From Halovenus rubra (lineage in GTDB: Archaea; Halobacteriota; Halobacteria; Halobacteriales; Haloarculaceae), in the NCBI RefSeq assembly GCF_026586665.1, contig NZ_JAODIY010000001.1, forward strand, positions 1 through 64,000: 64,000 nt of DNA, read 5' to 3'. The position numbers and the translations under genes were made by a program. Positions 1-64,000 of the stretch are shown here, piece after piece; positions within the stretch are counted from its first letter, which is position 1; each line of letters begins with the position of its first letter. The notes beneath the pieces were generated by a model. It saw nothing but the letters and a program-made list of their open reading frames with translations, made no database searches and was not told the DNA's origin.

Positions 1-177
1 TGCACTCCAGCATGGAAGCTGTATTGAGAATTAGCCTCAGTTTCCCGAGAGTATTCTCATCCATAGGGTAGTTTGGCCACGTGTTACTGAGCTATATGCC
101 ACGGGCCTAAACCCGTGCGACTAGCATGGCTAAATCGGACTCCGATAGCAATGGCCTCCGGCAGGATCAACCGGAAT
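1..177 (-). rRNA. rrs: 16S ribosomal RNA, 5' end only
   Basis: Read on the minus strand, this begins with the universal archaeal 16S start (ATTCCGGTTGATCCTGCC, ending at position 177) and continues with the conserved haloarchaeal helices, including the CACACGGG-like and CACGTGGCC segments. Only the first ~177 nt of a ~1.47 kb gene are present, because the gene runs off the left edge. The rest of the operon (tRNA-Ala, 23S, 5S in most haloarchaea) would lie outside the window. The leader and promoters are at 178-652. Confidence 0.97.
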
Positions 178-180
178 GTT

Positions 181-227
181 GCCTCCCAGAGGGAGGCGGT
201 TAGGCGGGAACACATACGATATGTGTT
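181..227 (-). other. 16S leader hairpins (pre-rRNA processing region)
   Basis: Two perfect short inverted repeats lie just upstream of the mature 16S 5' end: GCCTCCC-AGA-GGGAGGC at 181-197 and AACACATA-CGA-TATGTGTT at 209-227. In archaeal rRNA operons, sequences flanking 16S pair with each other to form a processing stem cut by the splicing endonuclease. Only the 5' side is in the window, so I can show the local hairpins but not the long stem. Confidence 0.5.
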
Positions 228-364
228 GCTAACTTGCTATCGACTATCGGGACACTCGAGAACCGACCGAGTGTCACCGAACTACCAGAGCTAACATCAG
301 ATCCCATCTATACGGCGGACCGCAGGGGTGGAATCCTCATTTCCTTCGGACCAGATTGTTTGGC

Positions 365-652
365 GGTGAAGGGTATAAACCCTTCGAGTTGCCATCGAAT
401 CGTGTCCAGTGCAGTCGGGCGTTGTCGACCCCGACCGAACCTCGTTGTATTCACCCGGAATGCCCGTTTCCACTTAAGGGCATCGGATTGCCTTGCCCCG
501 GGTCGTCCCGGAGTAAGGCGATTTACAGTCTGTCACGAGTGCCCAGTATCACTTAAGGGCGTCGAACGACAGACGGGTTCGGCGGGGAACGTCGCCCCGC
601 GCTGCTTCGTATCTATACCGAGGAGGTGGGATTGTTTAAGGCCGTCGAACCG
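365..652 (-). promoter_or_regulatory. tandem rRNA operon promoters
   Basis: On the minus strand there are three near-identical boxes of the form TTCGACGCCCTTAAGT, with TTAA cores at 474-477, 553-556 and 636-639, spaced 79 and 83 bp. A further box has a TATA-like core (GGGTTTATACCC, 371-382) about 100 bp closer to 16S. The TTCGA-N-CTTAAG arrangement is the known haloarchaeal rRNA promoter type, and multiple copies are typical. All fire toward 16S. Assignment rests on pattern and position; no start sites are known here. Confidence 0.8.
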
Positions 653-988
653 GTGGCGCTTCGGCATGGAGTCACACCACAGGAATGGTATGCAGAGACG
701 CATCATGTGCCCATAGCGCGACGATGCAGTTGCTGTTGGAGACAGACTCGGATGAAAATGTTGCGTGGCCGGAGGCCAGCCAATCATCCCACGCGGCCTG
801 CGTTTGGTCGGGCCGGGTGAGAGCCACGCGTTCGAGGGGTCGGGATACTACTACCTAAACCCTCTTACTTTGCTCGTGCTCGTGTGCGCGCGCGGACCAA
901 GCCCTTAGTCAGGGAAGCACACGTGAGTCGTTACGTTCCGACGCGTGGGACACATCGGCGTCTAAGACCCAATGGGACCGATGTTACC
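653..988. other. intergenic, no gene seen
   Basis: This stretch lies between the rRNA promoters and the end of the metallophosphoesterase gene. Short open frames on both strands lack recognisable protein character. A weak TATA-like string (GTTTAGGTAG on the minus strand, near 853-862) could be one more upstream rRNA promoter, but it lacks the TTCGA box. Confidence 0.5.
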
Positions 989-2308
989 TCAGTCCATTGT
1001 GGAGTTAGTCGGGTCAATCACTGTTCGCTCAGGAAGAGATGGGTCCGGTTTCCGCCCGAGAGTAAGGAGCCGCTCGGTACGCGTGAGTTCCTCAGGACTC
1101 GGACTTGGCTTTTCTGTTTCGACAAACTCAACGGCGATGCCCTCGGATTCGGCAGCGATACGGACGGCAGCAAGCTGGTAGGACGGGTAAAATACGGGTG
1201 GTAACACGCCGATAACACCATCACGGCGGTGGAGGCGTTTCAGCCACGTCCCACTGTTGACGAGGAGTCCGCCATCTACCTCGCGTAGCGTCGGCCGGTG
1301 GGTATGGCCGTAACAGAAAATCGTCGTCTCAGCGTCAGACTCGAAGACCTTGCGTGCGGCCTCTTCGTAGGGAGACTCCGCGTCGACGGTAAGGGGAGTT
1401 TCGAAGATACCAAAACGAGCAATCGTTTTCCGAACATCGCGGCGAAGGAAATACAGCGGGACTGCAACAATTAAAACCAGCCCCGTAACCGCAACATTTG
1501 CGCCAAGGAACACCCAGGCCGCCGTCCCAGCAGACCCAAAAATCTGGAAAAGCGACTGCATCTGTTCGACTGGTGCCGACCAGATACCGGCGAGATCAAG
1601 ACCCGCAAATACCGCCAGCAGGGCACTGATATTGAACAGCAATAAGAAAGGAAGCAGAGAGTATCGAAGCAGAGGGTTCATCTCTCGATAGAAGTATTTC
1701 GAGACAAGCCAGATAGGCATCCGTTCGGTTGGCGTGACCGCCTGTACGTCTTTTAGCCAGTTGAACTTCCCACGGTCAGAGAGTTGGCCGGCACGGCTGA
1801 TTATTTGCGTTGTGTAATGATATCCAAGAGGGGTTACATGAGGGTTCCCCCAGTCTTTCAACTGGTTGTTCGGGTCCTGCTGGTGGCCATGCTCGAAATG
1901 AATCGCTTGGTCGCCAATCGGACGGGTCATCGACGGTTCCTGCGTGAGGTCGACGTTGTATCTCTTGAACCGGTCGACAAACTCGTCATAGGCCGCCAGC
2001 TCATAGTCGTGATTACCGGGCAAGAGCGTGATGTCGACGGTTTCCCCGGTCGCTCGAAGCTGCTCAAACAGCTCCGGATACGTCTCAACGAGGGCGTCGA
2101 ACTTCTCTGTACCCGCAAGCGATGTGAGTTCCCAGAGTCCGAAAGCATCGCCGTTGATCACAAGTTCAACGTCCTCGTCGGTTGTCTCCAGTTTCTTGAG
2201 AAAGCCAAGGAGTTCATCGAGGAACGGGACCGCTTCGAGTTGTTCGTCACCGCCAATGTGGAGATCACTGATGACGTAGTAGACGCGGTCGTCGGCTTCG
2301 GGTCGCAT
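989..2308 (-). CDS. membrane-associated calcineurin-like metallophosphoesterase
   Basis: A 439-residue protein with all metal-binding motifs of the calcineurin-like phosphoesterase fold: SDLHIGG (14-20), NGDAFGLWE (~52), GNHDYE (~98), HGHQQD (~140) and YGHTHRP (~345). Unusually, two hydrophobic segments (about 215-245 and 265-292) interrupt the fold between the fourth and fifth motifs, so the enzyme is probably anchored in the cytoplasmic membrane. Bacterial relatives include LpxH, but archaea lack lipid A, so the substrate is unknown. The gene ends just upstream of the rRNA leader in the same orientation and stands alone. Confidence 0.85.
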   Translation of the reverse strand: MRPEADDRVYYVISDLHIGGDEQLEAVPFLDELLGFLKKLETTDEDVELVINGDAFGLWELTSLAGTEKFDALVETYPELFEQLRATGETVDITLLPGNHDYELAAYDEFVDRFKRYNVDLTQEPSMTRPIGDQAIHFEHGHQQDPNNQLKDWGNPHVTPLGYHYTTQIISRAGQLSDRGKFNWLKDVQAVTPTERMPIWLVSKYFYREMNPLLRYSLLPFLLLFNISALLAVFAGLDLAGIWSAPVEQMQSLFQIFGSAGTAAWVFLGANVAVTGLVLIVAVPLYFLRRDVRKTIARFGIFETPLTVDAESPYEEAARKVFESDAETTIFCYGHTHRPTLREVDGGLLVNSGTWLKRLHRRDGVIGVLPPVFYPSYQLAAVRIAAESEGIAVEFVETEKPSPSPEELTRTERLLTLGRKPDPSLPERTVIDPTNSTMD

Positions 2309-2488
2309 CTGGTAGACCTATCGCTCTTGGAGCGTATAACAGTTATACCCTGAGCGGTGACGGCAAGCAGTCATCGACACTGGTTGCCCACGGGGAGTGC
2401 TATGAGTCAATTCTTGCTGGGACTTACACGTCTTTAGCGTATCGAGTCACTTAACTCCAGACCGAAGAAGGCCGTAGATGAACAGTTG

Positions 2489-4024
2489 ATGAGTGGACGC
2501 GACGAGGAAGCAGTGACAGGTGATGAGCGTGACGCGCTCCTCACAATCGCGCGTGGTGCCGCTGTGACAGCAGGTGGTGTATCTGGCCAACGCATACTGA
2601 TTACCGCTGCTGAGTACGTTCTGGCGCGGGGACTCGGGCCGATGGCGTATGGGGTATACGCTCTCACGTGGCGAATCGCACAGGTGTTGGTTCGACTCGT
2701 TACCTTCGGGAGTGTCCCAGCCCTCCAGCGATATCTGCCAGCGTATGAGTCTGAACCCAAACGCCAATCCCGGGTTGTCGGACTAGCCTATGCAACCACC
2801 GTCGGGTTCGGGCTGCTGATGGGAGTCGGGTTGCTGGTGCTCGCACCATGGATAAACGAGCACACCGTCGACGACGCTGCGTTTCCACCAGCAATGCGGT
2901 TGTTCGGTGGTCTCATCTTGCTCATTGGTTTCGTGATGATTTACGCCGGGACCTTTCGTGCAGTCGGATCAGCACGGGGAGAAGTGTTGTTTAACAAGCT
3001 ACTCCGTCCCGCGATGCGCCTGCTGGGTGCCGTCGTGGCACTCACAGTTGGTTACTCGGTTGTCGGCGTCGCCGGAACAATCGTCGTCTGTATGGCACTG
3101 CTCGTTATCGTAGGCTACCCAATAACAGAACGGCTAACAGGGATTCGGCCGTCTCTGCGTGTCAGCCGGCATGCGGTCAGCCAGTTCTACAATCACGCGG
3201 CACCGGTGGCAATGAGCAGTCTCGGTAAGATATTCCAGAATCGAGTCGACGTATTACTGGTTGCGGCGCTGCTGACGACTGTTGCAACTGGCATCTACAA
3301 TGTTATTCTGGTTCTTGTGGCGATTGCGTGGATTCCACTCCTTTCGTTTAACCAATTGCTTCCCCCCGTTGCCTCCGATCTCCACGCAAGCAACCAGATA
3401 GAGACACTCAATGCGGTTTATGCCTCTGTGACCCGCTTGATTGTGACGACGGTCATCCCAATTCTTGCTGTCCAATTTGTGTTTGGACGGGAGTTACTGG
3501 CGCTTTTCGGGCCGACCTACACTGAGGGATACCTAGCGCTTGTCGTTTATCTCGGCGGCGTCTTCGTCGGAAGCGCAGTCGGGGCGACCGGCTGGCTACT
3601 TATGATGACAGACCATCAGTACGCACGGATGGGCCTTGACTGGCTGCTGGCCGTCTCGAATGTCATCTTGACGTATATCTTCATCCAGACGTTCGGTCTA
3701 GTTGGGGCGGCCCTCGGAACTGCACTGGCCACCAGTGTTCAGAACGGATTACAGGTGCTATTGCTCAGGCGTTTTGAGGGACTATGGCCGTTCGATCGGA
3801 CGTTTCTGACACCGCTGGCTGCGGGTGTTGTGATGGTGATTGCCATGTCTGGGATACGTTCTGTGGCCGGGGGCCTGCTATCGCTCGGTCTTGGAATAGC
3901 CGTTGGCCTCCCTCTTTACATTGCCTCCCTGAAGTTCATCGGTGTTGCACCCAGTGACCGGTTTGTTGCCCAAGAACTCAGTACAACAGTTCGTTCCCGT
4001 TTTGCCACTCGGTGGCCGTTCTAA
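2489..4024 (+). CDS. polysaccharide/lipid-linked oligosaccharide flippase (Wzx/MATE-like)
   Basis: About 511 residues with some 12-14 predicted membrane helices and the N-terminal GARGLGPxxYGVYAL-like stretch (here ARGLGPMAYGVYAL) typical of RfbX/Wzx exporters. Members flip lipid-linked sugars across the membrane for surface polysaccharide or protein glycosylation. I chose the ATG at 2489 over the adjacent TTG at 2486. It stands alone, divergent from the phosphoesterase, with no glycosyltransferase nearby. The exact substrate cannot be deduced. Confidence 0.85.
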   Translation: MSGRDEEAVTGDERDALLTIARGAAVTAGGVSGQRILITAAEYVLARGLGPMAYGVYALTWRIAQVLVRLVTFGSVPALQRYLPAYESEPKRQSRVVGLAYATTVGFGLLMGVGLLVLAPWINEHTVDDAAFPPAMRLFGGLILLIGFVMIYAGTFRAVGSARGEVLFNKLLRPAMRLLGAVVALTVGYSVVGVAGTIVVCMALLVIVGYPITERLTGIRPSLRVSRHAVSQFYNHAAPVAMSSLGKIFQNRVDVLLVAALLTTVATGIYNVILVLVAIAWIPLLSFNQLLPPVASDLHASNQIETLNAVYASVTRLIVTTVIPILAVQFVFGRELLALFGPTYTEGYLALVVYLGGVFVGSAVGATGWLLMMTDHQYARMGLDWLLAVSNVILTYIFIQTFGLVGAALGTALATSVQNGLQVLLLRRFEGLWPFDRTFLTPLAAGVVMVIAMSGIRSVAGGLLSLGLGIAVGLPLYIASLKFIGVAPSDRFVAQELSTTVRSRFATRWPF

Positions 4025-4092
4025 TCAGAGAAATGTACGTCCCCCACTTATGATTGTCTGCACCGGCACCAAACACCCACGGCTACCGTGTT

Positions 4093-4464
4093 TTACTCTG
4101 TTGCCCAAGAGACAGCCACATCAACGCTGTCGAATGCTTCGACGTCTACACCGACGGTTCCGTCAATCTTCGACTTGAGAGCAAGTCCCTGAATACCATC
4201 GGACACCCATCCAACTTTCTCAAGACCAAGCTTAGCATATAGTAGATTGTTCTGTTTAATATAGGAAAGCGTCTTCTTGTCCAGTGTAACGTTTGCCTCA
4301 AGTTCTGTCACTGAAGCTGTGATCTCATCTCGATTGGCCACAGATTTGAGTTCTTTTGTGACTTGGTCCAGCTCGTCTTCGTTCGGATCAACCCAGTCCG
4401 TAACGTCCCAGATGACGACGTTATCCGTAATCTTGTACGACCACGGTTTCTCTGAATGGGGCAT
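4093..4464 (-). CDS. hypothetical protein, possible STAS/SpoIIAA-like fold
   Basis: A 123-residue protein with no signal peptide or membrane helix. Its pattern (WDVTDWVDPNEDELDQV near the N-terminus, alternating strand/helix, and FDSVDVAVSWA near the C-terminus) resembles the SpoIIAA-like STAS fold, in which the last helix contains F-x-x-x-D-x-A-x-x-W. That is a weak fold-level guess. The gene is more AT-rich than its neighbours and its upstream region (4465-4560) is strongly AT-rich. It is convergent with the flippase. Confidence 0.6.
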   Translation of the reverse strand: MPHSEKPWSYKITDNVVIWDVTDWVDPNEDELDQVTKELKSVANRDEITASVTELEANVTLDKKTLSYIKQNNLLYAKLGLEKVGWVSDGIQGLALKSKIDGTVGVDVEAFDSVDVAVSWATE

Positions 4465-4619
4465 ACTTTTCTATTATATTCTAACAATGATAAATGGTAT
4501 CATTAAACAAGCAGTAGTAGCAAATAGATGGCGAGCCGAAAAATAATGTCACATGTTTACATAAGTCACAAAGAGGTTGGGTAGAAACCCGTTTAGGCTA
4601 CCAGCGGCTCACCCCGATA

Positions 4620-5807
4620 ATGAGCTATCGAATCGGTCTTGTTGGCAAGCCCTCAGTGGGTAAGTCGACACTGTTCAACGCGGCGACGATGAACGATGTG
4701 CCCGAAGGAGCCTTTCCGTTCACGACTATTGACCCCAGTATCGGTGAGGCATACGTCCGAACAGAGTGTGCTGCCCCAGAGTTCGACAAGAGTTGCGAGC
4801 CATCAGTGGGAGCATGTAGAGACGGGTCACGGTTTGTCCCGGTGAAACTGGTTGATATTGCTGGGCTCGTTCCCGGTGCCCACGAGGGGAGAGGACTGGG
4901 AAATCAGTTTCTGACCGACCTCAATGAAACGGATGTACTTATTCACGTGGTGGATTTCTCGGGGACAACAGACTCAGAAGGCGAGACAACTGAGGGGCAC
5001 GACCCGCGAGAGGATATCGACTTCCTCGAAGAAGAACTCGACGCGTGGTATCTCGATATTCTGACAAAGGGAATCGAACGCTATGAGAGCAAGCAACTCT
5101 CTGACCCGGACCCAGAAGATATTCTGGCCGAACAGCTCTCGGCCTTTGGTATCTCGGCCGCCGAAATCAAGCAAGTTATTCTCTCAGAGGGATACGAAGT
5201 GACCCCATTAGAATGGGACACCAAAACAACAGAGGCTCTCGCTCGTGCCATCCGCAAGCGAACGAAGCCGATGGTCATCGCAGCGAACAAGATGGACACA
5301 CCAGAAGCACAGGAGAACTGGGACGAAATCACAACCGACCCCGACTACGAACACCTGTCGTTTGTCCCGGTATCCGCTCACGCCGAGAAAGCACTGAAGA
5401 ACGCAGACGAGCAGGCTGCAATCAACTATATTCCGGGCGAAGGCGGCTTCGAGATTACGACGGAGTTGCCCGAACAAAAAGAAGCAGGTCTCGAACAGAT
5501 TCGGACATTCATCAACGAGTTCGATGGGAGTGGGGTCCAGCGTGCACTCGAAACAGCGGTGTTCGACGTACTTAACCTGAAGGCCGTCTTCCCCGGTTCG
5601 GCATCTGGGAACTGGTCAAACGGGCCGTTCCGTGACTGTTTCTTGCTTCCGAAGGATGCGACCGCAGAAGAGTTTGCCTACCACCTCCATTCAGACATCG
5701 GTGACGGGTTCCTACATGGCATTGACTGTCGTACAGACCGACAGGTTGGAGCTGATACTGTTCTTGACCACCGTGATGTCGTCGAGATTATCTCGACAAA
5801 CCAGTAA
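4620..5807 (+). CDS. ychF: redox-regulated ATPase/GTPase YchF (Obg-like)
   Basis: 395 residues. Motifs seen: P-loop GKPSVGKS (9-16), switch region FPFTTIDP, G3 VDIAGLVPGAHEGRGLGNQF (~78), and an NKMD-type G4 motif (AANKMD, ~222). The C-terminal ~75 residues (FPGSASG...DCFLLPKDATAEEFAYHLHSDIG) are a TGS domain. The length matches archaeal YchF proteins, which carry a longer helical insert than the bacterial form. Members bind ribosomes and hydrolyse ATP or GTP. Start ATG at 4620 gives the canonical MSYRIGLVGKP N-terminus. Confidence 0.95.
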   Translation: MSYRIGLVGKPSVGKSTLFNAATMNDVPEGAFPFTTIDPSIGEAYVRTECAAPEFDKSCEPSVGACRDGSRFVPVKLVDIAGLVPGAHEGRGLGNQFLTDLNETDVLIHVVDFSGTTDSEGETTEGHDPREDIDFLEEELDAWYLDILTKGIERYESKQLSDPDPEDILAEQLSAFGISAAEIKQVILSEGYEVTPLEWDTKTTEALARAIRKRTKPMVIAANKMDTPEAQENWDEITTDPDYEHLSFVPVSAHAEKALKNADEQAAINYIPGEGGFEITTELPEQKEAGLEQIRTFINEFDGSGVQRALETAVFDVLNLKAVFPGSASGNWSNGPFRDCFLLPKDATAEEFAYHLHSDIGDGFLHGIDCRTDRQVGADTVLDHRDVVEIISTNQ

Positions 5808-5847
5808 GGCGGTCGAAAAACACAGTGGCACCACTCAATGAGCCCCA

Positions 5848-6285
5848 TCAGCGCGAACGGGGATTCTCGTTTAGAAGCGAATCAATTAGGTCCAATAGCG
5901 GTTGCTTGGTATCAACGGGAACACCTTCGAACAGCGATAGCTGGTCAAGTGCCAATGTGACGAGCTGTGGCAACACCAGAGAAAAGATAGCCAGAAAGAC
6001 GAACAGAAACACAAACTTCGCGATAATCGAGGGAAGGTACTGGAGAACGAGCAACGCAAGGACACCAAGGACAACAGCGACGACAGCCGTTCCAAGGGTC
6101 AATCCGAGCAACGACGCGGTCTCGGCGGTGGTCAAACTCTCAGTGCTAGAAACCAACAAGACGGTGATACTCCCGGCAAACAATCCCCAGAGACCGAGCC
6201 CGACAACCTGGAGTCGTCGTCTGCGTCGCTGCGTGCGACTATCCGCAGGGATATTTTCTGGGTCGATATCCCACGGATTTGCCAT
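5848..6285 (-). CDS. small integral membrane protein, haloarchaeal hypothetical
   Basis: About 145 residues starting MANPWDIDPENIP at the ATG whose first base is 6285. An in-frame ATG eight codons upstream is less likely because it adds an unrelated hydrophobic tail. After a basic segment (TQRRRRRLQ) come three or four hydrophobic helices, then a C-terminal acidic/leucine-rich tail. No family is recognised. It is convergent with ychF. Confidence 0.7.
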   Translation of the reverse strand: MANPWDIDPENIPADSRTQRRRRRLQVVGLGLWGLFAGSITVLLVSSTESLTTAETASLLGLTLGTAVVAVVLGVLALLVLQYLPSIIAKFVFLFVFLAIFSLVLPQLVTLALDQLSLFEGVPVDTKQPLLDLIDSLLNENPRSR

Positions 6286-6417
6286 GTGGTAACATATTAC
6301 ATTGTGCACACATTATAAGCAATATACCAGCAATAATTGTGGCATTCTGTACGTAATCAGCAACTAGTCGACCGCGCAAAAAACAGAGCGAGTTTGCCAC
6401 GTCGTTACAGGTAACGC

Positions 6418-7833
6418 TTAGTAGTGGATGCTCTCGTCTCTTGCACCCTTGATAGCCTCGTGGACAGCCTCTGAGAGGGTCGGATGCACGTGAATCGTTT
6501 GTGCAACATCTTCGAGTGTCGCACCCATCTCGATGGCGAGTGTGAGTTCGCCCACTAGTTCAGAGGCCTCGGGACCGACAATCTGTGCGCCGAGAATGAA
6601 ACCGCTCTCATCGTCGGCAACAACACGAACGAATCCGTTGGTCTCGGCAAGCGAAAGCGCGCGGCCAGACGCTCGAAGCGGCATCTGTCCCGTGACCGGG
6701 TCGAAGCCGGCTTCAACCGCTTCGCTTTCGGTCATTCCGACTGTCCCGATTTCGGGGTCAGTAAACACCGCCGCCGGAACCGACTGATAATCTAGCGCTG
6801 AAGGCTCGCCAGCAGCGACCTCTGCGGCAACTTCGCCTTCTTTGAAAGCCTTGTGTGCAAGCATTGGCTGGCCAGCTACGTCACCGACTGCAAAGATGTT
6901 ATCTTCCGTCGACCGTGCCTGTCCATCAGTCTTGATGAAACCATTATCGTCGGTTTCGACGTCAACTGCTTCGAGGTTCAGCGTATCGGTCACAGGTTCC
7001 CGTCCAACAGCGACGAGACATTTCTCGGCATCGAACGCGGAGACATTGCCGTCGTCGTCTTCGGTTGTGACAGTGATACTGCCGTCTTGTTTCTCCCAGT
7101 CGGATGCAAGCTCGCCGAAATGGAACTCAATACCCAGTTCCTCGGCGCGGTCTTGGACAACTGATGTTACGTCATCCTCGTACTGTGGAAGCGGGCTATC
7201 GAGCATCTCGACGATAGTCACGTCACAGCCAAGTTTCTGATAGACTGTCGCCAACTCCATTCCGATGTACCCCGCACCGACGACAACCATACTGTCGGGG
7301 ACGGATTCGAGCGAGAGCGCATGTTCCGAGGCAAGGATATGTTCGCCGTCAAACTCAAAGCCAGGTACCTCGATTGGGCGACTCCCGGTAGCGACGATAG
7401 CGTGCTCAAACTCGAACGATTCGGCACCCTGTCCTTCACCAGACGAGACGACGCGAGCCCTATTACTGGAGGCAAACTCAGCACGTCCTTCCACGAGGTG
7501 TGCGCCGGCGCGCTCGGTGAGAGATTCGACGCCTTTGGTCAGTTTCGTCACCAGACGGTCTTTCCAAGAGACCATCCCTTGGAGGTCGACTGCAGGGTCA
7601 GCATAAACGCCCATATCTTCTGCTTCCGTGGCTGTGTGGGCCACGTCAGTGGCGGAAATCATCGCCTTCGAAGGGATACAGCCTCGGTTGAGGCACGTCC
7701 CACCGTAGGCGTCCATCTCGACGAGCGTCACGTCAAGGTTTAGCTGTCCGGCCCGAATCGCGGCCACGTAGCCGCCGGGGCCGCCGCCGATTATCAGTAC
7801 GTCCGTCGATGAGGTGATATCTCCAACAACCAT
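6418..7833 (-). CDS. lpdA: dihydrolipoyl dehydrogenase (E3)
   Basis: 471 residues. FAD-binding GGGPGGYVAAIRAG (17-29), redox-active disulfide GGTCLNRGC (C47/C52), NAD-binding VVGAGYIGMELA (~190), second FAD motif FAVGDVAG (~320) and the C-terminal HVHPTLSEAVHEA that supplies the active-site histidine to the partner subunit. It reoxidises the dihydrolipoyl group on E2, passing electrons to NAD+. It lies 2 nt downstream of the E2 gene, so it is the last gene of the 2-oxoacid dehydrogenase operon. Confidence 0.97.
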   Translation of the reverse strand: MVVGDITSSTDVLIIGGGPGGYVAAIRAGQLNLDVTLVEMDAYGGTCLNRGCIPSKAMISATDVAHTATEAEDMGVYADPAVDLQGMVSWKDRLVTKLTKGVESLTERAGAHLVEGRAEFASSNRARVVSSGEGQGAESFEFEHAIVATGSRPIEVPGFEFDGEHILASEHALSLESVPDSMVVVGAGYIGMELATVYQKLGCDVTIVEMLDSPLPQYEDDVTSVVQDRAEELGIEFHFGELASDWEKQDGSITVTTEDDDGNVSAFDAEKCLVAVGREPVTDTLNLEAVDVETDDNGFIKTDGQARSTEDNIFAVGDVAGQPMLAHKAFKEGEVAAEVAAGEPSALDYQSVPAAVFTDPEIGTVGMTESEAVEAGFDPVTGQMPLRASGRALSLAETNGFVRVVADDESGFILGAQIVGPEASELVGELTLAIEMGATLEDVAQTIHVHPTLSEAVHEAIKGARDESIHY

Positions 7834-7835
7834 TG

Positions 7836-9419
7836 TTACTCTAGCAACAGCAAGGTGGGGTTTTCGAGGTACTCCATGACCGTGTTACAGAACTGTGCGG
7901 CCTCCGCCCCGTCGATGACCCGGTGGTCAATTGTCAGTGAAAGCGGAAGCGTGTGTTTCGCGACGACTTCACCGTCCTCAACAACAGGCCGCTGTTTGAT
8001 TGCGCCCAGCCCGAGAATTGCTGTCTCGGGGTAGTTGATTATCGGTGTGGCATACTCGCCACCAAAGGCGCCAAAGTTGGTGATTGAGAAGGTACTTCCC
8101 TGCAACTCGTCGGGACTCACTTTCCGCTCTCTCGCCTTTGTGGCGAGTTCGTTGACTTCTGTGGCAACCTGTAGCATTCCCTTCTCGTCAGCGTCTTTGA
8201 CGACCGGCACCATCAACCCAGCGTCGGTTGCGACTGCGATACCGATATTGTAGTAGTGTTTGTAGAGGATTTCCTCGTTATCCTCGTCAAGTTCGGTGTT
8301 GAGTACCGGATACTCTTTGAGCGCCGCGATGATGGCCTTGATGACAAACGGCATATACGTCATATTGATACCGCGGTCATCCGCCCGCGGTTTGAGCTCT
8401 TCGCGCGCCTCAACCAGTGCCGACACGTCGGCCATATCGTGGTGCGTGACGTGGGGTGCGGTGTACTTCGATTCCTGCATCTGCTCGCCGATAGTCCGGC
8501 GAACGCCGCGATATGCCTCAGTTTCGACAGGCTGCTCGCCAGCCCCGCCAGCAGTTGGGGTCGGCTGTGCAGTCTCTGCTCCAGCCGTTGTGCTCGTCGA
8601 TTCAGCCTCGGCAGACGTCTTGGCTGGCTCTGCCGTTGTCGTTTCCTCAGCCTCGACGAACGCGCGAACGTCTTCTTCCTCAATGAATGCCTTCCCATCG
8701 CGGGACTTCTCTGTGGGGACCGCGTGGATGCTGACACCCAACTCGTCGGCGAGGCCGCGAGTCGCCGGCGCTGCCAACGTCTCATCGCGGTTGGCCGCTT
8801 TGGCAGTCGTCGTTGTCGTCTGTGTCTTCGCGGTGGTCTCAGCGTCCGCGCCGTCACCGTTGTCACGTTTCGTTACGGCAGCCTTGGTTTCGGTCTCGTC
8901 CTCGTCAGGCTCAGCGGCAGCACGAACGTCCGAATCAGTAATCCGGCCGCTCGGGCCAGTACCGTCGACAGCCGTAATATCGACGCCCAGTTCACGAGCA
9001 AGTTGCCGGACGTTTGGCGGGGCGAAGACACGACCGTCACCGGTTCCTGCGTCGACAGCGTCCTGGTCGTCTGTGCTGTTTGCGTCGTCAACAGTGTCCT
9101 CACTGTCGGTGTCCGTAGACGATGTCTCGGAGGTGTCCTGTGGACTGTCCGTAGCGCCAGTGTCCGTATCCTCGGTTTCGCCGTCTACATTGATGGTAGC
9201 GACGACATCACCGACAGGAACCATCTCACCTTCCTCGGCGTGGAGGTCGGTGATAACCCCTGTGACGGGTGCTGGCAGATCAACGACAGCTTTGTCTGTC
9301 TCGACATCAGCCATTACTTGGTCTTCTTCGACCGTGTCGCCGGCGCTGACATGCCAGGCGACAATCTCTCCTTCTGCGATACCTTCGCCAACGTCAGGGA
9401 GTTCGAATTCGAATGCCAT
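7836..9419 (-). CDS. dihydrolipoamide acyltransferase (E2)
   Basis: 527 residues. N-terminal lipoyl domain with the modified lysine in DVETDKAVVDL (K43). An acidic Thr/Asp-rich linker follows, then two peripheral-subunit-binding-like domains (PNVRQLARELGVDI..., ~137-170; APATRGLADELGVSI..., ~214-256), another linker, and the catalytic domain (~300-527) with the active-site DHRVIDGAEAAQF. It forms the core that carries acyl groups from E1 to CoA. It is 2 nt from both neighbours. The second binding domain has a divergent loop (PTEKSRDGKAF). Substrate specificity is not readable from sequence. Confidence 0.95.
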   Translation of the reverse strand: MAFEFELPDVGEGIAEGEIVAWHVSAGDTVEEDQVMADVETDKAVVDLPAPVTGVITDLHAEEGEMVPVGDVVATINVDGETEDTDTGATDSPQDTSETSSTDTDSEDTVDDANSTDDQDAVDAGTGDGRVFAPPNVRQLARELGVDITAVDGTGPSGRITDSDVRAAAEPDEDETETKAAVTKRDNGDGADAETTAKTQTTTTTAKAANRDETLAAPATRGLADELGVSIHAVPTEKSRDGKAFIEEEDVRAFVEAEETTTAEPAKTSAEAESTSTTAGAETAQPTPTAGGAGEQPVETEAYRGVRRTIGEQMQESKYTAPHVTHHDMADVSALVEAREELKPRADDRGINMTYMPFVIKAIIAALKEYPVLNTELDEDNEEILYKHYYNIGIAVATDAGLMVPVVKDADEKGMLQVATEVNELATKARERKVSPDELQGSTFSITNFGAFGGEYATPIINYPETAILGLGAIKQRPVVEDGEVVAKHTLPLSLTIDHRVIDGAEAAQFCNTVMEYLENPTLLLLE

Positions 9420-9421
9420 GG

Positions 9422-10432
9422 TTAGAACTCGACAGTCTCACGGATGCCGTCCTTGATGCGCGCAGCTTCCGGTAGATAGTACTCTTCGAGTGCGTACAGC
9501 GGGAACGGCACATCGAAGCCGGTTACGCGGTTAATCGGTGCTTCCTGGTAGAGGAGGATGTCCTCTTGAATTACTGTGGCAATCTCGCTGCCGACCCCAC
9601 CTGATTGTGGGGCTTCGTGGACAATGGTTGCCCGTCCTGTTTTTTTGAACGACTCTTTGATCGTTTCCTCGTCAATCGGTGAGAGGCTCCGGAGGTCAAT
9701 AACCTCGGCGTCGATGCCTTCTTCCTCGGCCAGTTCCTCGGCAGCGTCCAGCGTCGCAGGGGCCATTGCACCCCAAGTGAACACCGACACATCACTTCCT
9801 TCGCGGCGAACCGCCGCCTCGTCCAGTGGCACAGTGTACTCACCTTCTGGCACGTCTTCACGGAACGCACGATAGATGAGCTTTGGCTCAAGGAAGACAA
9901 CTGGGTCGGGGTCACGAATTGCCTGAATAAGCATCCCCTTGGTGTCGTACGGTGTCGAGGGGATTGCCACTTTCAGCCCGGGCTGATGGCTGAAAAAGGC
10001 TTCACTTGATTCGGAGTGATGTTCAGGCGCGTGGATACCACCGCCGTAGGGTGCACGGAATACGGCCGGACAGTTGAACCGACTATTACTCCGGGTTCGG
10101 AGTCGGGCTGCGTGACTCACAATCTGGTCGAACCCCGGGTAGATGAAACCAAGGAACTGAAATTCGGCTACCGGTCGCATTCCGTAGGCGGCCATCCCGA
10201 CGGCCGTGCCCGCGATACCGGACTCCGAAAGCGGCGTGTCAATAACACGGTCTTCCCCAAACTCGTCGAGGAGGTCCTGTGTCGCACGGAAGACACCGCC
10301 GTTTTCACCAACATCTTCTCCCATGACGACGACGCTGTCGTCCTGACTCATCTCGGTATGAAGGCCGTCACGGACAGCCTGGACGAGTGTCAGACTCTGG
10401 GTTTGCTCTTTATCGGTTGCTTCCTGGCTCAT
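9422..10432 (-). CDS. 2-oxoacid dehydrogenase E1 component, beta subunit
   Basis: 336 residues, the usual length for E1 beta. Recognisable blocks are [15 protein letters not shown] near the N-terminus, [17 protein letters not shown], the [18 protein letters not shown] region and the C-terminal GGVGSEIA segment. It pairs with E1 alpha to bind thiamine diphosphate and decarboxylate the 2-oxoacid. It begins inside the end of the alpha gene with a 4-nt overlap, which implies translational coupling. Confidence 0.96.
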
Positions 10433-11553
10433 TCTAGTAGCACCTCGTCGCCGTGGCGGTCACGAATGGTCTCGAGGTAGTCGAGTTGTTCCTGTAGTCG
10501 CTGTGGCATATCTGCGTACACGTCGTTGAACATCTCTGCCGGGTCAGGGCGGTCGTACTCTTCGGCCGTGTCGATAGCGTCGGCGACCTCTTCTTTGATT
10601 TCAGCGTCAAGGGCCGCGATAGCCTCGTCATCAATAAGCCCCCGGTTGCGCAGGAACGTCTCCATGCGCGGAATGGGGTCTTTTTGCTTCCACCGTTCGA
10701 CCTCGTCATCGTCACGGTAGACGCTAGGGTCGTCCGCGGTCGTGTGTGCGCCAAATCGATACTGGACGGCCTCTATCAGTGTCGGCCGGCTCGCTCGGCC
10801 AATATCTTCGTTGGCTTGCGGGTCGTTTTTGGCTTTGTCGACGGCTTCTTTTGTGACCTTGTAGACGGCCAGCGGGTCCATACCGTCGACCTGAATGCCC
10901 GTGAAACCATAGGCATGGGCCTTCTGGGCAATTGTCTTGCTCGCGGTCTGTTTCTCGCGTGGCACCGAAATTGCCCACTGATTGTTGTTACAAAAGAAGA
11001 CATTCGGCGTATCGTAGACGCCTGCGAAGTTCAGTCCCTCGTGGAAGTCACCCTCGCTTGTCGCGCCATCACCGAAATAACAGAGGAATGCGCGGTCCTC
11101 GTCTTGCAGATCCGAAGCCCACGCCGCTCCCGTTGCGTGGGGAATCTGTGTCGCAATCGGAACTGCAGGTGTAAACATGTTCACGTCGTCGTCGGCAACT
11201 TTCCCTTCAGTGTGACCCATCCAGTAAAGCAGAACCTGGTACAACTCCCAGCCAAGCACGTAGCCAACGGCATGTTCCCGATAGCTCGGAAACACCCAGT
11301 CCTCGTCGTCCAACGCGTGGACGCTTCCAATCTGGGCAGCTTCCTGCCCTGACAGCGGTGGGTATGTTCCCATGCGGCCCTGCCGCTGGAGGCTGACTGC
11401 TCGCTCGTCGAAATGACGGGCGACTTTCAGCTGTCGGAACATCTCGACGAGTGTCTCGTCGTCCAAGTCCGGCACCTCGGCTCCCTCTCGGACGTTGCCC
11501 TCGTCGTCGAGTACCTGTACCATGTCATCTGGCTCGCGCTGTAACACGCTCAT
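10429..11553 (-). CDS. 2-oxoacid dehydrogenase E1 component, alpha subunit
   Basis: 374 residues from the ATG at 11553 ([11 protein letters not shown]); a GTG four codons earlier is also open. The thiamine diphosphate motif [13 protein letters not shown]...NNN is intact (~165-197). Annotated as pyruvate dehydrogenase in most haloarchaeal genomes. However, haloarchaea oxidise pyruvate mainly with ferredoxin oxidoreductase, and several such complexes act on branched-chain or other 2-oxoacids, so the substrate is open. A TATA-like AATAAATC lies ~50 nt upstream on the minus strand. First gene of the E1a-E1b-E2-E3 operon. Confidence 0.94.
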
Positions 11554-11887
11554 CGAAAAGGCCACCTCTCTGGGTGCATACGTGCATCATTCAATTGCCG
11601 ATGATTTATTGTTTTCGTGATAGAACCTCACACTATTCAAATATTTGTGGCTGTCTCTCAACCATATCACCGAACAGACGGTGTTGGAATGGTCACTTCA
11701 TATTTGATTCTGGGGTAATAATTGAACGTATGTCCACCCCGAAACTGACCGCAGAGCGTGTTGGTTCATACGAAGGAAGGTTAGAAAAGAGTACGCTGTG
11801 TGAACTCGATTTCGGAGCGAATGGACCGGATGAGGACGCACGCCTTGCCCGTCGGAGAGTTGGACCCTCGCTGAGCTTCCCGGAGCG
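11554..11887. other. intergenic between E1 alpha and the epimerase
   Basis: This stretch carries the probable E1 alpha promoter (minus-strand TATA-like AATAAATC at about 11604-11612) and AT-rich sequence at 11600-11720. The right half contains a short plus-strand open frame (11730-11897), described separately. In several haloarchaea lipA lies close to the dehydrogenase genes; here this stretch plus the epimerase gene separates them. Confidence 0.5.
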
Positions 11888-11897
11888 CTACAGATAG
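11730..11897 (+). CDS. short open frame, possible gene remnant
   Basis: Fifty-five residues (MSTPKLTAERVGSYEGRL...) with haloarchaeal-like composition and codon use, ending 10 nt inside the 3' end of the convergent epimerase gene. I recognise no family. It could be a real small protein, a truncated gene left by insertion of the epimerase, or chance. Low confidence. Confidence 0.2.
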   Translation: MSTPKLTAERVGSYEGRLEKSTLCELDFGANGPDEDARLARRRVGPSLSFPERYR

Positions 11898-13261
11898 TCG
11901 AAGTCCTTGCTGGCTCCGTCGAACCCGGCCCTGCCGGACGCCCATTCGAACACCGGGTCGTCGCGGCGGGCATCAAGGAACTCCACGATTCGCTGGCCGA
12001 CGTTTTCGCCATAGAGGTTTTCGTTGGTGGCGAGTCGGTCGCGGAGGCTCTCGGTTTCGTAGACGAACTCTATCATGTCGTGGACGTGTTCGGCCGAGGT
12101 TGGCGGGACAAGCAGGTTGGACTCGGCGTTCATGACGGTTTCCGGGCGGTCGGTGTTGAACCGGGCAGTGAGACACAGCGCCTCGTCGATGACGTTGAGT
12201 TCCTCCTGCATGCTCCCGGAGTCAGTGTACTCGGCGAAACACTGCCCCGAGGTGAGAAACTCATAGACGTGGGCGTGTTTCTTCCAGAGGCCGGTGAACA
12301 GGAAGTTCTCTCGGTCCGCTTCGAGGTCAAGGAGTCGCTCACGGTAGCCGTAGTTCTCAAGAGCCTCTCTGGTTGCATTCAGTTCGACGAAGTTGACGTT
12401 GTAGCCCTCCTCGACGAGCGCGATGACGCCTTCGACGATGCTCGAAAACCGCTCCTCAAGCAGGTTCGCCCGGCGGTGGATGTCGACGCGAATCCAGTCG
12501 TCGCGCTCCTCCAAGACCGGGTAGATGTCGAAGATGGACTCCTCAAGGTCGTGGTCGCGCTTCATCTCGATTGCGTCGACAATCGAATTACCGACAACAG
12601 GGATGCGTTCAACTCCGTTCGACTCGCCGGGATACCCCTCGTTCAGGAGGTGCTTTCGGTTGAGTTCGACCGGCGCAAACTGATACATCGAAGCCGCACT
12701 CCCTACGAAGGTGTCGTACTGCTCGGGGAACGGCTCGGCGCGGTTGAGCGTCCACTCGCCCTCAAACTGGTCTGTGACGAACGTTTCAGGTTCTCCGAGG
12801 TTGTCAAAGGAGGGCATCATCCCCCGAAGTCCTGCCTCGTTGTGAGCCACGAACTGGTTGGTCGCGAATGCCCACGCCTGCGGGAAGATGCCTGCGGCGT
12901 GTGTGTCACCGTGGACGATGGGAAGGATAGTCGTGTCTGGAAACTCCTCTTCGAAGTACTCGGCAAGCGTTTTCGTGCGAGTCATCAGGGCCGCGCTCTT
13001 CTCGGAGAGACCGCCGCGAATTCCCATGTCGGCGGCGATGTGGGATTCGAGGTCGTACTCGGCCAGCCCGTGCCCGAGCACGTCGTCGTAATGCTGTCCG
13101 GTGTGAATAATAAAACACGGCAAGCCGTACTCGTTTGCCGCAGTGACGACCGGTGCCTGCTTGTAAAAGTCGGGCTTAGTCGCCGTGACGACGGCAATCG
13201 CGAACGACTCACCTTCGATTTCCTGTCGAAGACGCTCCCCGTAAATGTTGAACTGCGTCAC
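11888..13261 (-). CDS. UDP-N-acetylglucosamine 2-epimerase-like protein
   Basis: 457 residues from a GTG start. Matches to the WecB-type epimerase fold: TATKPDFYKQAPVV near the N-terminus, HTGQHYDD (~53), HGDTHAA (~115), VDIHRRAN (~262), and the C-terminal nucleotide-binding pair FAEYTDSGSMQEE and RPETVMNAESN. It would interconvert UDP-GlcNAc and UDP-ManNAc for surface glycans. It is longer than bacterial WecB (~375), with extra N- and C-terminal pieces. It is GC-richer than the dehydrogenase genes and sits between lipA and E1 alpha, suggesting insertion. Confidence 0.85.
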   Translation of the reverse strand: MTQFNIYGERLRQEIEGESFAIAVVTATKPDFYKQAPVVTAANEYGLPCFIIHTGQHYDDVLGHGLAEYDLESHIAADMGIRGGLSEKSAALMTRTKTLAEYFEEEFPDTTILPIVHGDTHAAGIFPQAWAFATNQFVAHNEAGLRGMMPSFDNLGEPETFVTDQFEGEWTLNRAEPFPEQYDTFVGSAASMYQFAPVELNRKHLLNEGYPGESNGVERIPVVGNSIVDAIEMKRDHDLEESIFDIYPVLEERDDWIRVDIHRRANLLEERFSSIVEGVIALVEEGYNVNFVELNATREALENYGYRERLLDLEADRENFLFTGLWKKHAHVYEFLTSGQCFAEYTDSGSMQEELNVIDEALCLTARFNTDRPETVMNAESNLLVPPTSAEHVHDMIEFVYETESLRDRLATNENLYGENVGQRIVEFLDARRDDPVFEWASGRAGFDGASKDFDYL

Positions 13262-13411
13262 TGGCGAGTCGTTTTTTCGCCGACAACTAAAGGCTTCGTT
13301 TGGCTAGTATATTCGTTCCCCACTGGCTTGGTGTGACCATTCAAAACGTTTCGCCCCGTCAGAGAGCCTCCCTTCAGAATCAAGCGTGGCCCAATTTCGG
13401 GGATGGCAAAC

Positions 13412-14341
13412 TCAGGCTTCAGTCCGAGCCTGTTCCCGGGCCTCGGTAATATCTCCGTCGCCTTTGAGCACGTTCTCGACGAACAACTCCCCGGCGCGAT
13501 ACGACGACCGGACCATCGGGCCACTAGCACAGTAACCGAAATCAAGCTCTTTTTCGGCAACTTGTTGCCAGGTATCGAAGACGTCGGGATGGACAAACTC
13601 AGTTACTTCAAGATGTGACCGCGAGGGCTGGAGGTACTGTCCGAAGGTTACCACGTCGACGCCGACCGTTTTCAGGTCACGGAGTGTCTGATAGACCTCG
13701 TGGTGATACTCTCCAACCCCGAGCATGACAGATGTCTTGGCGAAGGCGTCGGACTCCTCGGCGACTTGTTGCAGTACTGAAAGAGACTGTTCGTAGCCCG
13801 CTCGGCGGTCTCGAACCGGCCACTGGAGGCGTTCGACAGTCTCAATATTGTGGGCGATGACGTCGGGTTCGGCGTCGATAATCTTTCGAACAAGTTCGTC
13901 GTCGCCCTGAAAGTCAGGAATAAGGACTTCAACAAGAATATCTGAGTCGCGTTTCTTGATTTCTCGAATCGTCTCGGCAAAGTGACCTGCCCCTTGATCA
14001 GGGAGGTCGTCGCGGTCTACAGAGGTGAGAACAACGTAGTCAAGCCCAATTTCAGTGACAGCACTGGCGACATTTGCGGGTTCATCCTCGTCCAGCGGGT
14101 CCATCCCGCCGGTTTCGACGTCACAGAAGTTACAGCCCCGCGAACATCGGTCGCCCATGAGCATGAAGGTTGCAGTGCCAGGGCCGTCCCGGCCACTCCA
14201 ACACTCACCCATGTTCGGGCACGAGGCTTCCTCACAGACCGTGTGCAGGTCGTGGTCACGGAGAGTCTGTTTGATTTCGGTGAAGCGCTCACCCGATGGC
14301 GGCCGCATCTTCAGCCACTCGGGCTTTCGAGTCTTGCTCAT
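13412..14341 (-). CDS. lipA: lipoyl synthase
   Basis: 309 residues with both iron-sulfur motifs of LipA: the auxiliary cluster C-x4-C-x5-C ([12 protein letters not shown], ~36-47) and the radical-SAM CxxxCxxC (CSRGCNFC, ~67-74), plus [15 protein letters not shown] and the C-terminal RSSYRAGE containing the conserved RSSY serine. It inserts two sulfurs into octanoyl groups on the E2 lipoyl domain encoded 4 kb downstream on the same strand. Confidence 0.97.
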
Positions 14342-14453
14342 TGCCTTAGTCTTAGCGCGTGATGACTAAAAACTGCGGCTCTCGTGTTCGTGAGCAGTGG
14401 ACGCATGTACTACAGAGAATATACTTCTATAATATCACACGTATCAATTAAAA

Positions 14454-14463
14454 AAATATAAAT
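14454..14463 (+). promoter_or_regulatory. TATA box of the exported-protein gene
   Basis: An AT-rich AAATATAAAT string lies 27-36 nt before the ATG at 14490. An archaeal TATA box at this distance would place transcription start at or next to the start codon, i.e. a leaderless mRNA, as is common in haloarchaea. Inferred from spacing. Confidence 0.55.
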
Positions 14464-14489
14464 CAGATAGGCTTGTTCATCAAATTGGT

Positions 14490-15470
14490 ATGCCAGATAC
14501 CAACGAAAGTCGAAAGATTAGCCGCCGAAAAGCCCTCCAAACAACTGGCGCACTCACTGTTGGTTGCGGTGTGTTTAGTGCTATAGGAACCAGGATTGGC
14601 TCTGCTGAAGAGATCGAAACAGCCGACCCTTCGGTACTCTCTGATGAGCCCGAATACGTTGATACAGTTGAAGTCGACATCCCAAATGAAAGTCCTGATC
14701 ACCGAACTTTCGAGAGAGATGGGAGTTTAACCGTCCATTGGGATGGCTCATCCCATAATGGGGATGATGAGTATGAAGGATGGCGCCACAATTTTATTTT
14801 GTCAGGTGGTGCAGCAGCCGAAAGTCCGGCAGCACTGTGGGGGAAACGATATAAAGTGCAAGGACTGGACTATGGGGAGAATTTACAAGCAAGCACATAT
14901 AACGACAAGTTCGGAAGTTATCCTGGACCAAAGGATCATCCAGGCGTTCCTAGTTGGCTAGCAAACCCTGTCATGGGGGCTGTAGCCGATGGAATAAAGA
15001 ACGGTGCTGGAACAGTGTTTTCAGGAGCCACAGAGTTGGCAGAAATGATGAAAGTTGATAAAGATAACCTCGATGATAGTATAGAAAGAGGGTTTAAATA
15101 TAAACACGAGATAGGTGGTCTGATAGAGACCGGTTGGGAAGAGTGTTGTTTCTTTAGACATGCTACATATATAGCAAACCATCCAGCTTCAGGAGTTCAA
15201 GTCAAGGCAGGTTTTCTGGAGAAGGATGGTTGGGCAGAAGAGGAGTTTAATCTACGATTTACCGGTGATCAGGGGGACGTGGTTATAAATTCAGATGGAA
15301 ATCTACCACAAAATACGCCAAGCCACCCAGAAGACATGACCAAGGAACAACGAGAGGCCTTGGGAATAAAACGCGTTCCCAAGGATGCCGATATTCCAAA
15401 AACGGCCGATAATGAAGAACCGTCCCCAGAATATGTGATGACGAAGAACCCAATGTCAATAAAACGTTAA
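14490..15470 (+). CDS. Tat-exported protein of unknown function
   Basis: 326 residues. The N-terminus has a twin-arginine signal (SRRKALQTTGALTVGCGVFSA, split here as SRRKALQTTG then ALTVGCGVFSA) with likely cleavage after GSAEE. There is no lipobox. The mature part has a Gly/Ala-rich amphipathic stretch (GAVADGIKNGAGTVFSG, ~172-188), a vicinal cysteine pair (EECCF, ~222) and a disordered Pro/Glu-rich tail. No family recognised. The gene is clearly more AT-rich than its neighbours, suggesting recent acquisition. A secreted toxin such as a halocin is possible but unsupported by any motif. Confidence 0.75.
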   Translation: MPDTNESRKISRRKALQTTGALTVGCGVFSAIGTRIGSAEEIETADPSVLSDEPEYVDTVEVDIPNESPDHRTFERDGSLTVHWDGSSHNGDDEYEGWRHNFILSGGAAAESPAALWGKRYKVQGLDYGENLQASTYNDKFGSYPGPKDHPGVPSWLANPVMGAVADGIKNGAGTVFSGATELAEMMKVDKDNLDDSIERGFKYKHEIGGLIETGWEECCFFRHATYIANHPASGVQVKAGFLEKDGWAEEEFNLRFTGDQGDVVINSDGNLPQNTPSHPEDMTKEQREALGIKRVPKDADIPKTADNEEPSPEYVMTKNPMSIKR

Positions 15471-15563
15471 TACATCGGGTAGAGAAGAGGAGTCACAGCA
15501 GGCATAGTCAGCAATAAACTAAACAGATAACAATTCATCACTTTCAAAAGGTAATATTGTACC

Positions 15564-16016
15564 ATGATTTCACGACGTCGCTACCTCGGACTTCTCCCGA
15601 TAGCGGGACTGACAGGATGTCTCAGTTCAGATGCCGACCCAACTGAACCCCTCGGCAAGGTCAGTGTCGATAACTTCCTGAGGCGCCCTGTAACAGTAAC
15701 AGTGACCATCGAAAAAGAAGGGGAAACGCGTCACACTGCAGAGTATCAACTTAGAGCGTACAAGGAAGAAGAACACGACCATCCTGAGCTGGTCACCATC
15801 CAAGAGCCCTGGATGGGCGATACCGTTAACTACACAGCTACGTTCGACGTACCAAGTGTAGGAAAGAGCACATATTCCAGTGAAAAACACGAAGAAGATT
15901 TCACGGGAAGCGGGTGCTGGAGTATTGCTGCCAGTATCGATACTTACGATGATGGGAGAGAGATAATCGACATAGCTGTCGGAGGGCTGATAGAGGGTGC
16001 CGTTACGTGCCCGTGA
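15564..16016 (+). CDS. Tat lipoprotein, hypothetical
   Basis: 150 residues beginning MISRRRYLGLLPIAGLTGCLSS: twin arginines, short hydrophobic run, and a lipobox (GLTGC, Cys19). The mature protein is a ~130-residue soluble domain, probably beta-sandwich by its alternating pattern (VTVTVTIEKEGE..., TATFDVPS...). It has two further cysteines, in SGCWS and at the end (VTCP), that could form a disulfide. No specific family is assigned. It follows the Tat protein by 93 nt in the same direction. Confidence 0.8.
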   Translation: MISRRRYLGLLPIAGLTGCLSSDADPTEPLGKVSVDNFLRRPVTVTVTIEKEGETRHTAEYQLRAYKEEEHDHPELVTIQEPWMGDTVNYTATFDVPSVGKSTYSSEKHEEDFTGSGCWSIAASIDTYDDGREIIDIAVGGLIEGAVTCP

Positions 16017-16074
16017 CCAAACGGCAATAGCCACTCCCCAGTTGCTCGGCTGAATAGCCGACAGAAACGCCTAT

Positions 16075-18501
16075 GTGCGCGGACCACTCTCTTCGCATGT
16101 GACACAGAGCGCCGACACCAGAACGGAAATCGCCGTCAAGGAGGTACTGCCCGACTTTGCGGACGCGTTTCCGTTCGAGCGCTTCAACGCTATGCAGTCG
16201 GCGGTGCTCCCGGCGTTGCTCGACACCGACGAGAACGTCGTGGTCAGTGCTCCCACCGCCAGCGGCAAGACCGCAATCGCCGAGGTCGCAATCTGTCGCA
16301 CCCTCGATGCAGGCGGGACGGCACTCTTTCTCGCTCCGCTGCGGGCACTCACTGATGAGAAAGAACGCGAGTGGGAACGCTTCGAGGAGCTGGGATACTC
16401 GGTCTACGTCGTCACCGGCGAGCGCGACCTGAACCCCCGGAAAGCAGAACGGGCTGACGTGCTGGTGATGACGCCCGAAAAGGCCGACTCCGCAACCAGG
16501 AAACACGACTCACGGCGCTACTCATTCGTGACCGACGTGGATTGTTGTATCATCGACGAGGTACACCTGCTTGACTCCGACGAGCGTGGGAGTGTTCTTG
16601 AAGTGACTATCTCGCGGCTACGGCGACTCTGTGACCTGCGAGTTATCGCACTGTCGGCGACAATGCCAAACAGCGACGACGTTGGGGCGTGGCTTGATGC
16701 CCCCGACGAGACGACGTTTTCGTTCGACGAAAAATCCCGTCCGGTTCCACTCGATGCACGGGTGGCGACTTATAGCCACGGCGAGAACGCATTCGCTGAC
16801 AAGTACCGTCGGCTCTACCGAGCACTCGACTTGGCGGAACAGCATATCCGAGAGGAAGGACAAGCACTCGTGTTCGTCTCCTCGCGGCAAGACACTGTAC
16901 AGGCCGCAAAAAAGGCCCGCGACGAACTCGCCTCGCGTGATATCCCTGTCGATGCACGCGGTGATTTTGAGTATCACACCGAAACCGAAGACCTCGACAA
17001 CGATACGCTTCGCAAGTCTGCGTTGGACGGCGTTGGGTTTCACCACGCTGGCCTCTCGCGAAGCGACCGGAACCGTATCGAGAAGTGGTTCCGAGAGGGC
17101 CGTATCAAGCTCCTCTTTTCAACTTCCACGCTTGCGTGGGGCGTCAATCTACCAGCACGGTGTGTCGTTATCCGAGATACCCGCTATCATGACCCCCTCG
17201 AAGGCGAAGTCGAGATGAGTCCACTAGACGTGCTCCAGATGCTTGGCCGGGCCGGACGCCCGGGCTACGATGACAAAGGGTATGCATGGGTCATCTGCGA
17301 TAGTGCCGCCTCAGATCGCTACCGAGAACTGCTTGAAGACGGGAAGACAATCGACTCACAGCTCGCAACCGAATCCGACAGCGGTAGCGGACCGGCAGCG
17401 GCTGACCTCGCCGTTCACCTGACCGCAGAAATAGTCCTCGAAACCGTAAAAGATATTGACGACGCAATGGACTGGCTCGAAACGACGTTTTATTACGCGC
17501 GTGCACAGCGTGCCGATGCCTACGTCACCGGGTCAGAGCTGCGTGACCGCGTCAGTGAGACACTCTCTTGGCTTGTTGATGCTGGCTTCATTGAGATGGA
17601 TGGACTCGCTGTCGAGCCGACTGCGCTCGGACGTCTGGCCTCGGAGTTTTATCTTGATTTACAGACTGCCAGAACGTGTGCTGACCTCGCCGAGAGCGAG
17701 GATTTATCAACAGGAGACGTGCTTACAGCGGTGGCAACAGCCGAGGAGTTCGACAGCGTCAGCGCCCGTTCGGACGAAGAAGACGCCATCGACGCCGTTC
17801 TCGGAAACCGACGCGAGGACCTTGACCCGGGTGCGCGCAAGGTACTCGCTATCCTGCGGGCGGGCATGAACGGAACGACGCCCGCGGAGTTGCAAAGCGA
17901 CGCCTGGGTTATCCGCCAGAACGCGCTCCGCCTGCTTGCGGCACTGCGCGCAATCGTTGATCGCCTCGCCGATGGCCATGCCGCGAACCTAGTCCGGCGC
18001 ATCGAGGCCCGCGTCGAGACCGGCATCAGCGAGGATGCGGTCGGGTTGACTGCGGTAGACGGTATCGGGTCAAGCCGGGCCACGTCCCTAGCCGCCGCAG
18101 GGTACAGCAGTCCGACAGAGATAGCCGCGGCGACCCCGACCGAACTCGCGGCCGCCGGACTGACCGACGGTGTCGCCAAGCGCGTTCACGAGAGCGCGAC
18201 CGAACTCCCGGCGCTCGACATCGACTGGGGAGCGTTCCCGGATCGCATCGAACGGGGCGCACGCGAAATGTGTGAGGTGACCGTCCAGACCAGTCAGGGA
18301 GACGCCCGTGGGGCGCTGTCTGTGACCGTCAACGGCAAAGCGATGACCAGCAAGGCGGCGTATCTGGGAGAGACAACGCTCCCTGTCGGCGTCTTCGGAG
18401 GGACAGCCGACGTACTTACGTTCGCTGTGCGCGTCTCTTTTCCCGACCTGCCGCTTACCCCCGTTGTCCAGACTCGTGAGGTCCGTGTCGTCGACTCTTG
18501 A
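16075..18501 (+). CDS. Ski2-like superfamily 2 helicase (Hel308-related)
   Basis: About 808 residues. Helicase motifs: Walker A APTASGKT (~59-66), Ia ALFLAPLRAL, II IIDEVHLLD (~158), III ALSATMPN, IV QALVFVSSR, V STSTLAWGVNLPA (~350) and VI QMLGRAGRPG (~386). A winged-helix and ratchet region follows, then a helix-hairpin-helix segment (VGLTAVDGIGSSRA...), as in Hel308, and a ~90-residue C-terminal beta domain. It probably remodels stalled replication forks. Start is either GTG 16075 or GTG 16099; no in-frame ATG is close. Confidence 0.9.
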   Translation: MRGPLSSHVTQSADTRTEIAVKEVLPDFADAFPFERFNAMQSAVLPALLDTDENVVVSAPTASGKTAIAEVAICRTLDAGGTALFLAPLRALTDEKEREWERFEELGYSVYVVTGERDLNPRKAERADVLVMTPEKADSATRKHDSRRYSFVTDVDCCIIDEVHLLDSDERGSVLEVTISRLRRLCDLRVIALSATMPNSDDVGAWLDAPDETTFSFDEKSRPVPLDARVATYSHGENAFADKYRRLYRALDLAEQHIREEGQALVFVSSRQDTVQAAKKARDELASRDIPVDARGDFEYHTETEDLDNDTLRKSALDGVGFHHAGLSRSDRNRIEKWFREGRIKLLFSTSTLAWGVNLPARCVVIRDTRYHDPLEGEVEMSPLDVLQMLGRAGRPGYDDKGYAWVICDSAASDRYRELLEDGKTIDSQLATESDSGSGPAAADLAVHLTAEIVLETVKDIDDAMDWLETTFYYARAQRADAYVTGSELRDRVSETLSWLVDAGFIEMDGLAVEPTALGRLASEFYLDLQTARTCADLAESEDLSTGDVLTAVATAEEFDSVSARSDEEDAIDAVLGNRREDLDPGARKVLAILRAGMNGTTPAELQSDAWVIRQNALRLLAALRAIVDRLADGHAANLVRRIEARVETGISEDAVGLTAVDGIGSSRATSLAAAGYSSPTEIAAATPTELAAAGLTDGVAKRVHESATELPALDIDWGAFPDRIERGAREMCEVTVQTSQGDARGALSVTVNGKAMTSKAAYLGETTLPVGVFGGTADVLTFAVRVSFPDLPLTPVVQTREVRVVDS

Positions 18502-18744
18502 GTGCGTGGCCGACGTCGCTGTGGTCGGATGACCGTTCGATGTAAAATAGAAGGCTAGACAGTTCAGCAGTTTTCGAGCTGTTATAAACAATCTAAACAA
18601 ATTTGAGAGAGTATTAAAACGTTCGAGTGGGTAATCAAATGGAGACGTACGTGGATGGAAATAGACAAAACGAGGCGAAATTGCGCTAGCGTTTGGCCTA
18701 TTATATGTTGGATACGGTTGTACGTGTAATCAAGGAGTCAACCC

Positions 18745-18978
18745 ATGTCAAATGCGTCCCCTACCAAATCTCAGTCGCGTCACAGGGCCCAAGCAGCGCC
18801 ACGGCGAGTGCTCGGAGTTCCCGTGAAATTCATCGGTTTCTGGACGGCCGTGTTCGTCCCGTTCGTCCTGCTGGCCCTGATTGTCAGCGGCGCGGTGTTA
18901 CAGGCCCCTCAGCTGTTCGCCGCGTTGCTCGGAGCCAACCTTGTCGGCCTCGTCGTCGGCCGAGACTACAAACGATAA
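18745..18978 (+). CDS. small membrane protein, haloarchaeal hypothetical
   Basis: 77 residues: a polar, basic N-terminus (~25 residues), two hydrophobic helices (~30-50 and 52-70), and a short basic tail (GRDYKR). A clear Shine-Dalgarno sequence AAGGAG (18732-18737) stands 7 nt before the ATG, which is uncommon in haloarchaea and supports translation from a leadered mRNA. A TATA-like TATTATAT lies near 18698. No function known. Confidence 0.75.
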   Translation: MSNASPTKSQSRHRAQAAPRRVLGVPVKFIGFWTAVFVPFVLLALIVSGAVLQAPQLFAALLGANLVGLVVGRDYKR

Positions 18979-19328
18979 ACGGACTCAACAACAGCCAGCC
19001 CTCCCAGCCGAATCCGCCACCCTCGTTGGCTCTGTTGAATCGCCAGACGATGGCAGAATCATTCGCTAAATAGAAGTGGTTGAGCCAGGATATTTCAATT
19101 GTTCCTGACCCAAATGTCTGGCTAGCCAAAGCGTCCCGGTTTCAATTGGGACCGAAAATCGTTACAGGCAATAAAGACGGAGCCGCCGTCCCGGAAAGCG
19201 GCAGATTCGCCGACTATGCGCTCGTTTCCCTGGATTGTCTCCATCTCTCCCTCGATATGTCTTACCGAATGGCCAGCGACTCCGGACGAGCCACAATCCC
19301 TGTTTGTCTCGGCGACTAAATCTAATCA
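18979..19328. other. intergenic, no gene supported
   Basis: Open frames here have no recognisable protein character. A segment at about 19028-19045 (GGCTCTGTTGAATC) resembles the terminal repeat style of some haloarchaeal insertion sequences, but I find no matching inverted partner or transposase nearby, so no element is called. Confidence 0.4.
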
Positions 19329-20018
19329 ATGCCTGCATTCGAGATGGGATGGCGAGACACCTTTTTTGCCAGTTGGCCCGTCGACTCTGAGCTAGTCACA
19401 CCGCGCATTCCCGAACGCCTGACGGTCGACACCTTCGACGGCGACGCCTACCTTTCGGTCGTTCCCTTCGCCATCGAGGACATCAGACCAGCAGGATTTC
19501 CGACGGCCGTGGGCCTCTCAACAGCCGAGCTGAACCTCCGGACCTACGTTACCTGTGACGGCGCGCCGGGAATTTACTTTTTCACCCTCGATGCCGACGA
19601 CATCCTCGGGGTCATCGGGGCACGGCTGTTCAACCGTCTCCCGTACTATCTGGCGGATATCACCTACGATGGCGACCCTCCAGTTGAGTTCCAAAGTCGC
19701 CGTACAACACCGGGAGCCCGAGCCACACGGTTCGACGCCCGGTACGGCCCTGCCCGGAATAGCGAGCGATTCGAGCCCGAGCCCGGCACTCGAGAGCACT
19801 TTTTGGCCGAGCGGTACCGCTACTTTACAGAGGGAAGCGACGGGAGTATCCGGTATGCCGACATTGAACATGAGACGTGGACGCTTCGACAGGGGTTGTG
19901 GGAAACCGAAGAAAACGAGCTGTTCCAAGCAAACGGATTCGAACGCCCGGCAGGTGAGCCGTCGCTGCTGTATGGCGACTACGTCGACGTGTACGCCTCC
20001 AGCAGCCAGCAGTGGTAG
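19329..20018 (+). CDS. DUF2071 (YqjF-like) family protein
   Basis: 229 residues matching the acetoacetate-decarboxylase-like DUF2071 family: an N-terminal WRDTFFASWPVDSELV block, LSVVPFAIEDIRP, the ELNLRTYV motif, GIYFFTLDADD, and a C-terminal LAERYRYFT block. Biochemical role unknown for the family. It precedes the BtuF-like gene by 47 nt in the same direction. Confidence 0.85.
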   Translation: MPAFEMGWRDTFFASWPVDSELVTPRIPERLTVDTFDGDAYLSVVPFAIEDIRPAGFPTAVGLSTAELNLRTYVTCDGAPGIYFFTLDADDILGVIGARLFNRLPYYLADITYDGDPPVEFQSRRTTPGARATRFDARYGPARNSERFEPEPGTREHFLAERYRYFTEGSDGSIRYADIEHETWTLRQGLWETEENELFQANGFERPAGEPSLLYGDYVDVYASSSQQW

Positions 20019-20065
20019 GCCGCTTCCGAACGAGCGCTTAAGAGGATACGGGCTAACATTGTCGT

Positions 20066-20986
20066 ATGCGCGCCGTTTCATTGCTCCCATCAGCGACGGA
20101 GATGCTGTATGCCCTCGGCGTCGAGCCGGTCGGCGTCTCACACGAGTGTGACTACCCCCCCGAGGCGGCCGAGTTACCGTCAGTCATCGAGACACGAGTC
20201 GATGCCGACGCATCGAGTGAAGAAATTAACGAGCAGGTCGCCGAGGCGACTGACAACGGCGGTGTCTACGAGATAGACCGTGAGTTGCTGGCGAACCTTG
20301 ACCCAGATATTGTCGTCTCTCAGGGAATCTGTGATGTCTGTGCGGTCGACGACTCCCGAATTCGACAAGCAGTTGAGGAGCTCTCGCTCGACGCCGAAGT
20401 GGTGACGAGTGACCCTCATACTCTCGCGGACCTCCTCGCCGATATTGAGCGCCTCGGAGCGGTGTTCAACCGGGAGAAACGCGCTGCGTCGCTCGTTGCC
20501 TCATTCGAAGCACGCATCGAGCACGTCGAGCATGCGACGCCGGCTTCCGGCCCTCGAGTTGCAGTGCTTGACTGGCTTGACCCAGTGATGGTCGCCGGTC
20601 ACTGGGTGCCTGAGATGATCGAGCGCTCCGGAGCCGACTACGGGATTGCGGAGCCAGGAGAGCGGTCGCGGCCCCGCGAGTGGACCGAAATTCGAGCGTA
20701 CGACCCAGAGGTGCTTATGCTGTCGCCGTGTGGGTTCGGAGTCGACCAAGCGCGGGCGAATATCGATGCTGTCACCGGGCGCGAGGGATGGGCTGAGCTG
20801 ACTGCTGTCAAAAATGGCGACGTGTATCTCGTTGATGGAAACCACTACGTGAATCGACCGGGTCCTCGACTCATCGAGACACTCGAACTATTTGCGTCAG
20901 TGCTCCATCCGAAGACAGTCCGTCGACCTGAAACAGTAGGGACGACGGTGGCACCGTTCCGTCCGGCAACAGTCGGCAGGGAGTAA
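20066..20986 (+). CDS. cobalamin-binding protein-like (BtuF family), cytoplasmic
   Basis: 306 residues of the helical-backbone metal-receptor fold: VSLLPSATEMLYALG (4-18), a conserved CDYPPEA ligand-binding segment, VVSQGICDVCAVD, and the C-terminal GDVYLVDGNHYVNRPGPRLIE. The family binds vitamin B12 or iron-siderophore outside the cell, but this protein begins directly at strand 1 with no signal peptide or lipobox. It is therefore probably cytoplasmic, and no ABC transporter genes adjoin it. A role in corrinoid handling is inference. Confidence 0.85.
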   Translation: MRAVSLLPSATEMLYALGVEPVGVSHECDYPPEAAELPSVIETRVDADASSEEINEQVAEATDNGGVYEIDRELLANLDPDIVVSQGICDVCAVDDSRIRQAVEELSLDAEVVTSDPHTLADLLADIERLGAVFNREKRAASLVASFEARIEHVEHATPASGPRVAVLDWLDPVMVAGHWVPEMIERSGADYGIAEPGERSRPREWTEIRAYDPEVLMLSPCGFGVDQARANIDAVTGREGWAELTAVKNGDVYLVDGNHYVNRPGPRLIETLELFASVLHPKTVRRPETVGTTVAPFRPATVGRE

Positions 20987-21123
20987 CATTGCCAGTAGAA
21001 ACGGCCGGACCGGCGATGGGTAGTCGCGTTTTTAATCGCCAATGTTTGTGACGGCGACAAGGCAATAAACGGGCAGTTCCGCGGCCGCGGCGTTTATAGC
21101 TCAGGACGCCTCAATGTGTGGTA

Positions 21124-21990
21124 ATGAAATTACGGACAGATTGGGGTCTCCGGGGACGAATGGTCCTTGTCAGCCTACTGTTACTAATCGCGTATCTGGC
21201 GCTGGCAGTCGTCCTCATCGAGGTGCTTGGCGGTGGGCTGCTGTTTACCGGGCTAATACTCGGTGGTCTCTCGTTTGCCCAGTACTACTTCAGTGGGACA
21301 CTTGCACTCCGGAGTATGGGCGCAACGGAAGTATCGGCTGAAGAATATCCCGAACTTCACCGAATGGTCACGCAGTTGGCCCAGCAGACGGACACGCCAC
21401 AGCCAAGCGTCGCCGTTGCCGACACAGGTGTACCCAACGCCTTCGCTGCGGGACGGTCACCAAGTGCAGCGACAATCTGCGTGACGACAGGACTACTCTC
21501 GACGCTTAATCAAGAAGAGTTAGAGGGTGTGCTCGCCCACGAACTTGCACACATCAAAAACCGGGATGTAGCGGTGATGACGATTGCCTCGTTCTTTGCC
21601 TCTATCGCATTCCTCGTCGTGAGGTGGGGCTGGCTGCTCGGCGGTGGGCGCAACCGGGACGGAGCACCAATCTGGGTGGCTATTCTGGTCTCGCTTGTGG
21701 TCTGGGTAGTGAGTTTCTTCCTCATCCGTGCACTCTCCCGGTACCGAGAGTACGCGGCCGACCGGGGCGCGGCACAGATGACAGGCGACCCCGCCGCGCT
21801 CGCATCCGCACTCCGATCGATATCGGACGACATGGAGCAGGTTCCACAAGACGACCTCCGAGAGCAGGCAGAAATGAACGCGTTTTTTGTCTTACCCATA
21901 AAGTCAGGGTTTATCGGGAAACTCGCCAGCACACACCCGCCGACCGAGCAGCGAATCGACAGCCTACTCGCTCTCCAACAGGACCTATAG
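21124..21990 (+). CDS. htpX: HtpX-like M48 membrane metalloprotease
   Basis: 288 residues from the ATG at 21124 (a GTG two codons earlier is also open). Two N-terminal membrane helices, the zinc motif LAHELAHIKNRD (HELAH, ~138-142), two more helices (~155-205), and the third ligand in REYAADRGAAQM (~213). The C-terminal THPPTEQRIDSL is typical of the family. It degrades damaged or misfolded membrane proteins. It lies just upstream of trpS. Confidence 0.93.
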   Translation: MKLRTDWGLRGRMVLVSLLLLIAYLALAVVLIEVLGGGLLFTGLILGGLSFAQYYFSGTLALRSMGATEVSAEEYPELHRMVTQLAQQTDTPQPSVAVADTGVPNAFAAGRSPSAATICVTTGLLSTLNQEELEGVLAHELAHIKNRDVAVMTIASFFASIAFLVVRWGWLLGGGRNRDGAPIWVAILVSLVVWVVSFFLIRALSRYREYAADRGAAQMTGDPAALASALRSISDDMEQVPQDDLREQAEMNAFFVLPIKSGFIGKLASTHPPTEQRIDSLLALQQDL

Positions 21991-22051
21991 CTAAAACGTC
22001 CGGTGGAAGCGAACGCTTTTTGCGGGTGTCGGTCCGAAATGGCGGTATTCA

Positions 22052-23674
22052 ATGACACGTGAATCACCAACGGATGACTCCACAGCACCCACAGGTTCGT
22101 CGACGATGACGGACAACGGGGAGGAAAGTCCAGCAGTAACCGACGGTGGGACGGAAACAGCGGGCGCAGATTCGGTCACGCTCGACCCATGGGGTTCCTC
22201 GACGGTGTCGGACTACAAAAAACTGTTCGACCAGTTCGGTATTGGAACATTTGACGAGATAATCGAGGAAGTACCAACGCCACACTATCTGATGCGACGG
22301 GGCGTCATCTTCGGTCACCGTGACTACCGCGATGTGGCAACAGCGATGCGCAACGATGACCCCTTCGCAGTCCTCTCAGGGTTCATGCCGACTGGTGATC
22401 CTCACATCGGTCACAAGCTTGTCTTCGACGAAATTATTTGGCACCAACAGCAGGGGGGAGATGCATACGGGCTGATTGCCGACCTCGAAGCCCACAGCGC
22501 CCGTGGCCTGTCGTGGGACGAAATCGACGAACACGCCCGAAACTATATTCTCTCGTTACTCGCACTCGGGTTCGACCCTGAGGAAGGGAACTTGTACCGT
22601 CAGTCGACAAACCGTGAGGTACAAGACCTCGCGTTCGAGCTGGGAATCGAAGCGAACTTCTCGGAACTAGGTGCAATCTACGACTTCGACGGGGAAACTG
22701 ACGTATCACACATGCAGTCAGTTATCACACAGATGGCCGATATCCTCTATCCACAAGTCGACGGCCCGAAGCCAACAGTTATTCCCGTCGGCCCAGACCA
22801 AGACCCCCACGTTCGGCTGGCCCGTGACCTGGCCGCCCGGGTCCAGTACTTCGGTGTCACAGAGGCGTATGCAAGCTTCGAGACCGGGCCGAAAGAACAC
22901 GCACTCGTCGCCGAGGCGCACGAGACGCTTAGTGACCGCCACCCTGACGAGACGGTACGGTGTGTCGACGCGGCAAACCACCTAGAGGGGAAACGTGAAT
23001 CAGGCGCAACCGACGACGCAGCGACAACGCTCGATAGTACCGTGACAATGCTTCGGGAAGCGGGCAAAGAGCCCCTCCGGCCACGTGTCCGAATCGTTGA
23101 CCGGAACGCTACTGAGGAAGCATTCGAAGCACTCATCGAGGCTATCGATAGCGAGAAGCGTGTTTATGATGCCCACATCGACACGTTCGACCTTACCCAC
23201 GAGGAGGCCACAGAGCTGGCACGGGAGGTCGCAATCGACCACGGCGGCTACGGATTCCGCGCGCCCACATCAATATATCATCGCTTCATGACTGGGCTGA
23301 CCGGCGGAAAGATGTCCTCGTCGGTTCCTGCTTCACACATCAGCCTGCTTGATGACCCCGAGGACGGGTACGACAAGGTCAAGTCTGCGACGACAGGCGG
23401 TCGTTCCACAGCCGAAGAACAGCGCGAAAAGGGCGGAAAAGCCGACGAATGTCCGGTATACGAGCTGTACGCCTACCTGCTTAGCGGTGACGACGACGAG
23501 TTCGCGACCGAGGTCTACGAGGAGTGTGTTGGCGGCGAGCGCCTCTGTGGAGGCTGTAAGGAAGAAGCCGCAGAGCTAATGCAAGAATTCCTCGAAGAGC
23601 ACCAAGAGAAACGCGAGGAGTGGGAGGCAAAATTAGACGACCTCGATATTGACTTTGACTCCGCCCGACGGTAG
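22052..23674 (+). CDS. trpS: tryptophanyl-tRNA synthetase
   Basis: 540 residues. Class I signatures: GFMPTGDPHIGHK (HIGH, ~112-124) and GGKMSSSVPAS (KMSKS equivalent, ~418). It is the archaeal/eukaryotic type, with a ~45-residue acidic N-terminal extension; an internal ATG (MTDNGEE, residue 19) is an alternative start. It charges tRNA-Trp. The tRNA splicing endonuclease gene lies 2 kb away, a linkage I recall in haloarchaea, whose tRNA-Trp has an intron; genes in between separate them here. Confidence 0.95.
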   Translation: MTRESPTDDSTAPTGSSTMTDNGEESPAVTDGGTETAGADSVTLDPWGSSTVSDYKKLFDQFGIGTFDEIIEEVPTPHYLMRRGVIFGHRDYRDVATAMRNDDPFAVLSGFMPTGDPHIGHKLVFDEIIWHQQQGGDAYGLIADLEAHSARGLSWDEIDEHARNYILSLLALGFDPEEGNLYRQSTNREVQDLAFELGIEANFSELGAIYDFDGETDVSHMQSVITQMADILYPQVDGPKPTVIPVGPDQDPHVRLARDLAARVQYFGVTEAYASFETGPKEHALVAEAHETLSDRHPDETVRCVDAANHLEGKRESGATDDAATTLDSTVTMLREAGKEPLRPRVRIVDRNATEEAFEALIEAIDSEKRVYDAHIDTFDLTHEEATELAREVAIDHGGYGFRAPTSIYHRFMTGLTGGKMSSSVPASHISLLDDPEDGYDKVKSATTGGRSTAEEQREKGGKADECPVYELYAYLLSGDDDEFATEVYEECVGGERLCGGCKEEAAELMQEFLEEHQEKREEWEAKLDDLDIDFDSARR

Positions 23675-23749
23675 AGAAACGTTAATTTTCTAGCATTTTA
23701 CGACCCGAAAGACCGGTGCGGTTTTGTATCTGACACGACAACACAGCAC

Positions 23750-24069
23750 ATGCCAACTGTCACGTTTCGAGATAAAGAAATCGAATGCGAAACTGGCGCA
23801 ATTTTGCGGGACGTTCTCCGTGAGGCAGACCTTTCAGCACATAATGGTCGGGCGACCATACTCAACTGTCGCGGCCATGGTTCATGTGGCACCTGTGCAG
23901 TCACCGTCAGTGGTGATGTGAGTCGCCACAGCCGTCGTGAAAAGGCACGGTTGTCAGTGCCACACACGACGCGGATTCCGGTCTCCGTCTCGCCTGTCAG
24001 ACCCGGATTCAGGGAGATGTTACCGTCGAGAAATATCCGGGATTTTGGGGCCAACACACCGACCAGTAA
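23750..24069 (+). pseudogene. [2Fe-2S] ferredoxin, frameshifted
   Basis: From the ATG at 23750 the frame encodes a plant-type ferredoxin with three of four cluster cysteines (NCRGHGSCGTC, C44/C49/C52). Near 23957-23968 the reading goes out of frame. In the other frame the expected C-terminus appears (HDADSGLRLACQTRIQGD..., with the fourth cysteine in LACQT), ending at TAA 24067-24069. Restoring one C in the GTGCCACACACGAC stretch would give a normal ~106-residue protein. Either a recent -1 deletion or a sequencing error. Continuing in the first frame yields a ~145-residue product without the fourth ligand. Confidence 0.85.
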
Positions 24070-24152
24070 CATTCGTTCCGCCCGAAAGCGCGAAGCTTTC
24101 TGCTTGTCCGTCGCGGCGATGGGGTTTACTTTCCTGCCCGCTTCGTTTCCGT

Positions 24153-24764
24153 ATGGACCCGTCGACCAACCGTCGCGGGTGGGCTAAGCGGATGGGCAAG
24201 TTCTCGCCAGCGTTTTATGCAGAAGTCGGACCGAACAAGGTGAGCAACAGTCTCGTAACACTGCTCGATCAGTACAGTACTGAGGCGGCGGCTATCCTTG
24301 AGCTTGGGTATGGCTCGGGGCGACATCTGTCACACCTTCACGAGCACGGGTACGAGGACCTCACTGGCGTCGATATCAACGAGGAGGCGCTGGCGGTAGT
24401 GGCTGATGCCTATCCGCTTCTTGCTGAGGCAGGGTCGTTCCACCAGAAAGCAATCGAGGCGTTTGTTCCCGAGGTTGCCGACAACGCGTTCGATGTCGTC
24501 TACTCTGTTGAGACACTTCAACATATCCACCCAGACGAGAAATGGGTATTTGATGAGCTAGTTCGCATCACCGATAGCTTGCTTGTGACAATCGAGAGTG
24601 AGGGAGAGGATACCGACGACTCCGTCCAGTTTATCGACGGTGAGTTTCCTCTGTATGTGCGTAACTGGAAAGACGTGTTTACTGACCGTGGCCTCACACA
24701 GTTGCTCAGTCATCAGAGTACGCCAGACACGATTCGTGCATTCGAGATACCAGACAGTCACTAA
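24153..24764 (+). CDS. SAM-dependent methyltransferase, class I
   Basis: 203 residues from ATG 24153 (MDPSTNRRGWAKRM); the longer open frame upstream is the tail of the ferredoxin gene. Motif I is ILELGYGSGRHLSHL (~48-62), followed by GVDINEEALA (motif II) and FDVVYSVETLQHI (motif IV region). Substrate unknown. The ferredoxin and methyltransferase genes may be co-transcribed, 83 nt apart. Confidence 0.85.
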   Translation: MDPSTNRRGWAKRMGKFSPAFYAEVGPNKVSNSLVTLLDQYSTEAAAILELGYGSGRHLSHLHEHGYEDLTGVDINEEALAVVADAYPLLAEAGSFHQKAIEAFVPEVADNAFDVVYSVETLQHIHPDEKWVFDELVRITDSLLVTIESEGEDTDDSVQFIDGEFPLYVRNWKDVFTDRGLTQLLSHQSTPDTIRAFEIPDSH

Positions 24765-24915
24765 CAGACGAGGTGACAGACCGCGGGAGAGTCGCGGTAC
24801 TGGTACTGTGTGTTCGTTGCGTCCGTATCGTTGATATCGGGAGGCTTTTGAGGGCTGTCGCAAACGAACGGGTAAGACAGATGACCGGACCCAACAGGAT
24901 TGCTGAGAGAGAGGT

Positions 24916-25074
24916 ATGAGTAACCGATTAAAGCTGGTGTATCTGGCAGGACTTGTACTCAATATCTTCGCACTGGTGGCCGCAGCGACAGCAGGCCAGT
25001 TGGTCGTCGCCGTGACGTTTGGCATCGTAATCGTCTATCTCTGTTTCCGTTACTGGCTGCTCGTCAGTTCGTGA
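24916..25074 (+). CDS. very small membrane protein (52 aa)
   Basis: A 52-residue open frame starting MSNRLKLVYLAGLVLN and ending YWLLVSS, with two hydrophobic helices (about 8-25 and 29-49). The composition and bounded length make it a convincing small membrane protein of the type common in haloarchaea. A purine-rich GAGAGAGAGG lies immediately before the ATG. No function known. Confidence 0.65.
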   Translation: MSNRLKLVYLAGLVLNIFALVAAATAGQLVVAVTFGIVIVYLCFRYWLLVSS

Positions 25075-25158
25075 CTGCTGGGAACGGTTTCAGTCGCATT
25101 ATGTGCGTTGTCGTGTGGGATAGGTAGCTATTTTCTATTACGAGAATGACAACCAGCT

Positions 25159-25653
25159 ATGGCTGCCGACATCCGACCAGCAACACCGGAGGATGCTGAG
25201 GCAATGAGAGACGTTGCAGAGCGCGCGTGGGAAGCAGCGCATTCCCCGATAATCGGGGAAGACCGTACTAGAGACTTCCTCGATACGTACTATGACGTTG
25301 ATTCATTACACGAGGTCATCAACAGAGAAAGGTGGATTACGCACGTCGCAGATGCGGACGGGGCAGTGACTGGCTTTGTTTCTGGCGGTCCCAGCGACGA
25401 GGACCCCACCTTGTTCCACCTGGGCCGGTTATATATCGCACCCAAACAGTGGGGCAACGGTATCGGTGGCCAGTTGCTTGCAGTATTCGAGCGACAGGCA
25501 ACCGAGCGGGGAGCAAGTTGTCTCTCCCTGCAAGTTATGGCCGAAAACGAGCGAGCGGTTGGGTTCTATGAATCGACAGGATACGAGCGAAACAAACGAA
25601 TATACGACGAGACCATTGAAACAGACGCCTACGTCTACACCAAATCTGTGTGA
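25159..25653 (+). CDS. GNAT-family N-acetyltransferase
   Basis: 164 residues with the GNAT core: strand HLGRLYIAPKQWGNGIGGQLL (V/I-x-P-x-x-x-G-x-G-I-G acetyl-CoA loop, ~92-112) and the C-terminal ENERAVGFYESTGYERN (~130-146). It transfers an acetyl group from acetyl-CoA to an unknown amine. It is convergent with endA, 9 nt apart. Confidence 0.9.
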   Translation: MAADIRPATPEDAEAMRDVAERAWEAAHSPIIGEDRTRDFLDTYYDVDSLHEVINRERWITHVADADGAVTGFVSGGPSDEDPTLFHLGRLYIAPKQWGNGIGGQLLAVFERQATERGASCLSLQVMAENERAVGFYESTGYERNKRIYDETIETDAYVYTKSV

Positions 25654-25662
25654 CCGGTCCCG

Positions 25663-26754
25663 TTATGGGGTCAACCGTTCGACAGAGAGCCAGTCAATAT
25701 CGTCGTCAGACGTGAATGCAAAGAGCATCCGCTTGCGGACGCCGTGGGCGAGTCGCACGTCAAGCGAGAGGTCCCGCGGGACAAACGAGTGAGCAGGTGG
25801 AAGCGCACGGACGAGAAACTCCGAGTGGCCGAGGTTGTCGACCGACTCGACGTTGGCGTAGGTCCGAAAGTCTGCCCCGAATTTGAACCCAGTTTTTGGG
25901 ACAATATCAGCAGTCCGGAGTGCATTGTAAACACACAGTCGGCGATCAAAGCGCTCGCCCTCAACCTCGCGGCCACGGTCGATAATTTCAGCAGAGTCCT
26001 CGGCGGGGCCGTCGGCGTCAAGCGACAGTAGGCCTCGGTTGCTCAGGGACGCCGCTTCGATAAGCGAGAGTTGGACTGGCTCGTCATCGCGGTCGAGGGG
26101 TTGCCCATAGAAGGCACGTTCGTGGAGTTCGGTCGGTGGCTCTGGAACGAGAACTCGGTCTGAAAGGAGGCGACCAGCAAACGGTGGGAAGTCGTGGTCA
26201 GTCGAGCCAGTAACTGTTGGCTCCGTGAGTTCAAGATAAGTCACTTCACTCTCCTCGTCGACAACTGCGAGAACTGCTGTCCCCCCAGTGTCGCCGTTTG
26301 AGTCGTACGCAAGCCGGCACAGTGTCGTCGCATCGACCGTAGCCCGTTCGCTCACCGCCGTGACACGGTAGGCGATAGTATCGTCCCAGGGTCCGTCTCC
26401 CCGCGGGTAAACCTGGAACTGGACAGGCGTTTGGGCGGCCCCAGACGTGCTATTGAGAGTGTTCCGTACGGGAGAAAGGTAGAATCCGCGGTCACGGAGT
26501 TCCTTGTAGACGAAAAACTCAACTTCCGAGACAGCCGTCGACGCGAGCAACGACTCAAAATCAACGTCGTCATCCGAGTCAGGCCGACTGTCGTGGATAC
26601 TCTCGATATCGCCCCGAAAGAGGAGGTGGGCGACCTCAACCGGTGCGAGGTCGACACCGCCGTCGTGGGGTCTCCCGTACCCTCGGGCGTCGTAGAATCG
26701 CTCTCGGGCCTCGTTGCCTCCCTGGACAGAGGTCCCGTCGAACGTTAAGTTCAT
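25663..26754 (-). CDS. endA: tRNA-intron endonuclease
   Basis: 363 residues, the length of the haloarchaeal homodimeric enzyme in which an inactive and an active catalytic repeat are fused. The C-terminal active repeat shows the Tyr-His-Lys triad region: GFKFGADFRTY (~298-308), GHSEFLVRAL (~319) and VRLAHGVRKRMLFA (~344). It cuts bulge-helix-bulge motifs in intron-containing pre-tRNAs and in the pre-16S/23S processing stems. It shares its direction with the nucleotidyltransferase upstream (49-nt gap). Confidence 0.95.
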   Translation of the reverse strand: MNLTFDGTSVQGGNEARERFYDARGYGRPHDGGVDLAPVEVAHLLFRGDIESIHDSRPDSDDDVDFESLLASTAVSEVEFFVYKELRDRGFYLSPVRNTLNSTSGAAQTPVQFQVYPRGDGPWDDTIAYRVTAVSERATVDATTLCRLAYDSNGDTGGTAVLAVVDEESEVTYLELTEPTVTGSTDHDFPPFAGRLLSDRVLVPEPPTELHERAFYGQPLDRDDEPVQLSLIEAASLSNRGLLSLDADGPAEDSAEIIDRGREVEGERFDRRLCVYNALRTADIVPKTGFKFGADFRTYANVESVDNLGHSEFLVRALPPAHSFVPRDLSLDVRLAHGVRKRMLFAFTSDDDIDWLSVERLTP

Positions 26755-26802
26755 ACCAGTCAGTCAACGGTGAGAACGCAAAGGGACTGCGGTGTCTAGT
26801 TG

Positions 26803-27762
26803 TCAGGGGAGATGCGTGTGCGCACCGATGCGTGCACCGGTGAGGTCAAGATCCCGGACCAGCGACTCCGTATCGATAATTGAGTCGACGAGATCGCAGT
26901 CGTCAAGTGTCGCCTCAGGAAAGACAAGCGAGCGCTCAAGCGTAGAATCAGTGACAGTTGCCCCAGGCATGACGTGGACGTTTTTGCCGATTGTACTGTT
27001 CTCGATAGTTGCGTCCTCAGCAACAATCGAGTCACCATCAAGCGCCCACTCAACAGCCTCAAGATAGCTCTCGGGCGTGCCAATATCGAACCACGCCTCC
27101 TCAAATGTGAACGCATTTACTGTACTGCGAGACTGGAGCCACTGGATGAACCAGCCGGGCTCGTCTGGGTTGTTGTCGGCATTGAGGTACTCCTCGAACC
27201 GGACCTCGTCGGCGGGGAACGCATAGCACGCAATAGAGACAAGCGTGCTCGGTGGGTCGTCCGGTTTCTCTTGGAAGTCGACTACGGTCGTCCCATCGAG
27301 ATCGACTAGCCCGTACTGGGTTGCCTTCTCATGTGAACCAACGTCGTAGGCCGCTAGCGTCGTCGTCTCGTTTTGCTCGTAGAAATCCAGAAACGTAGAG
27401 AGGTCAAAGCTGATGAGGTTATCGCCTGCCACCACGAGCAGATCTTCGTCAGCGATACCCTCGCGATCAACAAGTTGGCCAAGCGCACCGATAACTCCCA
27501 ATTTTTCGTCCTCGTCGACAGTTTCCTCGACACTCAGCTGCGGTTTCTCGAAGTCAGCGTCCGCAAGGTGTGACTCGAATGCATCAGCAAATCGCTCGTT
27601 TGTGCTGACAAAAACATCATTAATGCGGTCGTCGTCTTCGAGTTCTTTGAGAACCCGGTCAATAACAGTGGACTCTCCAACCGGCAGAAACATTTTCGGT
27701 CGGTTTCGCGTTACTGGCCACAACCGGGTCGCATAGCCACCAGCGAGTACGACTGCTTTCAT
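26803..27762 (-). CDS. sugar-phosphate nucleotidyltransferase with beta-helix tail
   Basis: 319 residues from ATG 27762 (MKAVVLAGGYATRLWP); a longer frame upstream is not needed. The nucleotide loop GGYATRLWPVTRNRPK (8-23) and metal-binding segment VVAGDNLISFD (~105) identify the NTP-transferase fold. The C-terminal ~70 residues (ATIENSTIGKNVHVMPGATV...) are left-handed beta-helix hexapeptide repeats. It makes an NDP-sugar, probably for S-layer glycan or exopolysaccharide. Which sugar cannot be read. Confidence 0.9.
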   Translation of the reverse strand: MKAVVLAGGYATRLWPVTRNRPKMFLPVGESTVIDRVLKELEDDDRINDVFVSTNERFADAFESHLADADFEKPQLSVEETVDEDEKLGVIGALGQLVDREGIADEDLLVVAGDNLISFDLSTFLDFYEQNETTTLAAYDVGSHEKATQYGLVDLDGTTVVDFQEKPDDPPSTLVSIACYAFPADEVRFEEYLNADNNPDEPGWFIQWLQSRSTVNAFTFEEAWFDIGTPESYLEAVEWALDGDSIVAEDATIENSTIGKNVHVMPGATVTDSTLERSLVFPEATLDDCDLVDSIIDTESLVRDLDLTGARIGAHTHLP

Positions 27763-27840
27763 ACCGGTTTTGACCCATGGAATGGTTAAAATCCTTGTGA
27801 AGCGTGCCAATCGGGAAGGTAGACGACAGTTTCAGGGAGG

Positions 27841-28233
27841 CTAGCGTTCCCGTGCAAGATAGAGCGTCCCGCCACGCACAGTGTTTCGCTCTACTGGCAC
27901 CACTGGCGGGTCGCCCCCGAGAGTTGTAAACACAAGCGTGGCATCGACAGACTCTGCGAGGGTGAGCGCTGGTTGATGGAGTTCTGGCGGAAAGTTACAG
28001 GCATAGAGTGCGTCAGCGTCGGCATAGAGCGTTTCATCAGGGTTGGTAATGTCATCAAGGACAAACGTGACGCCGGGGGGAACATCCCGTTCAACAATAT
28101 CAACCGCGGTCACATCTATCTCAGTAGCCGCGAGTTCGCGCGCTACTGCGACACGCTGTCCGATGCCGATTTCCACCACGCTGTCGAACTGCGAAAGGCG
28201 TTCGACGAGTGCGCGACGAGCAGGTCCGAGCAC
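27841..28233 (-). CDS. UPF0146 family protein
   Basis: 130 residues from a GTG start. The pattern VVEIGIGQRVAVARELA (~19-35), VTAVDIVERDVPPGVTFVLDDITNPD and YACNFPPELHQPAL matches UPF0146, a small archaeal family with a methyltransferase-like Rossmann core but lacking an obvious catalytic motif. Function unknown. It is divergent from archaemetzincin (36-nt gap). Confidence 0.85.
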   Translation of the reverse strand: MLGPARRALVERLSQFDSVVEIGIGQRVAVARELAATEIDVTAVDIVERDVPPGVTFVLDDITNPDETLYADADALYACNFPPELHQPALTLAESVDATLVFTTLGGDPPVVPVERNTVRGGTLYLARER

Positions 28234-28269
28234 GCAGATTTTTATTGGACGGGGTTCCTAAAGGTGTAT

Positions 28270-28791
28270 ATGCACGTCGACATCGTGCCGGTCGGAGACG
28301 TCGACCCAGTGGTCAAACGCGAGGCGTCCACTGGACTCCGCTCGGTCTATGAGTGTGATGTCACGGTCCACGACGCCGAGCCGGTTCCCTCCGGAGCACT
28401 CGATGCCTCTAGAGAACAGTACCGTGCCGAGGAGTTTATTGACCTCGCCAAACGAGTCGGCACCGGCACCAAAACAATCGCTATTACTCCCAAGGACCTC
28501 TTCTATCACCGCCGTAACTATGTGTTCGGGCTCGCCTATCTGGGCGGTAGTGGCAGCGTCATCTCGACGTACCGCCTGCGGACCAGTTCCGACGGTGGCT
28601 TCTCGAATCGCTCAGCATCAGATATTTTCTCCGACCGCGTCCGAAAGGAAGTCGTCCATGAAATCGGCCACACACTCGGACTCGAACACTGCGATAACAA
28701 GCGCTGTGTGATGAACTTCTCGCCGACAGTCCGTGAAGTCGACGTGAAAGAACAAACCCTCTGTGGGACTTGTCAACGAGAGGTTCTATAA
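28270..28791 (+). CDS. amzA: archaemetzincin zinc metalloprotease
   Basis: 173 residues from ATG 28270 (MHVDIVPVGD). It carries the full archaemetzincin signature: HEIGHTLGLEHC (zinc ligands and catalytic Glu, ~128-139), then CVM (metzincin Met-turn) and a final CGTC, giving the second structural zinc site of four cysteines. Cytoplasmic; substrates unknown. The upstream open frame to 27973 is antisense to UPF0146 and is excluded. Confidence 0.93.
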   Translation: MHVDIVPVGDVDPVVKREASTGLRSVYECDVTVHDAEPVPSGALDASREQYRAEEFIDLAKRVGTGTKTIAITPKDLFYHRRNYVFGLAYLGGSGSVISTYRLRTSSDGGFSNRSASDIFSDRVRKEVVHEIGHTLGLEHCDNKRCVMNFSPTVREVDVKEQTLCGTCQREVL

Positions 28792-28927
28792 TAGCGACGA
28801 AGCCGACGTATTTTGTATTACTAATAACAGTATGTCAAGTTATCGGCCAGTTAATTATACAAAGTAAACTACAAAACTAGTTAGGCATATTGACTAACAC
28901 CATCGACCGACAATAGACATATGTCGA

Positions 28928-29134
28928 ATGAGCCAATCACAAACCAACCGGACCGAAGAACTCGGCGACATCTTCGTGTCCGTCACGGGGAACGAATCGG
29001 TGACCGAACAGCAAGAAAGCGATAGCAACAGGCGCGACGTGCGTGGCGAGAATCGTATTGAAAAAGCAGTTGAAGACGGGTTAGATGACGCAATCGACGG
29101 TGCAGAGGCTGACACAGGCGACCCGGGTGGCTGA
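28928..29134 (+). CDS. small acidic protein, haloarchaeal hypothetical
   Basis: 68 residues, very acidic, opening MSQSQTNRTEELGDIFVSVTG. That N-terminal block (ELGDIFVSVTG) is, from memory, conserved among haloarchaeal proteins of this size, which is why I accept the gene. The rest is Asp/Glu/Ser-rich and probably disordered. No membrane helix or signal. Confidence 0.6.
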   Translation: MSQSQTNRTEELGDIFVSVTGNESVTEQQESDSNRRDVRGENRIEKAVEDGLDDAIDGAEADTGDPGG

Positions 29135-29296
29135 GACTCCAACTGCGTTCATGTGGGGAATCAAACGGCAGCGACTAAGTTAGTACTCGTGTCCGCTGTC
29201 TTTTTTATCACGTGTTTAGAGAGTAGCCAGCCGCGCCACTCGACACCATCACCAGGTAAGAGGCTCGGGGGACCAACATCGATCTGTGGCAAAACC

Positions 29297-29306
29297 GTTA
29301 TAATAG
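29297..29306 (+). promoter_or_regulatory. TATA box of the IMPDH/GMPR gene
   Basis: GTTATAATAG stands 25-34 nt before the ATG at 29331, consistent with transcription starting at or just before the start codon. Spacing-based inference. Confidence 0.5.
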
Positions 29307-29330
29307 AGTAGCCATTCCGTTAGGAAGGTT

Positions 29331-30440
29331 ATGAATGAGTTACGCACTGGTTTGAGCTACGGTGATGTGTTGTTGGTTCCAAAGCGGTCGCCTGTCGACA
29401 GTCGAAGTGAAGTTGACCTTTCGACACAGCTTACGCCGAGTATCGAACTCGACACGCCGCTTGTCTCGGCCGCAATGGATACCGTGACTGAAACAGAGCT
29501 AGCAGTTGAACTTTCGCGGTCAGGTGGATTTGGGGTCATTCATCGGTTTCTGTCCCCCAAAGAGCAAGCTGTGCAGGTCCGACAGGTAAAACAGACAGGC
29601 GAGCAGGTCGGCGCGGCAATAGGCATCGACGAAGATTACGTTGGACGGAGCAGTCAGGTCGTCGAAGCGGGTGCAGATGCACTGGTTGTCGATGTTGCCC
29701 ATGGCCACCTCGAACGAACCTTAGACGCCGTCGAAACCCTTACTGAGACATTCCCTGCAACCGACATTGTCGCTGGCAATGTGGCTACTCCAGCAGGCGT
29801 CGAAGATCTTGCTGCTGTCGGTGCCGACTGCGTGAAAGTCGGTATTGGCCCCGGCTCTCACTGTACGACCCGAAAAGTTGCTGGTGCTGGCGTTCCCCAA
29901 CTAACCGCCGTTGATGACTGTGCAACGCCAGCTGCCAACCTTGATGTGACAGTGTGTGCAGATGGGGGAATCCGGACTTCAGGTGATGCGGTGAAGGCGC
30001 TAATGGCCGGGGCAGACACCGTTATGCTTGGGAGCCTCTTTGCTGGCACCGACGAAGCTCCTGGCGCAGTTGTAGAGGTTGACGGGGCGCAGTACAAACA
30101 GTCACGCGGGATGGCGACAACTGCCGCAGCCCGAGAGCGTGAAGATAAGCAAAACAACGTGAGTACTGACGAAGGCGTCGAAGCACTGACACCGTACAAA
30201 GGCTCGGTAACAGCTGTTTCCGAGGAGTTCTGTGCTGGTATCCGGTCAGGACTTTCCTACTGTGGTGGGCATACAATCCAAGAATCTCGTGAACGCGCTG
30301 AGTTTATCCGCGTAGCACAGAGTGCGCGGGAACGTGAGGGATTCCATACGGACCACGACTGGGAAGGCATCAATGCTGACAGTAAAGTGATAGAAAGAGA
30401 CGAGGTTAGCGGTGAAGCGGCTGCCGAGGGCGACAGCTAA
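29331..30440 (+). CDS. IMP dehydrogenase / GMP reductase family enzyme
   Basis: 369 residues. TIM-barrel landmarks: [12 protein letters not shown] (9-20), the catalytic-cysteine loop [11 protein letters not shown] (~174-184), [21 protein letters not shown], and a flap region with YKGSV and [10 protein letters not shown]. It lacks the CBS pair of standard GuaB (~490 aa), so it is either a CBS-less IMP dehydrogenase or a GMP reductase; databases usually call it GMP reductase in haloarchaea. A full-length guaB elsewhere would favour the reductase role. Confidence 0.88.
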
Positions 30441-30534
30441 ACGGCCCCACAGTCTGGAAAATGATTTTAACGCACAGTGATACATCGGTTCGGTATCAGA
30501 CAGTTTCTTAACGGTCTTGGGAATATAATATAAC

Positions 30535-31587
30535 ATGGCAGCCCCATTTGATTTTGACCTGCTACAGGAGTTGACAGAGACAAGTGGCGTTCCTGGCTAC
30601 GAAGATCGTATTCGTGAAGTCGTCCGCCGAGAACTCGAACCGGAAGTCGACGAGCTACAGACTGACGGAATGGGAAATGTCGTCGGGACTCTCAACGGGA
30701 ACAGCGACTACTCTGTCGTCGTCGCAGCCCATATGGACGAGATTGGCTTCATGGTCCGCCACGTCACCGATGATGGATTCGTCCAGCTTGACGCTCTTGG
30801 CGGATGGGACCCGCGTGTCCTGAAAGCTCAGCGTGTGACAATTCACACTGACGACGAGGATATCACTGGACTTATCGGGTCAGTTCCGCCACACACGCTT
30901 GACGAGGCCGAGCGTGAGTCAACACCTGACGTTTCGGACCTGCATGTCGACACTGGCCTCGACGGTCAAACGGCAAACGAGCGAATTTCACGAGGTGATC
31001 TCGTTACTCTCAACCAGACCACTGAGCGTGTCGGCGATAACGTCACTGGGAAAGCACTCGATGACCGGTCCTGTCTGTTCACGATAATTGAAGCGGCTCG
31101 TCGTATCGAAGACCCCGACGTGACGATTCACTTCGCTGCAACGGTTCAAGAAGAAGTTGGGATTCGTGGGGCACGAGCGCTTGGTGTAGACCTTGACCCG
31201 GACCTGGCGCTCGCGCTAGATGTGACTGTCGCCAACGATGTGCCGGGCTTTGAGGCGGCTGACCACGTCACCGAACTCGGCGAAGGTACAGCAATCAAGC
31301 TCAAAGATTCGAGTGTCATCGCGAACCCGAAAATCCATCAACGACTTCAGTCCGTCGCCGATGAGGCAGAAATAGACTTCCAGCTTGAAGTCCTGCCAGC
31401 GGGTGGGACCGATACCGCAGGTTTCCAGCGTGCCGGCGGCGCAGTTCCTGCAGGAGCGATTTCGATTCCGACGCGCTATCTCCACACCGTCACTGAAAGC
31501 GCTCACGTCGACGATATCGCAGCAACAATCGACCTTCTGACGGCGTTCCTCGAAAGTGAGACTGGCGGCCACGACTACACGCTATAA
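30535..31587 (+). CDS. M42 family metallo-aminopeptidase
   Basis: 350 residues. Metal ligands and catalytic residues of the M42 fold are visible: AAHMDEIGFMV (~63-73), GKALDDRSCLFTI (~167), catalytic Glu pair in TVQEEVGIRGAR (~203), LDVTVANDVPG, and GGTDTAGFQRAG (~297). M42 enzymes form large dodecameric particles that trim peptides released by the proteasome. It lies 94 nt after the IMPDH-like gene. Confidence 0.93.
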   Translation: MAAPFDFDLLQELTETSGVPGYEDRIREVVRRELEPEVDELQTDGMGNVVGTLNGNSDYSVVVAAHMDEIGFMVRHVTDDGFVQLDALGGWDPRVLKAQRVTIHTDDEDITGLIGSVPPHTLDEAERESTPDVSDLHVDTGLDGQTANERISRGDLVTLNQTTERVGDNVTGKALDDRSCLFTIIEAARRIEDPDVTIHFAATVQEEVGIRGARALGVDLDPDLALALDVTVANDVPGFEAADHVTELGEGTAIKLKDSSVIANPKIHQRLQSVADEAEIDFQLEVLPAGGTDTAGFQRAGGAVPAGAISIPTRYLHTVTESAHVDDIAATIDLLTAFLESETGGHDYTL

Positions 31588-31661
31588 CTAAAGCCGCGTT
31601 TTCTCGGATTTGAAGCCGGTAACTACCCCACACTTATTTATCAGACTCCTCAAAGAAGCGT

Positions 31662-31796
31662 ATGTTGCTGAAAAAGGTCACACGCTCACTCAGACGACTC
31701 GTCGGACTCATTGCTGCGGGCGGGGCGATGGACCACCCGGCCAACGGCGGAATGACTCGTGAACAGCGAGACGACGACAGGGATTCAGAGAGCTGA
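31662..31796 (+). CDS. small protein (44 aa), hypothetical
   Basis: A 44-residue open frame, MLLKKVTRSLRRLVGLIAAGG then a polar tail rich in Asp/Arg (TREQRDDDRDSES). The basic amphipathic N-terminus and acidic tail look protein-like. A TATA-like TTATTTATC lies about 27 nt upstream. No homologue known to me; moderate-to-low confidence. Confidence 0.4.
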   Translation: MLLKKVTRSLRRLVGLIAAGGAMDHPANGGMTREQRDDDRDSES

Positions 31797-31820
31797 GAGC
31801 AGTTTGGTCAGCCAGCAGAG

Positions 31821-33404
31821 TTAGTTATCAAACCGCGCCTGAACGAATGGTTGTGCATCCTCAATGTCACCCAATCGAGAATCTGAGACAAGAACACTCT
31901 CCGTTTCTTCGACTGGAACTGAGACACTGATTTCTTTTGTCCGACCATAGCGGCCCTTTGAGACGACGACTGCGTTGACGATGCCTAACATATCGAGTTC
32001 ACTTATCAAGTCTGTTACACGGCGTTGTGTCAGCACGTCGGCGTCAATCTCCTTACAGAGACGTTTGTAGATGTTGTACACTTCGCCGGTGTTGATATTG
32101 TGAACCCCTTGTTTTTCGAGTAAGATGATAGCAAAGAGGACGAGTTTGGACTGTTGGGGAAGCGTTCGGACGACTTCGATAACTCGGTCGAGTTCGATTT
32201 TCTCCTGGGCCTGCCTGACGTGGTCTTCTTGGACATCGTCAGTTTGGTCTCGTTCGGCGAGTTCGCCGGCTGTTCGGAGCAGGTCAAGCGCCCGACGAGC
32301 GTCACCGTGTTCCTGTGCGGCAAACGCCGAACAAAGCGGGATAACGTCCTCGGTTAGTGCACCCTGTTTGAACGCAACCTCAGCTCGGTGCTGGAGGATG
32401 TCTCGGAGCTGATTGGCGTCGTAGGGTGGGAAGACGATTTCCTCCTCACCGAGGCTCGATTTGACGCGCGGGTCGAGAAAGTCAGTGAACTTCAGGTCAT
32501 TCGAGATACCCATGATAGAGACCCGGGAGCGTTCGAGTTCAGAGTTCATCCGTGAGAGGTTATAGAGGGTGTCGTCACCCGACTTCTCGACGAGCTTGTC
32601 GATTTCGTCGAGCATGATGACAACCACACGCTCGCGGAAATCAACCGCTTCGAAAAAGGAGTTATACACCCGGTCGGTGGGCCAGCCGGTCATCGGTACC
32701 TCCTCGAAAGAGTCTCGTTTCGACTCAAGTTGATCGATATACTCTTCAACAGCTGTTACGGAGGAAAACTGCGTCTCAGCGAGTGTATCAGCGTCGTCTT
32801 GAGCGCGCTCAAGCAGCGATTTGAGGTCGTCAAGTTCGTCCTCGATAACCGATTTGTTTTGCTCAATAAATGTGTTGGCGAGTTGAGCAAGCACGCGATA
32901 CTGCGTGTCAGTTACTTCGCAGTTGATGTACTGAACCTCACAGGGAACCTCATACTTCTGGGATGTTGACTCGAGTTCCTCGCTGACGAACTTCGCACTC
33001 GCGGTTTTTCCGGTCCCAGTCTTCCCATAAATGAGTATATTCGAGGGAGTATCGCCACGGAGCGCCGAGACGAGGATGGTTGCGATGTTGTTAATTTGTT
33101 CTTCGCGGTGTGGGAGTTTCCGAGGCGTGTAAGAGGGCCGAAGCACTTCCTTATTCTCGAAAATCGGCTCGCCACTGAGGAGGTCATCGAACAAGCCGGC
33201 AGAAGACTCTTCAGTATCATCTTCCAGAAGGTCATCAAGCGAAGATGTCCGGTCCTCAGTGCGTGGGGCAAAACTCTCGCTATCATCCTGTGCCGGCTGC
33301 TCGACGTCTGAGATACCGTCTTCGCGGTTGGTACTGTCAGTCACGATATCCTCAGTGCTAGACCCTTGCTTGTCGTCCTCAGTCGATTCATTCTGATCAG
33401 CCAT
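31821..33404 (-). CDS. orc1: origin recognition/initiator protein Orc1/Cdc6
   Basis: 527 residues. An acidic disordered N-terminus (~1-80) is followed by PRKLPHREEQI, Walker A IYGKTGTGKTASA (~124-136), Walker B VVIMLDEIDKLVE (~259), sensor 1 GISNDLKF, sensor 2 GDARRALDLLR (~372), and a C-terminal winged helix (QQSKLVLFAIILLEK...). A ~90-residue helical insert after Walker A (DDLKSLLERAQDDADTLAE...) is typical of haloarchaeal origin-linked Orc1. It is transcribed away from the adjacent origin and should bind the ORB elements listed. Confidence 0.96.
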   Translation of the reverse strand: MADQNESTEDDKQGSSTEDIVTDSTNREDGISDVEQPAQDDSESFAPRTEDRTSSLDDLLEDDTEESSAGLFDDLLSGEPIFENKEVLRPSYTPRKLPHREEQINNIATILVSALRGDTPSNILIYGKTGTGKTASAKFVSEELESTSQKYEVPCEVQYINCEVTDTQYRVLAQLANTFIEQNKSVIEDELDDLKSLLERAQDDADTLAETQFSSVTAVEEYIDQLESKRDSFEEVPMTGWPTDRVYNSFFEAVDFRERVVVIMLDEIDKLVEKSGDDTLYNLSRMNSELERSRVSIMGISNDLKFTDFLDPRVKSSLGEEEIVFPPYDANQLRDILQHRAEVAFKQGALTEDVIPLCSAFAAQEHGDARRALDLLRTAGELAERDQTDDVQEDHVRQAQEKIELDRVIEVVRTLPQQSKLVLFAIILLEKQGVHNINTGEVYNIYKRLCKEIDADVLTQRRVTDLISELDMLGIVNAVVVSKGRYGRTKEISVSVPVEETESVLVSDSRLGDIEDAQPFVQARFDN

Positions 33405-33416
33405 AGTCTATTCGAT

Positions 33417-33436
33417 CCCCCCTATTTCCACTGGAG
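33417..33436 (-). repeat. degenerate ORB next to orc1
   Basis: On the minus strand CTCCAGTGGAAATAGGGGGG matches the ORB plan (TCCA-n-n-TGAAA-n-n-A-GGGG). It lies 12-32 nt before the orc1 start codon, where Orc1 binding could autoregulate the gene. Confidence 0.6.
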
Positions 33437-33919
33437 ATTCTACGGCGCACGCAGAACAGTACGGTAGAGATTCTGTATACGCCGAATTTGAGGTAGGCAT
33501 GCCTCAGGCCATTCCACTTGAACCAAATGAAATGGCGGTTGTGTTTCTATTAAAGATTTCGGTTAAAGATATGATGTGCATTACGTTTCTTCGTCTAGCG
33601 ACGGAATTTCGCGCGTCGTTTATACCTTGTTACTCACGCCGAAGAGAAGACAAGAAAGCTGGAAGCGAGATAATAGAGTAAAATGGAGTTCCGGGTGAGA
33701 AAGAGAGAAGTATCAATATTTGTTGAGCGAGGTCGAATACGACTGGCAGTAATGACCTAAAAAAGGAGTCTACCAGTGAGATGATGGCTCTGGTTTTTAT
33801 GAGACAACGATTGAAATATTATAGCCGACAGTATAACAGGGATGGTCTACTGTTGCTCACAGGATGTTCGGTTTCGTAAGCTCTGTGTTAATCCAGACAA
33901 CGCAACAATCAATGATGGA

Positions 33920-33943
33920 GTTCGAGGTGAAATAGGGGTGTTT
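33920..33943 (+). repeat. ORB element
   Basis: The plus strand reads GTTCGAGGTGAAATAGGGGT and then GTTT: the ORB core with a shorter G tract than the neighbouring copies. It points toward the next ORB (33962-33990, opposite strand), so the two converge. Confidence 0.7.
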
Positions 33944-33961
33944 GTGGATTGCGGGGGGCAT

Positions 33962-33990
33962 CCCCCCCACCCCTTTGTTTCAGGTGGAAC
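33962..33990 (-). repeat. ORB element with long G string
   Basis: On the minus strand GTTCCACCTGAAACAAAGGG is followed by GTGGGGGGG: a full-length haloarchaeal ORB with both the dyad core and the G string. It borders the AT-rich unwinding region on its left side. Confidence 0.9.
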
Positions 33991-34043
33991 AACCAAAACA
34001 GGGGCCGGGGGGTCACGAGAGAAGCAGATAGTGCGTCTAGAGA

Positions 34044-34210
34044 CAGAATGATTTAAGTATAAATAGAAAAAACCATACCCGCAGTGGGAAAAATACATTC
34101 TAGTAGCTACTTTCCTTATTTCATCTAGTTATCTACTAGATAAAACTAGATGAATCAGATTAGTCTCTTACCGGTTTGTCTATTTGTTAGGTACGGAAAA
34201 CTAGATAACT
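34044..34210. other. AT-rich unwinding element with nested inverted repeats
   Basis: A markedly AT-rich stretch between the inverted ORBs. It holds the palindrome AGTAGCTACT (34102-34111), an inverted repeat CATCTAGTT/AACTAGATG (34122-34130 and 34144-34152, 13-nt loop), and AGTTATCTA/TAGATAACT arms (34127-34135 and 34202-34210). Position and composition point to the duplex-unwinding element. The CTAGAT repeats are an additional regularity. Confidence 0.75.
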
Positions 34211-34257
34211 CCTTGAAGCACTGGTAACTCTGTTGTCTGGGGTTGGGGTATCGGACC

Positions 34258-34286
34258 GTTCCAGTTGAAACGAAGGGGTGGGGGGT
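34258..34286 (+). repeat. ORB element with long G string
   Basis: On the plus strand GTTCCAGTTGAAACGAAGGG is followed by GTGGGGGGT. It is the mirror partner of the 33962-33990 box across the AT-rich region, giving the inverted ORB pair typical of archaeal origins. Confidence 0.9.
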
Positions 34287-34419
34287 TTCGGAACCATTCT
34301 GTATCGGTTACCGTTTGATATCCCTCACTCCTCAAATATTTTATATTTGTCTGACACATATTTAAGTGAGTTGCGTTGTCTCGTTCGGACAAGCCCTGCG
34401 TAAGGGCCGGGAGTTAAGG

Positions 34420-35067
34420 ATGGGACTGCTCAAAAACCTCAGATCAAGCATATCGCGGGCAGCATCGACACTGTTCTCCGAAGAGGAGTCCAAGCGAATC
34501 GGTATCTACGGGCCGCCCAATGCGGGAAAGACAACATTGGCCAACCGAATCGTTCGGGACTGGACGGAACATGGCGACGCGGTCGGTCCAGAGAGCCATA
34601 TTCCACACGAAACACGGCGCGCACGCAGGAAAGAAAACGTCGAGATAGAGCGCGACGGCAAGACTGTCTCTATTGACGTTGTGGACACACCGGGTGTGAC
34701 GACGAAGGTTGACTATACGGAGTTTCTCGAACACGACATGGAAGAGGACGACGCTGTCCGCCGGTCGCGTGAGGCCACCGAGGGCGTCGCCGAAGCTATG
34801 CACTGGCTCCGTGAGGATGTTGATGGTGTCATCTACGTACTCGACGCCTCGACGGACCCGTTCACGCAAGTCAACACGATGCTTATCGGCATCATCGAGA
34901 GTCAAGACCTCCCGGTGTTGATTCTCGCGAACAAGATTGACCTCGACGAATCGAGTGTCCAGCGCATCCGAAACGCGTTTCCACAGCACGAGACGATTCC
35001 GCTGTCAGCACTCGAAGGCGATAACATGGACGAGGTCTACGACAAGATAGCGGAGTACTTTGGGTGA
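34420..35067 (+). CDS. oapA: origin-associated GTPase OapA (ArvA)
   Basis: 215 residues from ATG 34420 (MGLLKNLRSSISRA). GTPase motifs: GPPNAGKTT (G1, ~28-36), VDTPG (G3, ~88-92), NKID (G4, ~184-187) and SAL (G5). An N-terminal amphipathic helix precedes the G domain. It is the first gene right of the origin, the conserved position of oapA. In Haloferax volcanii the same protein, renamed ArvA, is reported to drive extracellular vesicle formation. It overlaps no neighbour; oapB starts 4 nt later. A TATA-like TATTTTATATT lies near 34337. Confidence 0.92.
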   Translation: MGLLKNLRSSISRAASTLFSEEESKRIGIYGPPNAGKTTLANRIVRDWTEHGDAVGPESHIPHETRRARRKENVEIERDGKTVSIDVVDTPGVTTKVDYTEFLEHDMEEDDAVRRSREATEGVAEAMHWLREDVDGVIYVLDASTDPFTQVNTMLIGIIESQDLPVLILANKIDLDESSVQRIRNAFPQHETIPLSALEGDNMDEVYDKIAEYFG

Positions 35068-35071
35068 TATC

Positions 35072-35452
35072 ATGGCAGAAGTGAAACAACCGGACGGCGT
35101 TCAGATTGACCTGATTAGTGGCGAGCGAATGGACGGGCTGGCCAGTATGGAAAAGATTCGGATGATTCTCGATGGTGTCCGTGATGGCAACATCGTTATA
35201 CTCGAAGAAGGACTTTCCCCTGAAGAAGAGTCTCGACTCATCGAGGTAACAATGACCGAAATCAGCCCCGACGAGTTCAACGGCATCGAAATCGAGACCT
35301 ATCCCAGTTCTGAATCGGGTAGTTCGGGACTATTCGACCGGTTAATGGGTAACGATTCGAACAAGAAGCTCACGGTCATCGGGCCGGCTAATCGTATCGA
35401 AACACTCCACAAGGACGAAACACTCATCCAGACATTGGTCTCCAGAACCTAA
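35072..35452 (+). CDS. oapB: OapB (DUF2073, ArvB)
   Basis: 126 residues from ATG 35072 (MAEVKQPDGVQIDLIS). The sequence ISGERMDGLASMEKIRMILDGVRDGNIVILEEGLSPEEE is the DUF2073 hallmark. No membrane helix. It is part of the oapA-oapB-oapC operon (gaps of 4 and 2 nt) beside the origin. The homologue is implicated with ArvA in vesicle production in Haloferax; biochemical activity unknown. Confidence 0.92.
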   Translation: MAEVKQPDGVQIDLISGERMDGLASMEKIRMILDGVRDGNIVILEEGLSPEEESRLIEVTMTEISPDEFNGIEIETYPSSESGSSGLFDRLMGNDSNKKLTVIGPANRIETLHKDETLIQTLVSRT

Positions 35453-35454
35453 GG

Positions 35455-36153
35455 ATGCCACACCAGTGTACCGACTGTGGCCGACCGTTCGAAAACGGGT
35501 CCAAAGAGATGCTTTCTGGCTGTCCAGAGTGTGGAGGAAATACCTTTCAGTTCCGTCCGGGCGGGGGTGAAGACGACGACTCTGAAGAACCTGAAGAGAC
35601 GGCTCCGCCAGAGCCACCGGAACCCGAAGTCAACAGCACTGTCGCCCGGACAGTCGGTAACGCAGCGACAGCGGTGCGTGACCTTGTCGGAAGAGGTAAT
35701 TCTTCTCCGGGGTATCCTGATGAACCGGACCCCTCTGTTTCCGGTCGAGATTCTCCATCTACACGGACGACCGCCGAGCAGGACCGCTCTTCACAGACGC
35801 CCAGCACGGGAGCAATCACTGCAGATACGACCACACAGGAAGACGCTGCCCAGACGAGCGCCCGGACCGAGGTTGTCTCGTCTGATAATCTGCCTGACTC
35901 ACCAGAAACGCCGACCAGAGAACGTTCCACGCCTGCTGTCGACGAGAGTAGTCAACAGCCGGCAGATGAGGACCGACCAGACCTTGACGAGCTCCGTGAG
36001 CAACTCAACGAGCAGTTTGAGTCGATTCGTGTCGTCGCTCCTGGTCAGTACGAGCTCAATCTTATGGAGCTGTACGACCGCGAAGAGTACATTGTCGCGC
36101 TCCAAGAAGACGGTAAATACACCATTCAGGTGCCTGAACGCTGGAGTGAGTGA
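35455..36153 (+). CDS. oapC: OapC (ArvC), zinc-ribbon protein
   Basis: 232 residues. N-terminal zinc ribbon CTDCGRPF...SGCPECGGNTFQF (CxxC pair at ~5-8 and ~23-26). A ~130-residue acidic, Pro/Ser/Thr-rich disordered linker follows, then a conserved C-terminal ~55-residue domain (DLDELREQLNEQFESIRVV...GQYELNLMELYDREEYIVALQEDGKYTI in two parts). Third gene of the oap operon, 2 nt after oapB. The C-terminal domain is the family-defining part. Confidence 0.88.
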   Translation: MPHQCTDCGRPFENGSKEMLSGCPECGGNTFQFRPGGGEDDDSEEPEETAPPEPPEPEVNSTVARTVGNAATAVRDLVGRGNSSPGYPDEPDPSVSGRDSPSTRTTAEQDRSSQTPSTGAITADTTTQEDAAQTSARTEVVSSDNLPDSPETPTRERSTPAVDESSQQPADEDRPDLDELREQLNEQFESIRVVAPGQYELNLMELYDREEYIVALQEDGKYTIQVPERWSE

Positions 36154-36495
36154 GACACGCACCATCTTAACTTGAATCGCATCTCCGGCTACTTTGCTAG
36201 GAATCTCCATCGGAAGCTCTCAATGTAAGGAGACCCCAAACACCGTCTTGTCGCTGAAGACGCGAAAAATACGACTCTATCCGATACTGTCGGCTGTCCC
36301 GACACATAGCTAGATTGTGAAGTCGGATACATAGTTTTGCGTAGAATCCAGCCACGGAACGAGTACGAACAGATTAGAGCAAATACGTGGCAATACAGCA
36401 ACTGTGGCTCAGCTTTTGTACATAACCACACCAATAATTACTCGTGTAACTTGAAGACCACCGAAATTTAGTACTGTGGTCCGAATTGCAGAGCT
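36154..36495. other. intergenic, no gene supported
   Basis: It lies between oapC and the Nudix gene. Open frames of up to 81 codons on the minus strand lack protein-like composition, and plus-strand frames are interrupted by stops. The sequence could be old coding debris but nothing is identifiable. Confidence 0.4.
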
Positions 36496-37002
36496 ATGAC
36501 TGTAGGGTCTTTCCAGTCAGTTCCACACGAAACACAACGGCTCACCCTCTCCCCGTCGAAACTCGAATCACTCGAACCGTGGGCCACTGAGGGAACCGCT
36601 CTGACGGCCGCGGCACGTGTCGAAGACGATTCGAACCGAATCGCGCTCATCAAAAACTGCTGGACAGATGGCTGGTTTCTCCCCGGTGGCGCAGTTGAAA
36701 GAGGAGAGTCTCCTGTTGAGGCGGCACGACGCGAGGTAAACGAAGAAACCAACTTAACTGTCTCGGTCCACGACCCACTCGTCGTTCTCGACCAAACCTA
36801 CGTTTCTCGTCCAACCGGCGAGGAACGGTTTTCGGCCCGCTACGTGGTGTATACGGCCACTGTCACCGGTACTGTGGATATTCCACCGGTCACAGAACTA
36901 GGGATGTCCGCAGATGAAATCAAGGCCGCACGGTGGTTCGAGTCAGTGCCTGAAAACCTCCACGACGAGGAACTGCTTCGACCGTATCTCGCACACGACT
37001 AG
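36496..37002 (+). CDS. Nudix hydrolase
   Basis: 168 residues. The Nudix box is complete: GGAVERGESPVEAARREVNEETNL (given in parts: GGAVERGESPVEAARR then EVNEETNL, ~68-91), supplying the metal-binding REVNEE. It hydrolyses a nucleoside diphosphate linked to another moiety; the substrate cannot be inferred. It is convergent with mdh, 11 nt apart. Confidence 0.92.
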   Translation: MTVGSFQSVPHETQRLTLSPSKLESLEPWATEGTALTAAARVEDDSNRIALIKNCWTDGWFLPGGAVERGESPVEAARREVNEETNLTVSVHDPLVVLDQTYVSRPTGEERFSARYVVYTATVTGTVDIPPVTELGMSADEIKAARWFESVPENLHDEELLRPYLAHD

Positions 37003-37013
37003 TGTTTTCTGGT

Positions 37014-37928
37014 TTAGCTAATTTTCTCGTATTGCTCGCCCAGTTTCTCGGCGGCTTCAGCCATCTGTTCCTGTTCAAACTCGTCGAGGTCCCACTCGAC
37101 GACTTCCTCGACGCCGTCGGAGCCAAGTCGGGCAGGAACACCGAACCCGACGTCCTCGTAGCCGAACTCGCCGCCAAGCGGAATCGAGCAGGGCAAGACT
37201 TCTCCAGTATCGTTGAGAATCGCGTCAACAAGGTGGGCAACACCCTGTGCTGGGCCCCACTCTGTCGCGCCTTTGCGTTCGATGACGTTCATTGCGCTTT
37301 GTTGGAGGTCTTCAAGAATTTCTTTTCTGTCATCTTCGGTAAATTCGAGGTCACGACCGTCGATGCGGACTTTCGAGAAGACAGGGACTTGAGAGTCACC
37401 GTGTTCACCGAGAATTGTTGCCTCGACGTTCTCGACTGGGACATCAAAGCGCTGGGAGAGAACATACCGGAAGCGAGCGGAGTCGAGTCGGCCACCGAAG
37501 CCGATGACGTGCCCGCGGGGGCGGTCGCCACTCTCGTAGAGGTGGCGGTTGAGCAGATCCACTGGGTTCGACGTGGTGACGGTGATGAACTCGTCGTTGT
37601 GCTCGGCCAGTGAGGACTGAATGTCCTCCATAATGGGTGCATTATCGTCAGCCAGGTCAAGACGGGAGTCACCGGGCTGGCGTGGCAGGCCCGCGGTGAT
37701 GACGACCACATCAGAGTCGGCGGTCGCCTCGTAGCCACCCTGACGGACCTCGGTATTCGAATCGTAGGCGATGCCGTGGTTGGCGTCGGCAGCCTGCCCG
37801 ACGGTCACATCTTCTTGCTCGGGGATATCAACGAAGACAACTTCGTCAGCGATGTCCTGAAGCGCGATGCTATACCCTGCGGCCGCACCTACAGTGCCCG
37901 CGGCACCGACGATGCTTACTTTTGCCAT
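37014..37928 (-). CDS. mdh: malate dehydrogenase (LDH-like, halophilic)
   Basis: 304 residues, very close in my memory to the Haloarcula enzyme. NAD loop [18 protein letters not shown] (8-25), cofactor-selecting Asp in VFVDIPEQ, mobile loop [13 protein letters not shown] (~79), [15 protein letters not shown], and catalytic [14 protein letters not shown] (His ~176). It interconverts malate and oxaloacetate in the TCA cycle. Its promoter region (37929-37980) overlaps the end of the esterase remnant's open frame. Confidence 0.96.
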
Positions 37929-37980
37929 ACCTCAAACTTCCCCCGCACTACCGTTAAAAATATCGAATCGCCTCGCTTCG

Positions 37981-38203
37981 TCAGTCGCGCATGTCGTCGA
38001 CGCTCTGGGTTGCGGTCGTCTCTCTGAGGAACGTGAGACCGTCGAACTGCGTCGGGAACGATGTCCACGTCGCTGACAGCCTCGGCAACCGAATCGAGGT
38101 CGTCGAACGCGGCTTCGGAGTCAACGGCGGCAAGCGGTGTCATCGACGCCGAGAGGGCGTCCATAAGGCTGTTCTCGTCGACCTCATCTGGAGTCTCTGG
38201 CAT
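37981..38203 (-). pseudogene. remnant of a probable erythromycin esterase-like gene
   Basis: From the ATG at 38203 the frame reads MPETPDEVDENSLMDALSAS then MTPLAAVDSEAAFDDLDSVA and AEAVSDVDIVPDAV, resembling the N-terminus of the erythromycin esterase family (TPLxxLDP...DLxxLxDAxxDARVV). A one-base frame change near 38041-38050 reveals FDGLTFLRETTATQSVDDM, ending at 37981, which resembles the family's extreme C-terminus (FDGLxFxxETTxARPL). The ~350 residues between, including the catalytic core, are missing. So this is an internally deleted, frameshifted relic. Family assignment is from memory of consensus. Confidence 0.55.
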
Positions 38204-38330
38204 ATATCATTCTTGCGAGACGACCCGATAAAATCAGTTCATCTCTCGGCGAGTGGGTCTGGGGAGTGAAAGCCTACACTGTCTGTTCCAGCCCGCAACG
38301 CATTTTTGCGCTCATCGTCTCCATTCGTGT

Positions 38331-39101
38331 ATGAGCGACTTCGACAAGGAGGCCGAGCGCGAGCGACTCCGTGAAAAATACGAACGCGACCAAGAAAAGC
38401 GCGAGGCAACCGAACAGATGAGCGAACTACTCCTCCAGGGGGCGACGATGACCAACGCCCACTGTTCGGAGTGTAACGATCCCATCTTCCGGTACGACGG
38501 CCAGGAGTTCTGTGCAACCTGTGAGAGACCAGTCGACCGCGACACGGGTGATGAAGAAGGCAGTCAGAGTGGCAGTGCAATCGAGGTAACGTCACCCAGC
38601 GATGAGGCCCACGTCAAGTTTGGTGGAGATGACGAGACAGCTGACGCCAGCAGAGCTGAGGCGAGTAACGCGGCTGAAAGCCAAGAACAGGCAGTGAGTC
38701 CACAAACCCAGCAGAGAGGTGCGAGCGACGACGCTGGCCGCCAGTCAACGGGCCGGCGAGACCAGCCCACGTCCGATGCTAGGGGTCAATCTCGACACAA
38801 CCAGCCGGCCACTGACCATGGGAACAACGCACCTCGACAAAATCAGGCAACCGCCGAGGGTGCTCAGCAACCCAGTTCGAACCGCCGCCAGCCCACGAGT
38901 CAGTCATCACAGGCACCCGGTCGGAAGCCATCCCGTGCTGGTGGGTCTGATGCCGATATCGGAGCAGTTCGGGAGTCGCTTGTCCAAACACTGGGCCGGT
39001 TCAGCGAGCAGGCCGAGACGTGTGAGGATCCACAGCGAGCACGCGAGTACCTCGCCGCCGCAAGGGAGGCAGCCGAGACGCTCGAAGCGCTCCGGCGTTA
39101 G
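38331..39101 (+). CDS. Sjogren's syndrome/scleroderma autoantigen 1 (p27)-type zinc-ribbon protein
   Basis: 256 residues from ATG 38331 (MSDFDKEAERERLREKYERD). A charged N-terminal helix, then a zinc ribbon (AHCSECNDPIFRYDGQEFCATCERP, split as CSEC and CATC, ~44-66) define the p27 family. A ~120-residue Gln/Ser/Arg-rich disordered linker leads to a C-terminal helical bundle (GAVRESLVQTLGRF...LAAAREAAETLEALRR). Function unknown in archaea. It overlaps the convergent PepF gene by 4 nt at the stop codons. Confidence 0.85.
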   Translation: MSDFDKEAERERLREKYERDQEKREATEQMSELLLQGATMTNAHCSECNDPIFRYDGQEFCATCERPVDRDTGDEEGSQSGSAIEVTSPSDEAHVKFGGDDETADASRAEASNAAESQEQAVSPQTQQRGASDDAGRQSTGRRDQPTSDARGQSRHNQPATDHGNNAPRQNQATAEGAQQPSSNRRQPTSQSSQAPGRKPSRAGGSDADIGAVRESLVQTLGRFSEQAETCEDPQRAREYLAAAREAAETLEALRR

Positions 39102-40888
39102 TTCTCTTTCTCCTCGTCGAACGCCGAGACATACTCGCCGAACGTCCCGGCGGCCATCTCGAACGGCTCTGCCGTCCACACGTCACAGCCCAGCGTCTCG
39201 AACAGCACAACGGACTCTTGCCTGCCCGTCGAACGGAGGAAATCGCGGTAGCTCTCGGGTGTGAAGTCGCCGTTCCGGAGCTGGCTGTGTACCGAAAGTG
39301 CCCCCATTGCGCCGAGGACGTACTGGTAGTTGCTGTAGGCCTCCCGGATACCACTCACCGGAAGTCTCCTGCCGGGATGGTCGCCAAACTCGACTGGCGC
39401 GTAGAACTCCTCTCGGAGGGACGCCGCGATATCGCGTGCCCGGTCGACGGTAATTTCCTCGCCGTCTTCGACATGCTGGGCCAGCGCGTGGGTAAATGCC
39501 GCCGAGCGGGCCGCGCCGTAGAAGTTTCCGCCGATACATTCGAGCAGGCGGTTCTGGGCCCCGTCGGCGAGCGCCCCACCCTCGTCGAGCAGGTGGTCGA
39601 CCAGGAGCAGTTCGTGCAAAATTGAGGGAACCTCCTCGACGGGGCGCGGGGCATTCGCGTACCGGGTCGCTCCCTCCCGCTCGTATTCGACGTGCATCGC
39701 GTGGCCGAGTTCGTGACAGATGAAAAACGCCGTCCGCAGGTCTCCCTCGAAGTTGGCGAGGATGTACGCCCCGTCTTTGGCAGAAGAGGGACAGTAGGCG
39801 GGAATGTCGGTCCGTTTGTCCTGCGTGGGGTAGACGTCGATGCGTCGCTGTGTGAAGAACTGTTTGGCGCGCTCGACGTAATCCTCGCCCAGCGGTTCGA
39901 GCGCCGCGAGGATGTGGTCTCTCGCACTCTCGAAGTCGAGTTCCGGGGGATCGCTTTCGGCGATGGAGACCTGCAGGTCCCACGGGCGGAGCCGGTCGAC
40001 ACCAAGGCGTCGCTTCCGCAGAGAGAGCGCGTCGTGGAAGGGGTCGAGGTTCCCCCGAACCGCCTCGAGCATGGCGTCGTGGACCTTCTCGGGGAGGGAA
40101 GCACGCAGGCCGGACTCTGGGTAACAGCGCTGGTTCAACGCCCGCTGGCGAATCGAGTCGTAGCCACGGACTGACGCCTCCGCGTGGGCGGCCTGCAGTT
40201 TCTCCCCGAACGCTCGGGTGAGTGTATGCTCGTACCGGTCCATACGGCCGTGGTAGGCCTCAAAGACGCGGCGGCGATACTCGCGGTCCGGATGGGAAAG
40301 TTCGGTTCGCCGGTTGCCGTACCGCACCTCCACGCTCTTGCCGTCAGGCCGTTCGACGACCGGTGGCTCGAAGTCCTCCAGTCTCGCGGCCCGGACGATG
40401 CGGGAGGATGCCCCCAGCGGTTCCTCGAAGGCCGCGATGGCCTCCTCGACGTCCGCGCTCCGGACATGGCGGGCCTGTGCGCGGAGATTTCTGGCGTACC
40501 GGCGGTCGGATTCGGGTAGGTCGTCGATGTACTCTTTGGCCTCGCCTATCCGCCGGAGCGCGGCGGTCACTGCCGGCTCGAACGTTTCGGTGAGCCGCTC
40601 GGAGCGGCGTTTCCGGTCGGCCGCGTCGTCACTATCGGTAGCGACGTTCGCCGCCAGCGTCGCGTAGAGTTCGATGCGCTGTTTACGACGGAAACAGTCA
40701 GCCACGGCGTCGAGCAGGGTTTCGAGTTCTGCCGCCGCCGAAACCGGGTCAACCACGAGCGATTGAAGCTCCGAAAGGCGGCTACACAACTGCTCGTAGG
40801 CGTCTTCCCACTCTGTGGGCGACGCGTAGATAGCGGTCAGGTCGAATCGATACTCCGGGTCGATATCGGTGCGTGCTGGTAGACTCAT
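39098..40888 (-). CDS. pepF: oligoendopeptidase F (M3 family)
   Basis: 596 residues from ATG 40888 (MSLPARTDIDPEYRFDL). The zinc motif FFICHELGHAMHVEYE (HELGH, ~385-400) and upstream AYCPSSAKDGAYILANFEGDLR block identify the M3B PepF group. The enzyme cleaves short peptides in the cytoplasm. The gene is noticeably more GC-rich than the genes left of 37 kb. The longer upstream frame is not needed. Confidence 0.93.
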   Translation of the reverse strand: MSLPARTDIDPEYRFDLTAIYASPTEWEDAYEQLCSRLSELQSLVVDPVSAAAELETLLDAVADCFRRKQRIELYATLAANVATDSDDAADRKRRSERLTETFEPAVTAALRRIGEAKEYIDDLPESDRRYARNLRAQARHVRSADVEEAIAAFEEPLGASSRIVRAARLEDFEPPVVERPDGKSVEVRYGNRRTELSHPDREYRRRVFEAYHGRMDRYEHTLTRAFGEKLQAAHAEASVRGYDSIRQRALNQRCYPESGLRASLPEKVHDAMLEAVRGNLDPFHDALSLRKRRLGVDRLRPWDLQVSIAESDPPELDFESARDHILAALEPLGEDYVERAKQFFTQRRIDVYPTQDKRTDIPAYCPSSAKDGAYILANFEGDLRTAFFICHELGHAMHVEYEREGATRYANAPRPVEEVPSILHELLLVDHLLDEGGALADGAQNRLLECIGGNFYGAARSAAFTHALAQHVEDGEEITVDRARDIAASLREEFYAPVEFGDHPGRRLPVSGIREAYSNYQYVLGAMGALSVHSQLRNGDFTPESYRDFLRSTGRQESVVLFETLGCDVWTAEPFEMAAGTFGEYVSAFDEEKEN

Positions 40889-41120
40889 GTGTTGTCTGTA
40901 CTGCGATGGGAGAGGCATTGACAGCCTCGCTGATGAACTGTTGTTACTGGATAATCCCGCGACTGGCCGGCGGGACAAAATAACGATGACGAAAAGTGTG
41001 TTAGCGGAGCATCGGTCGACTTCCGTTGACCGAATCTCGCCGTGACAGATAATAATGCTATCGGAATCGGGCCGTCAATGAGTATAGTCGACGACGAACC
41101 CATGACCCGTCCGTGTCGAA

Positions 41121-41777
41121 TCAGTCTCCCAACTGCCCGAAAACGCACGCTTCGATTTTCTGGAGATGCTCGCCGACAGTGCTTGGTGAGATATCTACCA
41201 CCTGTGCGATGTCCTCGTGGGTCGCCTCGCGAGGTGTTTCGTAGTAGCCCAGTTCGAGTGCCGTATCGAGGACTTCACGCTGGCGTCCGGTCAGCGAGAC
41301 GTAGAGGTCGTTCAGGTCGGGGTGATACGGCCCAGTTTCGATAATTTCGAACTTGTATCCGTCCGAACCGGATTCTTCGAACTCCTGCTGGAATGTCTCT
41401 TCAGGGCCGACGAGGGTGACCTCCATTGAGCCGTCGGGGTTAACGATAATCGGCATCTCCATCACGAGGCCCGATTCGTACTTCGTTGCGAGCATCTCTT
41501 GGGTGGTGTCGGTCGGTTCAAAGTGGGTATAGGAGTACCACTGGTCCTCGCCGCTGGTGACGTTGAAATCCAGTACATAGGGCGACTCTCGGAGAATCTC
41601 GCGGTATCGACTCTCATCCCCCCAAGCTTTGCCGATGAGTATCGCGGTCCCGTCATCAAGCATCTCGACCCAAGTGATGTTCCCGCGTTCGACAGAGGAC
41701 TCTTCGACGAGTGCCTGCCCCAGCGGGTGAAAGGCCTGTCCGTCCGCGGGCGCCGTTCGTACCTTGACATATCGCAT
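41121..41777 (-). CDS. HTH_10 (bacterio-opsin activator-type) transcription regulator
   Basis: 218 residues. The C-terminal ~60 residues hold the HTH_10 motif LTGRQREVLDTALELGYYETPREATHEDIAQ (in parts), then VVDISPSTVGEHLQKIEACV. The N-terminal part (~1-150) is the usual bacterio-opsin-activator-like beta domain with no recognised ligand pocket. It lies 64 nt downstream of nuoH on the same strand, so it may be co-transcribed with it or regulate it. Confidence 0.9.
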   Translation of the reverse strand: MRYVKVRTAPADGQAFHPLGQALVEESSVERGNITWVEMLDDGTAILIGKAWGDESRYREILRESPYVLDFNVTSGEDQWYSYTHFEPTDTTQEMLATKYESGLVMEMPIIVNPDGSMEVTLVGPEETFQQEFEESGSDGYKFEIIETGPYHPDLNDLYVSLTGRQREVLDTALELGYYETPREATHEDIAQVVDISPSTVGEHLQKIEACVFGQLGD

Positions 41778-41841
41778 GTGTTGTCCCGACCTACCAGGTC
41801 TACCGTAATGGCCGTTGCTGATGCGGCCATTGTTGGTCGTA

Positions 41842-42897
41842 TCAGGCAGTGAGTCCGACGGCGATGGCAGTCACGAGAAGGGTTCCAAAGGAAAGGACCA
41901 GCAACACCTTCCAGCCGAGGTCGATAAGCTGGTCGATTCGCAGACGGGGAATCGATGCGCGCGCCCACTGCGTGAACAGAAACACAGCCCAGCATTTCAG
42001 GACGAACCAGACGAACCCGGGAAAGAGGGGACCGGCAGGACCGCCAAGAAAGAGCGTCGCAATCAATGCGCCGCCGAGGAAGATGTGAAGGAACTCCCCG
42101 ACGTACAGCAGGGCGAAGTAGACACCGCCGTACTCCGTCTGGTGGCCGGCGATAATCTCTTGGGGCGCTTCGGCCATGTCGAAGGGATTGCGCCCGACCT
42201 CGGCGAACGTCGCCACCAAAAAGAGAATAAAGGCGAGGGGGTTGAGGAAGCCGTACCACGCCGGAATCGAGAGCGGGCCGAGCGCGAGCAGGGTTCCTTC
42301 CTGTGCGGCGACGATTTCGCTGGTTCGGAGGCTCCCGGCCATGAGGACGACAGATAATCCAGAGACGACAAGCGGAATCTCGTAGGCCAGCGTCTGTGCG
42401 ACCGCACGAAGGCCGCCAATGAGCGAGAACTTGTTCGCGGAGGCGTAGCCGGCCATGACGAGGCCTGCGGCGGAGACTGAGGAGACGGCAAAGACGAAGG
42501 CAAGCCCGACCTCCGGGTCGGCGAGCTGTATCCGCACGTTGCCGACCGCGCCCATCGGAATCACGGCGAAGCCGACGATGATGGGGACCACGAGGACGAG
42601 CGGCGCGAGGTCCCAGGCCGGTCGGTCGACATCCTCGGGGATGATGAGCTCCTTCGAGAGCAGCCGGACCGCATCGGCGAGGATGATGAAGATGCCGCCG
42701 GGTCCGAGTTTCGTCGGTCCGAGTTTTTCCCAGTAGGACGCGAGTACCTTCCGTTTCATCCAGACGACAACCGCCGCGTTCGTCATGATGCCGGTCCCCA
42801 GCAGGGCCGCGCCGAGAAACGCGCCGAAGACGAGCGCCGGCGGGTCACTCGACCCAAGCAACCACTCGGCCAGCCCTTCGGGAAGCAGTGTCGTCAC
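41842..42897 (-). CDS. NADH dehydrogenase subunit H (NuoH)-like, orphan
   Basis: 351 residues from the GTG at 42897 (VTTLLPEGLAEWLL). Eight or so membrane helices. The conserved NuoH segments are present: GPTKLGPGGIFIILADAVRLLSKE (in two parts, ~65-88), the LAYEIP loop with Glu, and AEAPQEIIAGHQTEYGG (~235-251) at the quinone-site entrance. Complex I genes normally form one operon; here no other nuo gene is present within the window on either side. This may be a second copy or the relocated single copy. Confidence 0.9.
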   Translation of the reverse strand: MTTLLPEGLAEWLLGSSDPPALVFGAFLGAALLGTGIMTNAAVVVWMKRKVLASYWEKLGPTKLGPGGIFIILADAVRLLSKELIIPEDVDRPAWDLAPLVLVVPIIVGFAVIPMGAVGNVRIQLADPEVGLAFVFAVSSVSAAGLVMAGYASANKFSLIGGLRAVAQTLAYEIPLVVSGLSVVLMAGSLRTSEIVAAQEGTLLALGPLSIPAWYGFLNPLAFILFLVATFAEVGRNPFDMAEAPQEIIAGHQTEYGGVYFALLYVGEFLHIFLGGALIATLFLGGPAGPLFPGFVWFVLKCWAVFLFTQWARASIPRLRIDQLIDLGWKVLLVLSFGTLLVTAIAVGLTA

Positions 42898-43258
42898 GGG
42901 CGACCACTCCTGTGTGTCGGTTCTGAACTGCCGATACCTGTACTCCGAGTTACGTGCCACTCTACAATCATTACTAGTTGATTCGGGCCACCTGCTCTCT
43001 TGGTTGTTGCCGGGTATGTTCGGTGATTTATAAGCCAGGTGCGACAGAGACCGTTGCGATAGCCCTCGCTGCGAACTTGTTGTAACTGGGTGGCACACGA
43101 TACTTCAAGGCGAACACGCTGATTCGGAATATCGCTCGTCGAATAACGTGGCTGTGTCAACTCCACCCGCTACGATTTCCGACGACTGCTGGCCCTTTGT
43201 CACCTACCCAAATGTAATAAATTAGCGTTCGCCGCTACCCAGTGTCCAGATTCCTCTT
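42898..43258. other. intergenic upstream of nuoH, no gene seen
   Basis: It carries the leader and presumably promoter of nuoH, plus the 3' flank of the small membrane protein gene. Minus-strand frames into nuoH are open but not protein-like before the GTG at 42897. Nothing else recognised. Confidence 0.4.
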
Positions 43259-43462
43259 TCAACTAGTGGTACTGTTGTAGAGTAGCATAATGACTAAAAA
43301 CACGCTCACAAATGCAATAATTCCGACGGCATTCTTCACGAGTTGTCCTGCTGGTGCCATTGGAGCAACCATATTTGCAACAAGGGCACTGACAAATATT
43401 GCACCGATAAGCCAGAATAGGTTTGCTAAAGACGAGTGGTTCTCTGATGCTTCCGATGCCAT
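43259..43462 (-). CDS. small membrane protein (67 aa)
   Basis: 67 residues: MASEASENHSSLANLFWLIGAI then two hydrophobic helices separated by a short MAPAGQ turn (~12-32 and 41-62), ending LLYNSTTS. AT-rich compared with both neighbours, with a very AT-rich upstream region (43463-43590) that contains TATA-like strings. Probably horizontally acquired; no function known. Confidence 0.6.
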   Translation of the reverse strand: MASEASENHSSLANLFWLIGAIFVSALVANMVAPMAPAGQLVKNAVGIIAFVSVFLVIMLLYNSTTS

Positions 43463-43610
43463 GTTTGTTATTATTTTTATATATGTTTAAATCTTTTTTG
43501 GTGTATTAAAAATCGTGACATCGATTCGGTTTTATCATTTATAATTAACTACATTTGTTATATATGTATATATAGTATTTTTTGAGAGGGAACCGAGTCA
43601 AGATAATCCA
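43463..43610. other. very AT-rich spacer
   Basis: The most AT-rich stretch of the window outside the origin, with runs such as ATATATGTATATATAG (~43560-43576) and TAAATCTTTTTTGG. It provides promoter sequence for the small membrane protein gene on the minus strand. No coding frame. Confidence 0.5.
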
Positions 43611-43670
43611 TGAAGAGACCGCCGCCACGCTCCAAACTGAAATCGACGGGCAGTAGCCGACACTCGATTG

Positions 43671-46199
43671 TCACTCCCCAGTGTAGGAACTCGTCACGAC
43701 TTCACGAATCCGCTCGGCAGTCACTTTTCCGACGCCTTCGGCGTCCATCAGGTCCTCAGTTTCTGCGGTCATCACGTCCTCGACACTGCCAAACGCTTCG
43801 AGGAGCGACCGCGCCGTGACGGGACCGACCTCGGCGATGGAGGCAACGACGTACTCCTGTTGTTCGGCCAGTGTCTTTGATTGTTTCTCGCCGTGGACGC
43901 TGACCTCCCGCTTGCCCTCTTCCTGTTCGCGGGTCGCAATTACCTCCAGCAGGTCGGCGGTCTCTTCTTCGCCTGCAGTTTGCATCACGCTGACGCCGAA
44001 ATCAACCGCGAGCGAGGCGAGCGCACCGCCGATAGCCTTCGGGTGGACGTTCCGGCGGCCATAGAGGTTCTCGCCCTCGATGATAACGACGGGACGGCCG
44101 TAGTGTCGGCTGGCATCGCCGACCTGCTCGAACATCGAGCGGTCGCCGCCGACGAGCGTCTCCAGAAAGTCCTCGACTTCCTTGCGCTCGACGGCGACGC
44201 GGTCCGAGAGCACGTAGTCGCCGACTTCCAGTGTCTCCAGTCGGGTTTCGATTCCCTCCCGCGTCGAGAGGTCTCGTGCAATTGTCGAGTCGAGTTCCCG
44301 CTGGTCGACGACGACTTCGGTCAGTCCGGTCTCCTCGTCGCTGTCTCCGTCGACGCCAGCCTCTGCGACGACGGTTTCTTCATCAGTTGTCTCGCTCGCA
44401 TCGCTTGAGGCGTTACTGCCGTCAGTTTCGACAGCCTCAGTTTCACTTGCATCCCCGGAGAAAGCTTCGAGACCTGCCTGCCCGTTTTCAGTGTCTTCGT
44501 CACTGTTTGTCTCTGCCGTTTGCTCGTTGGCGTCGCCGGTACCGGAATCGCTGTCTGACCCGCCGTTTTCCTCTACTTTTTCGGTCTGCCCGCCGCCTGA
44601 CCCCTCCGTTTCGTCTGGAACTTCATCTAGCCCCATCTGTCTCCGGAGGCGTGATTCGATGTCGCCGGCAGCGTTTTTCAGCAGGCGGAGTTCGTCTTCC
44701 ATCTTCTTTTCGTCCTGTCTGGCCTTCCAGAAGTACGCCTCGTCGCGGGTGTCTTCGGCAAGGAGGACGGTCACGCGACCCTCTGTCTGGCGGCCGGTCC
44801 GGCCCTTGCGCTGGATGGAGCGAATTGCCGTTGGCACTGGCTCATAAAAGAGCACGAGGTCGACCTCAGGTACATCCAGTCCCTCCTCGGCGACGGACGT
44901 GGAGACGAGTACCTCAAACTCGCCGGCGCGGAACCGTTCGAGAGTGTCCTGTTGTTGGGTCTGGGTCATCCCGTCGCTGCCCTCGGTATCGCTCTGTCCG
45001 ACGAAGCGCTTGACAGAGAAATGCTCGCCGAGGAAGTCGGTCAATGTCTCGGCAGTATCCCGTGATTCAGTGAAGACGATGACGCGCTCACCGTCGTTGA
45101 TGCCGAGTGTCTCGGCGATGAGCATCCGCGAACGTCTGAATTTCGGGTGGAGGTCGGTGTACTCCTCAGCGACTCGGACGGCCTTTTTGACATTCGGGTC
45201 AGAAACCATCCGCTGGTCGGCCTTAGAGGCCCCCGAGGAGCGGGCGGCCTCACGTTGGCGGTCCATGTACCGCCGAAAGGATTCGACACTCTGGGTCTCC
45301 ACGTAGGTCAGGGCGGTCCGAAGTTTGCGTACCTCGGCGAGAACGCTCATCCCCTTGTAGCCAGCGGAGTCGTCGCTGTTCATCAACTCCTGGACTTTCC
45401 CCTGTATCTTCTGTATCTCGCGCTCGGAGACGCTGGGGTCGGTCGACCGCGTCACGCCCAACTCTTTGAGCTTCGTCATCCGGTCCTTGATGACCTCCTC
45501 GATGGCGTCACGAATCTCTTCGACAGTGTCTGGCAGTTCGATGCGCTTCCACTCGACGCTCGTGTCGTGGGTGTACGCCTCGACGTCGGCATCATCTTCG
45601 GTCATCACGTCGACGTTTTCGATACCGAGGTTGGCACACACCTGTAGGATTGCCTCTTCGTCGTCACCGGGTGAGGCGCTCATCCCTGTCGCGAGCGGGG
45701 TATCGGCGTCTTCGTGGTAGCGTTTCGCGATGTAGTTGTAGGCGTAGTTACCGGTCGCACGGTGACACTCATCGAACGTGCAGTGGGCCACGTCGGCGAG
45801 CGAGACTCGGTTGCCAACGAGGTCGTTTTCGACGACCTGTGGCGTGGCGATGACGATCTGTGAATCCTCCCAGAGAGCGGCCCGGTCGTCGGGGCGAACT
45901 TCGCCCGTGAAGACGACGATTTCGTCATCCGGAATTTCCAGGGCCTCGCGGTAGAACTCGGCGTGCTGGGTGACCAGCGGTTTGGTGGGCGCGAGCAGGA
46001 GGGATTTCCCGCCGACCTCGTGGAGTCGGTGTGCGGTTACGAGTAGTGAGACGGTCGTTTTCCCTAGACCGGTGGGGAGACAGACCAGCGTATGTTCCCC
46101 GAGCGCTCGTTCGGCCAGAGTCGTCTGGTACTCGCGGCGCTCCAGCACCCCCGATGTGATAAGCGGGCGGTCGATAGCGTCGGCGTCCGTCGCTGCCAT
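43671..46199 (-). CDS. hef: Hef helicase/nuclease (XPF/FANCM family)
   Basis: 842 residues from ATG 46199 (MAATDADAIDRPLI). Helicase half: LPTGLGKTT (Walker A, ~41-49), FDECHRATGNYAY (DECH box, ~140), FTESRDTAETL, and VQRKGRTGR-type motif VI (IRSIQRKGRTGRQ, ~460). A ~120-residue acidic linker joins the ERCC4 nuclease (GDYVLSDRVAVERKEVEDF; ERK-xxx-D active site, ~660-678) and a C-terminal helix-hairpin-helix pair (AEVGPVTARSLLEAFGS, DAEGVGKVTAERI). It processes stalled forks and branched DNA. Confidence 0.96.
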   Translation of the reverse strand: MAATDADAIDRPLITSGVLERREYQTTLAERALGEHTLVCLPTGLGKTTVSLLVTAHRLHEVGGKSLLLAPTKPLVTQHAEFYREALEIPDDEIVVFTGEVRPDDRAALWEDSQIVIATPQVVENDLVGNRVSLADVAHCTFDECHRATGNYAYNYIAKRYHEDADTPLATGMSASPGDDEEAILQVCANLGIENVDVMTEDDADVEAYTHDTSVEWKRIELPDTVEEIRDAIEEVIKDRMTKLKELGVTRSTDPSVSEREIQKIQGKVQELMNSDDSAGYKGMSVLAEVRKLRTALTYVETQSVESFRRYMDRQREAARSSGASKADQRMVSDPNVKKAVRVAEEYTDLHPKFRRSRMLIAETLGINDGERVIVFTESRDTAETLTDFLGEHFSVKRFVGQSDTEGSDGMTQTQQQDTLERFRAGEFEVLVSTSVAEEGLDVPEVDLVLFYEPVPTAIRSIQRKGRTGRQTEGRVTVLLAEDTRDEAYFWKARQDEKKMEDELRLLKNAAGDIESRLRRQMGLDEVPDETEGSGGGQTEKVEENGGSDSDSGTGDANEQTAETNSDEDTENGQAGLEAFSGDASETEAVETDGSNASSDASETTDEETVVAEAGVDGDSDEETGLTEVVVDQRELDSTIARDLSTREGIETRLETLEVGDYVLSDRVAVERKEVEDFLETLVGGDRSMFEQVGDASRHYGRPVVIIEGENLYGRRNVHPKAIGGALASLAVDFGVSVMQTAGEEETADLLEVIATREQEEGKREVSVHGEKQSKTLAEQQEYVVASIAEVGPVTARSLLEAFGSVEDVMTAETEDLMDAEGVGKVTAERIREVVTSSYTGE

Positions 46200-46260
46200 T
46201 CGTGTCTCTGAATTAGCCGTCCCCGACGTTAAGCGTTCGTATGCCAGAATAAAACTGACA

Positions 46261-46782
46261 TCACGTTTCACTCTCGCTGGTGGTGGCCGGACGGTCGATG
46301 AACCAACTTTGTTCCTCGTAGGGGAACCGTTCAATCCCGACCTGTTCGGTCGTCGTCTCGGTGACCCGGTAGGTCACGCTGTACTCGAAGCCTGCCTGTC
46401 TGTCGGTATCGTCTCTATTGTCTATCCCGCCGGCACACGACAGTTCGACCCGAAACCCCTCTCCAGTCTCGCGTACCGACCGCGTCCGACAGACGTTGAC
46501 GACGCGTTCTTCGCCTACCAACTGGGAGCTGTGAGCGCCGAGTATCTCGTTGTACAGGCGGCGTTCCTCGAAGGAAATCGTGTACTCTGTGGCCGTTTCG
46601 TTGGTCAGTGCTGTGGGTCGCTCGGGCGGCTCTGGGTATGCCTCGACATCCGCTACATCTTGCTCCCCACTCAGGTCCATGTCCACCTCGAAGAAGTACA
46701 TCCCGAACGCACCCGCGACCGACGCTCCAATCAACACGCCGACCACGAAAACACCGGCCACTGTGGTGATTGGTCGATCCAT
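46261..46782 (-). CDS. membrane-anchored extracellular protein, hypothetical
   Basis: 173 residues from ATG 46782 (MDRPITTVAGVFVVGVLIG); the TTG five codons earlier is less likely. One N-terminal membrane helix (~5-30), then a soluble domain of ~140 residues with two cysteines (VNVCRTRS and LSCAGG) that could pair outside the cell. A hypothetical protein with no recognised family. It lies upstream of hef on the same strand (61-nt gap). Confidence 0.7.
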   Translation of the reverse strand: MDRPITTVAGVFVVGVLIGASVAGAFGMYFFEVDMDLSGEQDVADVEAYPEPPERPTALTNETATEYTISFEERRLYNEILGAHSSQLVGEERVVNVCRTRSVRETGEGFRVELSCAGGIDNRDDTDRQAGFEYSVTYRVTETTTEQVGIERFPYEEQSWFIDRPATTSESET

Positions 46783-46875
46783 CGACTCGGTATTCAATGA
46801 CTATCTAGATAAATTGAACGGTCATTCAAACTACGAGAAGATGGCTATAAGCGGGTCGAATACAAACTGGCGATC

Positions 46876-47841
46876 ATGCAAACCCCCAAGACGAACACAA
46901 ACTCGCTTGCAGCGATTGGTGATTCGCCGATGGTTGACTTTTCTTCGCTTCGCCCGGACAACGGTGCGTCAATTCATGTGAAATGGGAGGGAGTCAACCC
47001 AACCGGAAGCCTCAAAGACAGGATGGCGCTTGCGATGATAGACGCAGCACGACGACGCGGCGACCTCGAAGCGGGCGAGCCAGTCGTGGAGTTTACCGGC
47101 GGGAGCACGGGATCGAGCCTCGCGTTCGTCTGTGCGGTCTTGGGCCATCCGTTTCATGTGGTCACTGCCGACTGCGTCGCCGAAGAGAAGATTAGCTCTA
47201 TGCGTGCCCTAGGCGCACGGATAGAGACGCTAGAGACACCAAACGGCGTATCCTACGACGGCCTGTTTGAGGACCTCCGAGAGCGAGCGCTACAGGTCCG
47301 TGACGAGACGGGTGCGTACTTCACCAACCAGTTCGAGAACCCCGACCAACTTGAGGGGTACCGGCCCCTTGCCGAGGAGATTCTCGACCAGCAACCCGAG
47401 GTCGATGAGTTCGTCATGATTGTCGGGACCGGCGGCTGTGCCATGGGGACCGCACGCGTGCTCCGTGAGGCCGACACTGACGTGACCATCTCGGTTGTCG
47501 AACCAGCAGAGTCGCCGGTGCTCACGGACGGGACAGCCGGCGAACACAGCGTGCAGGGAACGGCGATTGTTGAATCTCCGCCACTCGTCGATGACGACGC
47601 TTACGACCGGGTGTTCACCATCCCAAGCGAAGAGGGTATCGAGTGTGTCCGTGAGATTGCACAAACTGAGGGACTGCTTGTCGGGACCAGTACTGGAATG
47701 AATGTCGCTGCAGCCAAGCGGATTGCGGCCGAACGTGACCCTGACGACACGGTCGTCACGATTGCCTGTGACACTGGTCTGAAATATCTCTCGGACGGCC
47801 TCTACGAAGGGCTCGAAGGCTCGACGTTCTGTCTCTGCTAG
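46876..47841 (+). CDS. cysteine synthase-family PLP enzyme
   Basis: 321 residues. The PLP lysine lies in [11 protein letters not shown] (K~47), the phosphate-binding loop is [12 protein letters not shown] (~178), and [11 protein letters not shown] binds the substrate carboxylate. Overall pattern is that of O-acetylserine sulfhydrylase/cystathionine beta-synthase. Haloarchaea often have several such paralogues, so cysteine synthesis is likely but not certain. It ends with an unusual FCLC. Confidence 0.88.
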
Positions 47842-47917
47842 GTCGAGTAGCCCGAACCAACCACTCAGCCTACTGTTTTATTGCCGAGAGGGTCATACCC
47901 TAGAGTGGTGTTACCAT

Positions 47918-48511
47918 ATGGGAAAAGACATCCTGATGATAGTCGGTGACTTCGGGGAAGACTACGAGATAATGGTCCCGTTCCAGGCCCTTGAGATGGT
48001 GGGCCACAGCGTTGACGCAGTATGCCCGGAGAAAGAAGCCGGTGAGACAATCAAGACTGCCATCCATGACTTCCGGGGTGACCAGACGTACCTCGAAGAG
48101 CGCGGCCACAACTTCGAATTGACGGCGACGATGGACAAGATTGACTCGACAGAGTACGACGCCCTTGTCGTCCCCGGCGGTCGGGCACCAGAGTATCTCC
48201 GGACCTATGACGACGTTATCGAGGCAGTACAACATTTCTTCGAGGCCGAAAAGCCCGTCGCGGCGCTGTGTCACGGGCCACAGATTCTCGCCGCTGCGGA
48301 CGTACTGCAGGGCTACGAGATGACCGCCTATCCCGCCTGCCGCGCGGAGGTTGAGGCCGCTGGCTGTTCGTGGGTCGACGGCGTGGTCCGGGACGGCAAC
48401 CTCGTCACCGGCCAGGCCTGGCCCGACCACCCAGAGTGGCTCGCGGAGTTCATGGACCTGCTTGGCGATGACGTAAGCCACGGCGAACCGGTCGTCGCCG
48501 CTGACGACTGA
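47918..48511 (+). CDS. DJ-1/PfpI family protein
   Basis: 197 residues. Nucleophile elbow [10 protein letters not shown] (Cys ~116) and Glu in GDFGEDYE (~13-17) are the PfpI/DJ-1 catalytic pair, with the third residue probably His next to Cys. Members act as deglycases, chaperones or proteases; the activity is not settled for archaeal forms. A TATA-like string is absent, but TTTTATTGCC lies 40 nt upstream. Confidence 0.9.
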
Positions 48512-48603
48512 CCGAGCCACCGCTTTTGGACCGTCCACTACAGGCAAGCCATGTATCAATGGTATTTTACGATTCTGTTGTCACAGATACATCTGTATCC
48601 ACA

Positions 48604-48846
48604 ATGCCCTCTACCCCAGAAACCTAGTCGGTAACAGATTACATCGCAGACGGCGCACGTATCGCGGCAATCCTCCTTGTTTGGGGAGTAATTGCTGCAC
48701 TTTTGACATACGGTGTGACCGAGTTCGATCTTCCGTTTGAACGGGTTTGGCCACAGCTTGGCGGTCTCTTTGCGCTGACGGGGATTCTCAATGTGCTCCT
48801 CTATCTTCTCTATCGCACTGTCGATTACTGGCACGAGACTGCCTGA
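48604..48846 (+). pseudogene. small membrane protein with a nonsense codon
   Basis: Starting at ATG 48604 the frame reads MPSTPET, then a TAG stop at 48625-48627, then 72 further sense codons: SVTDYIADGARIAAILLVWG then VIAALLTYGVTEFDL and a second hydrophobic segment (LGGLFALTGILNVLLYLLY), ending at TGA 48844-48846. No usable ATG, GTG or TTG follows the stop before the first helix. One base change (for example CAG or TGG) would restore an 80-residue two-helix membrane protein. Haloarchaea do not decode TAG as pyrrolysine, so this reads as a pseudogene. Confidence 0.65.
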
Positions 48847-48973
48847 CTGGAGACGGCCCTGTCGAGTTGGCCGGTTTGTTCGTGGCTGAATGGGGATTCA
48901 TAAGCCGAGGAAGTACCGCCAGGGCTAACTCTCCGTCGACCACCCAGTACGGCGAAACGATGCAAAGCACGAG

Positions 48974-49771
48974 CTACGCTGGCGGCTCAATACTGCCCGT
49001 GATTCGTCCGTAGAGGCCGAAAATATCGTCGTAACCGTGTTCACTGGCAAGGACAGGCACTTTCCCCGCAGTTGTCACCCGATGGGTGTACTCGTCGTCC
49101 CGGGCAAAGATTTCACCCGCAGGAATTTCCTCAAAGTTTCGGTAGAAGACTTCGGGTTCACCGTCCCCTTTCGGGACTTCTTCTTCGGCAGTGACGACGG
49201 TAGTTTCAGTATAGGCTGGGTTTCGCTCCCCAAGGATTCCGTGGACACCAAGGAAATCACGGGCTGCATCTAGCCCGAACTCGACGGCCTCGTCGCTCCC
49301 TTGCTTTCCGGTTTCGAGGCTAATGGTGTTGGGATGTGTCGAGTCGAGTGTTGACCCCCGAAGGTTGCTTGAATCAACAACGTAGTCAACTGGCATCCCG
49401 GTGATGCTCTTTCGGACTGTCTCCGTACAGTTGCTGTAGATGGCAAACGGTGGCGGGGCGCTATGTGATGTATGGAGTGCGAGAATTGCGTCTGCGCCCT
49501 CGAGTACAGCGCTGATTCGTGGTGCAAGGGCAGTCTCGTAATCGTTTGCCGTCACGTCGCCGGGAAATGTCCTGTTGAGGTCCGCGTCTGTATATCGTGT
49601 CTCTGCGGCAAGTGCCGGCTCGTTTGCAACAATCAACTGGAGTGTTCCGCTTTCGACGGTTACTGTCTCGCTGAGCCGCTCGACAATACGCTCACCGGCC
49701 GGCTCATCGCCATGGATTCCGCCAATAACGGCAATTCGGGGGTACCCTGACCCGCGCTCTATCAGCCTCAT
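48974..49771 (-). CDS. succinylglutamate desuccinylase/aspartoacylase-family zinc hydrolase
   Basis: 265 residues. Zinc ligands are visible in GGIHGDEPAGE (H~20, E~23) and ILALHTSHSAPP (~97), with the DLNRTFPG substrate loop (~63-70) and a Glu-containing C-terminal region. The family removes acyl groups from amino acids. Haloarchaeal substrate unknown. It stands alone on the minus strand; TATA-like TATATAA lies at 49795-49801 (plus-strand reading). Confidence 0.88.
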   Translation of the reverse strand: MRLIERGSGYPRIAVIGGIHGDEPAGERIVERLSETVTVESGTLQLIVANEPALAAETRYTDADLNRTFPGDVTANDYETALAPRISAVLEGADAILALHTSHSAPPPFAIYSNCTETVRKSITGMPVDYVVDSSNLRGSTLDSTHPNTISLETGKQGSDEAVEFGLDAARDFLGVHGILGERNPAYTETTVVTAEEEVPKGDGEPEVFYRNFEEIPAGEIFARDDEYTHRVTTAGKVPVLASEHGYDDIFGLYGRITGSIEPPA

Positions 49772-49884
49772 ATATCACCCTAGCGTATCCGACGATATAT
49801 AAGCCTCAGCGTCTCCCTCTCTCGTCGCTGTTGAGACAGTACTTGTGTTGGGGGAACTGTTTGGTTGTCGAGGCGGTTCGGCAG

Positions 49885-50254
49885 TCACTCTAGCTCGACT
49901 GTGCCGTTAATTCGGATGTACTGGCCGTCAACTGGCGACTCGCTGTTTCCGCCAACCTGTTCGAGTTCGGTACGTAACTCGTCGGTGACTGGCTGGTCCT
50001 CTGTCCGTTGTGTCTGTGACTTCTCGCCTGTCTCAGAGTCGCTACTCGATGAGCTTGGCAGCGTCGCCACGTCGTCGTCCGACCCGGGCGTCTCCATTGT
50101 CGACAGAGCAGCGGTCGGCGAGTCGGCAGCTTCCACAGGTGATGACTTCGTTGTGCTGTCTGATTGGTCGTTGTCTGTTCTGTTACCAAGACAACCGGCA
50201 AGGACACCAGCGCTTGCTGTCTCGACCAAAACGAGAACGGCGCGTCGTCTTCAT
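49885..50254 (-). pseudogene. Tat lipoprotein gene with a frameshift in the signal peptide
   Basis: The body (about 110 residues, LVETASAGVLAGCLGNRTD... to RINGTVELE) is a Ser/Thr/Asp-rich lipoprotein with lipobox VLAGC. Upstream in the same frame lie RRRAVLVLVETASAG, an ideal twin-arginine signal. The only start, ATG at 50252-50254, is one base out of frame: the sequence ATGAAGACGACGC would give MRRRAV if one A were absent. So a single-base insertion at codon 2 disconnects the start. A TTG further in would lose the Arg pair. Either decay or a sequence error. Confidence 0.6.
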
Positions 50255-50341
50255 GTCTGGCTATCTGAGATATATCCAAGTCGGCAGTTCGTTTGGTTGT
50301 TGGGTCTGAGACACGACGGAGGCACAGAGATAAAACTGCTT

Positions 50342-50959
50342 TCAGATGAAAGCAGTTAGCTCGATTCCAATCACCATCGCCGTAGCCCCTGCTGTCGTGA
50401 TGGTGAGATTATCGTCGATAACGTATGTCCACACCACGAGCGTGTAACCGTCAGCGACAGTCGCAGCGACAGCCCCGAGGATGACGGCGAGGGGATACTC
50501 GTGGAGAAATGGCCACGCGAGTGTGGCGCTGATAAGGAACATCGTAGCGAGGGCACGGGGCCGTTTCACCTGTCGAAACTCATCTGAAGCCACGAGCCCG
50601 CTTATCGGGTCGCCGATTGTAAGCATCAGTACCGCCGGAACTGCAACCCGTGGCTCGAAAATAAGGACAACGGCCGCACTCGATAACATGTACAGCGCAT
50701 AGCCGGCAATATTGTCTTGCTCGTACTCACGGGTGAGGTAGTCGTATATCCGCCAGTCAATTATCCCAGTGTGTCTGAGTCCTTCCAACGAAAGTGCGAT
50801 GGCCGCGCCGAGGACGAACAACGCCTGTGTCTGGAGCCATGTCGCGATACCGATGAGATACGGAGCCGGGACGGTGCTTCCACTAGCATGGACAATCCGT
50901 CGAGCAATCTCGCCTTTCAGTAACAGCGATTCTCCTTGTTCGGCGCTAGCTGCCCCCAT
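50342..50959 (-). CDS. polyprenol (dolichol) kinase-like membrane protein
   Basis: 205 residues from ATG 50959 (MGAASAEQGESLLLKGEIARR). The ARRIVHASGS motif and five or six membrane helices with the conserved TIGDPISGLVAS segment (~125-136) match the CTP-dependent dolichol/phytol/diacylglycerol kinase family. It likely phosphorylates isoprenoid alcohols for lipid-linked glycan or lipid synthesis. It starts 4 nt after the glyS stop codon, so it belongs to the same operon. Confidence 0.8.
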   Translation of the reverse strand: MGAASAEQGESLLLKGEIARRIVHASGSTVPAPYLIGIATWLQTQALFVLGAAIALSLEGLRHTGIIDWRIYDYLTREYEQDNIAGYALYMLSSAAVVLIFEPRVAVPAVLMLTIGDPISGLVASDEFRQVKRPRALATMFLISATLAWPFLHEYPLAVILGAVAATVADGYTLVVWTYVIDDNLTITTAGATAMVIGIELTAFI

Positions 50960-50963
50960 TCGT

Positions 50964-52709
50964 TCAGAGTTCTCTAAAGGCAACGTTGCCATCACGGAGT
51001 GTGCAAAGCGTCTCCGCCAACTCCGAAATGGGGACTCGTACCTGCTCTGTGCTGTCCCGCTCTCGAACTGTCACTGTCGATTCGTCGAGTGTGTCGTAGT
51101 CGACCGTAACACAGAATGGCGTCCCAACTTCGTCCTGTCGGCGGTACCGTCGGCCGATGGCTCCTGAGTCGTCGTAGGTTACCTCTAGCCCGGCCTCTCG
51201 GAGATCGTTGGCCAACTCGCGGGCTCGTTCACCGAGACCGTCCTTGTCCATGAGTGGGAAGACGCCGACTGTTGTCGGGGCGACTTCGGGCGGGAGTGCC
51301 AGCCGCGTGCGTTCTTCGCCGTCGATTTTGTCTTGTTGGTAGCTGTGAGCCAGCACCGTGTAGACGAGCCGACCGACGCCGAATGACGGTTCAATGATGT
51401 GAGGCGTTACCTGCTCACCGGACTCGGTCACTTCCTCGATTGTAAAGCCAGTTTTCTCTGTCGGCACCTCGTAGGTCTCACCGTCGACGTCGAGAGTAAC
51501 CGTACTGCTGTCGAAGGCGTCGGGGTTGCGCTCGGCCAGCGACGCAAGCTCGTCGACGATATCGCCGGCTGCGCCGCCAAACTCCGGCCCGAAGAAGCTC
51601 ATCTCCGGGTCGACAGTCGGCCGTTCGACCGTCACAGGCTCGTCGTACTGCTGGAACACGGAGAATTCTTCGCCGGTGTACTCAGCGTGCTTATCGAGGT
51701 CATACGACCCACGCGTGGCAAAGCCAGTTAGCTCGGCCCAGTCACCACCGAGTTCGCCCTCGGCATCCCAACACTCTGATGCATAATGTGAGAGTTCGCC
51801 AGAGAGGTGCTGTCGGTAGCGAAAGCGGTCCATGTCGACGCCGATGCGTTCGTACCACCGTTTGGAGAGGCCGAGGTAGTAGGCCAGCCAGTCCGTCTCG
51901 ATGATGCCCTCGTCGACAGCCTCACGCACCGTCATCTCCTGAACGCCGCCGTCGTCGGACTGCTGTTCTGTCACCGAATACAGCGGAATCACCACGTCTT
52001 CGACACGCTCCAGTGGCGGCTCGTCTGTGTCGGGATCGATGAAGTGTTCGAGTTCTGCCTGCGTAAACTCTCGAACGCGGATAATTGATTTTCGGGGGCT
52101 AATCTCGTTTCGGTAGGCTGTCCCAATCTGTGCGACGCCGAACGGGAGCTGGTTACGGGCGTACTCAGCCCACTGCGGAAAGTCGACGAAGATGCCCTGT
52201 GCTGTCTCCGGTCGCAGATAGCCCGGCGAAGAACTACCGGGACCGATGTTTGTCCCGAACATGAGGTTGAAATCGTCGACCGGCTCCTCTGCCAGCGCAG
52301 TCCCACAGTTCGGGCAGGCAATATCGAATTTCCCGATGAGAGTGCCTACTTCTTCGTTTGGAAGCGCTTCGGCGTCCTCGATGTCTGCGTCGGGGTGGTC
52401 CTCAACAAGATGGTCGGCACGGTGACTTTCTTCACACTCCGCGCACTCGACGAGCATGTCGTTAAACGTTTCGAGGTGGCCTGACGCCTCGAAAACCGAC
52501 TCAGGAAGGATGGTTGGAGCGTCGATTTCCATATGGCCCTCACGGGTGACATAGCGGTCACGCCACGCAGCTTCGACGTTATCTTTGAGAGCCGCTCCTT
52601 GTGGGCCAAACGTATAGAAGCCAGCGACGCCGCCGTACGCCTCGGCGCTCTGGTTGAAAAACCCACGCCGCTTTGCGAGTTCTGCGAGACGGTCACCCTC
52701 GCTGGTCAT
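50964..52709 (-). CDS. glyS: glycyl-tRNA synthetase (alpha2 type)
   Basis: 581 residues, class II synthetase of the archaeal/eukaryotic dimer type. N-terminal RRGFFNQSAEAYGGVAGFYTFGPQG motif 1 region (~14-38, in parts), motif 2 YRNEISPRKSIIRVREFTQAE (~195-215), motif 3 VEPSFGVGRLVYTVL-like block (IEPSFGVGRLVYTVLAHSY, ~432-450), and a C-terminal anticodon-binding domain. A zinc-binding-like pair CAECEE and CPNC lies in the insertion (~86-137). It charges tRNA-Gly and overlaps the CBS gene upstream by 4 nt. Confidence 0.96.
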   Translation of the reverse strand: MTSEGDRLAELAKRRGFFNQSAEAYGGVAGFYTFGPQGAALKDNVEAAWRDRYVTREGHMEIDAPTILPESVFEASGHLETFNDMLVECAECEESHRADHLVEDHPDADIEDAEALPNEEVGTLIGKFDIACPNCGTALAEEPVDDFNLMFGTNIGPGSSSPGYLRPETAQGIFVDFPQWAEYARNQLPFGVAQIGTAYRNEISPRKSIIRVREFTQAELEHFIDPDTDEPPLERVEDVVIPLYSVTEQQSDDGGVQEMTVREAVDEGIIETDWLAYYLGLSKRWYERIGVDMDRFRYRQHLSGELSHYASECWDAEGELGGDWAELTGFATRGSYDLDKHAEYTGEEFSVFQQYDEPVTVERPTVDPEMSFFGPEFGGAAGDIVDELASLAERNPDAFDSSTVTLDVDGETYEVPTEKTGFTIEEVTESGEQVTPHIIEPSFGVGRLVYTVLAHSYQQDKIDGEERTRLALPPEVAPTTVGVFPLMDKDGLGERARELANDLREAGLEVTYDDSGAIGRRYRRQDEVGTPFCVTVDYDTLDESTVTVRERDSTEQVRVPISELAETLCTLRDGNVAFREL

Positions 52710-53557
52710 CGTATCGCCTCCAGCAGGTCCATATCCTGTACGATGCCTGCCAGACGGCCGCCGCTGGCGATGGGTATCTGTTCGATATCGTGTTCGATCA
52801 TGAGCTGTGCTGCCTCACAGACTGGGCGTCTGTTACTGACGGAGATGATATCATCAGTCATGAACGCCTCAACGGGACCGTTTGGAATCTCGACATTTCG
52901 CGTGGGCATGTAGCTGTTGCCGACGGCCTTGATGCCCTCCCAGGCCCACTCATCGTCTTGATTGGCGATAGATTCGCCGACATCTTCCTCGCCTTCGACA
53001 ACACGTGCAACTTCGATGATGTCGACTTCGGTGAGCATCCCCGTCATCTCGCCGTCATCATCGAGAACAACCCCATAGGGGACACTTGCATGAGCGAGTT
53101 CGCGCTCGGCGACGTGGAGCGGCGTTTCGCTGTAGACACAGTTGACCGTTTCCCCGGCGACGGAGCTGACTTCGATACCGTCATCGACCGCACCACGAGC
53201 GATTGCGCGGACGATATCGGTTATCGTTACGATACCGACGAATGCTTCGTCGTCAAGGACCGGAACTCGACGCTCGGACTCACTGAGCATGCGGTCGGCG
53301 ACAGTCGAGACCGATTCCTCGGCTGCCGCCGACGGGACATCTTCGGCGAGAAGCGCAAGCTGGTCTTCGTCTGGCCGCTTGATAAGCGAGCTCCGCGAGA
53401 CGATACCACGGAACTGTTCGCCGTTGTCAGTATCTTTAACGGCTGGAACCGAAGAAAATTCTCGCTCCTGTAGGTATTCAAGAGCATCATCGCGCGTACC
53501 CGGCACCTCGACGGTGACGACATCTTCGCTGCTCGTCATGACGTCTTCAACGTTCAT
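52706..53557 (-). CDS. four-CBS-domain protein
   Basis: 283 residues from ATG 53557 (MNVEDVMTSSEDV); an in-frame ATG 8 codons upstream is also possible. Four CBS repeats, each with a conserved V-x-G-I-V/L-T/D segment: FRGIVSRSSLI (~50), FVGIVTITDIV (~108), MTGMLTEVDII (~180), LAGIVQDMDLL (~270). These pairs usually bind adenosine nucleotides. The stop overlaps the glyS start by 4 nt, so translation is coupled; regulation of GlyRS or of the membrane kinase is a guess. Confidence 0.92.
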   Translation of the reverse strand: MNVEDVMTSSEDVVTVEVPGTRDDALEYLQEREFSSVPAVKDTDNGEQFRGIVSRSSLIKRPDEDQLALLAEDVPSAAAEESVSTVADRMLSESERRVPVLDDEAFVGIVTITDIVRAIARGAVDDGIEVSSVAGETVNCVYSETPLHVAERELAHASVPYGVVLDDDGEMTGMLTEVDIIEVARVVEGEEDVGESIANQDDEWAWEGIKAVGNSYMPTRNVEIPNGPVEAFMTDDIISVSNRRPVCEAAQLMIEHDIEQIPIASGGRLAGIVQDMDLLEAIR

Positions 53558-53619
53558 ATTGACATAAGTTCCGCTGCCCATCTACTAAGTCCTTACACAT
53601 TTCGCCCTGTCGTCTCCTC

Positions 53620-54048
53620 TCACGGCGCAATTGTAACTGGAACCGATGAGCAGCGAACGACTGTTTCGGCGGTACTCCCCAGTAACAGACGCGAAAACCC
53701 CTGTCTCCCGTGGGTCGCCATCACGATATGGTCGATGTCTACTTCTTCGATACTATCGGTTATCTTCCGAGCCGGCTTGCCGATTTCGACGACCTGTTCG
53801 GTCTCAATACCGTCCTCAGCAGCCATTTTTTCGATCTCGACAAAGGATTTCTCTGCGTGGGCTTGCTGTTGTTCGTACCAGCTATCGGGAAAGCTGGGCA
53901 TGGCGCCGTCGAGTGAGACGCTCGCGTCGGCGGGGTTGATGACGTGTAACAGTACAAACGTACTCTCCGGAAACAGCGACGCCCCTGATTTGTAGGCACG
54001 CCTGCCGTGTTCATTACCATCAAGTGGCAGTAGTACCCGTTCAACCAT
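53620..54048 (-). CDS. universal stress protein UspA family
   Basis: 142 residues. Begins MVERVLLPLDGNEHGRRA and carries the ATP-binding G-x2-G-x9-G-S/T signature near the C-terminus (GRQGFSRLLLGSTAETVVR, ~115-133). Cytoplasmic, usually a nucleotide-binding stress protein. It stands alone, upstream of the CBS operon on the same strand. Confidence 0.9.
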   Translation of the reverse strand: MVERVLLPLDGNEHGRRAYKSGASLFPESTFVLLHVINPADASVSLDGAMPSFPDSWYEQQQAHAEKSFVEIEKMAAEDGIETEQVVEIGKPARKITDSIEEVDIDHIVMATHGRQGFSRLLLGSTAETVVRCSSVPVTIAP

Positions 54049-54212
54049 GTTTGTTATTTACACACACTATTGTTTGAAGCTTCGGGCTAGCAAACCCTTC
54101 CGCTCGTATTGGGTGAGAGTAAATCACCCGCCGTGGCGCTACACTCGAAGACCGGTATCCGCCTAGGCGCGGTTCGCAAACGCTTAACGCCTGCTGGCCG
54201 AACACAGGTACA

Positions 54213-55220
54213 ATGGACACACTGCTCGCTCGTGCGGCCCGCGGGGAGCGAACAGAACGGCCCCCCGTCTGGCTGATGCGACAGGCTGGCCGACATATCC
54301 CCGAGTACCGTGACATTCGCGAGGAGTACAGCTTTCTCGAAGCCATCAAGACGCCGGAAGTGGCCACAGAGATTACGCTTCTTCCCTGGAAGTATTATCA
54401 GCCCGACGGGCTGGTGATGTTCTCAGATATCCTGACAGTGTTGGAGCCACTTGGGTTCTCCTACCACATCGAAAGCGGCGTCGGTCCCGTCGTCGAGAAC
54501 CCAGTCAACGGGCCTGAGGACACTGACCGGACGTTCGACGACGTCCGCGAAGAGCTTGAGTACGTCGGCGCGTTGCTCCGCCGACTCGACGATAGTGTCG
54601 GCGACGAGACTGCACTTATCGGCTTCGCTGGCGGGCCGTTCACGCTCGCCTCTTATGCGGTTGCAGGGGAACCCAGCCGGACACATCTCCCCCTTCGAAA
54701 ACTGCGTGCCCGCCATCCCGAAGCGTTCCGTGACCTGCTTTCGTCGTTTGCCGAAGTCGTGCGTGAGTATCTCCAGTTCCAAGTCGATAACGGCGCGGAC
54801 GTGCTCCAACTGTTTGACACCTACGCCGGGACGCTGACAACCGAAGACTACCGCGAGTTCCTGCTCCCACTTCATCAAGAGATTCTCGCCGACCTTGACG
54901 TGCCGACAATCGTCTTCGCTCGCAAGATGAACGGTCGCCTCAACCTGCTCGAAAAGAGCGGGGCAAACGTGGTGGGACTGGACTGGACTGTCGAGATGGA
55001 TGCGGCCCGTGACCAACTGGGCGAGACGCCGGTCCAAGGCAACCTCGACCCCTCTTACCTGTACAGTGACCCCGCGTTTGTACGAGACCAAACTCGTAAC
55101 ATTATCGAGGCGGCAGGACCCGAGGGACACATCCTGAACCTCGGCCACGGTGTTCACAAGGACACGCCCGTCGAATCGGTTGAGGCGTTTGTCGAGACGG
55201 CCAAGGATTGGGAGTGGTGA
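54213..55220 (+). CDS. hemE: uroporphyrinogen decarboxylase
   Basis: 335 residues. Signature PPVWLMRQAGRHIPEYR (~18-34) with the substrate-binding Arg and MFSDILTVLEPLG (catalytic Asp) are intact, as are GFAGGPFTLASY (~139) and the C-terminal FNLGHGV-type loop (ILNLGHGVHKDTP). It decarboxylates uroporphyrinogen III in heme biosynthesis. Divergent from uspA. Start ATG 54213 gives the canonical N-terminus. Confidence 0.95.
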   Translation: MDTLLARAARGERTERPPVWLMRQAGRHIPEYRDIREEYSFLEAIKTPEVATEITLLPWKYYQPDGLVMFSDILTVLEPLGFSYHIESGVGPVVENPVNGPEDTDRTFDDVREELEYVGALLRRLDDSVGDETALIGFAGGPFTLASYAVAGEPSRTHLPLRKLRARHPEAFRDLLSSFAEVVREYLQFQVDNGADVLQLFDTYAGTLTTEDYREFLLPLHQEILADLDVPTIVFARKMNGRLNLLEKSGANVVGLDWTVEMDAARDQLGETPVQGNLDPSYLYSDPAFVRDQTRNIIEAAGPEGHILNLGHGVHKDTPVESVEAFVETAKDWEW

Positions 55221-55315
55221 CGGGACGCCCCGACCAGAGAGCACTGACGACCATGTAGGGCTATATATCACTATTACTAGGCTTTTTTGGGTAATCGAAC
55301 GTATATTAATTTGAA

Positions 55316-56365
55316 ATGTCGCGGAAAGACTCCCCTGAGCTGTCGCCCCAATACGATACACTGCAGGTCGGTATCGCTCTTTTCGACCCTGCGACAGCGA
55401 CGGTGGTGAGCGCAAACGAGCGACTGGTGGAGTTGCTTGGTTACTCTAACAAGGAACTACGTGGGATGCCAATTGACCGGTACACCGCAAACACGTACCG
55501 CTTTTCAGAAGCTGACTTTGTCAACCGGTTACGTGCGACCGATGACGGCACTCCACAGCAGTTTGCGTGGCGGATTAAGCGGTCTGACGGGTCGCTTGTC
55601 TGGGTACGCATCCACCTCTCGTGTCGCCCCGATGACGGCGAAGGGTACGTTCTTGGGGAGGTACGTGACGTTACTGAGTATTATACAGCCAGCCGGAGAG
55701 AGGCGCTGTTCTGGCGCGTACTTCGACACAACTTGCGAAACGAGACAACGAAAATCGCCGGCTACGCCCAGACTATCTTATCGGGTGCCAATAGAACCGA
55801 CATACGGGAGGCAGCTGAGGCTGTCCAGTCCACAGCAATGGAGCTGGGTAACGTTGCGAAATCAGTCAAAGAGATTCAGCAGGCAGCAACCGAGTCCACA
55901 CGACAACGCTCGTACAGACAGACAACAGCTGCCGTCCGTGATGTCGTCGCCGATATCCAGACCGAGTATCCACAGGCTACAATCACTGTCGAGGAGCGTG
56001 AACCGATGTGGGTACACGTCGATACTGCGTTCGACCACGCGCTCAGCCACGCCGTCGAGAACGCCGTTCGCCACAGTGACGACCAGTCGCCACGAGTCGA
56101 TATCATCGTCGGGCCATCACCGAACACCGGGCGTGTCGAAATTTCTATTGCCGACCAAAACGACTCCATTCCGGAGGTTGAAACCGATGCGCTTGACGAG
56201 TTTGCGGAGGTGTCGAGTACGTCTCACGGAACTGGTGTCGGACTGTTCGTGATGAAGTGGTGTATCGAATCGCTTGGGGGCGAACTCGAATTCGAGCGAT
56301 GTGACCCGGGAAACGTCGTCCGTCTGTATCTGCCACCAAAGGACCCGCCAGCCGACGTGACGTGA
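55316..56365 (+). CDS. PAS-domain sensor histidine kinase
   Basis: 349 residues, no membrane helix, so cytoplasmic. A PAS domain (~14-125, with VVSANERLVELLGYSNKELRG and VRDVTEY) is followed by an H-box variant FWRVLRHNLRNETTKI (phospho-His ~144) typical of haloarchaeal kinases, then N box HAVENAVRHS (~244) and a GTGVGLF G box (~306). No response regulator gene adjoins it. A TATA-like GTATATTAAT stands just 6 nt before the ATG, so the true promoter is probably slightly further upstream. Confidence 0.9.
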   Translation: MSRKDSPELSPQYDTLQVGIALFDPATATVVSANERLVELLGYSNKELRGMPIDRYTANTYRFSEADFVNRLRATDDGTPQQFAWRIKRSDGSLVWVRIHLSCRPDDGEGYVLGEVRDVTEYYTASRREALFWRVLRHNLRNETTKIAGYAQTILSGANRTDIREAAEAVQSTAMELGNVAKSVKEIQQAATESTRQRSYRQTTAAVRDVVADIQTEYPQATITVEEREPMWVHVDTAFDHALSHAVENAVRHSDDQSPRVDIIVGPSPNTGRVEISIADQNDSIPEVETDALDEFAEVSSTSHGTGVGLFVMKWCIESLGGELEFERCDPGNVVRLYLPPKDPPADVT

Positions 56366-56419
56366 CCGACCCGCGCCTTGAGCTCACGGTGAGTGACAAC
56401 ATGAGTGTCTGAGCGGTTC

Positions 56420-57313
56420 TTATGTCATTCCTAGAGGGCTTTTGTTGAACGTGATTTGGTTGGTCTCGACGGTCGCCTCAAGCCAGTTCATCTTGCCGTC
56501 TTCTCCGACTGTCACGTCGGTGAGCGCGTCGACACCTTCTCCAACCTCTTCGAGTTCGCTGCTCGACAGGTCGGCATATAGCATCACAACACGAACGGTC
56601 GTGGTTGCCCCATCGGCGGTGTAGCCGTAGCCAGCGGCCCGTTCCAGGGTGCCATCCTCGGTTAGATTAAAACTCACAGACATGCTGGTATCGAAGCCCA
56701 CCTTTTTGACTAGGTCCATCAGTTCATCACTGACAGCCATGATCCCCGGCGATGAACTGCTCCGCTCGTCGACGACGCTGCGAACGCTCTCCTCGGATGC
56801 GGCCATGCGGACACAGGCCATCTCTCCGTCACGAGAGAGCCCATATTGGTCGTCACCGTACTGAACAAGGTCGAACGACCCGGCCCCGTCGAGTTCTGTT
56901 CCGTCACCGGTCGCATCGAAGGATTTCGCCGCCGCCGCTTTCGCCGTTCCTGCATCGAACGATCCGGCGTATACGCGCAGAAACGGCGCTCGAAGCATGG
57001 TGTCACTGTACATCATTGCCCATTCGACCGAGTCCCGTTCAAGAGCGGGTTCATACAGTGGTGGACCTCTATTTGCCAGTACCTCGGGACTGAGGTGGTC
57101 ACCGAGTTCGATCAGTTCCGTGGGCGACTCGAAATGGACTGAACCAGCGAACCCTTTGTCTGTGTACTTGGTCGGGTCGTACAGCCAGCGACGAGGGGTT
57201 ATATCTTCCTCGTTGCCGAATCCAGGAACCGAACTACAGCCGGCGAACCCGCCAAGGGCAGCCGTAGCGAGGCCAGCGAGGACAGTTCGGCGAGAACCTT
57301 TTGGGGCGGACAT
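56420..57313 (-). CDS. Tat lipoprotein, hypothetical
   Basis: 297 residues. Signal peptide MSAPKGSRRTVLAGLATAAL then GGFAGCSSV, with twin arginines (8-9) and lipobox FAGC (Cys ~26). The mature ~270-residue domain has no recognised family; it contains a repeated FDxxG-like element (SFDAGTAKAAAAKSFDATGDG). It lies divergent from the aminotransferase gene (86 nt apart). Confidence 0.85.
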   Translation of the reverse strand: MSAPKGSRRTVLAGLATAALGGFAGCSSVPGFGNEEDITPRRWLYDPTKYTDKGFAGSVHFESPTELIELGDHLSPEVLANRGPPLYEPALERDSVEWAMMYSDTMLRAPFLRVYAGSFDAGTAKAAAAKSFDATGDGTELDGAGSFDLVQYGDDQYGLSRDGEMACVRMAASEESVRSVVDERSSSSPGIMAVSDELMDLVKKVGFDTSMSVSFNLTEDGTLERAAGYGYTADGATTTVRVVMLYADLSSSELEEVGEGVDALTDVTVGEDGKMNWLEATVETNQITFNKSPLGMT

Positions 57314-57399
57314 GTTCGACAGTTTTCATGCTCTTGTTTGAAAACCTTTGGTACTGTTTCACCACAAAAGACAGGTGGACCCCGCCCGCAGATGTCCGT

Positions 57400-58524
57400 A
57401 TGGACGACGACACGCCACCGTTTTTCTACGTGATGAACTACGCCAGCGAAGCCGAAGGTGACGTTATCGACATGGTCAGTGGGAACCCAGACTGGGAGCC
57501 ACCCGAGGCACTCCGTGAGGGTCTGCGTGAGTACGCTGACGCCGAAACCGACCAGTTCCAGTATCCACCAAGCGTTGGTCTTCGCGAACTCCGCGAAGAG
57601 ATTGCAAAGCGCCGCGGTGTCGATATCTCTCAGGTCATCATTACGAACGGCGCGGGCGAGGCCAATCACCTTGCCATGGCTGGCGGTCTTGAGGCGGTCG
57701 ACGGCAACGAGATTATTCTCGCAGACCCAGTGTACCCGTACTATGACGGCCGTACCAGCCTCCTTGATGCGGAGAAAACGCTCATCCCGGTCGACAAGGA
57801 CGGGCACCTCAACCCCGAGACAGTACACAAGCGTGCCAGCGAAGAAACGGCCGTTATCGTCGTCAACTCGCCCAACAACCCGATGGGCGTGACCTACGAC
57901 GGCGACGCAATCGAACAACTTCTGGGCGTCGCCGAGGAGTACGATGCCTTGCTCGTCAGCGACGAGGTGTACGACCACTTCGATTACTCCGGCCGGTTTA
58001 CCTCTGCGCTCAGTTTCGATTCGCCAAATCGCATCGTCACTAACTCCTTTTCGAAGTCGATGGCAGTCACGGGTTGGCGGGTTGGCTACGCTATTTTCCC
58101 TCGTGAAGACCGGCCCGCCCCTTACAACGAACTCGTAGATTCAGCGCGCACGCGACATATGCTCACGAACGTCGCTATCTCGCGGCCAGCACAGGCCTCT
58201 GTGTTGCGGGCGCTCCGTGAGACCGACCCCTCGTATTATGAGGCTGTCCGCGAGCAGATGGTCGAGCGCATCGACCGCTTTACGTCTGCGCTCGATGCTG
58301 CCGGAGCGGAGTACACCGAGCCTGAAGGCAGTTTTTACGTAATGGCACGCTTCCCGGGGCTTCCGGGGACGATGGAGAACATCGAGATGCTCATCGACGA
58401 GGCTGGCGTGGCGGGAATGCCCGGTGAGGCCTTCGGTGACTCCCGAAGTGACTGGATGCGCTTTGCGCTTGTCTCACCCCGTGTCGAGGAAGCCGCCCAG
58501 CGCCTTGCTGAGTTTTTCGAGTAG
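57400..58524 (+). CDS. class I/II PLP-dependent aminotransferase
   Basis: 374 residues from ATG 57400 (MDDDTPPFFYVMNYASEAEG). PLP lysine in NSFSKSMAVTGWRVGY (K~220), with the cofactor Asp/Tyr in VNSPNNPMG and SDEVYDHFDYSG. Substrate amino acid is not determinable; aspartate and aromatic aminotransferases share this pattern. The longer upstream frame reads through the divergent promoter and is excluded. Confidence 0.92.
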   Translation: MDDDTPPFFYVMNYASEAEGDVIDMVSGNPDWEPPEALREGLREYADAETDQFQYPPSVGLRELREEIAKRRGVDISQVIITNGAGEANHLAMAGGLEAVDGNEIILADPVYPYYDGRTSLLDAEKTLIPVDKDGHLNPETVHKRASEETAVIVVNSPNNPMGVTYDGDAIEQLLGVAEEYDALLVSDEVYDHFDYSGRFTSALSFDSPNRIVTNSFSKSMAVTGWRVGYAIFPREDRPAPYNELVDSARTRHMLTNVAISRPAQASVLRALRETDPSYYEAVREQMVERIDRFTSALDAAGAEYTEPEGSFYVMARFPGLPGTMENIEMLIDEAGVAGMPGEAFGDSRSDWMRFALVSPRVEEAAQRLAEFFE

Positions 58525-58622
58525 ACTGTTTGCTCACACCGTTATCTCGGCTGTAATATAACGGTAAAACAACTGTTTGAGCCTTGGTTTCGGTTATATG
58601 TCTTTCTCGCGTCGTATCGAGC

Positions 58623-60608
58623 ATGGTAACTAAACCGAACGCAGCGGTAATGGGGGTAATCGTGACGGCGCTTCTCGGCGTGGCACTGCTTGGGGGCGTT
58701 GTCGGACTGCTTGACGCCCCAGAAACGACCGACGATAGCAACGACCAGTTGGCTCCCCGAGGACCAACCGGACCTTCGTCAGCTCTGGCAGGCGCTGACG
58801 ATGAGCCAGTCGTTGAAACGTTCGAATCAGCCGATGAGTTTGAGACGTATTTCGATGCAGCACAAAAGCCTGGCTGGTTGGGTTGGACGTCTTTCGTAAC
58901 GGGGCAACCTACGATCGAGATAGAAGAAACGACGACAACGGCCGATAGCGCCGGCGACACTGACGGTGGTGATGGCCTTGACGCTGCAAGTGGCAGTAAG
59001 ACTGAGACCAGCCGACACTCCGAAACCAACGTTCAAGAGGCCGCGCTTGATGAACCCGCCATGTTGAAGACCGACGGTGATTCGGTCTACTATGGCGGCC
59101 ACCGCTTCCAGCGGACAGCCTACGAAACGACTGTCCTCGACATTGACGACCCGGCCAAACCAGAACTCGCCGCGACTATCCCGGCAGCCGGTGAAATGTT
59201 ACTTATCGAAGAGACTGACACGCTTGTCATCTTCGAGGACGATCGTCTCTGGGGGTACGATGTGACCGACCCCACTGAACCCGAACAGCGCTGGACCGAG
59301 CGCATGGGGGCAGACCTCCAGACGGCACGCCTTTACAACGGCTCGCTCTATCTGGTCCTCGTCGACAGGCCAGACGATGAGAACCCCTGTCCCATTGAAC
59401 CGTACGGTGACTCTTCGGTCGAATGCACAGATATCTACAGACCCGACTCACAGGCCGACGCGGACGCCGTTTACACGGCTGCCCGTGTTGACCCTGCAAC
59501 GGGGATAATCGAAAATGAAACCAGCGTGGTCGGCTCCGCTCGTGACTCGGCGACTTACGTTTCCGAGAACGCGCTCTATCTCAGCTACACCCGCTCAACC
59601 AGCCGGTTCGACGTGATGACGAATTACCTTACTGGCCCTGGGAGCGAGAAAGTAGATGACAGCGTTGTCGAAGAGATTGAACGCCTCCAGTCGCTGAATA
59701 TTTCCAAGCGCGCAAAACAGACTGAACTAAACGTCATTCTTGACGAGTGGAAAGATTCCCTCGAAGGTGACGAACATATGTCGGCCGAAGAGGTGCTCAC
59801 CGAAGGATTACGTGAATACGCTGAAACGAGAAAGCGCAACTTGACGACAACCGGTATCGTCAGTATCGGTCTCGACAATCTTACTGTGACCGCGACCGGT
59901 GAGGTGCCGGGCTTTCCGCTAAACCAGTGGTCGATGGACGAACACGAAAACCACCTCCGGATTGCGACAACAATTCCCAGTGACTACGGGGCCGAATCCG
60001 AGAACGATGTCTACGTCCTCGACTCGGAGTTGTCGACAACCGGCTCTGTTCAGGGACTCGGAGACACTGAGCGTATTTACTCCGTCCGCTTCGAAGGTGA
60101 CGAGGGGTACGTTGTCACCTTCCGCCAGATTGATCCCTTCTATACGCTTGACCTCTCGGACCCCAGTGACCCGATTATGGAAGGGAAACTGAAGATACCC
60201 GGCGTCTCCCATTACCTCCATCCCCTCGAAGACGAGGGCGACCTCGTTCTCGGCGTGGGCGAAGAAGACGGGTCAGTGAAGCTCTCGACGTTCGACGTGA
60301 GCGACCGGAGTGACCCGGTTGAGAAAGACGTGCGCATTCTCGACAACGAACGGTTTTCGGAAGCCAACCAAAACCACCGGGCGTTCCTGCAAGACGAGCG
60401 CCACGGTGTGTTCTTCCTCCCTGCGAGTGAGCACAGCTACGTCTTCTCCTACGAGAACGGAACTCTCGAAGAGAAAGCCCGCGTCAATATCGGTCCCGGT
60501 GCCCGAGCGATGTACGTCGACGACTATCTCTACGTCTTTGGCTCGGACAGCGTTGTGGTTCTCGATGAGACGACTTGGGAGGTCCATACCCGTCTGGACT
60601 TGGAGTGA
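58623..60608 (+). CDS. secreted or membrane-anchored beta-propeller domain protein
   Basis: 661 residues from ATG 58623 (MVTKPNAAVMGVIVTALLGV), with an N-terminal hydrophobic anchor (~9-30). A linker of acidic and Thr/Asp-rich sequence leads to a large domain with repeated short strands (LVIFEDDRLWGYDVTDPTEP, LYLVLVDRPDD...), matching the C-terminal Beta_propel family in archaea. Probably surface-exposed with a binding role. It follows the aminotransferase by 98 nt. Confidence 0.8.
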   Translation: MVTKPNAAVMGVIVTALLGVALLGGVVGLLDAPETTDDSNDQLAPRGPTGPSSALAGADDEPVVETFESADEFETYFDAAQKPGWLGWTSFVTGQPTIEIEETTTTADSAGDTDGGDGLDAASGSKTETSRHSETNVQEAALDEPAMLKTDGDSVYYGGHRFQRTAYETTVLDIDDPAKPELAATIPAAGEMLLIEETDTLVIFEDDRLWGYDVTDPTEPEQRWTERMGADLQTARLYNGSLYLVLVDRPDDENPCPIEPYGDSSVECTDIYRPDSQADADAVYTAARVDPATGIIENETSVVGSARDSATYVSENALYLSYTRSTSRFDVMTNYLTGPGSEKVDDSVVEEIERLQSLNISKRAKQTELNVILDEWKDSLEGDEHMSAEEVLTEGLREYAETRKRNLTTTGIVSIGLDNLTVTATGEVPGFPLNQWSMDEHENHLRIATTIPSDYGAESENDVYVLDSELSTTGSVQGLGDTERIYSVRFEGDEGYVVTFRQIDPFYTLDLSDPSDPIMEGKLKIPGVSHYLHPLEDEGDLVLGVGEEDGSVKLSTFDVSDRSDPVEKDVRILDNERFSEANQNHRAFLQDERHGVFFLPASEHSYVFSYENGTLEEKARVNIGPGARAMYVDDYLYVFGSDSVVVLDETTWEVHTRLDLE

Positions 60609-60670
60609 CACCACTGACGACTAATGCCGAACACATAGAGTGACTGTACAGACCGACAGTCACAGTGTTT

Positions 60671-60692
60671 GTCCAGTTGAAATGAAGGGGTG
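60671..60692 (+). repeat. isolated ORB-like element
   Basis: The plus strand reads GTCCAGTTGAAATGAAGGGG then TG. Over the 21 positions from TCCAG to GGGGTG it differs from the origin ORB at 34258-34286 in one base only. It lacks the long G string of the origin copies. It sits between the beta-propeller gene and the truncated Old Yellow Enzyme gene, 26 kb from the origin, with no initiator gene nearby. Confidence 0.7.
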
Positions 60693-60879
60693 CAACAAAC
60701 GAGATGCCCGTCACAATGAAAAAATCATCCGTACCACTCGACAGACTGTGGTAGGGTAGCTGTCTGAATCCAGTTCGATATTGAGAACAGTGTTTCTTGT
60801 TTTTCGAGGAGAGTGTCTTTCTAGGACTCTCTCAATTGCGGTACAAAAACAGCGGCTGTGAAGTGAGCTGTTACAGGTG

Positions 60880-61908
60880 TTACTGCTGGAACAGCCCGCG
60901 ATACTGCGGCGGACCAGTGGCTGTCTCCTCGTCGAGTGTCGCAGCTGCTCGCAGACCAAAATATGGATCTCGAAGATGTTCACGACCCACGATAACGAGG
61001 TCGGCTCGGTCATTTGCGACGATTGCCTCGGCCTGTTCCGGTGTCGTGATGTTGCCGACCGTTCCGACCGAAATGTCGGCCTCGGTTTCTTCTTTGATTC
61101 GCTCGGCAAGTGGGAGCTGATAGTTTGGTCCCTGGTTTTCCGGAGACGAATTCGGGCTGATGCCGCCGCTGCTTACATCCACGAGGTCTGCGCCCAGCGC
61201 GGCCAACTGGTCGGTCAATCGCACAGACGCTTCGACAGTCCAAGACGGTTCGGAGAGCCAGTCAGTCGCAGAGATGCGGACGAACACTGGTATATCATCG
61301 GGGACGCGTTCACACACCGCTGCGGTCACGTCGCGGGTAAGCCGGGTTCGTCCTTCGAAACCGCCGCCATAGTCGTCTTCGCGGGTGTTTGTTACCGGCG
61401 AAAGAAATTCGTGGAGTAGGTAGCCATGGGCAGCATGCACTTCGACGATACGGAAGCCAGCTTCAACTGCTCGCTTGGCGGCCTGACCAAACGCCTCGAT
61501 TATCTCGTCAATACCCTCGCTGTCAAGCCGTTCGATATCCGGCTTCGGTCGGTCGTACGGAAACGAGTCGCGTGTCGGTCCGACGACTGTCCAGCCATCA
61601 TCTTCCTCAGCCGGGATGGTTGCGTGGCCGTCACGAGGACGGACCGTCGAACCCTTCCAGCCGGCATGGGCCAACTGGATTGCTGGGACTGACCCCTGTG
61701 ACTCGATGAACTGTGTGACCTGCTTGAGCGAAGCAATATGTTCGTCGTCCCAGATACCCAAGTCTTCCGGGGAGATACGGCCCCGCTCCTCTACAGCGGT
61801 AGCTTCAGCCATGACGATACCTGCACCACCGACTGCCCGCGAGCCGAGATGGACCTGATGCCAGTCAGTTGCGTGACCATCCTGTTTGTCACAGGAGTAC
61901 TGACACAA
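60880..61908 (-). pseudogene. Old Yellow Enzyme-family NADH:flavin oxidoreductase, 5' truncated
   Basis: The frame encodes ~342 residues of a YqjM-like OYE: the first recognisable residues are CQYSCDKQDG, which in intact homologues follow a conserved ...PNRIxVSPM. Later motifs (AIQLAHAGWKGS, HAAHGYLLHEFLSPVTNTR, DLVDVSSGGISP, and VIVGREHLRDPYF) are complete through the stop. The first ~22-25 residues, which form barrel strand 1 and contact FMN, are absent; sequence upstream (TIAEL...) is unrelated. The gene is cut at the end of the neighbouring integrated element. Confidence 0.8.
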
Positions 61909-61920
61909 CTCGGCTATTGT
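61905..61920. other. probable integration junction
   Basis: Reading the OYE gene on the minus strand, homology stops at about 61905, at the codons for CQYSC, and the sequence beyond (61909-61969) is unrelated and AT-richer. The RHH and integrase genes begin at 61970. The junction therefore lies within a few bases of 61905. The att core should overlap the CQYSC codons; the other copy lies outside the window. Confidence 0.55.
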
Positions 61921-61969
61921 GTATAAACAGCGTAAACACTAAGGGGCCACCGTGAGACGTTTCGGGTAG

Positions 61970-62494
61970 ATGGCAGAGAAAACCACCGTCGCCTTTCGGA
62001 TTGATGAATCGGTCAAAGAGGAATGGGAAGACGCCGCCGAAGGCCCGGAGTATGACAGTCTTAGCCACTTGATACGGCTTTCTGTCCAACGGGAGATAAC
62101 AGACACAGGGACGGCCCCACGCACCGCAAAGGCCGACACAGGAACAGTAGAAGATAGTGAGGTACTGGATTCTCTCACTCGACTGGAAAGGACAGTCGAA
62201 GACATACAGGACGAAATGAAGGCCGTCAGTCGAGAAAGTCGTTCTGAGGAATTATACAATCTTGAACAGGTACTTCTTGAAGTTCTCCCATCCCACAAAA
62301 CTAATCTGGAAGATTTGGAAAATCCGATTGGTTCTGACATTGAAAGTGCTACTCCAGAAGAAATAGCGGCACGAATTGACGCCAATGAACAGGACGTTTC
62401 AGATGCGCTCAATCGCCTTTCAGATAACACGGCACAGGTAAAGGAATTAGGCACGGCGTTTGATGACCAAAACAGCTACTATAGGGCAGAATAG
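61970..62494 (+). CDS. ribbon-helix-helix-like protein upstream of the integrase
   Basis: 174 residues. The N-terminal ~55 residues (MAEKTTVAFRIDESVKEEWE then DAAEGPEYDSLSHLIRLSV) fit a CopG-like RHH DNA-binding fold. A Glu-rich coiled-coil follows (~70-105), then a winged-helix-like C-terminal segment (SATPEEIAARIDANEQDVSDALNRL). The stop shares 1 nt with the integrase start. Likely a regulator or recombination accessory factor; inference only. Confidence 0.7.
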   Translation: MAEKTTVAFRIDESVKEEWEDAAEGPEYDSLSHLIRLSVQREITDTGTAPRTAKADTGTVEDSEVLDSLTRLERTVEDIQDEMKAVSRESRSEELYNLEQVLLEVLPSHKTNLEDLENPIGSDIESATPEEIAARIDANEQDVSDALNRLSDNTAQVKELGTAFDDQNSYYRAE

Positions 62495-63507
62495 TGGACA
62501 GTAAGACAGTAATCACAGAGTTTCATAACCGACAGACAACAAAAAAAGCGGAGGGAACCGCCAACAGGTACACTCAGGACGTAAGAGACTGGACAGAGTG
62601 GTTAGAGAATCCCGGAGCTAAAGATTACGACCCTAACAGCCGTGACAGGGACGCTAAGACACTTTGGGACGCTACTACCCACGACGTTAGAACGTACCTC
62701 CGACAAATGCTAAACAACGGGGGATATGCTGGCGGAACAGTCTCGATGCGAGAATCTTCTATATCAATGTTCTATCAGGAAGCCTCTCGTATGGCTGAAG
62801 ACCCTTCTATGAGTATCCCTGAAACAGAGAACCCCGCAAAGGAGCTTGACCTTTCAGGATGGACGGCACTAAAGAACGGAACTAAGAAAGAACAAAATCT
62901 GAAAGAGGGTGTTCAATACCTTGAACCGGACGAAATAGACAGTTTAGCCGAAAACGTACCAAACCCCCGGCTACGTAATGAGCTAATTGTCCGGCTACTC
63001 TACCATACGGGATTACGCCGCACAGAACTAACAGAAACTCGCTTAGAAGACATTGACACAGACGAACGGGCAATCAAAGTCCGGGCAAACAAAACCCACC
63101 AGAACCGTACTGTCTACTACCAGTCCGAACTTGACACTCTCCTGAATCGGTGGCTCAATGTCAACCGTAAATCTCTGGCGACAGCTGGAAGCGATTACCT
63201 CTTTCCGACAACTCATTCAGAACAGATTGACCCTAACCGTATCACCCGACTCGTCAAAGAAGCCGCAGAACAGGCAGGATTACAGTCTACTGTTCACACA
63301 GACGCCGCAGGTAATGTCCGGGGAAAAGTGACGGCACACGTACTAAGGCACAGTTTCGCCGTCCAAAGTATCAAAAATGGAATGGATACCCGCCGATTAC
63401 AGAAACTAATGGGTCACTCGAAGATTGAAACCACAGAACGGTATCTTCAATTCGCCAATAATGACCTTCGGGAAGCCGCCCGGAGATACGGCCCCGGTTC
63501 AGAGTAG
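62494..63507 (+). CDS. tyrosine recombinase/integrase
   Basis: 337 residues from GTG 62494. N-terminal SAM-like core-binding domain (~8-120), then the catalytic domain with YHTGLRRTELTE (Arg I), VRANKTHQNR (Lys), AHVLRHSFAVQ (His-x-x-Arg), MGHSKIETTERYLQF (His/Gly and nucleophile Tyr). Complete and apparently functional. The overlap with the RHH gene implies coupled expression. It would catalyse insertion and excision of the surrounding element. Confidence 0.93.
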   Translation: MDSKTVITEFHNRQTTKKAEGTANRYTQDVRDWTEWLENPGAKDYDPNSRDRDAKTLWDATTHDVRTYLRQMLNNGGYAGGTVSMRESSISMFYQEASRMAEDPSMSIPETENPAKELDLSGWTALKNGTKKEQNLKEGVQYLEPDEIDSLAENVPNPRLRNELIVRLLYHTGLRRTELTETRLEDIDTDERAIKVRANKTHQNRTVYYQSELDTLLNRWLNVNRKSLATAGSDYLFPTTHSEQIDPNRITRLVKEAAEQAGLQSTVHTDAAGNVRGKVTAHVLRHSFAVQSIKNGMDTRRLQKLMGHSKIETTERYLQFANNDLREAARRYGPGSE

Positions 63508-63661
63508 TTCCCTTCCCTCACTCCGGGGGTAAACACCACGAGATACCCCTTCCACGTACTTCTTGGGAGAGGCGGCATTACGCACCGCAAGTGCCGCCAA
63601 AGAATTAATGTCGGTACTTTAAGACCTTAGAACTAAGTAGAAGTCCGCTAAATGATTCTCT

Positions 63662-63931
63662 GTGTCTGAAAGCACAATCGGAATCCCCGACACCGTCGCC
63701 ACAGAATCACTCTCCTACGCAGGAACTGATATGACCCTTCGAGAGATAGCCACCGACCTACAGGAAGCGCACAGGGAACTTGACGAATATCATAGCGGTT
63801 CGTTGGTCTTAGCACAGAACCTGAAGGAACTACGGATGAAAGCCGAACGGGACGGAAACCTACAACTCGCTAATACCACCAAAGAATTAGAAGAATCAGC
63901 TATGGCCGTGGTAGAACGTAGCAGAGAATAG
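63662..63931 (+). CDS. small hypothetical protein of the element
   Basis: 89 residues from GTG 63662, mostly helical and charged (LREIATDLQEAHRELDEYHS, LKELRMKAERDGNLQLANTT), with no membrane segment. Unrecognised. It lies 154 nt after the integrase; the gap contains only an AT-rich, stop-laden stretch with TTAAGACC-type promoter-like sequence near 63619. Confidence 0.55.
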   Translation: MSESTIGIPDTVATESLSYAGTDMTLREIATDLQEAHRELDEYHSGSLVLAQNLKELRMKAERDGNLQLANTTKELEESAMAVVERSRE

Positions 63932-64000
63932 CAACCGTCTCAGAATTTCCACAGACGCCACTCAGTAGCCCCTCATGACATTCTTTTTCGAGAGGATGGT

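Follow-up and report, generated by a model that had tools for sequence, protein, structure and literature searches.

In Escherichia coli, the initiator DnaA is titrated by datA, a locus that has a fixed position away from the origin and carries initiator boxes. How re-firing of origins is prevented in archaea is, to our knowledge, largely open. The closest archaeal counterpart comes from Haloarcula hispanica: according to the accessible text of the report (PMC3936714), which also names datA, an ORB-rich region downstream of cdc6E (oriC2D) represses oriC2, likely by titration of Cdc6E. As to how an origin recognition box (ORB) is used, the accessible text of another paper states that Orc1 reads it via a winged-helix domain, whereas the AAA+ domain takes the G-string after strand opening (PMC7776575).

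The ORBs described below resemble oriC2D in being non-origin boxes that could hold an initiator. However, oriC2D comprises 11 ORBs in 722 bp by a cdc6 gene (PMC3936714, accessible text), whereas here we deal with a lone ORB that lies 26 kb away from the origin, or with a spaced pair of ORBs inside the gene for the small subunit of DNA polymerase D (DP1).

A Solitary ORB Core Far from oriC

The window analyzed here is the first 64 kb (64,000 nucleotides) of a 461-kb contig of Halovenus rubra. The features relevant to replication initiation are as follows.

31821–33404, minus strand: orc1/cdc6 gene adjoining the origin
33968–33988, minus strand: oriC partner ORB, inverted
34260–34280, plus strand: oriC ORB that serves as reference, with a G-string after it
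60672–60692, plus strand: stand-alone ORB core without G-string, TCCAGTTGAAATGAAGGGGTG

In agreement with the first-pass annotation of this DNA, TCCAGTTGAAATGAAGGGGTG at 60672–60692 equals the oriC ORB at 34260–34280 in 20 of 21 bases, the single mismatch aside. The likeness ends at the core boundaries: the bases that come next are GGGGTGCAACA at 60672 vs GGGGTGGGGGG at 34260, so the G-string is missing from the solitary copy, as had also been reported.

Such a match is hard to obtain by chance. Dinucleotide shuffles of the window (n = 100) gave an expectation of 0, and a search of all 48 contigs of the genome (3.57 Mb) gave just six sites within two mismatches of TCCANTNGAAANGAAGGGGT, compared to none for the reversed pattern. 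The six are the two oriC ORBs, the 60672 site, one site in hef (44600) and two on contig C39, in the DP1 gene and before ftsZ. We also scored sites with a matrix derived from the oriC ORBs of relatives, the ORBs of Halovenus rubra itself being excluded. The 60672 site scored 29.5, the oriC ORBs 34.9 and 35.2, and the hef site 22.4; in 80 Mb of simulated order-3 Markov DNA the top score was 25.3, and no site reached 29. The motif is rare in this genome. The ftsZ candidate (C39:33184–33203, L052:19185), flanked by ftsZ and a small gene, was set aside: it has two mismatches, is unscored and could be due to chance.

An ORB match alone does not mark an origin. No second ORB (up to four mismatches) was found near 60672, and there was no skew inflection near 60.7 kb. 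An AT-rich unwinding element is missing as well, the best 60-bp AT content being 63% near the site vs 75% at oriC. No orc gene lies beside the site, the sole one in the window being that at oriC (31.8–33.4 kb). By the features tested, therefore, 60672 is no origin: while sharing the core with the ORB of its own oriC, it lacks the G-string, the inverted partner, the AT-rich element and the adjacent orc1/cdc6, which upholds the earlier statement that it is not a full origin element. As for orc1 detection, profile NF001625 at E 1e-170 found orc1 in only 2 of 155 cases, and its match is split in the Halovenus rubra genome; the low yield is probably due to an insertion in haloarchaeal Orc1 that splits the match.

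Genomic Setting of the Site

Two genes converge on the solitary ORB, which their 3′ ends flank in the following arrangement.

58584–60608, plus strand: left neighbor, beta-propeller protein (PF09826), ending before the ORB
60609–60879, no strand: spacer between the convergent genes, containing the ORB (271 bp, 54% AT), not kept in relatives
60640–60663, no strand: terminator-like hairpin (stem of 8 bp) that precedes the ORB by 8 bp (consensus scan only)
60880–61908, minus strand: right neighbor, C-terminal part of a split OYE/NADH:flavin oxidoreductase gene (PF00724)

Folding the spacer as RNA revealed nothing unusual (z −0.64), and short repeats around the ORB were judged to be due to chance.

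The site had been described as lying 190 bp from the boundary gene of an integrated element. A gene does lie there, namely the OYE gene, whose stop is at 60880, but it belongs to the host rather than to the element. The C-terminal part of this gene extends to 61908, whereas the N-terminus was found at contig position 64864–64941, meaning that it is a host gene split by the insertion; the element starts about 1.2 kb from the ORB. This integrase-bearing element of about 3 kb (window 61909–64000 on to L125:864–941) interrupts the OYE gene near its start, in the first ~25 codons.

The predicted site is lineage-specific and not conserved. When the spacer was used as a DNA query against the 18 genomes of the genus, it retrieved only itself and the ORB core elsewhere, the other matches being short (E >0.02), and none of the 17 relatives has a homologous spacer. 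In H. aranensis the beta-propeller and OYE genes abut, with ~16 bp between them, and in H. salina a kinase-like gene fills the ~1.8 kb between them; in neither species did a scan up to four mismatches reveal an ORB between the two genes. At other beta-propeller loci there was no ORB within two mismatches.

Other ORBs outside Origins

The exact ORB pattern matched in 55 of 57 genomes of the family, and the reversed control in none. We examined 40 contexts (covering a part of the matches; one of them is an adjacent stretch devoid of an ORB) and found that 18 had no orc1, DP1 or hef within ~2.5 kb. Solitary exact ORBs away from the origin, DP1 and hef occur in at least 16 of the 57 genomes, Halovenus rubra included. 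Seven of the 18 adjoin a methyltransferase/DUF2391 block, three a UPF0029 gene that we take to be of the YigZ type, two another shared neighbor, and six stand alone.

The ORBs at the methyltransferase/DUF2391 block come from seven genomes of two genera (L212–L215, L218, L221, L238). In three of these (L218, L221, L238) the block is adjoined by a PRTase-domain gene, presumably pyrE. Among eleven further stretches, five from Halovenus (two mismatches) also adjoin the YigZ-type gene, which hence stands beside the ORB at 8 of 8 loci in three genera (L282, L283, L284, L290, L291, L216, L219, L227), with identical ORB orientation in all eight. At seven of them the ORB is followed by a convergent upp (uracil phosphoribosyltransferase, PF14681), which in H. 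salina lies ~1.1 kb off. The anatomy is the same as at 60672, with the ORB in a spacer between convergent genes. Overall, predicted ORBs that lack a G-string and lie outside origins recur in the family above chance, some at homologous places, and the 60672 site likely belongs to this dispersed class.

An ORB Pair within the DP1 Gene

The most striking stray ORBs form a precisely spaced pair within a DNA polymerase subunit gene of the relatives. When we scanned the 18 Halovenus genomes for compact ORB pairs, an outward-facing pair, 58 bp from start to start, emerged as the second one besides oriC. It was present in 16 of the 18 genomes (with a spacing of 57 bp in one); G014 retains one half of it, while G015, although counted among the 18, contributed no DP1 locus to the comparison. 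Among the matches listed, the pair falls within one conserved reading frame, identified as the PolD small subunit DP1 (NF003116, 899 bits vs a cutoff of 425). The Halovenus rubra copy is the following.

C39:21251–21328 (locus L052:7252–7329), within coding sequence: DP1 ORB pair, outward-facing, 58 bp

Of 392 genomes in the order, 109 contain a match to an exact pair pattern, as opposed to none for the reversed control and none when the spacer was set to 53 instead of 52; all 30 pair loci examined, out of the matches listed, lie in DP1. Outside the order, but within the phylum, the exact pattern was absent from all 116 genomes searched. In a set of 139 genomes overall it occurred in four, all from Halobacteriales, with the reversed control matching in two.

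To sample DP1 independently of these matches, we took 80 genes, at least one per listed genus, chosen without regard to ORBs. In 66 of them the summed score of an outward pair exceeded 20, at a spacing of 58 bp (57 genes), 55 bp (8 genes) or 70 bp (1 gene), whereas controls passed this score in 1/80 (inward), 8/80 (tandem) and 0/80 (reversed sequence). Among the 14 genes below 20, several have one good ORB (L143, L154, L203) and two have nearly nothing (L144, L186).

When codons were permuted synonymously within each of the 80 genes (200 permutations, best pair anywhere in the gene), the observed pair was never reached in 73, and in the other seven it was reached by 1 to 147 permutations. The failure of synonymous permutation to reproduce the pair in 73/80 genes indicates that the DNA itself is selected. 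At the pair, the 66 high-scoring genes have fixed rare codons, namely Val GTT (48/48, vs 10% gene-wide), Thr ACT (46/46, 9%), Pro CCA (54/54, 12%) and Gly GGG (63/64, 23%), although, the DP1 genes being related, neither these counts nor those from the permutations are independent events.

The pair has no G-string: on either side, just 2 of 66 genes have GGGG among the 10 bases that follow, and the stretch between the ORBs has a mean AT content of 39%, so the DP1 pair is no origin either. In Haloferax volcanii, polD1 (2942–4540) lies near orc1 and oriC1, according to the accessible text of two papers (PMC2841640, PMC7776575). In H. aranensis and H. salina, DP1 is 78 and 96 kb from oriC, and the pair is still present. 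Among the predicted G-string-less ORBs, this pair is the most conserved member. We found no description of ORBs inside DP1 in the accessible text of a literature library of limited extent. The main survey of haloarchaeal origins, as far as its accessible text goes, covered only intergenic regions next to orc/cdc6 genes and so could not have seen the pair (PMC3528665).

Possible Roles of the Non-Origin ORBs

Our best explanation of 60672–60692, tentative and somewhat short of an even bet, is a genuine oriC1-type ORB core that acts as a docking (parking or titration) site for the chromosomal Orc1 outside the origin, as one of the dispersed class. The site offers the sequence presumably recognized by the winged-helix domain of Orc1, while the G-string, the inverted partner and the AT-rich element that DNA opening would need are missing, so that Orc1 might be held there without firing and the amount of free initiator lowered. 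Binding of Orc1, titration and any action of this copy we infer from the sequence. Against docking stands the fact that none of the 17 genus relatives conserves the site; being lineage-specific, its function is uncertain. The modest spread of solitary exact ORBs away from the origin, DP1 and hef, seen in only 16 of the 57 family genomes, also counts against it. Moreover, no oriC2D-type cluster is present at 60672, and a single ORB would probably be weak as a titrator, if one judges from the 11 boxes of the titrator that was tested (PMC3936714, accessible text).

The lack of conservation, together with a spacer that measures 271 bp here, ~16 bp in H. aranensis and ~1.8 kb with its kinase-like gene in H. 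salina, would suit a neutral leftover or fortuitous match in a recently rearranged spacer, which Orc1 may bind without anything depending on it. We regard this as a serious but lesser possibility, because no equal score arose in the 80 Mb of simulated DNA and because a likeness that stops at the core is more readily explained by selection or independent gain than by the copying of a fragment. The first-pass annotation had suggested an Orc1 parking or regulatory site, which fits the recurrent, above-chance ORBs outside origins. A promoter role is unlikely, since both flanking genes run toward the site and have their 3′ ends there. Initiators do act on transcription in other systems. Control by Orc1 of transcription or termination of the two neighbors could also draw on the hairpin 8 bp upstream and on the role of this kind proposed for Cdc6A (PMC3936714, accessible text). 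Still, the distance from any promoter, and the fact that in H. aranensis these two genes adjoin each other with no ORB between them, make such control improbable.

Much less credible is a relic or dormant origin, another suggestion of the first-pass annotation. It could appeal to a high-scoring ORB on the contig of oriC itself and to the dormant origins known in Haloferax mediterranei, but these, in the accessible text of PMC4595724, retain inverted ORBs beside a cdc6 gene, unlike 60672. The lack of a second ORB, an AT-rich element, a skew inflection and a nearby orc gene speaks against this idea, and so does the spacer, which the two closest named relatives either lack or have replaced by other sequence; its poor conservation argues against a relic origin and makes a promoter site hardly tenable. 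Least probable of all is that the ORB arrived with, and belongs to, the integrated element: this is close by and carries an integrase, but it is bounded by the OYE halves (61908 and 64864), so the ORB lies outside it and that reading is largely refuted.

Extending the docking explanation to haloarchaea at large, we consider it plausible, if slightly more doubtful than docking at 60672 itself, that a dispersed, selected network of G-string-less ORBs holds or senses Orc1, with the order-wide DP1 pair (58/55 bp) as its core and 60672 as a recent lineage-specific addition. The fixed spacing of the pair suggests that two Orc1 molecules may act jointly. The network might be a counterpart of datA, the initiator being titrated or inactivated soon after the origin-proximal locus is copied; initiator and boxes differ from those of datA, and an inactivating role of ORBs is here hypothetical. 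Alternatively, expression of the polymerase subunit may be coupled to free initiator. Between titration, inactivation and such coupling of DP1 expression, sequence cannot discriminate. A defined set of initiator boxes outside origins can be altered while the origin itself stays intact, and synonymous substitutions suffice to remove the DP1 pair, which makes its role accessible to experiment with the protein unchanged.

ORB-like Sequences in and near hef

A weaker site is found within the coding sequence of hef in the window.

44600–44619, minus strand: weaker ORB-like site in the hef (helicase-nuclease) coding sequence, score 22.4, ~0.2 expected per genome by chance

Its codons read P-x-E-T-E-G, a reading shared with the right ORB of the DP1 pair. 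Of 29 family genomes, four have an ORB with a score of at least 15 on the sense strand of hef, in a comparable position within the gene (L252, L258, L262 and G115, whose hef is split over L279 and L281), a recurrence that is suggestive only. On the gene-sense strand, ORB-like sequences inside hef map to L262:3348, L258:3241 and L279:3237. In three genomes, ORBs scoring 29–31 occur shortly downstream of hef (L261:4234, L265:4194 and L266:4169, hef-sense strand).

Follow-up and report, generated by a model that had tools for sequence, protein, structure and literature searches.

The Old Yellow Enzyme (OYE) gene in the window, by which we mean the whole 64,000-nt stretch analysed here, raises the question of where its 5' end has gone. 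Window coordinates are those of contig C1 of a 3.57-Mb haloarchaeal draft genome with 48 contigs. The open frame spans 60880-61908 on the minus strand and opens abruptly at CQYSC. The part from C25 to the stop (60880-61905, minus strand) is the 3' fragment of a NamA/YqjM-like FMN enoate reductase: its closest PDB relatives are OYEs and NADPH dehydrogenases, and its Pfam alignment to Oxidored_FMN (4.6e-61) begins only at profile position 22. Against the NamA profile the fragment scored 322 bits, under the cut-off of 431. Homology stops at the CQ codons (61900-61905, minus strand). A sequence-only reading of this DNA had proposed that an integrated element cut the frame at the CQYSC codons and that the missing ~22-25 codons would lie past its right end. 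Both proposals held when we searched the whole genome, including the sequence beyond 64000, with a full-length OYE query. The displaced N-terminus was found on the same strand at C1:64858-64941 (minus), and the 24 missing codons (MSRLFTELPLCDMTAPNRLMVSPM) occupy contig 64870-64941, just beyond the window. We also looked for an intact upstream continuation of the gene, which would argue against an insertion; the 5' end is displaced and not continuous.

The integrated element runs from 61900 to 64863 (plus strand; 61900-64000 within the window) and measures 2964 bp including one core. Its left boundary is the attL direct repeat CTGACACA at 61900-61907, of which 61900-61906 form a 7-bp core, and the second copy lies outside the window at contig 64864-64871. 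The short direct repeat that had been predicted is therefore present, although not with the suggested length of 12-25 bp: it comprises 8 bp, the core plus one base, and covers part of the M codon and the C and Q codons, not the whole of CQYSC. An automatic repeat search set at a minimum of 9 bp passes over it. Joining the flanks with one core gave a single open OYE frame that begins MSRLFTELPLCDMTAPNRLMVSPMCQYSCDKQ and runs to the stop. OYE is intact in three congeneric species (G001, G003 and G016), which have ATGTGTCAGTAC at this position and represent the empty site; the sequences that flank the element on both sides adjoin OYE in G001 and G003. The residues missing from the fragment are present in the homologues of other species. 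In another member of the Halobacteriaceae we encountered an OYE in two overlapping frames without this element (L128/L129, G194:C85:10747-11833), probably a frameshift.

As the window genome is a 48-contig draft, an assembly or contig-joining artefact might be suspected. We consider this next to impossible, given that the contig continues to 461 kb, that the joined frame is perfect and that the same junction structure occurs independently in Halobacterium salinarum DSM 3754 and in genome G171.

Both ends of the element carry further signals. The left terminal motif GTATAAACAGCGTAAACACTAAG (61921-61943, plus strand) is inverted relative to GTGTTTACGCTGTATATAC at contig 64831-64849. Its AACAGCG starts 26 bp from the core start, and ACAGCGTAAACAC at 61927 has its complement at 64831-64843, which makes a terminal inverted repeat. 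The window contains one copy of the left motif with 0 expected. The GC content is 49% in the element and 56-57% in the flanks. We found no tRNA gene in the window or the neighbouring stretches, so a tRNA gene was ruled out as the target, and the earlier view of a protein-coding target was confirmed.

The first gene of the element (61970-62494, plus strand) encodes a 174-aa accessory protein with a putative RHH N-terminus, a coiled coil and a C-terminal winged helix. About 43 residues at its N-terminus are near-invariant in an alignment of nine members, a sequence pattern that suggests the RHH fold. The Pfam search of this protein gave no convincing RHH match, and an Arc-like repressor PHROG was matched with an E-value of 0.02 only. 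Overall confidence of the AlphaFold model is low, including the putative RHH part; the winged-helix part has a pLDDT of about 80. The GTG start of the second gene overlaps the stop of the first by one base. It encodes a tyrosine recombinase (integrase) of 337 aa (62494-63507, plus strand; Phage_integrase 6.7e-35 plus a SAM-like domain) with R175, K200, H282, R285, H308 and Y317, invariant in nine relatives, as the R-K-H-R-H-Y catalytic set. With this set, the flanking att direct repeats and the precise empty site the element has the sequence features of a tyrosine-recombinase integrative element; against the archaeal XerA profile (NF040815) the integrase scored 161 bits, under the curated cut-off of 220. 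A small protein of 89 aa follows (63662-63931, plus strand; phrog_16395, 4.5e-12), with relatives in four of the nine elements. Scans of the three gene-like ORFs in the window against Pfam, PHROGs and NCBIfam gave no replication or transfer gene and no virus, conjugation or casposon hallmark, the gene content of a cryptic integrated element (CIE).

The ORF listing gives an 80-aa ORF in the right part of the element as well. This part also holds a conserved pyrimidine-rich non-coding stretch (contig 64190-64330, L010:4190-4330; also L043:7025-7160 and L044:6637-6700) with a duplicated CCTGTAGTCCCCTTTCCTTTCC-like unit, possibly a cis-acting site, and the direct repeat CCCTCACTACGTTCGGTC lies inside the element at contig 64335-64415 (L010:4335-4415).

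To which sites do such elements go? We found eight related elements with integrases 57-98% identical, which makes nine with the window's. All sit in protein-coding genes with the 7-bp core in the same register: it starts 26 bp before a conserved AACARCG of the left motif, the same core stands at both ends and joining restores the frame. For one of them (L079) an earlier CAACAAC copy taken as the core gave a frameshifted join and was rejected in favour of the in-register copy, which restores the frame. In H. salinarum DSM 3754 (L043/L075) the same OYE codons are occupied by an element of 3244 bp with core CTGGCAC and a 98% identical integrase, and in G171, from a third family, by one of 4788 bp whose integrase is 64-65% identical. 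With elements at this position of the gene in two further haloarchaeal families, the OYE codons are a true attachment site and not a chance hit. The six further elements (integrases 57-64% identical to the window's) have different protein-coding targets. Two congeneric genomes share a PilB/VirB11-like ATPase gene (T2SSE match) interrupted at EANYLNPDVEVIAEI; the remaining targets are a menB-like gene, entered in its last codons so that the C-terminus is kept, a gene for a YCF48-like Tat protein, a pilin-like gene (labelled by eye) and an uncharacterised gene. The congener G001, whose OYE is intact, has a related element in an uncharacterised gene (L103, C1 about 1360600-1363700). Eight of the nine elements interrupt the 5' or middle part of the target gene.

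Among the order's 392 genomes searched, seven contain the left motif, once each, and these are exactly the seven with an integrase at least 57% identical. Since motif and integrase coincide, the group as delimited by sequence is well bounded and rare, occurring in about 2% of species. Searches by family added two members to those of the 392-genome motif search. Integrases of about 38-46% identity lack these end motifs. In the integrase tree the OYE-targeting enzymes form one clade (support 96/97) and the pilB enzymes another (99/96). Viral contigs contained no relatives of the element. In the plasmid and phage collections the best match was 39% identical (a Natrinema zhouii plasmid), with others at about 21-33% and no haloviral integrase among the phage matches listed, which rules out a virus or plasmid already in the searched collections. 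Downstream of the integrase, L076, L078 and L102 (the elements of G171, G355 and G470) encode a protein of 140-191 aa with an apparent HTH and HNH endonuclease; the HNH match of the L078 protein, the only one of the three that was scanned, is weak (0.0017).

Short direct repeats, inverted ends and a repeat that always copies the host gene would also suit the insertion of a DDE-type transposon or a casposon-like element that duplicated 8 bp of its target and carried the recombinase as a passenger. We regard this as very improbable. No DDE transposase or cas1 was recognised in the element's ORFs, and all nine elements have only the integrase and partner genes in common. Moreover, shared targets track the integrase tree, and three insertions hit the same codons in three families. 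Site-specific insertion of the 2964-bp element, with its own tyrosine recombinase and DNA-binding partner, into OYE codons 24-26 (M-C-Q) is very probably the correct reading. The sequence comparisons establish where the element ends on either side, that a direct repeat flanks it, that joining restores the frame, that the congeners have empty sites and that the same site is used in two other families.

For this site-specific insertion we propose the following mechanism. The circular form would carry the arms GTGTT-N7-AAC, which is what most members give when right end, core and left end are read as a circle. Such a layout resembles the core site of a tyrosine recombinase whose overlap is 7 bp; we infer the core length by comparison and the crossover region from this arrangement. 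The recombinase would swap strands across the 7-bp core against the matching 7 bp of the chromosome, leaving a core at both ends, and the putative RHH/winged-helix protein might act as an architectural or directionality factor by binding the terminal inverted repeats. The ATGTGYCAGTAY motif is present in nearly all surveyed OYE genes. SPMCQYS is conserved across haloarchaea, and therefore the same landing site would be available after transfer between genera.

The variable core base matches the host: TGT in the window's genus, TGC in most Halobacterium, and AAT or AAC for pilB. Elements with 98% identical integrases differ by one core base (CTGACAC and CTGGCAC), which a strict core-homology rule alone does not explain. 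Under strict homology the core of the circle must match the target in advance, so either it was adapted beforehand or host sequence ends up at both ends. Three integrases with 84-89% identity each have a target and a core unrelated to those of the other two (cores CAACAAC, GTACAGC and TCTCGAA). Because such close relatives use unrelated cores, and because the OYE and pilB cores follow the synonymous base of the host, we tentatively suggest that the recombinases could be retargetable: the host gene would supply the 7-bp core or serve as the model for its repair, the arms would stay fixed and a lineage would move between unrelated genes. We consider this possible, though rather doubtful.

What does the insertion do to OYE? 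The displaced 24 codons encode what we take, from the known OYE structure, to be the first β strand of the barrel and the SPM of the flavin motif. Insertion would inactivate the gene by removing this strand and part of the FMN-binding motif, and loss of function is expected from that structure; excision would restore OYE. In the remaining 341 codons we saw no decay: there is no stop, and pairwise dN/dS was 0.08-0.11 for the fragment against the congeners and 0.10-0.11 among the intact congeners, rough values as dS exceeded 1 in most pairs. The insertion thus looks recent or reversible. The open frame and the dN/dS values, together with an in-frame TTG directly before CQYSC in all three OYE cases, could alternatively mean that the truncated OYE is still functional and translated from a start codon within the end of the element. 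This is unlikely: the lost residues include the strand and the SPM, there is no ATG, the TTG is simply the element end GAGTT plus the first core base, and a recent insertion accounts for the absent decay.

Protein-coding integration targets in archaea and cryptic integrated elements of 2.6 kb have already been described (PMC8371274, PMC6563490). New here are the repeated OYE target in 5' codons, the disruption of most target genes and the variation of the core among close relatives, in every case in agreement with the host gene. In an incomplete literature search we found no paper on an OYE-targeted element. What the elements reuse as a landing site is a conserved protein-coding motif in place of the usual tRNA gene, and insertions that may be reversible interrupt a metabolic gene and perhaps pilus genes too. 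A review of archaeal recombinases notes that intragenic sites of this kind have not yet been tested for recombination (PMC8371274). The nine minimal haloarchaeal elements have mapped ends and a size that permits reconstruction as a two-gene test system, with which the recognition of a protein-coding site by an archaeal integrase could be addressed.

Among known systems the CIEs of Thaumarchaeota, such as NitUzo-E2 with 2.6 kb (PMC6563490), are similar in being tiny and in combining an integrase, a winged-helix protein and hypothetical genes with no recognised replication or virus hallmark. Their att repeats are also short, with 8 bp as the minimum (PMC8371274), and some of these CIEs lie in protein-coding genes. 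However, thaumarchaeal intragenic insertions are 3'-distal, whereas here all but one are in the 5' or middle part. The integrative element of about 10 kb in pilB2 of Halobacterium NRC-1 and 63-R2 (PMC10264941) is likewise haloarchaeal, lies in a PilB-kind protein-coding gene, has an 8-bp terminal direct repeat and is present or absent between sister strains. It is three times larger, and we liken it by description and not by integrase sequence; being absent from R1, it is a precedent for the loss of such an element (PMC10264941). The SNJ2 integrase (PMC8371274) is again a haloarchaeal tyrosine recombinase, encoded in one operon with two small helpers, one a coiled-coil and the other a MarR-like protein, a likeness by description and not by sequence. 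Its target is the 3' end of a tRNA gene and its repeat is 13 bp long; membership of the SNJ2 family is set there at 30% identity or more over 60% of the protein (PMC8371274). In the strand-biased circularizing integrative elements of Gammaproteobacteria (PMC10214605) a short 6 bp spacer between inverted arms also records host sequence; their two ends keep different spacers and other genes are encoded, whereas the ends of the OYE element are identical. In the bacterial dusA-specific genomic islands an integrase family is likewise dedicated to a conserved flavoenzyme gene, at its 5' end (PMC4482086). Those islands bring a substitute dusA 5' end and have 21-bp att repeats, whereas the OYE element has a 7-8 bp repeat and brings no such end: upstream of CQYSC its frame runs only about 11 codons to a TAG and contains no ATG. 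The nine elements are thus set apart as a group that interrupts genes at conserved internal codons without a substitute end and with varying cores.
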